Shown here piece after piece: positions 1-34,590 of a DNA stretch of 34,590 nt. A program made the translations under genes and the position numbers. Origin of the DNA: Bacteroidota bacterium (GTDB taxonomy: Bacteria > Bacteroidota > Bacteroidia > Bacteroidales > UBA4417). The notes beneath the pieces were generated by a model that saw nothing but the letters and a program-made list of their open reading frames with translations, was not told where the DNA came from and did not search any database. The stretch is taken from the NCBI GenBank assembly GCA_020048595.1, contig JAIFMH010000002.1:1-34590 (forward strand). Direction: 5' to 3'. Positions within the stretch are counted from its first letter, which is position 1. Every line of letters begins with the position of its first letter.

Positions 1-777
1 ATTTCAGACCTGAAAAGTGTAGAATTTGACCCAAAGACTATTGGTGGTACATGTTCCGGTGATGTAGGTGGTACGTTTGTTCCTCAACTTCGCGACATTG
101 AGGCATTACCAATAGCCCAGGAAGGTTCGATTGAAGTAACCAGAAGTGAAGCTTTTACAACCAGGATTCTCACCCAAAATGAACTTAACATTACCGGTGC
201 CGGGGTTATCATCAACTATCCTTCTGAATTGCTACAGATTGAATCAATTGAATTTAAAGGGGCAGATTATGATTATAATATTGAAAATGGCCAAATACGT
301 CTTGTTTGGGGAAATCCAGATATGGCCCCTGCCCATTTTGATGCAGGCGAAACCTTTATTACAATTCATGGTGTGAGTACATCTGAATTCCAAACGGGAA
401 TGACTGCCAATGTAAGCCTGGATGGAAACACCAGCCTGATGAGCTCTACAAACACAGAGGTTACCAACCTGAAGTTTGCATCACCTCTCATTAAATTTGG
501 CAAACCATCCTTGAAATTCAGCAATTATCCCAATCCATTTGCAAGCTCAACCAAACTCAGTATAAATCTGCCGGAAGAAGGAAATGCTAGTATTGAGGTG
601 TATAGTACAACTGGCCAATTGGTAAAAACCATCTCGGTTGGAGTAATGAATGCGGGTCACCACGAGGTTGATCTTGATGCATCACAATTAGCAAAAGGAT
701 CTTATATTTGTAAATTACGTGTACATGCTAAAAGTTCCGAATTAACAAATACTATACGATTATTAAAGGCAAAATAA
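1..777 (+). CDS. T9SS type A sorting domain-containing surface protein, cohesin-like domain after a dockerin-like end (5' truncated by window edge)
   Basis: Frame 1 is open from base 1 (ISDLKSVEFDPKTIGGTCSGDVGGTFVP...). GDVGGTFVP resembles the end of a dockerin repeat, followed by a beta-rich cohesin-like segment. The C-terminus has the T9SS pattern FSNYPNPF...LPEEGNASIEVYSTTGQLVKTI...LAKGSYICKLR. Confidence 0.75.
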   Translation: MSDLKSVEFDPKTIGGTCSGDVGGTFVPQLRDIEALPIAQEGSIEVTRSEAFTTRILTQNELNITGAGVIINYPSELLQIESIEFKGADYDYNIENGQIRLVWGNPDMAPAHFDAGETFITIHGVSTSEFQTGMTANVSLDGNTSLMSSTNTEVTNLKFASPLIKFGKPSLKFSNYPNPFASSTKLSINLPEEGNASIEVYSTTGQLVKTISVGVMNAGHHEVDLDASQLAKGSYICKLRVHAKSSELTNTIRLLKAK

Positions 778-793
778 TTCACAAAATAATAGT

Positions 794-824
794 AAAAAAA
801 AGGAGCTTACTGCTCCTTTTTTTT
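794..824 (+). terminator. Rho-independent-type terminator after the T9SS protein gene
   Basis: AAAAAAAGGAGC-TTACT-GCTCCTTTTTTTT: 6-bp GC stem (801-806/812-817) extended by A/T pairing, followed by a T tract. Confidence 0.85.
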
Positions 825-848
825 ATCTAAAACAGGCTATCTTTGTTA

Positions 849-856
849 TATCTTTG
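849..856 (+). promoter_or_regulatory. Bacteroidota -7 box (TATCTTTG) for the TPR-CHAT gene
   Basis: Exact match to TAnnTTTG, about 58 bp upstream of ATG 914 and downstream of the terminator. Confidence 0.6.
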
Positions 857-913
857 CACAGCTTGCAATCTTCTCAAACTCAATTTCTACTGAACCTCTC
901 AAAATCATGCCCA

Positions 914-3900
914 ATGAAAAACAATCTGGCATTATTTTGCATTAATCTGTTTTTATTAACAGGGATACTGTTGTTTTGGTCATGCGATAACAATGGCAAT
1001 AAAAGCCAAGGCACTGATGAAACCTCCTATCTTATTCAGGCAGAACAGCTAAAGACCAGGGGTAGTTACGACTCGGCAATTCTATATTTCAGAAAAGCAT
1101 CAGACTATAATCTTAAACTCAATCAAACTGCAGATTGGGCAAAAGGAGTATCGGGATTAATAGACTGTTTCAGGTTAAAAGGCGACCTGGATGAAGCAAT
1201 ACGTCTTTCGGACCAGGCTTTGTCAATAGCAAATAAAAAGATCGATACAACAGGCAACCTATACAACAATCTTATTCTGAAGAAAGCAAATCTGTTTTCG
1301 GACAAACGGCAATTGGAACAGGCAGTTGCACTATATTCCAGGAATATCAGGATTTACAAATCAAGGCAAGCAACTCTTGATACGGGCCTGGCTCTGGCCT
1401 ATAACGGCATGGGTACAGTATATCTATTAAGAAACCAGTATCCTGAAGCGCTTGCTGAATACACAAAAGCTACTGATACCTACGAAAAAGGAAATCATAC
1501 CAGAAACACTAATTATACGGGTTCACTGCAAAATATCGGCATAGTTTATTCTACGACAGGTAATTATGAAAAGGCCGAACAGTTTTTTTTAAAATCGCTG
1601 AAAATCAACCAGGAAGTACTTTTGCCCGATGACCCAAAACTTGCTTCCCTTTACCTGAATATGGGCAGGTTTTACCTGATCATTCGCAATGATTCGAAGG
1701 CGTTTGAATACATGAAACAAGCAGAAAATTTATATAACTCACAAAGCACGTCCAATTCAGTGCAGGCAGCTGCCCTCTTCCTTAATATGGGAGTGAACTA
1801 TATTTACTCTGCCGATTACGAAAAAGCTCAAAGCTATTTTAATAAATCGCTCGAAATCTTTACCGAAAAAGCACCGGGTAACCTGAATGACATTCTTACA
1901 ATTTATCTTAATATGGGGGTTATAGCCGAAAAAAAAGGCGACTATTCTCTAGCTAAAGAGTATTATCTGAAAGGATTAGCTACTGGTGACAAACTATCGA
2001 ATTCAGTGAAGGTGTTAAGAGGCCTTGCAAATGTATCCGCCAAAATATCTGATAACAGCAATGCAAATGTTTATTATAAAACAGCACTGAATAAAAGCAT
2101 CGAAATGTTTGGCGAAGAACATTCGGAAACTGCACTTACGTATCTCAGATATGGTGATTTTCTGTCGGTTACTGGAAATAACCAGGCACTTTTATATTTA
2201 AACAAGTCCCTCGATCAATATAAAAAATCTTTCGGGCTGCATAATATCGATGTATCAACTGCATATTATTACATAGGCAATAATTATTTCCGGGAAAAAG
2301 ACTACAACACAGCACTTAAGTTTTTTCAACTTTCGTTAATTGCCGGATTTCCTGAATTTACTTCAAATAATTTTTCGGATAATCCCGAAATCACGAAAGA
2401 TAACCTGAATGACAACCTGTTGAATCCACTCACAGCCAAAGCAACTGCATTGCTTTTACTGTATAAATCAGATACTACACGAATTGACATACTTAAAAGC
2501 TGTGTAACAAGCTATAATCTATCACTAAAATTGATCGAAATGCTCCGGTCAACATACCAGGATGAAGACAGTAAGTTGTTTATCTCGGGAAATGAAAAGA
2601 GCACATTTTCAAATGCACTTCTTGCACAGGTAAAACTTTATCATAAAACCAATGATCCTGAAGCTTTAGAACAAGCCTTCAGTTTATCCGAAAAGGGCAA
2701 ATCAGCAGTCTTACTTTCACACCTGCGCGATAAAGAGGCTAAAAATGTCGGACGTATTCCCGAAGAACTCCAGGTTCAGGATGCCGGTTTGAAATCAGAA
2801 ATCTATTTCTACAACAAACAGATTCATGATCAGAAACTAACTGCGAAACCCGACGATTCCAAAATAAAGATGTGGAATAGCCGGATATTCGATCTGCGTC
2901 GAAAACAAGATATACTCATCAAATCTATTGAAAAAAACTATCCAGCCTACTATAACCTCAAATATGATAACTCAGTTATCTCTATCGGTCAAATCCAGAA
3001 AAAGCTTTCTCCAAATCAGGCTTTGGTTGAATTTACCCTCACTGATTCCACATTATATATCTTTGCTGTTAATTCCAATCACAAGCAACTAGTTACTACA
3101 GATATTGACAAATCCTTCTTCAATAATCTTTTACAACTAAAGCAGCAGTTAACAGGGAAGGAATTCAATAATTATACAGGCTCTGATTTCACAACATTTG
3201 TTCATGCATCAAATGAACTTTACCAAACTTTACTTTTGCCGGTTCAATCAATTTTTAAAGGGAAAGAACTTATACTAATACCTGATGGCGAACTTGGCTA
3301 CATTTCATTTGACGTTTTACTCACATCCCTGCCCGATACAACAAAACGCTTTTACCGCAAATTGCCATACCTTATTAAAGAGTCAGCCTTAACATATGCT
3401 CCTTCGGCCACGACTTTTTTCGATGATCTGAATCTTAAAAGTGCTGAAAACAATGGACGGATACTTGCTTTTGGCCCTGATTACGGAACTGACAATTCAG
3501 TACTTGATCAAAAAGATGAAAGTGGCAAATTGTTGCGAAATTCACTTTCAACACTTGAAAACACACTGGGGGAGATCACAAACCTGGAAAATTACTTCAA
3601 CGTAAAAACTTACCTTGGTAAAAATGCGACAGAAACAGCGTTTAAAAAGGATGCTTCGCAGTACAGGGTTCTTCACCTTGCTATGCATACCATAATTAAT
3701 AACGAAAATCCTTTATATTCCAAACTCATTTTCTTCAAGCCAGAAGGCGATACCATTGATGATGGAATGCTTAATGCATCCGAACTTATCAACATGGATC
3801 TGCATGCCGATATTGCAGTCCTCAGTGCCTGCAATACAGGATCAGGTAAAATGCAGAAAGGCGAAGGAATCCTTAGCCTTTCGCGTGATTTTTTCTATGC

Positions 3901-4240
3901 CGGCGTACCGGGCATCATAATGACAGCCTGGGCTGTTGAAGATCGCTCAGGAGTGAAACTAATGGAATATTTTTATAAAAATATAGCTGAGGGAAAAACA
4001 CGGCATGAAGCCCTGCGGTTTGCTAAAATAGAATATCTCGATAATTGCGATAAACTTACAGCGCATCCACATTACTGGGCAGCATATATGAATGTCGGAG
4101 ATATAAGCCCACTCAAGGGCTTCGGTAAAAAGACCACACCATTTTCATTGTATGGTGCAGCAGCCACCTTGTTCGCCATTTCAGTACTGATCTTTCTCCG
4201 TTTGCGTAAAAAGCATAACAGTAAAAAACCGGCAAGTTAA
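914..4240 (+). CDS. TPR repeat + CHAT (caspase-like) domain protein; lipoprotein-type signal and C-terminal transmembrane segment
   Basis: ORF track starts at TTG 854, but ATG 914 gives MKNNLALFCINLFLLTGILLFWSC, a lipobox-like signal. Multiple TPRs follow (e.g. AALFLNMGVNYIYSADYEKAQSYFNKSLEIF). C-terminal CHAT has His motif LHLAMHT and Cys motif VLSACNTGSGKMQKGEGILSLSRDFFYAGVPGIIMTAW. Terminal TM segment LYGAAATLFAISVLIFLRLRKK. Confidence 0.88.
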   Translation: MKNNLALFCINLFLLTGILLFWSCDNNGNKSQGTDETSYLIQAEQLKTRGSYDSAILYFRKASDYNLKLNQTADWAKGVSGLIDCFRLKGDLDEAIRLSDQALSIANKKIDTTGNLYNNLILKKANLFSDKRQLEQAVALYSRNIRIYKSRQATLDTGLALAYNGMGTVYLLRNQYPEALAEYTKATDTYEKGNHTRNTNYTGSLQNIGIVYSTTGNYEKAEQFFLKSLKINQEVLLPDDPKLASLYLNMGRFYLIIRNDSKAFEYMKQAENLYNSQSTSNSVQAAALFLNMGVNYIYSADYEKAQSYFNKSLEIFTEKAPGNLNDILTIYLNMGVIAEKKGDYSLAKEYYLKGLATGDKLSNSVKVLRGLANVSAKISDNSNANVYYKTALNKSIEMFGEEHSETALTYLRYGDFLSVTGNNQALLYLNKSLDQYKKSFGLHNIDVSTAYYYIGNNYFREKDYNTALKFFQLSLIAGFPEFTSNNFSDNPEITKDNLNDNLLNPLTAKATALLLLYKSDTTRIDILKSCVTSYNLSLKLIEMLRSTYQDEDSKLFISGNEKSTFSNALLAQVKLYHKTNDPEALEQAFSLSEKGKSAVLLSHLRDKEAKNVGRIPEELQVQDAGLKSEIYFYNKQIHDQKLTAKPDDSKIKMWNSRIFDLRRKQDILIKSIEKNYPAYYNLKYDNSVISIGQIQKKLSPNQALVEFTLTDSTLYIFAVNSNHKQLVTTDIDKSFFNNLLQLKQQLTGKEFNNYTGSDFTTFVHASNELYQTLLLPVQSIFKGKELILIPDGELGYISFDVLLTSLPDTTKRFYRKLPYLIKESALTYAPSATTFFDDLNLKSAENNGRILAFGPDYGTDNSVLDQKDESGKLLRNSLSTLENTLGEITNLENYFNVKTYLGKNATETAFKKDASQYRVLHLAMHTIINNENPLYSKLIFFKPEGDTIDDGMLNASELINMDLHADIAVLSACNTGSGKMQKGEGILSLSRDFFYAGVPGIIMTAWAVEDRSGVKLMEYFYKNIAEGKTRHEALRFAKIEYLDNCDKLTAHPHYWAAYMNVGDISPLKGFGKKTTPFSLYGAAATLFAISVLIFLRLRKKHNSKKPAS

Positions 4241-4258
4241 TCATGGATTGATTTTACT

Positions 4259-4266
4259 TAATTTTG
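4259..4266 (+). promoter_or_regulatory. Possible -7 box (TAATTTTG) for mutS2
   Basis: TAnnTTTG match 15 bp upstream of the preferred GTG start at 4281. Confidence 0.35.
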
Positions 4267-4280
4267 CCAAAAATAATACT

Positions 4281-6698
4281 GTGATCGCGCCTGCAAATTT
4301 CGAAGAAAAAACTGGTTTTGATGCCATCAGGCGTATGCTTGATGGGTACTGCCTTGGTGAAGGCGGTAAATCGCTTGTTGCCGGCATCAGTTTTAGTAAC
4401 AATACGGAATTATTAAATAATGAGCTCAACGTTACAGAAGAGTTCCGCACTATGATTCTTACAGTGTTCGGTTATCCTGCATCTGAATATTTCGAACTTG
4501 AGGAAGAACTGAATCACATTCTGATACCAGGCACTTTTCTTGCAACAGAGTCACTGCTGCTTCTGCGTACCTCCTATTCTGCATTTATCAATTGCATAAT
4601 ATTTATTTCAGAAACTTCAGCAAACACTTTCCCACATCTTCATTCACTGATAGCAGGTCAATATATTGAACCTGGAATTCTTTCAGGCATAAACCGGGTT
4701 CTTGATAGTGAAGGCAACATACGTGATAACGCTTCCCCTGCCCTGCTTGAAATCAGGAAGAGCCTATCCCGGATGATCCACCTGATTGATAAGAAAATCG
4801 CACAGGCACTAACACAGGCTAAACTCGATAAGTATGTCCCGGCAGATACTGAAATTGCCATCCGCGACGGAAGGGCTGTAATTCCGGTAAATTCGTCGAA
4901 TAAACGTAAAATAAATGGTGTTATCATTGACGAGTCAGCAACCGGTCAAACCTCCTATATTGAACCGACTGAAGTTTTTGAACTCAGAAACAGCATCAGG
5001 GAACTTGAGCTGGCTGAAAGGCGCGAGATAGTCAAAATACTAATTGAATTAGCTGATGAATTGCGGCCTTATATACAATTATTAAAGGAATCACTTCAGT
5101 TCATCGGCCACCTCGATTTCCTGAGAGCCAAGGCATTGCTGGCAATAGAAACAGGATCATTAAAACCTGTTTTACGGGACCAACAATCGTTTAGCTGGAT
5201 ACAAGCCCGTCATCCGCTCCTGATGCTCTCACTAAAAAAGCAGAAAAGGGAAATAATTCCTTCAAATATTACATTGGATGAGAATAACAGGATATTAATT
5301 ATTTCCGGGCCAAATGCAGGAGGGAAATCAGTATTGTTAAAAACAGTGGGGTTGCTTCAATACATGCTTCAATGTGGTTTATTAATTCCTGTTCTCGACA
5401 CATCCGAAGCAGGTATTTTTGATCATCTTTTCATTGATATTGGTGATCAGCAATCTATTGAAAACGATTTAAGTACATACAGCAGTCATTTGCATAACAT
5501 TAAAAACCTGTTAGGTTATGCCGATCATTCCACCTTATTTCTTATTGATGAATTTGGCGCCGGAACTGAACCTCAATCAGGGGGAGCTATTGCTGAGGCT
5601 GTGCTTGAAACATTGAATGACAAAAAGGCATATGGCGTTGTTACAACCCATTATGCAAACCTGAAACTTTTGGCTTCCAACCATTCCGGATTTCTGAACG
5701 GGGCCATGCTTTACGACACCAAACACATGAAACCTCTTTTTGTGCTCAAAACCGGAAGACCTGGAAGTTCATTTGCTTTTGAGATAGCAACAAATATTGC
5801 TTTCCCGAAAGAAGTACTCGAAAAAGCAGGCGAAAAAGTAGGTCATGCAAAACTCGACTTTGATAAGCAGATGCAGGATCTTGAAGCAGAAAAACTGGAG
5901 TTAGGCCTAAAGGAGAAGCAGTTACAGCAGGCAGATGAAATGCTAACCGGGCTGATAAACCGGTACACTTCTCTTAAAGAAGACCTGGATAATAAAAAGA
6001 AAGAAATACTCGAAAAAGCCAGCATCGAAGCAAAGTCGATTCTCAATAAATCGAATCAGATCATTGAAAAAACAATCCGTGAAATAAAACAATCGCAGGC
6101 TGATGCTTCAAGAGCAAAACAATTAAGAACCGAAATAAAAGAATTCACGGAGAAAATCACAGAGATTCCCATTGTTGAAACCGTCGTTGAAAAAGAAGTA
6201 ACTGTACCTCCTGAAACAGCAATCGGAAAACCTGTCGTTAAAGGTAGCCGGGTACGAATGAAAGGACAACATGAATCCGGCGAGGTTGTTGAAATCCATG
6301 GAAGTGATGCAACGGTAGCTTTCAATACAGTTACATTAAAGGTAAAAGCTGAAAATCTGGAAGTACTCCAGGCAAACTCACCTGTTAAAAAAAATGTAAA
6401 CAGGGGTTTCGCCTATCAGAATATGGTTAACGATATGAATGCCCGTACGGCTAATTTCCGGATCACCATTGATGTTAGAGGCAAACGGGCTGATGAAACC
6501 GAAGCGCTCATTCAACGTTACATTGATGAAGCAATTATGTTGCACGTTTCCGAAGTAAGTATATTACACGGAAAAGGTAACGGAGTATTGCGCAGTATAA
6601 TCCGGAATTACCTTGGAGGCATACCCGAAGTAAAACAATTCTCGGATGCTTCACTCGAAACCGGAGGATCCGGAATAACACTAGTAACATTAAAATAG
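4281..6698 (+). CDS. mutS2: Endonuclease MutS2 (MutS family ATPase with C-terminal Smr domain)
   Basis: Walker A ISGPNAGGKSVLLKTVGLLQ, Walker B TLFLIDEFGAGTEP, coiled coil, Smr motif IDVRGKRADETE...VSILHGKGNGVLR. Start moved from TTG 4248 to GTG 4281 (MIAPANFEEKTGFDAIR). Confidence 0.93.
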   Translation: MIAPANFEEKTGFDAIRRMLDGYCLGEGGKSLVAGISFSNNTELLNNELNVTEEFRTMILTVFGYPASEYFELEEELNHILIPGTFLATESLLLLRTSYSAFINCIIFISETSANTFPHLHSLIAGQYIEPGILSGINRVLDSEGNIRDNASPALLEIRKSLSRMIHLIDKKIAQALTQAKLDKYVPADTEIAIRDGRAVIPVNSSNKRKINGVIIDESATGQTSYIEPTEVFELRNSIRELELAERREIVKILIELADELRPYIQLLKESLQFIGHLDFLRAKALLAIETGSLKPVLRDQQSFSWIQARHPLLMLSLKKQKREIIPSNITLDENNRILIISGPNAGGKSVLLKTVGLLQYMLQCGLLIPVLDTSEAGIFDHLFIDIGDQQSIENDLSTYSSHLHNIKNLLGYADHSTLFLIDEFGAGTEPQSGGAIAEAVLETLNDKKAYGVVTTHYANLKLLASNHSGFLNGAMLYDTKHMKPLFVLKTGRPGSSFAFEIATNIAFPKEVLEKAGEKVGHAKLDFDKQMQDLEAEKLELGLKEKQLQQADEMLTGLINRYTSLKEDLDNKKKEILEKASIEAKSILNKSNQIIEKTIREIKQSQADASRAKQLRTEIKEFTEKITEIPIVETVVEKEVTVPPETAIGKPVVKGSRVRMKGQHESGEVVEIHGSDATVAFNTVTLKVKAENLEVLQANSPVKKNVNRGFAYQNMVNDMNARTANFRITIDVRGKRADETEALIQRYIDEAIMLHVSEVSILHGKGNGVLRSIIRNYLGGIPEVKQFSDASLETGGSGITLVTLK

Positions 6699-6743
6699 CG
6701 AAAATCTCAATACTTAATCCCTTGTCATTTAAAAACGAATAAA

Positions 6744-7148
6744 ATGAATAAAAGAACAATCATAACAATGCTTATTGCTTCGGTTCTCATTTCCCTGTCC
6801 TCGTGCAAATCAGGAACATCGGATGAGAACATTATCACGCTTACAACTACTAATTTCGTTGGCGAAACCGCAAAAGGAATTGTCATGGTCGATTTCTGGG
6901 CAACCTGGTGCATGCCTTGTAAAGCTATGGCCCCGGTTATAGCAGAAATTGCAGAACAAACCCAGGGAAAGGTAAAAGTGGGAAAGGTTGATATTGATGC
7001 CAACGGACCACTGGCTAATCAATATGGGATACAAGCTATTCCAACAATACTAATTTTAAAAGATGGCCAGGTGGTTGAAACATTGGTGGGTGTGCAATCC
7101 AAAGCAGCTCTGGTTAATGCACTTTCAAAGTATGTTTCTTTGCAATAA
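6744..7148 (+). CDS. Thioredoxin-family lipoprotein
   Basis: N-terminal lipobox-like signal MNKRTIITMLIASVLISLSSC; active site VDFWATWCMPCKAMAPV; cis-Pro motif AIPTILILKDG. Confidence 0.9.
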   Translation: MNKRTIITMLIASVLISLSSCKSGTSDENIITLTTTNFVGETAKGIVMVDFWATWCMPCKAMAPVIAEIAEQTQGKVKVGKVDIDANGPLANQYGIQAIPTILILKDGQVVETLVGVQSKAALVNALSKYVSLQ

Positions 7149-7517
7149 TTAATGCCCAGCTGATAATTCAGCATAAAGAGCTTTCTCTTTTCCTGAAAAA
7201 CCTGCAACAATCAGATTGTATGATTCGTCAATCCATTGTTTCAGTAAATTGTCGGTTATGGTTCCGTCTATCATTACCGTGATCCAATGAATTTTATTCA
7301 TGTGATACCCTGGTAATACACTGGGATACTGTTCTCTGAGTTCAATTACTTTTTCAGGAATATTTTTAATGTTAATCGAAAAAGCATCTACCAAATCAGT
7401 TAGTAAGAACATTTTTCCAGCAACTTTAAAAACAAGTGTGGATTCATCGAAAGGGAAACTTTCAGTAACCGCAGATTTAGTGAGGCAATAATCTCGTAAT
7501 TCTTCGATATTCATCAT
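7149..7517 (-). CDS. MmcQ/YjbR family DNA-binding-like protein
   Basis: MNIEELRDYCLTKSAVTESFPFDESTLVFKVAGKMFLL...VLPGYHMNKIHWITV...SYNLIVAGFSGKEK is typical of MmcQ/YjbR proteins. Confidence 0.88.
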   Translation of the reverse strand: MMNIEELRDYCLTKSAVTESFPFDESTLVFKVAGKMFLLTDLVDAFSINIKNIPEKVIELREQYPSVLPGYHMNKIHWITVMIDGTITDNLLKQWIDESYNLIVAGFSGKEKALYAELSAGH

Positions 7518-7617
7518 AAAGGTTTAAGTCCTCAAAATTAAGTAATTATACCAAACAGGTCTTTATTTCTTTACTAAAAATGCATTATTTGTGCATGAAT
7601 TAACAATTAAATGATTG

Positions 7618-7625
7618 TATCTTTG
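7618..7625 (+). promoter_or_regulatory. Bacteroidota -7 box (TATCTTTG) for the carboxylase gene
   Basis: Exact TAnnTTTG match 61 bp upstream of ATG 7686. Confidence 0.6.
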
Positions 7626-7685
7626 CCTCCTTTTGAAGAATTCGCCAAAGGGTGAAAAAACGTATTATTCACAAACCAAAAACCT

Positions 7686-9233
7686 ATGTCCTTAAGCTCC
7701 AAATCATCTGATCTGAAACGTAGAATGCAGGAAGCGTTGCGTGGCGGTGGTGATAAAGCCATCCAAAAACAAAAAGCCACCGGTAAGCTAACAGCCCGCG
7801 AACGAATAATCGCATTGCTGGATGCTAAGTCTTTTCATGAATACGACCTGTTTGTTGAACATGCCGGCCGCGACTTTGAAATGAGCGACAAGTACCTGCC
7901 TGGTGACGGTGTAATTACCGGAACGGGAACTATCAACAATTATCCTGTATGTATTTTTGCACAGGACTTTACAGTTGCAGGTGGATCGCTTGGCTATATG
8001 CATGCCAAAAAAATTACCAAAATCATGGATCACGCCATGAAACTTAAAATTCCACTTATCGGGATTAACGATTCCGGTGGAGCTCGTATTCAGGAAGGGG
8101 TGAATTCACTTGCAGGTTATGGCGAAATTTTCTACCGTAATACTCAGGCTTCAGGTGTGATTCCTCAAATATCGGTAATCCTCGGACCTTGTGCCGGAGG
8201 TGCGGTTTATTCACCGGCATTAACCGATTTCGTTTTTGTGGTTGATAAAATATCCAAGATGTTCATCACCGGCCCCGAAGTTATTAAAACTGTTCTGGGC
8301 GAGGAGATCTCAATGGAAGAATTAGGTGGTGCACGTGTTCAGGCCGAAATAACCGGTAACGTTCATTTCTTTGCTGAAAGCGAATTGGAATGTTTCGAGC
8401 AAATCAAAAAACTCTGTAGCTTTATTCCTTGGAATAACCTCAAGAAAGCCGATCCATTTCCAAAGAAACCACCCCGTGTCCGTCAATACAGTCTTGATAA
8501 AGTATTCCCTACCAATCCCCGTCAGCCTTACGACGTAAAAGATGTAATCCGCGGTATTTGCGATGATTCCGACTTCCTCGAAGTTCAGGATTTATTTGCT
8601 CAGAATATCGTTATCGGCTTTGCCCGTATGAATGGATTCACAGTTGGTTTTGTTGCTAATCAGCCTTTGGTATTGGCCGGAGTTCTTGATGTTGACTCAA
8701 GTGACAAAGCTGCCCGTTTCATTCGCTATTGCGATGCATTCAGCATTCCTTTGGTGACCTTGGTTGATTTACCAGGCTACCTGCCAGGCGTTGATCAGGA
8801 ACATGCAGGCGTTATCCGCCACGGAGCAAAAGTGCTCTATGCTTACAGCGAAGCAACCGTTCCTAAAATCACTGTTATCACACGTAAAGCTTATGGCGGA
8901 GGATACATTGCAATGTGCTCAAGCCACTTGCGTGCTGACTTTGTATTTGCATGGCCAACAGCTGAAATAGCTGTTATGGGTCCTGAAGGTGCGGCTAATA
9001 TTATTTTCAGAAATGAAATTAAAGACGCCGAAAATCCGGATGAAATGCGCAAACTCAAAATTAAAGAGTATAAAGAGAAGTTTGCTAATCCATTTGTTGC
9101 AGCTGCATATGGTTATGTGGATGCAGTAATCAGTCCTGAAGAAACACGCGATATGGTAATTCATGCCCTTGCTATTTCGGCTGATAAAAAAGTGGATGTC
9201 CCATTCAAAAAACACGGTATCCCTCCATTTTAA
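7686..9233 (+). CDS. Acyl-CoA carboxylase carboxyltransferase subunit (propionyl-/methylmalonyl-CoA type)
   Basis: Carboxyltransferase signatures KLTARERI, INDSGGARIQEGVNSLAGYGEIFYRN, GPCAGGAVYSPALTDF, FITGPEVIKTVLGEEISMEELGGA, LVDLPGYLPGVDQEHAGVIRHGAK, RKAYGGGYIAMCS. Confidence 0.94.
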   Translation: MSLSSKSSDLKRRMQEALRGGGDKAIQKQKATGKLTARERIIALLDAKSFHEYDLFVEHAGRDFEMSDKYLPGDGVITGTGTINNYPVCIFAQDFTVAGGSLGYMHAKKITKIMDHAMKLKIPLIGINDSGGARIQEGVNSLAGYGEIFYRNTQASGVIPQISVILGPCAGGAVYSPALTDFVFVVDKISKMFITGPEVIKTVLGEEISMEELGGARVQAEITGNVHFFAESELECFEQIKKLCSFIPWNNLKKADPFPKKPPRVRQYSLDKVFPTNPRQPYDVKDVIRGICDDSDFLEVQDLFAQNIVIGFARMNGFTVGFVANQPLVLAGVLDVDSSDKAARFIRYCDAFSIPLVTLVDLPGYLPGVDQEHAGVIRHGAKVLYAYSEATVPKITVITRKAYGGGYIAMCSSHLRADFVFAWPTAEIAVMGPEGAANIIFRNEIKDAENPDEMRKLKIKEYKEKFANPFVAAAYGYVDAVISPEETRDMVIHALAISADKKVDVPFKKHGIPPF

Positions 9234-9248
9234 TTCACAGGAAGTTTT

Positions 9249-9291
9249 ATTCCCTGACTGATAACTATTTCGACTTTTTCAGTCAGGGAAT
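9249..9291 (+). other. Intergenic stem-loop between carboxylase subunit and biotin carrier genes
   Basis: Perfect 13-bp inverted repeat ATTCCCTGACTGA (9249-9261) / TCAGTCAGGGAAT (9279-9291), 17-nt loop, no following T tract. Confidence 0.8.
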
Positions 9292-9357
9292 TACACACTA
9301 ATGATACCGTAAATACAACTCTGCATTTTTCAATTGTTGTTCTTTTAAAAAACAATT

Positions 9358-9741
9358 ATGCCAACAAGCGATAATTCAAAAAGTCTTAATCTTAAAGACA
9401 TAAAACCCGAAGAAACATCTGATAATCTTGAATCTGAAGTTTTTCAGACTTTAATTATCGAAGATGTTAAATACAAAACAAGGTTAACCAAGAAGTTCCT
9501 TAACAGGAAACCCTATGAGCCGGTTGATCCAAAAAAAGTACTGGCTTTTATTCCCGGAACTATTAAGAAGATTTATTTTAAAACAGGGAAGAAAGTAAAA
9601 GCCGGAGAGAAACTTGTTGACCTGGAAGCCATGAAAATGCTGAATACCATTTTTGCTCCTGCAAATGGCATTTTAGCTGAAGTTTATGTAAAAGAAGGGG
9701 ATTTGGTTTCTAAAAACCATTTGCTCATGGTTTATAAATAA
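9358..9741 (+). CDS. Biotin/lipoyl attachment domain protein (biotin carboxyl carrier)
   Basis: EAMKM biotinylation motif in AGEKLVDLEAMKMLNTIFAPANGILAEVYVKEGDLVSKNHLLMVY. Confidence 0.92.
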   Translation: MPTSDNSKSLNLKDIKPEETSDNLESEVFQTLIIEDVKYKTRLTKKFLNRKPYEPVDPKKVLAFIPGTIKKIYFKTGKKVKAGEKLVDLEAMKMLNTIFAPANGILAEVYVKEGDLVSKNHLLMVYK

Positions 9742-9835
9742 ACTGTACCAAATTCAATCAGAGAGAGTTCTGAAAATTATCTTTCCTAAAGCTTGCAGAA
9801 ATTTATTAATCCACTACCCTAACTTTAAGGATGCG

Positions 9836-9886
9836 GAAAAAAGAGTTTCACAACAATGGAAAGAAGTTTTTGAACTCTTTTTTTTA
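9836..9886. terminator. Likely bidirectional terminator-like hairpin at the convergent biotin carrier/engB ends
   Basis: GAAAAAAGAGTTTCA ... TGAACTCTTTTTTTT, A-rich arm and T-rich arm with one bulge and a ~20-nt loop; overlaps the engB stop. Confidence 0.55.
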
Positions 9887-10504
9887 TTTCTGCTCCGTTA
9901 GAGTGGTATACTCACTGTTTGTAGTGGCAATAAAACTGTTTATTTCACTTTTCCCTTCGCCCGAATGCGAAGAAGTTATAAAAACAGGTGGAAGCTCTTC
10001 CCAGTTTTCAGCCAATGCCTTTTTATATTCATCTACATTCCGCTTAACCGCGTTACGCGAAATTTTGTCAGCTTTGGTAAATACCAGGCAAAACGGCAAG
10101 CCTTGCTCACCCATCCAGTTAATTAGTTCCAGATCGCTTTTCTGTGGTTCGTGCCGGGTATCGACAAGGATAAATGTATACACCAGCGATTGACGTTGTA
10201 AAAGGTATTCCCGAATAATCTTTTCCCAGTTTTTGCGCGATTTCTTCGAAACCTTTGCATATCCATACCCCGGAAGATCAACCAGGTACCAGGTATCTTC
10301 ATCCACCATGTAATAATTCAGCAACTGCGTTTTACCCGGAGTGGATGATGTACGTGCCAGATTTTTAACCCCGGTAATCATATTAATTAGTGATGATTTA
10401 CCAACATTCGACCTGCCGAAAAATGCATATTCCGGTAATCGCGCCTGGGGACAGCCTGTTATGTCGGCGGCACTTATCATAAAAGCGGCCCTGCGATTAT
10501 TCAT
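9884..10504 (-). CDS. engB: Ribosome biogenesis GTP-binding protein YihA/YsxC/EngB
   Basis: GRSNVGKSSLINMITG (G1), SSTPGKTQLLNYYMVD, LVDLPGYGYAKVSK (G3), LVFTKADKI (G4). Confidence 0.95.
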   Translation of the reverse strand: MNNRRAAFMISAADITGCPQARLPEYAFFGRSNVGKSSLINMITGVKNLARTSSTPGKTQLLNYYMVDEDTWYLVDLPGYGYAKVSKKSRKNWEKIIREYLLQRQSLVYTFILVDTRHEPQKSDLELINWMGEQGLPFCLVFTKADKISRNAVKRNVDEYKKALAENWEELPPVFITSSHSGEGKSEINSFIATTNSEYTTLTEQK

Positions 10505-10569
10505 AATTTTTCAGTGGGTTTTATTAAAATTCAGAGGAGGAATATTTTCAGACAGAGTGTTCAGAGTGC

Positions 10570-10593
10570 CGGGTTCCAAGTGCCGGGAACCCG
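10570..10593. repeat. Palindromic repeat-like hairpin in the engB leader
   Basis: CGGGTTCC-AAGTGCCG-GGAACCCG: 8-bp stem (10570-10577/10586-10593), with AGTGCCGGG repeated directly. Confidence 0.7.
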
Positions 10594-10645
10594 AAACATC
10601 AAACTTAACTTTTAATCCTCCGGTTCTGATCCAAGAAGCAAAAAA

Positions 10646-10653
10646 CAAAGTTA
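10646..10653 (-). promoter_or_regulatory. Possible -7 box for engB (TAACTTTG on minus strand)
   Basis: Plus-strand CAAAGTTA is the reverse complement of TAnnTTTG; lies just downstream of the glsB-like stop and ~142 bp upstream of the engB ATG. Confidence 0.45.
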
Positions 10654-10656
10654 AGA

Positions 10657-11592
10657 TCAGATTATTGGCGGCATACTCAAATGCCTGTCTTTTTTAAAAT
10701 CGTACACATCATCCAATGTTACCAGTATTCCCGATTCTTCTACATCACCAAATCCGGGATTGAGTGAGGTACCGAAAAACAACATGGTTGAAGACAGGTT
10801 CATATACGCATTAACTAAAGGAGGTATATTTTCGTGCCTTTGACGAACCAGCTGAACCAGTATCTTATAGTCTTTTTCATAGGAACCGCCAGTAAATTGT
10901 GCTGACAGAAAATCTAAAGGAGTTTCTAATCCAAGTGGTTCGTGTGGATAAACAAGGTTGTGGTTATCACTGAAATATTTTTGTAAGAAATAGAGAATCA
11001 GATCCCGTGCTTCAACATTATAATGAGGATACATGGTAATCTTCCCAAAATAATATTTAACATCCGGATTCTGTATCAGTATGGCTCCCAATCCGTTCCA
11101 GATATTATCAAGAGCATACATCCCTTTACGCAGATTAACAGTTGGCTGGTAATTTGGCTGTACAAATGAGCGGCCAAGCTCAATAGTATAAGGAAGATAC
11201 TCTTCAATAAATTTCTCCGAAAGATGAAAAAGCTCACTGGTAGGAGTGTTGATATGTCCATCCTTATGCCTGGAAAGTGTTTTGCCATGAATAAACCTGT
11301 AACCACCGATAATTTCCTTTTCCCGAGGATCCCATACAAATAATTGCAGGAATGGATTTTCCTCCTCCATATCAAACTCATCCAGATCGCAATCCAATCC
11401 GGTACCACCGCCTGCATCGCGAAATGTAATTTCACGTAAGCGACCTATCTCTCTAACAGTGTTAGGTGCATTTTGATACGATACAATATAAATCTCATTA
11501 CTCCCGCTATTAGTTTGTTTTACAAATCTTTCGGGGGTAAGTTCTTTCTCTATTAAACTCCGGTCAACCGCGTCAATTATCTCCTGCATCAC
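10657..11592 (-). CDS. glsB: GNAT-family/OlsB-like N-acyltransferase, putative glycine lipid synthase component GlsB
   Basis: Hemolysin/OlsB-like fold: REIGRLREITFRDAGGGTGLDCDLDEFD, QLFVWDPREKEIIGGYRFIHG, ELGRSFVQPNYQ, LGAILIQNPDVKYYFGKITMYPHYN. Lies immediately downstream of a PlsC-like acyltransferase, as in the Bacteroides glsB/glsA arrangement. The gene symbol is inferred. Confidence 0.65.
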   Translation of the reverse strand: MMQEIIDAVDRSLIEKELTPERFVKQTNSGSNEIYIVSYQNAPNTVREIGRLREITFRDAGGGTGLDCDLDEFDMEEENPFLQLFVWDPREKEIIGGYRFIHGKTLSRHKDGHINTPTSELFHLSEKFIEEYLPYTIELGRSFVQPNYQPTVNLRKGMYALDNIWNGLGAILIQNPDVKYYFGKITMYPHYNVEARDLILYFLQKYFSDNHNLVYPHEPLGLETPLDFLSAQFTGGSYEKDYKILVQLVRQRHENIPPLVNAYMNLSSTMLFFGTSLNPGFGDVEESGILVTLDDVYDFKKDRHLSMPPII

Positions 11593-11603
11593 ATTTATAT
11601 TGA

Positions 11604-12467
11604 TTATTCAGCTAAGAACAAGCTGTTGCTATTATTTTGTAAAGAGTAAACATGGTCTTTCAGTTTTTGAGCCCATGCCACATCTGTTTTCTTTTTATCA
11701 AAGATAGTGTAAGAAATTGGTTTACCAAAAGTAATTACAATTTCTTTGTCGCGTTGCCTGAACATTTCATCAACCAGGTATAACATTTCAATATTTGATT
11801 TAATACCTATTAAAGCACGAAGCCGGGCCAGGTTGTAAAACCAGTCGGAATTCCGGCCATTTATAAAGCAAGGTATTACATCCCGTTTATATGCCCGGGC
11901 TTTGGTGATAAAACTCTTTTTCCATTCCAGATCACAAATACCGTTCTTTAGCTTACGGGAACACAATCCAGCCGGGAAAAACAGCATTGCTCGGTCAGAT
12001 GCAAATGTATCGTCAATAATACGGATGTTACTGGCATTCGAACCATGTTTGTTGATAGGAATAAAAAGGTCCTTCAGGTTTGTGATATTCATTAACAGAT
12101 CATTTACCGGAAATACAATATCCTTCCTGATTTTACCAATAACCCACATCAGGGCCATACCATCCAATCCTCCCAACGGATGATTCGATGCCACAATCCA
12201 ACGTCCTTCAGCCGAAACATTTTCCAGTCCTTTGTAAATAATATTTACTCCGAATCCTTTCAGGCAGGCATCCAGAAAATCAAGGCCAAAGAGATTTCGG
12301 TTGTTCCTGACGATATCATTTAAATCATCCTGATGAATAACTTTTTTCAGATAATTCAGAACAAAACGAGGCATGATTTTGTGTAATGCCGGGTTTTTAT
12401 TGCCAATCACGCGATCAAGATCAAGAAATGCTTCTTTTTTTTGATTGCTAACAGACTGATCCTCCAT
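11604..12467 (-). CDS. glsA: PlsC-like acyltransferase (putative GlsA O-acyltransferase)
   Basis: Acyltransferase motifs VASNHPLGGLDGMAL (HX4D) and AMLFFPAGLCSRK; adjacent to the OlsB-like gene. Gene symbol by inference from the pair. Confidence 0.65.
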   Translation of the reverse strand: MEDQSVSNQKKEAFLDLDRVIGNKNPALHKIMPRFVLNYLKKVIHQDDLNDIVRNNRNLFGLDFLDACLKGFGVNIIYKGLENVSAEGRWIVASNHPLGGLDGMALMWVIGKIRKDIVFPVNDLLMNITNLKDLFIPINKHGSNASNIRIIDDTFASDRAMLFFPAGLCSRKLKNGICDLEWKKSFITKARAYKRDVIPCFINGRNSDWFYNLARLRALIGIKSNIEMLYLVDEMFRQRDKEIVITFGKPISYTIFDKKKTDVAWAQKLKDHVYSLQNNSNSLFLAE

Positions 12468-12554
12468 AAAATGACTAAGCTATAAACAATATTGAAGTAT
12501 ACTGAGTAATGCAAAATTAATCAATTTTCGAAACATACTATTATGCCCTGATGA

Positions 12555-12678
12555 GCAAATACAGCCTATTTGCAATAATTTCTAATCTCCTTCAGATATT
12601 GAAGATATCTGTAACAACCTAATATTACCACTTATTTCAGGCCTGAAATTCGCTGAATGCCTTTATCAATGGGCATTC
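12555..12678. repeat. Four consecutive inverted repeats upstream of mraZ
   Basis: GCAAATA-CAGCC-TATTTGC (12555-12573); CAGATAT-TGAAG-ATATCTG (12593-12611); ATTTCAGGCCTGAAAT (12634-12649); GAATGCC-N10-GGCATTC (12655-12678). Confidence 0.8.
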
Positions 12679-12697
12679 TGTGTATTGTTAATAAAAA

Positions 12698-12737
12698 AAA
12701 GTGGTAGAAAGTGGCTGAAAGTGGTAAATCAAGTGTA
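12698..12737 (+). promoter_or_regulatory. Probable MraZ operator: AAAGTGG direct repeats
   Basis: AAAGTGGTAG AAAGTGGCTG AAAGTGGTAA ATCAAGTGTA: GTGG at 12701, 12711 and 12721, plus a degenerate GTG at 12733. A near-consensus -7 box TAAATTTA lies at 12736-12743. Confidence 0.75.
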
Positions 12738-12762
12738 AATTTACAGCAAAATTATAGTACAC

Positions 12763-13227
12763 ATGATACCCTTACAAGGAGAGCACATTTGCCGGGTTGA
12801 TGCAAAAGGAAGATTTATGCTTCCTGTTGCATTAAAAAACCAGCTTAATGCCTCACTGAGTAATGGTTTCGTGATAAAACGCAGTATCCTCAGCCCATGC
12901 CTCGAACTTTTTCCACGATCAAACTGGGATGAACTCATAAACAAGATAACCAGCAAGTTGAACAGATTTGTAAAAAGAGACAACGACTTTATTCGCGCCT
13001 ATAATGCTGGTTTAAAAGAACTTGAGATTGACAGCACAGGCAGAATATTGATACCTCGCGATCTGGCTGTAATTGCTGGTATTACAAGCGACATTGCGGT
13101 CGCTGCCAAAATGGGATGCATTGAAATTTGGGATAAAGCTAAATACGATGAAGTAATAAGCGAAACCCAGACTAATATCTCAGCATTAGCTGAAGACATA
13201 TTAGGGAATATTAACCTCAACGAATGA
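12763..13227 (+). CDS. mraZ: Division/cell wall cluster transcriptional repressor MraZ
   Basis: GEHICRVDAKGRFMLPVALKNQL and ELEIDSTGRILIPRDL, two MraZ/AbrB-like repeats; first gene of the dcw cluster. Confidence 0.95.
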   Translation: MIPLQGEHICRVDAKGRFMLPVALKNQLNASLSNGFVIKRSILSPCLELFPRSNWDELINKITSKLNRFVKRDNDFIRAYNAGLKELEIDSTGRILIPRDLAVIAGITSDIAVAAKMGCIEIWDKAKYDEVISETQTNISALAEDILGNINLNE

Positions 13228-13234
13228 AAACTGA

Positions 13235-14128
13235 ATGTACCATCAACCCGCGTTATTGCACGAATGTATTGAAGGCCTCAGCATCAATCCGTCAGGGATT
13301 TATGCTGATCTTACTTTCGGTGGCGGCGGACATTCGCGTGAAATACTGGCTAAACTGAATGCTGACGGCCGATTGATTGCTTTTGACCAGGATGAAGATT
13401 CTCTTCAAAATGCACTTGATGATGAGCGTTTCACCTTAGTAAATGAGAATTTCCGCTATTTGAAAAACTTCCTCAGGCTTCACAAAGCACTTCCAATGGA
13501 TGGTATACTGGCTGACCTGGGCATCTCTTCGCACCAGATTGACACTCCGGAGCGTGGCTTCGCTACCCGTTTCGATGGACCTCTGGATATGCGAATGGGC
13601 CGTAACCAAGGCACTACTGCAGCACAAATGGTTAATACGTATCCGGAAGAAAAACTTCGTAACGTTTTTAAACTGTATGGGGAGTTATCAAATGCACGGC
13701 AGCTGGCAGATGCCATTGTACAGGCCCGGACAAATCCTATTACTACAACAGCAGGATTGAAAGAAGCCATAAAATCATGTTTACCTGCCAATTACGAAAA
13801 CAAGATTCTGGCCCAGATTTTTCAAGCTATCCGTATTGAGATCAATGATGAAATGGGTGCTCTGCAAGCCATGCTAAAACAATGTGCTGATGTATTAAAG
13901 CCAGGTGGAAAACTCGTAGTTATCTCTTATCACTCACTCGAGGACAGGTTGGTGAAAAATTATATGAGATCCGGAAACTTTGAAGGCATACTGGAAAAAG
14001 ATTTTTATGGAAATGTAATCGCACCCTTGAAACCTGTAACCCGTAAACCTGTTACTCCTGCCTCTGCCGAACTTGCAAGTAATCCCCGCTCAAGAAGTGC
14101 AAAATTGCGTATCGCTCAAAAACTATAG
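13235..14128 (+). CDS. rsmH: 16S rRNA (cytosine(1402)-N(4))-methyltransferase
   Basis: YHQPALLHECIEGL, DLTFGGGGHSREIL, GILADLGISSHQIDTPERGFATRFDGPLDMRM, VISYHSLEDRLVKNYMR. Confidence 0.96.
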   Translation: MYHQPALLHECIEGLSINPSGIYADLTFGGGGHSREILAKLNADGRLIAFDQDEDSLQNALDDERFTLVNENFRYLKNFLRLHKALPMDGILADLGISSHQIDTPERGFATRFDGPLDMRMGRNQGTTAAQMVNTYPEEKLRNVFKLYGELSNARQLADAIVQARTNPITTTAGLKEAIKSCLPANYENKILAQIFQAIRIEINDEMGALQAMLKQCADVLKPGGKLVVISYHSLEDRLVKNYMRSGNFEGILEKDFYGNVIAPLKPVTRKPVTPASAELASNPRSRSAKLRIAQKL

Positions 14129-14130
14129 CC

Positions 14131-14571
14131 ATGGCCGAACTACGCAATACAATAAATATTGAGACAGAAGAGGTTGCAGCCGAACCCAAAGCTTTGTCGG
14201 CTGAAGAACAATCTGCAAAAAATACAAAAGGCAAAAGTAAAGGGAAAGCATCAGGTGGCAAGATAAAAGGGATACTGGAAGGATCATTCCTGGTACGTGA
14301 AAAAATGATCGGATTACTACCCTTTCTCGTATTCCTTACCGGTATTGGATTGCTTTACATTTTCAATTCAAATTATGCCAATCGTACGATCATAACAATA
14401 AGCAAAACAAAAAAACAAATTGAAGAGCAACGCTTCGAATACATAAATACCAAATCGAAGCTGATGAAAACAACAAGGCAAACCGAAATAGCGAAAAGAT
14501 TACAAAACAGCGGACTAAAGGAATCGAAAACTCCGCCCCGAAAAATACTGATTGAAGAAAATAAGGATTAA
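14131..14571 (+). CDS. ftsL: FtsL-like cell division protein
   Basis: Short bitopic protein with a TM segment (MIGLLPFLVFLTGIGLLYIFN) then a coiled-coil-like region; located between rsmH and ftsI. Confidence 0.8.
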   Translation: MAELRNTINIETEEVAAEPKALSAEEQSAKNTKGKSKGKASGGKIKGILEGSFLVREKMIGLLPFLVFLTGIGLLYIFNSNYANRTIITISKTKKQIEEQRFEYINTKSKLMKTTRQTEIAKRLQNSGLKESKTPPRKILIEENKD

Positions 14572-14592
14572 CACTACGAGATAACTCAATAA

Positions 14593-16695
14593 ATGGATTC
14601 AAGGAAATCGATACTTACGCGTGTATACCTGGTTTATGGCTTTATGTTTGTCATAAGCTTTGCTATTATCGCTAAGATCCTTTATATCCAATTGGTGGAG
14701 GGTGAAATGTGGAAGGCCAAAGCAGAAAAACTCTCTCTGAAATATTTCACCATTCAACCTAACCGGGGCAATATTTACGATGTAAACGGCGAAATGCTGG
14801 CAACCTCCATACCGTTGTTCGAGGTTCGTATGGATGCAGCTTCACCTCTCATTGCTGATTCAACTTTCGAAAAGGATGTTGATTCACTTTCGATATATCT
14901 CGCCAGGTATTTCAAAGATAAATCTGCAAAAGCATACAAATCATTATTGGTTAAAGGGCGAAAAAACAAGAATCGCTACCTGCTGATCAAGCGAAAAGCT
15001 GATTTCGACCAGTTAAAAGCATTAAGGACGTTCCCGATTTTCAGATTAGGAAGAAACAGCGGCGGTTTAATTACCACAGTTCAGAATAAACGGGTGTATC
15101 CATTCGATCATTTAGGGTATCGTACGTTAGGATGGTTCAGAGAAGGCAATTCCAATAATGTGGGTATTGAAAGTGCTTATAACAGCGAGATGCAAGGCAT
15201 GGTTGGGAAAAGATTGTACCAGCGCATTCCTGATGGAAACTGGCGCCCGATGAACAGAGGGAACGAAATTGAGCCCGTGAATGGCGCAGATATTCTCACG
15301 ACAATTGATATTAATATTCAGGATGTTGCCGAGGAAGCCTTACTCCTGCAGCTCGAATTAAATAAAGCTGATCATGGTTGTGCCATTCTGATGGAAGTAA
15401 AAACCGGCGAAATAAGGGCCATTGCCAACCTGGGACTCACAAAACAAGGCACGTACGAAGAACTTTATAACTACGCCATTGGCGAAAGTACTGAACCCGG
15501 ATCGACTTTTAAATTATTCTCGTTACTTGCTGCTTTTGAAGACGGCAAAACCAAGCTGGATGATTTAGTTGATGTTACCGGCGGCATAACAAAATTCGGA
15601 AGACGTACCATGAGGGATTCGCATCTCGGCGGGGGCGTTATGACAGTGCAGGAAGCTTTCGAAAAATCGTCGAATGTTGGTATCTCAAAAATTATCACAA
15701 AAGCATATGCTTCCAACCCTCAGGCATTTGTTGACAGGCTTCATAGTTTTAGCGTAAATAAAAGGCTTGGTATTGAAATTAAAGGAGAAGGAAAGCCTCA
15801 GATTCTTGGAACCAAAGATGGTTTATGGTCAAACTCATCACTACCATGGATGTCGATCGGGTATGAGGTTGCACTAACGCCTTTGCAAATACTAACTTTT
15901 TATAACGCCGTTGCGAACGATGGAGTAATGGTTAAACCCCATTTTGTTAAAGAAGTCCGTAAAGCTGGTCAGCCGGTTACAAGTTTCGGACCACAGGTAA
16001 TAAACCAACGGATTGCTTCAAAAGAAGCAATTGAGATGGCTCAAACCATGCTCGAAGCCGTTGTTGATCATGGAACAGGATCTGTACTGAAAAATCCTAT
16101 CTACAAAGTTGCCGGTAAAACCGGAACGGCACAGGTTGCGCAAAATCGTGGCGGCTATAACAAAACAAATTATAAAGGATCATTTGTAGGTTACTTCCCA
16201 GCTGAAAATCCAAAGTATTCTTGCATAGTGGTTATCAATAACCCAACTGTTGGCGGTTATTACGGAGGAACTATCTCAGCACCGGTATTCCGCGAAATTG
16301 CTGACCGAATTTATGCCACTGATCCCGAAGTGGGAATGAATTGGGTTGATACAACACATTCCATCCGCACTAATCCAATGCAGGCTGGAAATACGAAAGA
16401 TATTCAATACCTGAGCAAATGGCTCGGTTATGCGATGGGTAATCCCAATGCAGGCGAATGGATAACACAGGTTACTGACAGCACAGGAACCAGGTATGCT
16501 TCAGTAGCTTATGCTCCGACAACAATTCCAAGTGTAATCGGAATGGGTGCAAGTGATGCTGTTTACAGGCTCGAAAAACTGGGTGTAAAAGTTCAGATCA
16601 GCGGTGTAGGACTTGTGAATAAACAATCGTTGCCGGCAGGAAGTAAAATAATTCCCGGCACACCGGTACTTCTAAGCCTTGGCTTTAATAATTAA
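14593..16695 (+). CDS. ftsI: Penicillin-binding protein (FtsI/PBP2-type transpeptidase with PASTA domain)
   Basis: SxxK ESTEPGSTFKLF, SSN, KTGTAQ motifs; C-terminal PASTA-like PSVIGMGASDAVYRLEKLGVKVQISGVGLV. Confidence 0.95.
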   Translation: MDSRKSILTRVYLVYGFMFVISFAIIAKILYIQLVEGEMWKAKAEKLSLKYFTIQPNRGNIYDVNGEMLATSIPLFEVRMDAASPLIADSTFEKDVDSLSIYLARYFKDKSAKAYKSLLVKGRKNKNRYLLIKRKADFDQLKALRTFPIFRLGRNSGGLITTVQNKRVYPFDHLGYRTLGWFREGNSNNVGIESAYNSEMQGMVGKRLYQRIPDGNWRPMNRGNEIEPVNGADILTTIDINIQDVAEEALLLQLELNKADHGCAILMEVKTGEIRAIANLGLTKQGTYEELYNYAIGESTEPGSTFKLFSLLAAFEDGKTKLDDLVDVTGGITKFGRRTMRDSHLGGGVMTVQEAFEKSSNVGISKIITKAYASNPQAFVDRLHSFSVNKRLGIEIKGEGKPQILGTKDGLWSNSSLPWMSIGYEVALTPLQILTFYNAVANDGVMVKPHFVKEVRKAGQPVTSFGPQVINQRIASKEAIEMAQTMLEAVVDHGTGSVLKNPIYKVAGKTGTAQVAQNRGGYNKTNYKGSFVGYFPAENPKYSCIVVINNPTVGGYYGGTISAPVFREIADRIYATDPEVGMNWVDTTHSIRTNPMQAGNTKDIQYLSKWLGYAMGNPNAGEWITQVTDSTGTRYASVAYAPTTIPSVIGMGASDAVYRLEKLGVKVQISGVGLVNKQSLPAGSKIIPGTPVLLSLGFNN

Positions 16696-16728
16696 TACAA
16701 AAAACGAATAACGACAATATCGACCAAT

Positions 16729-18180
16729 ATGAAAGCCCTGTCCGAAATACTCCGCGACGTTAATGTCAAGCAAATTACAGGTGCTGCTGATACAATGATC
16801 AGTGGTATTACCTATGATTCGCGCGAAGTGAAAGCCGGCAGTATGTTTTTTGCCGTAAAAGGAACCAGGGTTGATTGTCACAGTTATATTGCACAAGTAA
16901 TTGAAAAAGGAGCTATTGCAATCGTTTGCGAAAACCTGCCAGAAAACATAAGTGGAGGAGTAACCTATATTCAGGTTGATGACAGCAGTTACAGTTCAGG
17001 CACAATAGCATCCAACTGGTTTGGCAATCCTTCGCGAAAGCTTAAGTTGGTAGGAATAACCGGCACAAATGGCAAAACAACTACTGTAACCTTACTATTT
17101 AACCTTTTCAGGGAACTGGGATATCATACAGGACTACTTTCCACCATTCTGAACAGGATTGACGAAGAGATTATTCCTTCCACCCATACAACACCGGATG
17201 CTATACAGCTCAACTTCCTGTTAGACCATATGGTTAAGCAGGGATGCAGCTATTGCTTTATGGAAGTAAGTTCACATGCTATTGTTCAGAACCGAATTGC
17301 AGGATTGACTTTTACCGGCGGAATTTTCTCCAATATTACGCACGATCATCTTGATTTTCATAAAACTTTTGACGAATACCTGAAAGCGAAGAAACGATTC
17401 TTCGATGAATTGCCATCCACCGCATTTGCACTTACCAATATTGACGACCGCAATGGTTTGGTAATGCTACAAAATTCAAAAGCGACCAAACATACATACA
17501 GTTTTCAGAAAATGGCTGACTTCAAAGGCCGGATTATTGAAGCTCCGCTCGATGGCTTGCATCTTGACCTGGATGGCAACGAAATATGGTGCCGCCTGGT
17601 TGGTAAGTTTAATGGATACAACCTGATGGCGGTGTATGCTGCAGGTGTTTTGCTGGAGCAGGATCCGCTGGAAGTGCTTACAATACTTAGCAATTCAGAG
17701 AGCGTTGAAGGCCGGTTCGATTATATCAAATCCCCTCAGGGTATTATCGGGATAGTTGATTACGCCCACACTCCTGATGCATTACAGAATGTGCTTGAAA
17801 CCATAAACCAATTACGTACCGGCAACGAAATGCTGATCACGGTGGTTGGCTGCGGTGGCGACAGAGATAAAACCAAGCGGCCGGTGATGGCTAAAATTGC
17901 AGCTCGGCTGAGTGACAGGGTGATTCTTACATCCGATAATCCGCGCAGTGAAGTCCCTGAACAGATTATTGCAGAAATGCTTGCCGGTGTTGAGAAAGAG
18001 TTTGCCCGGAATGTGCAGAATATTACAGACAGGCACGATGCCATACGAATAGCATGTGCCATGTCGCGCGATAATGATGTAATACTTGTAGCAGGAAAAG
18101 GGCACGAAAAATACCAGGATATTAAAGGGATTAAACATCCCTTCAATGATAAAGAAATTTTAAAAAAATACTTACTCTAG
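16729..18180 (+). CDS. murE: UDP-N-acetylmuramoyl-L-alanyl-D-glutamate--2,6-diaminopimelate ligase
   Basis: VGITGTNGKTTTVTLLFNLF, FMEVSSHAIVQNR, VDYAHTPDALQNVL, DNPRSEVP (meso-DAP recognition motif DNPR), VAGKGHEKYQ. Confidence 0.96.
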   Translation: MKALSEILRDVNVKQITGAADTMISGITYDSREVKAGSMFFAVKGTRVDCHSYIAQVIEKGAIAIVCENLPENISGGVTYIQVDDSSYSSGTIASNWFGNPSRKLKLVGITGTNGKTTTVTLLFNLFRELGYHTGLLSTILNRIDEEIIPSTHTTPDAIQLNFLLDHMVKQGCSYCFMEVSSHAIVQNRIAGLTFTGGIFSNITHDHLDFHKTFDEYLKAKKRFFDELPSTAFALTNIDDRNGLVMLQNSKATKHTYSFQKMADFKGRIIEAPLDGLHLDLDGNEIWCRLVGKFNGYNLMAVYAAGVLLEQDPLEVLTILSNSESVEGRFDYIKSPQGIIGIVDYAHTPDALQNVLETINQLRTGNEMLITVVGCGGDRDKTKRPVMAKIAARLSDRVILTSDNPRSEVPEQIIAEMLAGVEKEFARNVQNITDRHDAIRIACAMSRDNDVILVAGKGHEKYQDIKGIKHPFNDKEILKKYLL

Positions 18181-18219
18181 ACTAACTAACAATAAGTTCT
18201 AACTGAAAAACAAAGCCAG

Positions 18220-19476
18220 ATGCTGTATTATCTTTTCACTTTTCTTGATAAAGCGTACAATGTACCAGGAGCCGGAATGTTCCAATTCATTTCGTTCCGT
18301 GCTGCAATGGCCACGATATTTTCATTATTCATTTCCTTAATATACGGTAAACGGATCATCAATTACCTGCGTGCGAAACAAATCGGTGAAACCGTGCGCG
18401 AACTTGGTTTGGATGGACAAATGGCTAAAACAGGAACCCCAACCATGGGAGGAGTTATAATTCTCGGAGCTCTTCTTATTCCTACATTACTATTTGCAAA
18501 AATTTTAAACATATACATATTGCTAATGCTCTTTGTAACTGTCTGGCTTGGCCTGATCGGTTTTCTGGATGACTACATCAAGGTTTTTAGAAAAAACAAA
18601 GAAGGACTTGCCGGCAAGTTTAAGATCATTGGACAGGTTGTAGCAGGTTTGGTTGTTGGTTCAGTATTGTATTTCAATGAAGGCATTGTAATCCGCGAGC
18701 GAGTTCCGGAAAAAAGAACAGAGGTAAGAACAAGCACTCTTACTGCCTTCGAACAGGTGAAAGATCATAATAAAAAATTCAAATCTACCCCGGAGAAGTC
18801 CACCAAAACAACTATCCCCTTCTTTAAAAACAATGAATTCGACTATGCCGTTCTGCTAAAATGGGTAGGTGATGACTATAGAAAATATGCCTGGCTGATT
18901 TTCATCCCAATGGTGATTTTTGTGATAACAGCTATCTCCAATGGTGCCAATCTTACGGATGGAATGGATGGGCTGGCGACAGGAACTTCTGCGGTTATTG
19001 CCGGAACGCTCGGTTTACTAGCGTGGGTCAGCGGCAACATCGTTTTTGCTGATTATCTCAACATTATGTATATCCCGAATACCGGCGAACTGGTGGTGTT
19101 CATATTTGCACTTGTCGGAGCATGTGTGGGTTTTCTGTGGTACAATTCATTTCCAGCCCAGATCTTTATGGGTGATACCGGAAGTCTGGCTTTAGGCGGT
19201 ATTATAGCTGCACTGGCTATTATGATCCGTAAGGAATTGCTTATCCCTATACTTTGTGGAATTTTTATTGCCGAAAACCTGTCAGTTGTCATTCAGGTAG
19301 CATACTTCAAATACACAAGAAAAAGGACCGGCGAAGGGAAAAGAGTATTTCTGATGGCGCCATTACATCATCATTATCAAAAGAAAGGGTATCCGGAACC
19401 AAAGATCGTAATGAGGTTCCTGATTATCGGTATAGCGCTGGCGTTAGCATCCATAATCACACTAAAGATCAGGTAA
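18220..19476 (+). CDS. mraY: Phospho-N-acetylmuramoyl-pentapeptide-transferase
   Basis: [64 protein letters not shown]; contains a hydrophilic insertion typical of this group. Confidence 0.96.
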
Positions 19477-19492
19477 AGGAAAGCTTTGAATA

Positions 19493-20833
19493 ATGATTAA
19501 GAAAATAGCCATACTCGGAGCAGGCGAAAGCGGAACAGGAGCAGCGGTGCTGGCTAAGAAACAAGGATTCAGGGTTTGGCTATCCGATTCCGGAAAAATT
19601 AAAGAAAAATACAAAAACGTTCTTTCACATTATGAAATAGCATTCGAGGAGGGCAGGCATACAGAGGATGAAATTCTTGATGCAGATGAAGTGATCATCA
19701 GTCCGGGAATACCATTAACGGCGCCTTTAGTACTGAAAATCAAGGCTAAGCAAATACCAGTAATTTCTGAGATAGAATTTGCCACAAGATTTACAAAAGC
19801 AAAGAAAATTTGCATTACAGGATCAAATGGAAAAACAACTACCACGCTCCTCATCCATCATATCCTTAAAAATGCAGGCTTTAATGTTGGACTGGCCGGG
19901 AATGTAGGCGAGAGTTTCGCCATGCAGGTCGCCATCAAAGAATATGATTGGTATGTGTTGGAAATCAGTTCATTTCAGCTCGACAGCATGTTTGAATTTA
20001 AAGCTGACATTGCCATTTTAACCAATATCACACCCGATCACATGGATCGGTACGATTACAAATTTGAAAACTACATCAACTCGAAATTCAGAATTACTCA
20101 GAATCAAACCATTGAAGATGCCTTTATCTATTGCCTAGATGACGAAGTAAGTGCTGCCGAAGTAGGCAGACGTAATCTGAAAGCACAGATTTACACAACT
20201 ACCTGTCAACCGGGAAACACCTCAGCGAATGCCTATTGTTTTGAAAATAAAATCCAAATAACCACAAATACTAACTTTTTTACCATGACATTGGAAGAAC
20301 TCGCCTTACAAGGCAAACACAATGTGTACAATTCGATGGCTGCTTCAATAGCCTCAAAACTGGTTGATATCCGCAGTGAAAGTATCCGCCAGTCGCTGAG
20401 TGCTTTTGAAAATGTACCGCACCGTCTCGAATTTGTGGCACGTATCCATGGCATTGACTTTATCAATGATTCCAAGGCTACCAATGTTAACAGCGCCTGG
20501 TACGCGCTCGAAACCGCCGACTCACCACTGATATGGATTGCAGGCGGGATTGATAAAGGAAATGATTACTCAAAACTTGAAGAATTAGTATCTCAAAAAG
20601 TTAAAGCCATTATCTGCCTTGGAGTCGACAATGCAAAAATCATCGAGACATTTGGTTCCAGGGTTGACGCTATTTATGAAACTAACTCAGCTGAACAAGC
20701 CGTATTAACAGCTTATACCATTGGCAAAAAAGGAGATACTGTTCTATTATCCCCAGCTTGTGCCAGTTTCGATTTGTTTGAAAGCTATGAAGAACGTGGT
20801 AATAAATTTAAACAGGCTGTTAAAAATTTATAA
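19493..20833 (+). CDS. murD: UDP-N-acetylmuramoyl-L-alanine--D-glutamate ligase
   Basis: ILGAGESGTGAAVLAKKQGF, ITGSNGKTTTTLLIHHIL, FINDSKATNVNSAWYAL, LLSPACASFDLFESYEERGNKFK. Confidence 0.96.
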   Translation: MIKKIAILGAGESGTGAAVLAKKQGFRVWLSDSGKIKEKYKNVLSHYEIAFEEGRHTEDEILDADEVIISPGIPLTAPLVLKIKAKQIPVISEIEFATRFTKAKKICITGSNGKTTTTLLIHHILKNAGFNVGLAGNVGESFAMQVAIKEYDWYVLEISSFQLDSMFEFKADIAILTNITPDHMDRYDYKFENYINSKFRITQNQTIEDAFIYCLDDEVSAAEVGRRNLKAQIYTTTCQPGNTSANAYCFENKIQITTNTNFFTMTLEELALQGKHNVYNSMAASIASKLVDIRSESIRQSLSAFENVPHRLEFVARIHGIDFINDSKATNVNSAWYALETADSPLIWIAGGIDKGNDYSKLEELVSQKVKAIICLGVDNAKIIETFGSRVDAIYETNSAEQAVLTAYTIGKKGDTVLLSPACASFDLFESYEERGNKFKQAVKNL

Positions 20834-20862
20834 CAAAAATAAAATTTCATCCAGACTTAAAA

Positions 20863-22038
20863 ATGATTCAGATAATTCCGAAAGTACGTGGGGATAAAGT
20901 AATATGGGGAGTTGTAATTATACTCTCGGTATTTTCTGTTCTGGCTGTATACAGTTCAACCACAACGCTTGCTTACCGTTTCAAACAGGGAAACACTGAG
21001 TTTTACCTGCTGAAACATATAGGCATTCTCATTTTTGGATTTATCCTGATGTATGCGGCACACAAGATCAAATATGTGTACTATTCCAGAATATCGATGC
21101 TGGCGGTATTAATTGCAGCCCCGCTCCTGCTTTATACACTTGTTTTTGGGGAAGTTCGTAACGAAGCAGCCCGTTGGACTACTTTGCCGGGCGTGAACAT
21201 TATGTTTCAGCCGTCGGATCTTGCGAAACTAGCGCTCATAATGTTTGTTGCCAGTATGCTGGCCAAGAAACAGGACAATATAAAAGACTTCAAAAGTGCG
21301 TTTATCCCCATTTTACTGCCGATTTTAGTTATCTGCGGACTTATACTGCCGGCTAACCTTTCAACAGCAGCCATACTTTTTGTAACCTGTATTGTGTTGA
21401 TGTTTATCGGCGGAGTGAAATTCAGGTACTTGCTTACACTGGCAGCATTGGGAATTACAGCCCTGGCACTTTTGGTTACATTCCTGATGGTTTCGCCAAA
21501 ATCAAGCGGCCGTTTGGGAACCTGGCAGAATCGTATTGAAAATTTTGGCGGTAAAGGCGATAGCGATGAAACCTTCCAGGTTGACCAGGCAAAAATTGCG
21601 ATAGCCAACGGAGGAATAATTGGGAAATTACCAGGTAACAGCATGCAGAAGAATTTTCTTCCAAATCCTTTCAACGATTTTATTTTCGCCATTATCATTG
21701 AAGAATATGGAGCTATCGGGGCAATTACGATCCTCCTCATGTACCTTATCCTGCTTTACCGGGGTATTCGTATTGCTATTAAAGCACCCGGCAATTTCGG
21801 GGCCCTGCTGGCAATTGGTGTTACAATAAGCCTCGTTTTTCAGGCTTTTGCAAATATGGCAGTTGCCGTAAATCTAGTGCCTGTCACAGGCCAGCCGTTA
21901 CCGCTGGTAAGCATGGGAGGAACAAGCATCTGGTTCACCAGTATAGCAATCGGAATAATACTAAGTGTAAGTAAAGAAATGGATGAAGTTGAAGATATAA
22001 AAGAAGAAACACCTGAATTGGAAAATGCAGCAGTTTAA
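20863..22038 (+). CDS. ftsW: FtsW/RodA/SpoVE-type SEDS glycosyltransferase
   Basis: Polytopic; AARWTTLPGVNIMFQPSDLAKLALIMF, FAIIIEEYGAIGAI, LVPVTGQPLPLVSMGGTS. Confidence 0.95.
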   Translation: MIQIIPKVRGDKVIWGVVIILSVFSVLAVYSSTTTLAYRFKQGNTEFYLLKHIGILIFGFILMYAAHKIKYVYYSRISMLAVLIAAPLLLYTLVFGEVRNEAARWTTLPGVNIMFQPSDLAKLALIMFVASMLAKKQDNIKDFKSAFIPILLPILVICGLILPANLSTAAILFVTCIVLMFIGGVKFRYLLTLAALGITALALLVTFLMVSPKSSGRLGTWQNRIENFGGKGDSDETFQVDQAKIAIANGGIIGKLPGNSMQKNFLPNPFNDFIFAIIIEEYGAIGAITILLMYLILLYRGIRIAIKAPGNFGALLAIGVTISLVFQAFANMAVAVNLVPVTGQPLPLVSMGGTSIWFTSIAIGIILSVSKEMDEVEDIKEETPELENAAV

Positions 22039-23146
22039 AAACATAAGGATAATCCTCAGTGGTGGTGGCACAGGCGGGCATATATTCCCGGCAGTAGCCA
22101 TTGCTAACGCTGTTAAAGAGGCATCACCTGATGCTGAAATTATGTTTGTTGGTGCCAAAGGCCGGATGGAAATGGAAAAGGTGCCGGCAGCCGGATATCC
22201 TATTGAAGGTTTGTGGATCAGTGGATTACAACGCAGACTTACTTTTGATAATCTCATGTTCCCTTTTAAAGTGACTTCCAGCTTATTCAAAGCCAGAAAA
22301 ATCATCAAATCGTTTAAACCTGATGTGGTGATTGGTACCGGTGGCTATGCATCAGGACCCACGCTGAAGATAGCTTCGTGGTTAGGTATTCCAACCCTGA
22401 TACAGGAACAAAATTCGTTTCCCGGAATTACAAATAAAATGCTTGCATCAAAAGCCGACAGAATATGTGTGGCTTATGAGGGTATGGAGAAATTCTTTCC
22501 CGCTTCGAAAATAAAAATTACTGGAAATCCGGTGAGGCATGACATTGAGTTTAACAACAACTCCCGCTATGAAGCCTTAAAAGGTTTTGGTCTTAGTCCT
22601 GATAAATTAACATTGCTTGTGGTTGGTGGAAGCCTGGGCGCTAGAACAATAAACCATAGTATTCATGCCGGATTAAGAGTGCTGGCTGAAAACAATATTC
22701 AACTGATCTGGCAAACGGGAAAGCTTTATGGCATACAGGCAGCTAAGGCTGTTAATGAATTTCAACTGGATGGAATTATTACCATGCCATTTATCAAACA
22801 GATGGATATGGCATATTCTGCAGCCGACATTGTTGTTTCAAGAGCAGGAGCTATTGCTATTTCGGAATTGTGTCTCACCGGAAAACCTTCAATACTTGTA
22901 CCATCGCCAAATGTTGCCGAAGACCATCAAACCAAAAATGCGCTGGCACTAGCTTCAAAAAATGCTGCTATTCTTGTTAAGGATTCTGAAGCGGCAGCCA
23001 GTTTGATCAGTACAATAACTTCTCTGGCAGCAAATATTACACAACAGAAAACCCTGAGCGAAAATATCAGTGCAATGGCAATCAGAAACTCGGCACACCA
23101 GATAGCAGAACTCGTATTTGAACTTGCATTAAAAATAAAAAAATAA
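22025..23146 (+). CDS. murG: UDP-N-acetylglucosamine--N-acetylmuramyl-(pentapeptide) pyrophosphoryl-undecaprenol GlcNAc transferase
   Basis: ILSGGGTGGHIFPAVAIANA, GTGGYASGPTLKIA, QEQNSFPGITNK, VSRAGAIAISEL; overlaps the ftsW 3' end by 14 bp. Confidence 0.96.
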   Translation: MQQFKNIRIILSGGGTGGHIFPAVAIANAVKEASPDAEIMFVGAKGRMEMEKVPAAGYPIEGLWISGLQRRLTFDNLMFPFKVTSSLFKARKIIKSFKPDVVIGTGGYASGPTLKIASWLGIPTLIQEQNSFPGITNKMLASKADRICVAYEGMEKFFPASKIKITGNPVRHDIEFNNNSRYEALKGFGLSPDKLTLLVVGGSLGARTINHSIHAGLRVLAENNIQLIWQTGKLYGIQAAKAVNEFQLDGIITMPFIKQMDMAYSAADIVVSRAGAIAISELCLTGKPSILVPSPNVAEDHQTKNALALASKNAAILVKDSEAAASLISTITSLAANITQQKTLSENISAMAIRNSAHQIAELVFELALKIKK

Positions 23147-23157
23147 AAAGCATTTAC

Positions 23158-24531
23158 ATGTCGTTGAGAATTAAGGAACATATCATTTATTTCCTCGGGA
23201 TCGGAGGCATCGGCATGAGTGCTCTGGCGCGGTATTTTTTAGCTAAGGGGTACCAGGTTCATGGATATGACCGTACTTCGACTGACCTGACCGCAAACCT
23301 TGAAAACGAAGGCATGATAATTCATTTTCACGAAGCTGTTGAACTAATACCTGCTGAAACCGGGCTGGTAATTTACACGCCAGCTATTCCGGCAACAAAT
23401 GCAGAATTACAATACCTTAAGAAAAGTGGTGTGCGAATGATGAAAAGAGCCGAGGTACTTGGCATGCTTTCATCAGAATACCAAACTATTGCTTGTGCCG
23501 GAACCCATGGAAAAACAACCACATCTTCAATGGTTTCATATCTGATGGAACAATCCCATGTAGGTTGTCAGGCTTTCCTTGGAGGCATTTCCAGGAATTT
23601 CGGCAGCAACCTTATGATTTCGGAAACATCTCCTTTTATGGTTGTTGAAGCTGATGAATATGACAGATCATTCCTTCACCTCTATCCAACAATTGCGATA
23701 ATCACCAGTATCGATTCCGATCATCTTGATATTTATACCAACCTGGCTTCTGTTCATGAAGCATTCAGCAGTTTCACAGGGAATATTGTTTCGCAAGGCT
23801 CGTTAATTATCAAGAAAGGTCTCGACCTGCCTTTGCAACTGGCTGTTGATTGCAAAGTGCTTAAATATGCTGTGAATGAGGAAGCTGATTTTTACGCCTC
23901 CAACCTCAGCCTTGAGAATAATCTGTACCATTTTGATTTCAACTATCCTAACGGAAAAATCAATAACCTGGTACTTGGTATCCCGGGGTTATACAATGTT
24001 GAAAATGCCGTTGCGGCATTAGCTGCAGCTATTCTTGCCGGTGTTACTCCTGAAGAACTCAGCCAGGGGCTTGCAACTTTTAAAGGAGTGAAACGCCGTT
24101 TCGATATCCGATTGAATGAGGATAATATAGTTTATATCGATGATTATGCGCATCATCCTGAAGAGATTAAGGCTTGCATAAGTTCTGCGAGAGCGATGTT
24201 CCCTGATCGTAAGCTCACCGGTATTTTCCAGCCGCATTTGTTCTCCCGTACCCGTGACTTTGCCGCCGGTTTTGCTGAAAGTTTGTCAATGTTAGACGAA
24301 GTGCTTTTATTGCCTATTTATCCGGCACGCGAACTTCCTATTCCGGGGATTGATTCACCGATGCTTCTTTCATTGATGAATCATGACAATAAACATCTGA
24401 TCGAAAAGGGAGATATCCCAGCATATTTTTCAGGGAAACATACCGAAGTAATAATAACCATGGGAGCTGGAGATATTGATACCCTGGTTGAGCCGATTGA
24501 AAACTTTTTCAGTGCAAATAAAAAGATATAG
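23158..24531 (+). CDS. murC: UDP-N-acetylmuramate--L-alanine ligase
   Basis: FLGIGGIGMSALARYFL, AGTHGKTTTSSMVS, EADEYDRSFLHL, YIDDYAHHPEEIKA, FQPHLFSRTRDF. Confidence 0.96.
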   Translation: MSLRIKEHIIYFLGIGGIGMSALARYFLAKGYQVHGYDRTSTDLTANLENEGMIIHFHEAVELIPAETGLVIYTPAIPATNAELQYLKKSGVRMMKRAEVLGMLSSEYQTIACAGTHGKTTTSSMVSYLMEQSHVGCQAFLGGISRNFGSNLMISETSPFMVVEADEYDRSFLHLYPTIAIITSIDSDHLDIYTNLASVHEAFSSFTGNIVSQGSLIIKKGLDLPLQLAVDCKVLKYAVNEEADFYASNLSLENNLYHFDFNYPNGKINNLVLGIPGLYNVENAVAALAAAILAGVTPEELSQGLATFKGVKRRFDIRLNEDNIVYIDDYAHHPEEIKACISSARAMFPDRKLTGIFQPHLFSRTRDFAAGFAESLSMLDEVLLLPIYPARELPIPGIDSPMLLSLMNHDNKHLIEKGDIPAYFSGKHTEVIITMGAGDIDTLVEPIENFFSANKKI

Positions 24532-24532
24532 T

Positions 24533-25333
24533 ATGAAGATATTGGTAAAAATATTGCTCATAACCTTATGGATTGCCATAGCAGCTGGTGTTGTGGTAAT
24601 TATGAGCTTTGCCAATGATACTCATGAAGTAAAACAATGCCGCGGAATAACCTGCCGGATTGATTATCGGGGCGGACAGCCCTTAATGAGCGGTAACGAT
24701 CTTATAGCTGAAATTAACAGGAAATTCGGCAAACTGCAGTCCGTGACTATTGGCGAAGTTGATATAGCAGGAATTGCCTCGCTTGTAAAAAAGAATCCAT
24801 ACCTCGAAAACACTGATGTTCTGGTTACGATTGAAGGAGATATCCTGATCAGAGCAGATCAATGTATTCCCGTGATCAGGTATTATTCGTCAGCGGGATA
24901 TCCTCATTATATTGATAAGAACGGGCGTATAATGCCGGTAAATCCAGCTTATCCGTATAAAATACTTATTGCAAGCGGACAAATTGAGAGTCCGTTAAAA
25001 GACGGAAAAAGCATTTTTGCAATATCGGATTCGAATCATGTACTAAAAGCAAAACTAAAAAACCTTTACGACATTCATCTTCTTGCAGGAATCATAAATA
25101 CAGACAGTACCTTGAAAGCACTGATTGAGCAGGTTTATGTAACAAGCAGCGGTAAAATCCAACTGGTTACCAAAGCAGGATCACATATTGTTTACATGGG
25201 CGATACAACGGATGCTGCCGAGAAGCTTGAAAACCTGAAATATTTTTACAAACATGGTCTTGTTAAAACCGGTTGGAATAAATATCAAAAGGTGAATCTG
25301 GAATATAAAAATCAAATAGTGTGCACAAAATAA
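24533..25333 (+). CDS. ftsQ: FtsQ-like cell division protein
   Basis: Start at ATG 24533, 1 bp after the murC stop (track start 24476 lies inside murC). N-terminal TM then FtsQ-like region; syntenic between murC and ftsA. Confidence 0.82.
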   Translation: MKILVKILLITLWIAIAAGVVVIMSFANDTHEVKQCRGITCRIDYRGGQPLMSGNDLIAEINRKFGKLQSVTIGEVDIAGIASLVKKNPYLENTDVLVTIEGDILIRADQCIPVIRYYSSAGYPHYIDKNGRIMPVNPAYPYKILIASGQIESPLKDGKSIFAISDSNHVLKAKLKNLYDIHLLAGIINTDSTLKALIEQVYVTSSGKIQLVTKAGSHIVYMGDTTDAAEKLENLKYFYKHGLVKTGWNKYQKVNLEYKNQIVCTK

Positions 25334-25343
25334 ATTTAAAGCT

Positions 25344-26621
25344 ATGCAATCGGAAATCGTAGTCGGGTTAGATATCGGAACAACAAAAATTGCTGCCATC
25401 GCGGGACGCCGCAACGAATTCGGCAAAATCGAGGTATTGGGCTATGGCCATACCGAATCCATTGGCGTGCGTCGTGGTGTGATTACAAATATTGAAAACA
25501 CGGTAAATTCAATACAAACTGCCATCAAGGAGGCCCAGGCACACTCGAAAGTCACCATCCGCACAGTGAACGTGGGTATTGCCGGACAACATATTCGCAG
25601 TATTCAGCACAGGGCCAGCACCATCAGGCCAAATCCTGACACTGAAATCAGCCAGGCAGATATTGACCAGTTTACATCAAGCATTTACAATATTGCCATG
25701 AATCCGGGTGAGAAAATAATTGATGTACTGCCACAGGAGTTTATTATTGATGGAGAAGCCGGTGTTAAGGATCCCAAGGGTATGCTGGGGCATCAGATGG
25801 GAGCCAGCTTCCATATTGTAACAGCGCAAACTTCAGCAGCTCAAAATATAATGAAATGTATCGAAAAATCAGGCTATAACCTTCAGCACATGATCCTGCA
25901 ACCCCTGGCATCAGCGGAAGCGGTACTGAGTGTTGATGAGAAAGAAGCCGGTGTAGTTCTGGTAGATATAGGAGGCGGAACAACAGATGTTGCTATTTTC
26001 CTTGATGGTATAATCAGGCACACCGCTGTAATTCCTTTTGGAGGTGAAATAATTACCGAAGATATTAAAGCCGGCTGCAGTATTATCAAGAAACATGCTG
26101 AAGATCTGAAAGTGAAATTTGGCTCCGCGCTTGCCAGCGAAAACCGCGCCGAAGAAGTAGTAGCCATCCCCGGCCTAAGAGGCAGGGATCCAAAAGAAAT
26201 TACACTGAAAAATCTTGCAAAGATTATCCAGGCGCGGATGGAAGAAATTATAGAAGCCGTGTACCAGGAGATCAAAAGTACCGGACTTGAAAAAAGACTT
26301 ATAGCAGGAATAGTATTAACAGGTGGGGGCGCAATGCTCAAACACATCGAACAACTTACTCAGTTTATTACCGGAATGGATACCCGTATTGGTTATCCGA
26401 ATGAACATCTGGCTGCCAATTCCGTAGACGAAATGACCAGTCCGATGTATTCTACCGGACTTGGACTGGTTTTAATGGGAATGCAACGTGCAGATGTTTC
26501 ACGTATCAAAAATGACGTCACCAAGCCGGAGGAACCAACAATAGAACCCAAAAAACCACCTCGTGGACCCAACAAAATTTCTGATTGGCTTGATAAGTTT
26601 TTTGGCGACGGAATCAGTTAA
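25344..26621 (+). CDS. ftsA: Cell division protein FtsA
   Basis: VGLDIGTTKIAAIAG, VVLVDIGGGTTDVAIF, GIVLTGGGAMLKHIEQL; C-terminal amphipathic-like ISDWLDKFFGD. Confidence 0.96.
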   Translation: MQSEIVVGLDIGTTKIAAIAGRRNEFGKIEVLGYGHTESIGVRRGVITNIENTVNSIQTAIKEAQAHSKVTIRTVNVGIAGQHIRSIQHRASTIRPNPDTEISQADIDQFTSSIYNIAMNPGEKIIDVLPQEFIIDGEAGVKDPKGMLGHQMGASFHIVTAQTSAAQNIMKCIEKSGYNLQHMILQPLASAEAVLSVDEKEAGVVLVDIGGGTTDVAIFLDGIIRHTAVIPFGGEIITEDIKAGCSIIKKHAEDLKVKFGSALASENRAEEVVAIPGLRGRDPKEITLKNLAKIIQARMEEIIEAVYQEIKSTGLEKRLIAGIVLTGGGAMLKHIEQLTQFITGMDTRIGYPNEHLAANSVDEMTSPMYSTGLGLVLMGMQRADVSRIKNDVTKPEEPTIEPKKPPRGPNKISDWLDKFFGDGIS

Positions 26622-26704
26622 TAATTAACAGGTATTTTGTTAGTAAATTTTTAAACAGTAGAAAGTAACAAGAATATTAAACAATTAATTTTAGGGGGAG
26701 AAAA

Positions 26705-28270
26705 ATGACTGAAATGCTAAAATTCGATCGGCCTGATGAACAGGCTCCAATCATAAAAGTAATAGGTGTAGGTGGCGGAGGCAGCAATGCTGTTTCGTAT
26801 ATGTATACCCAAGGTATAAAAGGCGTTGATTTTTACATATGCAATACTGACAATCAATCGCTTAGCAAATGTGAAGTGCCTAATAAAATACGCCTCGGAA
26901 ATACCGGTTTAGGTGCTGGTGCCAACCCAACAGTAGGCCGTGATGCAGCCATTCTGATTGCCGACGAGATAAGGGAAATCCTATCCCACAATACATCTAT
27001 GTTATTTATTACAGCAGGTATGGGAGGCGGAACCGGAACAGGTGCTGCTCCCATTATTGCACAAATAGCACGTGAACTTGGTGTATTAACAGTTGGTATC
27101 ATTACCAAACCGTTCAGTTTCGAAGGTCGTAAACGCGAATTGCAGGCTATAGCCGGTATTGAAGAACTAAAAAAATATGTTGATACCACTCTTGTAATAT
27201 GCAATGACAAACTGCTCGATATGCAAGGCGACATGAAACTCAGCCAGGCATTCGGCAAAGCAGATAATGTTCTGACAATAGCAGCCAAAGGTATTGCTGA
27301 AATCATCACCGTTACCGGCCGTATAAATGTCGATTTCGAGGATGTAAAAACGGTAATGCAGGGAAGTGGCAAAGCAATCATGGGTGCAGGTATAGCCAAT
27401 GGCCCCGACCGTGCTGTTAAAGCTGTTGAAATGGCGTTAAATTCACCTTTACTTGATGACACAGATATAAAAGGCGCTGCCAATGTATTGCTATACATCA
27501 CTTCGGGAAAGAATGAAATTTCGCTCGAAGAACTGAATGATATTACAGGCTACATAACGTCCCGTACAGGTGAAGATGCCAACGTAATATGGGGAGATGG
27601 TGTTGATGATAATCTGGATGACGAAATTTCAATAACCCTTATTGCTACTGGTTTCAGCAGACCAGTTGTTACGAAACATCACCTGGATGAGATTAAAAAT
27701 ACCCTGTATGCTCCTCAGGCTGTTAAAGTGGAATCAATTACAGAAGTTCAGCTGGTTGTTGAACAAGCCAATTCTGTAAAATCAACAGAGGAACCTTCAA
27801 GAATTTTACCTGATCCAGCTGTAAATAATAATCCATTAACTCTTTTTGCTGAAAATCCTTCCGAGAGATCAGAAAAATCTGTAGAAACCAGCATACAGAA
27901 CGCAGAACCGATTGAAGTAAAATCGTTTTTTCGCCAGGAACCGGAATTCGAAATTGTAAGTCCGGTAATGAAACCTGAAGCAAAAACTCCGGTATATGTT
28001 CATACCCCGGTTGAGAAACCAATTATTGAACAGGAAGATCAGCGCCAGGACCGGATCAATAAGTTGAAAAGCCTGAGCCATAAAACAATGAGCACATCAA
28101 ATGTGGAGGAAATGGAAAGAGTGCCTGCTTATATGCGGCGCAATGTTGATCTGCCTGAAGCCAGCCAAATGAATGAAGGACAGGTTTCGCGGTATACATT
28201 AGGTAGCGATGCTAACAACAAAACCGGACTGAGGGAGAACAATTCGTTCCTGCATGATAATGTTGACTAA
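26705..28270 (+). CDS. ftsZ: Cell division protein FtsZ
   Basis: KVIGVGGGGSNAVSYM, ITAGMGGGTGTGAAPIIAQIAREL, NVDFEDVKTVM; internal VPAYMRRNV motif and terminal NNSFLHDNVD. Confidence 0.97.
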   Translation: MTEMLKFDRPDEQAPIIKVIGVGGGGSNAVSYMYTQGIKGVDFYICNTDNQSLSKCEVPNKIRLGNTGLGAGANPTVGRDAAILIADEIREILSHNTSMLFITAGMGGGTGTGAAPIIAQIARELGVLTVGIITKPFSFEGRKRELQAIAGIEELKKYVDTTLVICNDKLLDMQGDMKLSQAFGKADNVLTIAAKGIAEIITVTGRINVDFEDVKTVMQGSGKAIMGAGIANGPDRAVKAVEMALNSPLLDDTDIKGAANVLLYITSGKNEISLEELNDITGYITSRTGEDANVIWGDGVDDNLDDEISITLIATGFSRPVVTKHHLDEIKNTLYAPQAVKVESITEVQLVVEQANSVKSTEEPSRILPDPAVNNNPLTLFAENPSERSEKSVETSIQNAEPIEVKSFFRQEPEFEIVSPVMKPEAKTPVYVHTPVEKPIIEQEDQRQDRINKLKSLSHKTMSTSNVEEMERVPAYMRRNVDLPEASQMNEGQVSRYTLGSDANNKTGLRENNSFLHDNVD

Positions 28271-28282
28271 ACAGAAACAATA

Positions 28283-28735
28283 ATGGAACTGGAAAAACTA
28301 ATTAACGAGGATATAAAGCAGGCAATGATCCATAAGGACAAGGAAAAACTTGAAGCCTTACGATCCATAAAAGCTGCCCTGCTGCTCGAAAAAACAGGCA
28401 AAGATGTTACCGGCGGTATTATTCCTGAAACAGTTGAATTAAAAATGCTTCAGCGCCTGGTAAAACAACGCCGCGAAAGTGCTGAGATATACAAAGCGCA
28501 AGGCCGTCCCGATCTGGCCGAACCTGAAATCTTCCAGGCTTCGATTATCGAAAAGTATCTGCCTGAACAGTTGAGTGACGAGGATGTAATTGCTATTGTA
28601 AAAAAAGTAATCGCTGATACCGGTGCCACTGGAATTAAAGATATGGGAAAAGTGATGGGGCTTTCAACCAAACTGGTTGCCGGCAAAGCCGATAATAAAA
28701 TGATTTCGGAAATTATTAAAAAGTTACTCCCTTAA
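28283..28735 (+). CDS. GatB/YqeY domain-containing protein
   Basis: INEDIKQAMIHKDKEKLEALRSIKAALLLEKT... RRESAEIYKAQGRPDLAEPEIFQASIIEKYLPEQLSDEDV... IKDMGKVMG. Confidence 0.93.
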   Translation: MELEKLINEDIKQAMIHKDKEKLEALRSIKAALLLEKTGKDVTGGIIPETVELKMLQRLVKQRRESAEIYKAQGRPDLAEPEIFQASIIEKYLPEQLSDEDVIAIVKKVIADTGATGIKDMGKVMGLSTKLVAGKADNKMISEIIKKLLP

Positions 28736-28765
28736 CCTAAACCACTCATAACCTAATTTTTTTAT

Positions 28766-28796
28766 AAACCCTGTAGTCCCCCTGCAGGGTTTTTTG
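28766..28796 (+). terminator. Terminator ending the dcw/yqeY transcript
   Basis: AAACCCTG-N11-CAGGGTTT (28766-28773/28785-28792) followed by TTTTTGTTTTT. Confidence 0.88.
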
Positions 28797-29157
28797 TTTT
28801 TAGGGCAGCCATAGACAACCAAAACCATTAACGGTCTTCTCAATGCTATGTAATTTAATTCTGCCTGCTCAGTCCAAAACATTGTTTTAAAAGCTTGTGA
28901 TAGAGTACATGCTTTTTTAAAAGATAAGAATTAATTACCCACTGGATTCCTAACCTTTCTATGTTTTAAGACGGGTATAAGATAATATTCAGCTACGCTC
29001 CGGAAAATAAACACTCAATTATTATGTGGTTATAAAATTATTAGGGAAAATCTGTTAATTGGAAAAATAAAAAAATGTATTCATATTCTGCAATTCAGGA
29101 ATTTTGTATATTTATTCAATTAAATCCATTCTGTTTTTTTCTCTAAATTAATACTGT

Positions 29158-30150
29158 ATGAAAAACCTGAATCTCATTATTTTCCTGATCTTTTTAAGCG
29201 GAATATCCAACACGGCTATAGCTCAGCTTCCGGGCTATGTGTCTTCTGACAGCCTGGTAGGATGGTGGCCATTTAAAGGCAATGCCGATGATCTCAGTAT
29301 AAATGCTAACAACGGTGCTAATAATGGAGCGCAGCTGGTAAATGATAGGTTTGGAAACGAAGAGTCAGCGTTTGATTTCATAACTCCTAATGATCACATT
29401 CTCGTGCAAACAATCAACCAGGCATCCTTCGAAGGTGATTTTACTATTTCAGCATGGGTTAACTTCAGAAATTTTTACATTGACTATCCCCACATTATAA
29501 GCGGGATGAATAATTATTTCGCATTTCACGGACAGGGACCTACCTATTATCCCAATAACGAAAAAGTGGGCTTTTATACAACATCAATTAATGCCATACA
29601 TCAGGGTCTTATAGTGAGCCAGGATCCGCTATCGGTTAATACCTGGCACCACATTATTATAAACAAATATGCTTCTGAAGTAAAAATGTATATAGATAAC
29701 GAGTTTTCTATAAGCAATACACACGATAACGAATTGCTTACAAATGGTGAAGGGCTGTATTTTGGGAACTTTTTTCTTTTAAACAGCAATATTGACGGAA
29801 TGGTTGACGACATAGGAATATGGAAGCGATCGCTTTCGCAGGATGAAATGAGCAATCTGCATTACATGCCAAATACAGGGATAAGAAAAAGGCCTGCACT
29901 GGAATCATTCCATATAAGGCCCAACCCGGCACACGACTATTTTACCATTAGTGATTTTAGCGGGATTCCCGGCTCAGAATTATCAGTCGCAATATTTAAT
30001 ACTTCCGGACAAGTGGTATTGCAACAGGAAATTGACAGGAGTAACCCGGTTATTCGCCTCACAAACATTCACAGCCAGGGACTGTATACTGTTAAAATCA
30101 CAAACAAGGAAGGGCATTCCGGATTTCAGAAGCTTCTGATTCAGTTCTGA
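29158..30150 (+). CDS. Secreted LamG/concanavalin-like protein with T9SS type A sorting domain
   Basis: Signal peptide MKNLNLIIFLIFLSGISNTAIAQ; LamG features LVGWWPFKGNADD, FTISAWVNF, NTWHHIIINKYASEVKMYIDNE, GMVDDIGIWKRSLSQDEM; C-terminal FHIRPNPAHDYFTI...LYTVKI. Confidence 0.9.
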   Translation: MKNLNLIIFLIFLSGISNTAIAQLPGYVSSDSLVGWWPFKGNADDLSINANNGANNGAQLVNDRFGNEESAFDFITPNDHILVQTINQASFEGDFTISAWVNFRNFYIDYPHIISGMNNYFAFHGQGPTYYPNNEKVGFYTTSINAIHQGLIVSQDPLSVNTWHHIIINKYASEVKMYIDNEFSISNTHDNELLTNGEGLYFGNFFLLNSNIDGMVDDIGIWKRSLSQDEMSNLHYMPNTGIRKRPALESFHIRPNPAHDYFTISDFSGIPGSELSVAIFNTSGQVVLQQEIDRSNPVIRLTNIHSQGLYTVKITNKEGHSGFQKLLIQF

Positions 30151-30227
30151 AAAACTATTTACTCCTTACTCGGACAACAACTCTGACTAATACAGGTTAC
30201 TGTTGAAGGTATTCGATGACCTGTTTC

Positions 30228-30606
30228 ATGTGCGTCTTTTTTCAGATGCGAGCTGCACAAATTTCGGCTAACTCCCGTTACAGTGTTTCTTTCTTTCAGA
30301 CGTGAGGCAAACATTTACTATGGAATTAAAAATTCCATTCCTCGGTTAAGCGGGATTGCAAATCCCGCTCAGCAAGCAAATCCTGCTCAGCTAACAAATG
30401 CCAATCAGCACATAGATGTACTTCCCCCCGTTCGCATGCGTCTAATTAATGACGCCTGCGGCACAAATCCTGATCAACCAGGTTCGCGCGCGTCTTACTT
30501 TCTGACGCGTGCGGTTCGAAACTTATCGCGGAATTACAAATTCCTTATCTCGTTGGAGCGGGATTTAAAATCCCACTCAGCAAACAAATCCCGCTCAGTT
30601 AACAAA
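30228..30606. repeat. Cluster of composite palindromic (REP-like) repeats
   Basis: Two alignable 80-bp blocks (30319-30398 and 30527-30606, 208 bp apart), each with GGAATTA-n-AATTCC and AGCGGGATT-n-AATCCC hairpins plus CAAATCC(T/C)GCTCAG. They are interleaved with GCGTC...GACGC hairpins at about 30229-30256, 30433-30463 and 30485-30514, plus a decayed one at about 30283-30310. Confidence 0.85.
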
Positions 30607-30640
30607 TTCTTTTCAGCTTCTAAATCCTGACAGAGTGAGC

Positions 30641-30668
30641 AAAAAAAATCCCGCCTTTTCAGACGGGA
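30641..30668 (-). terminator. Terminator after tsf (minus strand)
   Basis: Minus strand TCCCGTC-TGAAAA-GGCGGGA followed by TTTTTTTT. Confidence 0.85.
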
Positions 30669-30693
30669 CATTTCAAAAAAAAAAATGATCTTA

Positions 30694-31530
30694 TTATGCT
30701 CCTAACTGTAAACGTTTGAATGACGTAACGGTAAGGTCCTTATCTGCTTTCTGCAGGTACTCGCGAATTGTAACTTTCGAATCGTTGATATATTCCTGGT
30801 TCAACAGTGTATTTTCCTTATAGAACTTGTTCAGTTTGCCCATGGCGATCTTCTCAAGCATTTCTTCAGCTTTACCCTCTTCACGTGCCTGGTCTTTACC
30901 TACTTCAATTTCGCGTGCAATAGTTTCTGCGTCAACACCGTCTTTGTCTAAAGCTACAGGAGCCATAGCTGCAATCTGCATAGCTACATGCTTTGATACA
31001 TCTTCAATACCAGCTACATCGGTTTTATTCAAACCAAGAATTGCAGCCAAACGATTACCAAAATGGTTGTAAGCAACTGCTAAAGGAGCTTCAACAAATT
31101 CGTAGTGCGAAAGTTGCATTTTTTCACCGGTTTTACCGGTAAGATAAGTAACACCATCAGCAACGGTTGCACCGTCAATGCTCAAAGCCAGAAGAACTTC
31201 GAGTGATGCGGGTTTTGCACTGATAGTGAGATCAATAATTTTGTTTGCATAATCAATAAACTCCTGATTTTTTGCAACAAAGTCAGTTTCGCAGTTCAGC
31301 ATTATAATTGAAGCGAATTTTTTATCTTCGGTAGTTTTAGCAACTACAAAACCTTGGTTTGCATCGCGGTCAGCGCGTTTAAGAGCCAGCTTTTGTCCTT
31401 TTTTACGTAAAGTATCAATTGCCTTTTCGAAATCACCTTCTGATTCCACTAATGCATTTTTACAATCCATCATTCCGGCACCGGTCATCTGGCGCAGTTT
31501 ATTTACCTCTGATGCTGTGATATTAGCCAT
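30694..31530 (-). CDS. tsf: Translation elongation factor Ts
   Basis: VNKLRQMTGAGMMDCKNALVESEGDFEKAIDTLRKKG; CETDFVAKNQEF; VAMQIAAMAP. Confidence 0.97.
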   Translation of the reverse strand: MANITASEVNKLRQMTGAGMMDCKNALVESEGDFEKAIDTLRKKGQKLALKRADRDANQGFVVAKTTEDKKFASIIMLNCETDFVAKNQEFIDYANKIIDLTISAKPASLEVLLALSIDGATVADGVTYLTGKTGEKMQLSHYEFVEAPLAVAYNHFGNRLAAILGLNKTDVAGIEDVSKHVAMQIAAMAPVALDKDGVDAETIAREIEVGKDQAREEGKAEEMLEKIAMGKLNKFYKENTLLNQEYINDSKVTIREYLQKADKDLTVTSFKRLQLGA

Positions 31531-31554
31531 TGTTATTTTATTTCAATTTGTTTA

Positions 31555-31602
31555 TTAACCGTTGTAATTACATAAACCTGCACGGTTAAGCACAGGTTTA
31601 TG
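31555..31602 (-). ncRNA. Candidate H-type pseudoknot / structured 5' leader of tsf
   Basis: Minus-strand RNA: stem 1 CAUAAACCUG (31602-31593) with CAGGUUUAUG (31580-31571), 10 bp. Loop segment UUAACCGU (31589-31582) is complementary to downstream ACGGUUAA (31562-31555), 8 bp. Confidence 0.45.
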
Positions 31603-31626
31603 AGTACAATAAATTTTTTTCAGTAA

Positions 31627-32529
31627 TTATGGTCTTGGTTTGCGAGCTGCACCAGGTGCAGGTTTGCGTGCAATAGGTTTGCGTGGACGTTTGCGATCGT
31701 CACCATCAGCTGGTTCGAGACCTGCAGCAACACGTTTTTTACGTGCAACTTCACGTGCATCGTCATCGTCATCATCGCTTATTCTGCTAGTTGTGTGCTC
31801 TTCGCCTTCTTCACCTTCTTCTTCACGTTTATCACGATCCAGTTTACGCTCGCTGCTACCTTCGTCAATAGCTTCAATCATTTTTTTGATGATCAGTGCG
31901 ATTGATTTTGAAGCATCGTCGTTAGCCGGGATAGGGAAATCAACCAGGTTAGGATCGCTGTTGGTATCAACTATAGCGAATGTAGGTATGTTGAGTTTGC
32001 GTGCTTCAGCAATGGCAATGTGTTCTTTCATGATATCAACCACGAAAATAGCCGAAGGAAGTTTGTTAAGATCGGCGATTGAACCTAAGTTCTTTTCGAG
32101 TTTAGCACGTTCACGGGTAATCTGCAGACGCTCACGTTTCGAAATACCAAGGAATGCAGGGCTAACCATCAATTTGTCGATTGACGACATTTTTTTAACC
32201 GCTTTGCGGATTGTAGCGAAGTTGGTAAGCATTCCGCCCGGCCAACGCTCAGTTACATAAGGCATATTGGTTGGGCGTACCAGCTCGGCAACCAACTCTT
32301 TAGCCTGTTTTTTAGTAGCTACGAATAGGATACGTTTTCCTGATTTCGAAATTTGTTTGATAGCTGCAGCAGCTTCATCGATTTTAGCAATGGTTTTGTA
32401 AAGATCGATGATATGGATTCCGTTGCGTTCCATAAAGATATACGGAGCCATATTAGGATTCCATTTACGACGGAGGTGGCCAAAATGCGCGCCAGCGTCG
32501 AGTAACTCGTCAAATGTTGTTCTTGCCAT
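31627..32529 (-). CDS. rpsB: 30S ribosomal protein S2 with long charged C-terminal extension
   Basis: LLDAGAHFGHLRRKWNPNMAPYIFMERNGIHIIDL, ERWPGGMLTNFATI, VVDIMKEHIAIAEARKLNIPTFAIVDTNSDPNLVDFPIPANDDA; tail EEEGEEGEE...DDDDDD...RKRPRKPIARKPAPGAARKPRP. Confidence 0.96.
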   Translation of the reverse strand: MARTTFDELLDAGAHFGHLRRKWNPNMAPYIFMERNGIHIIDLYKTIAKIDEAAAAIKQISKSGKRILFVATKKQAKELVAELVRPTNMPYVTERWPGGMLTNFATIRKAVKKMSSIDKLMVSPAFLGISKRERLQITRERAKLEKNLGSIADLNKLPSAIFVVDIMKEHIAIAEARKLNIPTFAIVDTNSDPNLVDFPIPANDDASKSIALIIKKMIEAIDEGSSERKLDRDKREEEGEEGEEHTTSRISDDDDDDAREVARKKRVAAGLEPADGDDRKRPRKPIARKPAPGAARKPRP

Positions 32530-32574
32530 TTAATTTATCTCCTGATTTAATTAGTTTACATTCTTTAATGTCGC

Positions 32575-32618
32575 AATTGCCAGGTAGCCCGGTATGTAAT
32601 ACAGGAGTCCTGGCAATT
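32575..32618 (-). ncRNA. Candidate structured leader between rpsI and rpsB
   Basis: Perfect 10-bp outer stem AATTGCCAGG (32575-32584) / CCTGGCAATT (32609-32618). On the RNA strand the loop refolds as CCUGUAU-UAC-AUACCGG with one mismatch. Confidence 0.5.
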
Positions 32619-32647
32619 TAGATACTAAACTTCCTTCATTTTCAATA

Positions 32648-33034
32648 TTAACGCTTGCTGAACTGGAAGCGTTTACGTGCTTTCTTCTGACCGAATTTTT
32701 TACGTTCAACCATACGTGGATCGCGACGCATCAGGCCTTCAGCCTTCAGTGCAGGACGACGTGTTGGGTCGAGTTCGCAAAGTATACGTGAAATACCAAG
32801 CCTCAGTGCTTCAGCCTGGCCTTTAACGCCACCGCCTCCGAGGTTAGCAGTTACATCGAAAGTTCCAACAGTAGCTGAAATTTCGAATGCCTGCAAAACA
32901 GTATTCTGTAAAATTGCGGTTGGGAAATATTCTTTATAGTCACGTCCGTTAACAGTGATTACACCGGTACCTTCTTTGATGTAAACACGTGCAACAGCAC
33001 ATTTACGCCTACCAATAGCATTCGTAGTCTCCAT
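32648..33034 (-). CDS. rpsI: 30S ribosomal protein S9
   Basis: [33 protein letters not shown] ... [26 protein letters not shown]. Confidence 0.97.
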
Positions 33035-33039
33035 TTTGC

Positions 33040-33495
33040 TTATTTAATTTCGTTAATGTTAATCTTTTTTGGCTGCTGTGCTTCGTGTGTATGCTCAGCA
33101 CCGGCAAACACGCGCAGGTTGCGGAATAACTCAGCACCAAGTTTGGTTTTAGGAAGCATACCACGTACCGCTTCTTCAACTACGTATGTAGGTTTCTTAT
33201 TCAACATGATCCTTGGTGTGTTCACTTTCTGACCACCTGGATGTCCGGAATAATGTACATACTCTTTTTCGTTCATTTTCTTACCGGTCAGACGAATCTT
33301 TTCGGCATTGATAATGATGACATTGTCACCACAATCCAAATGAGGAGTATAGTTGGTTTTCGTTTTACCGCGCAAAATCCTGGCAACTTGTGTTGCCATA
33401 CGGCCCAGAATTTCGTTTTCGGCATCTACCAAAACCCATTCCTTTTTAATATCGGCGGCTTTTGGAGTGACTGATTTGTAACTTAATGTATTCAT
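33040..33495 (-). CDS. rplM: 50S ribosomal protein L13
   Basis: [57 protein letters not shown]; preferred start ATG 33495 ([12 protein letters not shown]) rather than track start 33522. Confidence 0.96.
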
Positions 33496-33551
33496 CGTCC
33501 TGAGTAATATGCTGTTAATCAAATAATCCCTGATTGGTATAAAAAGGGGTG

Positions 33552-33581
33552 CAAAGGTATTATTATAATTTGAAATTCCAA
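33552..33581 (-). promoter_or_regulatory. Promoter of the rplM operon: TTG-N19-TACCTTTG
   Basis: Minus strand TTG (33581-33579), 19-bp spacer, TACCTTTG (33559-33552); matches the Bacteroidota sigma-ABfr pattern. Confidence 0.7.
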
Positions 33582-33657
33582 AGACTTATTCACAATATTT
33601 TGTTGATTACTTTTCAGTATCCACGAAAGTGTCCTGGAGATGGCAAATATGAGGGTG

Positions 33658-33665
33658 CAAAAGTA
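33658..33665 (-). promoter_or_regulatory. Second possible -7 box for the rplM operon (TACTTTTG)
   Basis: Minus strand TACTTTTGCACCC, sharing TTTGCACCC with the proximal promoter; no clear -33 element. Confidence 0.35.
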
Positions 33666-33855
33666 CTCAAAAAAGTATATACCCTGTAAAATATTTCTGA
33701 GGATTATTTCAAGGTTTTTTCAAGGTTATTAAGATGGTTCAAAAGTTCAGTATATTCACTTCCGGATCTATAATAATCACGATTATGGATTTGCTTTATG
33801 CTTTGATTTTGCATGCTTATCATTCAGGGTTAAACCCGGGTACAGGTATTTTTTG

Positions 33856-33863
33856 TAGGTTTG
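33856..33863 (+). promoter_or_regulatory. Possible -7 box of gldA (TAGGTTTG)
   Basis: TAnnTTTG match 22 bp upstream of ATG 33886. Confidence 0.55.
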
Positions 33864-33885
33864 TACCTTCAAACAAGAACTTACT

Positions 33886-34590
33886 ATGTCAATCATAACT
33901 CAGGGTATTACTAAGATTTACGGCACACAGCTGGTGCTTGACAATGTAAATATAACTATTGGAAAAGGCGAAATTGTAGGTCTGTTGGGGCCGAATGGTG
34001 CCGGTAAATCCACTTTGATGAAAATCCTGACAGGGTACATCCCTCCTACTTCGGGCACTGCTTCTGTATATGGGCATGATGTACTATTCGATGCAGAAGA
34101 AGTTAAAAAGATAGTTGGTTATCTGCCCGAGCACAATCCACTTTACCTCGACATGTATATTAAAGAATACCTGGAATTTGTTGCAGGCATACATAAACTG
34201 GGAAAAGAATCGAAAAGTCGCATTCGAGAAATCATTGAAAAAACAGGATTAGGACCTGAACAGAATAAAAAGATCGGAACACTTTCGAAAGGATACCGCC
34301 AACGTGTTGGACTTGCGCAGGCATTGATTCATGATCCCGAAGTTCTGATATTAGATGAACCCACTTCCGGACTTGACCCGAACCAATTGCTCGAAATCAG
34401 GGATCTTATTAAAGGCATTGGAAAAGAAAAAACCGTGATTCTTTCTACACATATTATGCAGGAAGTAGAGGCTGTTTGCAGCCGTTCCATAATAATTAAT
34501 CTCGGTAAAATTGTTGCCGATGGATCAACTGCAGAATTATCGGATACTCAATTGCATGATATTGTGACAGTTGAATTTGAAACACAAACT
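33886..34590 (+). CDS. gldA: Gliding-motility-associated ABC transporter ATP-binding subunit GldA (3' truncated by window edge)
   Basis: Open to base 34590 and absent from the ORF track. MSIITQGITKIYGTQLVLDNVNITIGKGEIVGLLGPNGAGKSTLMKILTGYI; signature LSKGYRQRVGLAQALIHDPEVLILDEPTSGLDPNQLLEIR. Confidence 0.88.
   Translation, partial: MSIITQGITKIYGTQLVLDNVNITIGKGEIVGLLGPNGAGKSTLMKILTGYIPPTSGTASVYGHDVLFDAEEVKKIVGYLPEHNPLYLDMYIKEYLEFVAGIHKLGKESKSRIREIIEKTGLGPEQNKKIGTLSKGYRQRVGLAQALIHDPEVLILDEPTSGLDPNQLLEIRDLIKGIGKEKTVILSTHIMQEVEAVCSRSIIINLGKIVADGSTAELSDTQLHDIVTVEFETQT

Follow-up and report, generated by a model that had tools for sequence, protein, structure and literature searches.

In E. coli and S. 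aureus, a hairpin at the junction between rpsB and tsf sets the ratio of the two transcripts: in E. coli it is an attenuator passed by roughly a third of transcripts (PMC2834685), and in S. aureus a terminator with read-through (PMC4608709). In E. coli, S2 is also known to exert feedback on the rpsB-tsf operon (PMC10931766). Eckert et al. (2020, PMC7247131) list an L13 r-leader of Bacteroidia for operons of the form rplM-rpsI(-rpsB). We found no Bacteroidota counterpart of the hairpin analysed here described in Rfam or in the literature searched.

The stretch of DNA that we analysed (34,590 nucleotides; hereafter the window) comes from an incomplete Bacteroidales metagenome-assembled genome of an uncultured genus, and contains an rplM-rpsI-rpsB-tsf operon with the following features:

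30648-30669, minus strand: intrinsic terminator 3' of tsf, a 9-bp stem followed by T7
30694-31530, minus strand: tsf (EF-Ts), an open reading frame of 278 aa with its ATG at 31530
31562-31609, minus strand: intercistronic hairpin, with an outer helix UGUA(AU)/(AU)UACA, a 2-nt bulge, a 13-bp stem CAUAAACCUGUGC/GUGCAGGUUUAUG and a loop of 5-6 nt
31627-32529, minus strand: rpsB (S2), an open reading frame of 300 aa with a long charged C-terminal tail
32554-32630, minus strand: rpsB leader RNA GUUUAGUAUCUAAAUUGCC..GGCAAUUG..AGAAUGUAAAC, between rpsI and rpsB, a likely uS2 operator, from an alignment of 47 sequences
32648-33034, minus strand: rpsI (S9), an open reading frame
33040-33522, minus strand: rplM (L13), an open reading frame and the first gene of the operon

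The TTG start listed for rplM may lie 5' of the real ATG. Upstream of rplM, positions 33552-33582 on the minus strand hold TTTG, 19 nt and TACCTTTG, which we take to be a match to the Bacteroidota promoter pattern. For tsf, which has matches in 58 of 60 relatives, promoter-like sites occurred at chance level and none above it, and we dropped the reading of a separate tsf promoter.

The window resembles E. coli in having a strong hairpin between rpsB and tsf on a shared transcript (PMC2834685; L158). However, the E. coli hairpin (GGGGGCC..GGCCCCC) runs into T5 and its spacer is 257 nt long, whereas the window has no T-run and a spacer of 96 nt. The position of the hairpin and its presumed effect on the rpsB:tsf ratio are likewise shared with S. 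aureus (PMC4608709), but S. aureus has a Rho-independent terminator together with a tsf promoter, and the window shows neither. A scan for an intrinsic (Rho-independent) terminator at the hairpin was negative, and we observed no U-tract in any of the ten species that carry it; a terminator on the antisense strand was also rejected, the opposite strand having no consistent T-run. The window hairpin is a clade-specific case of a known kind of element, the intercistronic rpsB-tsf hairpin, and since it has no U-tract, it is unlikely to work in exactly the manner of E. coli or S. aureus.

A sequence-only reading of the window had proposed for this region a candidate H-type pseudoknot, or alternatively a pair of mutually exclusive hairpins, that would act on tsf. 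Its letters and coordinates are right: both complementary segments lie within 31555-31602, with the minus strand as the tsf-sense strand, and the second ends 24 nt ahead of the tsf ATG. On the minus strand the order is CATAAACCTG (31602-31593), TGC, TTAACCGT (31589-31582), G, CAGGTTTATG (31580-31571), TAATTACA and ACGGTTAA (31562-31555), with stems of 10 bp (S1) and 8 bp (S2) and loops of 3, 1 and 8 nt, as had been described. The parts of that arrangement fare as follows in the comparison with relatives:

31571-31602, minus strand: S1, the first stem as noted earlier, 10 bp with a 12-nt loop, still paired in 99 of 100 cells
31582-31589, minus strand: 5' arm of S2, TTAACCGT, within the loop, present as such only in the window species and G003
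31555-31562, minus strand: 3' arm of S2, ACGGTTAA, matching 8 nt of the loop in the window species alone

The earlier reading was right that the spacer contains an RNA element, and its first stem is conserved and under selection. We aligned the hairpin from ten species of the genus, the window included, which are the homologous cases among 14 genomes having the spacer. Across the alignment, 19 pairs were kept in 95.3% of cells and four pairs had changed on both sides, and the covariation score was attained by 0 of 500 shuffles; S1 includes a U-A to C-G change in four species. RNAalifold independently returned essentially the same hairpin, plus a closing pair found in U-A, C-G and G-U versions. 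Read on the tsf-sense strand, 17 cells of the main stem are G-U and none is A-C, indicating that selection acts on the tsf-sense RNA strand and not on a DNA palindrome. Divergence was 0.13 in the stem, 0.22 in the linker, 0.25 in the outer helix and 0.52 in the loop, with four-fold synonymous sites of tsf (0.46) as the reference. Several species have flaws in the outer helix, where 8 of 70 cells are unpaired and two more are A-C. Spacers of all 14 genus genomes that have one fold well below shuffles (z of -3.6 to -7.8), with z = -3.9 for the simple fold of the window species that includes the cap and outer helix. We conclude that the element is a simple bulged RNA hairpin, read from the tsf-sense strand and selected for pairing.

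The second stem behaves differently. In the window species the geometry is perfect: the 10/8 H-type arrangement is a single case across both strands of the window and occurred in 0 of 30 first-order shuffles, and when the loop was compared with the 25 bases that follow it, 0 of 1000 shuffles gave a match as long as 8 nt. The match exceeds what composition predicts for one site, although the earlier reader scanned many sites. By contrast, loop/downstream complementarity in the nine relatives amounts to only 2-5 nt, S2 pairing was observed in 59.7% of cells as against a shuffled mean of 61.4%, and the 5' arm lies in the loop, which diverges like synonymous sites. The first base of the 3' arm covaries with the outer helix instead, and the 8-nt connecting loop is paired within that conserved helix, and hence is not free to span a pseudoknot. 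Three further cap pairs (UGC/GUG) and the outer helix (UGUA/UACA), which the simple hairpin forms and the sequence-only reading overlooked, would have to be broken for the pseudoknot to form. For the window species, the predicted energy is -19.5 kcal/mol for the complete hairpin, cap and outer helix included, and -11.1 kcal/mol for S1 alone; with S2 stacking and the usual penalty, we estimate about -14 to -16 kcal/mol for the pseudoknot, which falls short of the hairpin. Since this estimate is the weaker and S2 is unconserved, the pseudoknot would be no more than a minor fold in a single species. We rejected it as a conserved feature, and a functional pseudoknot or switch between exclusive hairpins that regulates tsf is very improbable. 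On the comparative side what is left is only a simple hairpin, the outcome that the earlier reading had itself set against the pseudoknot, which gives way to a structure that can be tested.

We next consider where such hairpins occur. With a model of the window hairpin, each of the ten genomes gave a single strong match, always before tsf; the two other matches were weak, one of them in G008, overlapping and on the reverse strand (E 0.08), the other in G013 (E 0.9). Among 295 genomes of the order, with few members of the genus sampled and strict filters, the model (R1) matched the window only. Judged from these sequences, the hairpin is limited to one subclade of the genus. In four deeper congeners (L010-L013) the spacer contains hairpins that are unrelated to this one (z of -3.8 to -5.8). 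In the Bacteroidota sampled outside the genus, the spacer has a median length of 32 nt and is usually unstructured; hairpins reappear in it among Cyclobacteriaceae, where their tails are T-rich, and in a few other cases. The Cyclobacteriaceae-type set (L057, L059-L061, L063, L068, L070, L072, L075, L080, L081 and L088) shares a conserved ATTGAACAT..ATGTTCAAT-like hairpin. These hairpins occupy the same spacer as that of the window and also belong to Bacteroidota, but they differ from it in sequence, in their T-rich, terminator-like tail and in the absence of an rpsB leader upstream. Outside the genus, a spacer hairpin was present in 18 of 37 genomes without the rpsB leader versus 5 of 54 with it (Fisher P = 4e-5, relatedness ignored). 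The repeated origin of unrelated hairpins at the rpsB-tsf junction in several lineages suggests that separate expression of EF-Ts and S2 is often useful.

Processing, pausing and protein binding are all compatible with the sequence, and regulation of EF-Ts by the hairpin is something that we infer. The missing U-tract leads us to place a processing or stability stem first, attenuation second and a protein site third. We give about an even chance to the hairpin being intercistronic punctuation, a stem that would direct processing or block exonucleases; covariation, G-U pairs on the sense strand, the slowly changing stem, the unrelated hairpins of congeners, the single copy before tsf and the hairpins known at this junction in E. 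coli and S. aureus all point this way. With such a stem, the rpsB and tsf portions of the transcript would meet different fates, which would in turn tune the S2:EF-Ts ratio. The hairpin might instead attenuate or pause transcription so that only part of the transcripts would enter tsf. Precedents at this junction are the E. coli attenuator, passed by about one third of transcripts before tsf, the S. aureus terminator with its read-through, and the Cyclobacteriaceae relatives, where hairpins are followed by T-runs in the same spacer. Nevertheless, the bases that follow the hairpin in the ten species are mostly TAATTACA or CAATTACA and never a U-tract, and we consider attenuation rather unlikely.

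A protein, be it S2, EF-Ts or some other factor, could also bind the hairpin and so control the translation of tsf. The stem core AACCUGU..GGUUU is invariant across the ten species and the U-G pair of the cap is kept in nine of them, as might be expected of such a site, but pairing alone also predicts little change in the stem. Moreover, congeners carry unrelated hairpins, whereas the rpsB leader keeps a sequence core across Bacteroidota lineages. We therefore regard a protein site as improbable. Least credible of all is an element acting as DNA, either an inverted repeat recognised by a transcription factor or a dispersed repeat. The perfect 10-bp inverted repeat is there in the DNA; the G-U changes, however, fall on the tsf-sense strand only, promoter-like sites do not exceed chance, and there is one copy per genome without dispersal, on which ground a dispersed repeat was rejected.

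If the stem does act as punctuation, S2 feedback on rpsB and tsf would run through a separate and widespread element, the leader at 32554-32630, which is a stronger regulatory RNA than the spacer hairpin and is uncatalogued in Rfam. In its alignment of 47 sequences, 12 pairs have changes at both positions, which amounts to 144 cells versus 34.8 in shuffles. Pairing was intact in 97.9% of cells, a figure to which the outer helix contributes partly by construction, the first alignment having been selected by the outer GUUUA/GUAAAC ends, and to which the inner helices contribute free of that selection. The leader ends are GUUUAG[U/C]AUC..GAA[U/C]GUAAAC with variable stems between them, in several Bacteroidota lineages (L126-L157). 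In a sample of 297 genomes of the phylum, 32 matched the leader model (R2), each with one copy, and the match lay between rpsI and rpsB in 30 of 30 fetched loci and in three further congener loci. This position suggests that the leader is a candidate S2-binding feedback regulator.

A described element of similar kind is RF00127 (rpsB motif, t44), the uS2-binding leader of Proteobacteria, which like 32554-32630 is a structured RNA just 5' of rpsB. However, Rfam scans of the window and of six leader loci returned no relevant family, with RF00127 unmatched; conversely, the E. coli rpsB leader matches RF00127 and the E. coli region has no R2 match. The L13 r-leader (PMC7247131) belongs to the same operon (rplM, rpsI and sometimes rpsB) but is named for L13, whereas the window leader sits between rpsI and rpsB; our comparison of the two covers name, operon and position. 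The literature searched contained no description of a Bacteroidota rpsB leader or tsf hairpin, its relevant papers being those on E. coli, S. aureus, Pelagibacter and the L13 leader. We tentatively propose an operon with two RNAs, an uncatalogued class of S2-binding leader unrelated to the proteobacterial motif and a clade-specific hairpin that would uncouple EF-Ts from S2 feedback, although this combined picture stands somewhat short of an even chance. If the leader binds S2, Bacteroidota have their own S2 feedback RNA, which could be compared with the proteobacterial motif and with 16S rRNA.

We also made several minor observations. Four genomes (L027, L087, L092 and L101) have a variant leader upstream of rpsB with an extra GGCAGGCAGUUUAGU.. 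outer helix and a 3' end, UCUAAAC, that closes differently. One genome (G012), 97% complete by its listing, lacks both a tsf match and the rpsB leader, probably reflecting an assembly gap across the entire operon. Within the window, the region 3' of tsf at 30420-30530 contains several inverted repeats with GCGTC, and the GGGACGCA..TGCGTCCC hairpin before tsf in L010 and L012 may be related to them. Lastly, positions 9234-9357 on the plus strand hold a perfect 13-bp hairpin, ATTCCCTGACTGA..TCAGTCAGGGAAT, which lies between co-directional open reading frames and is not followed by a T-run.
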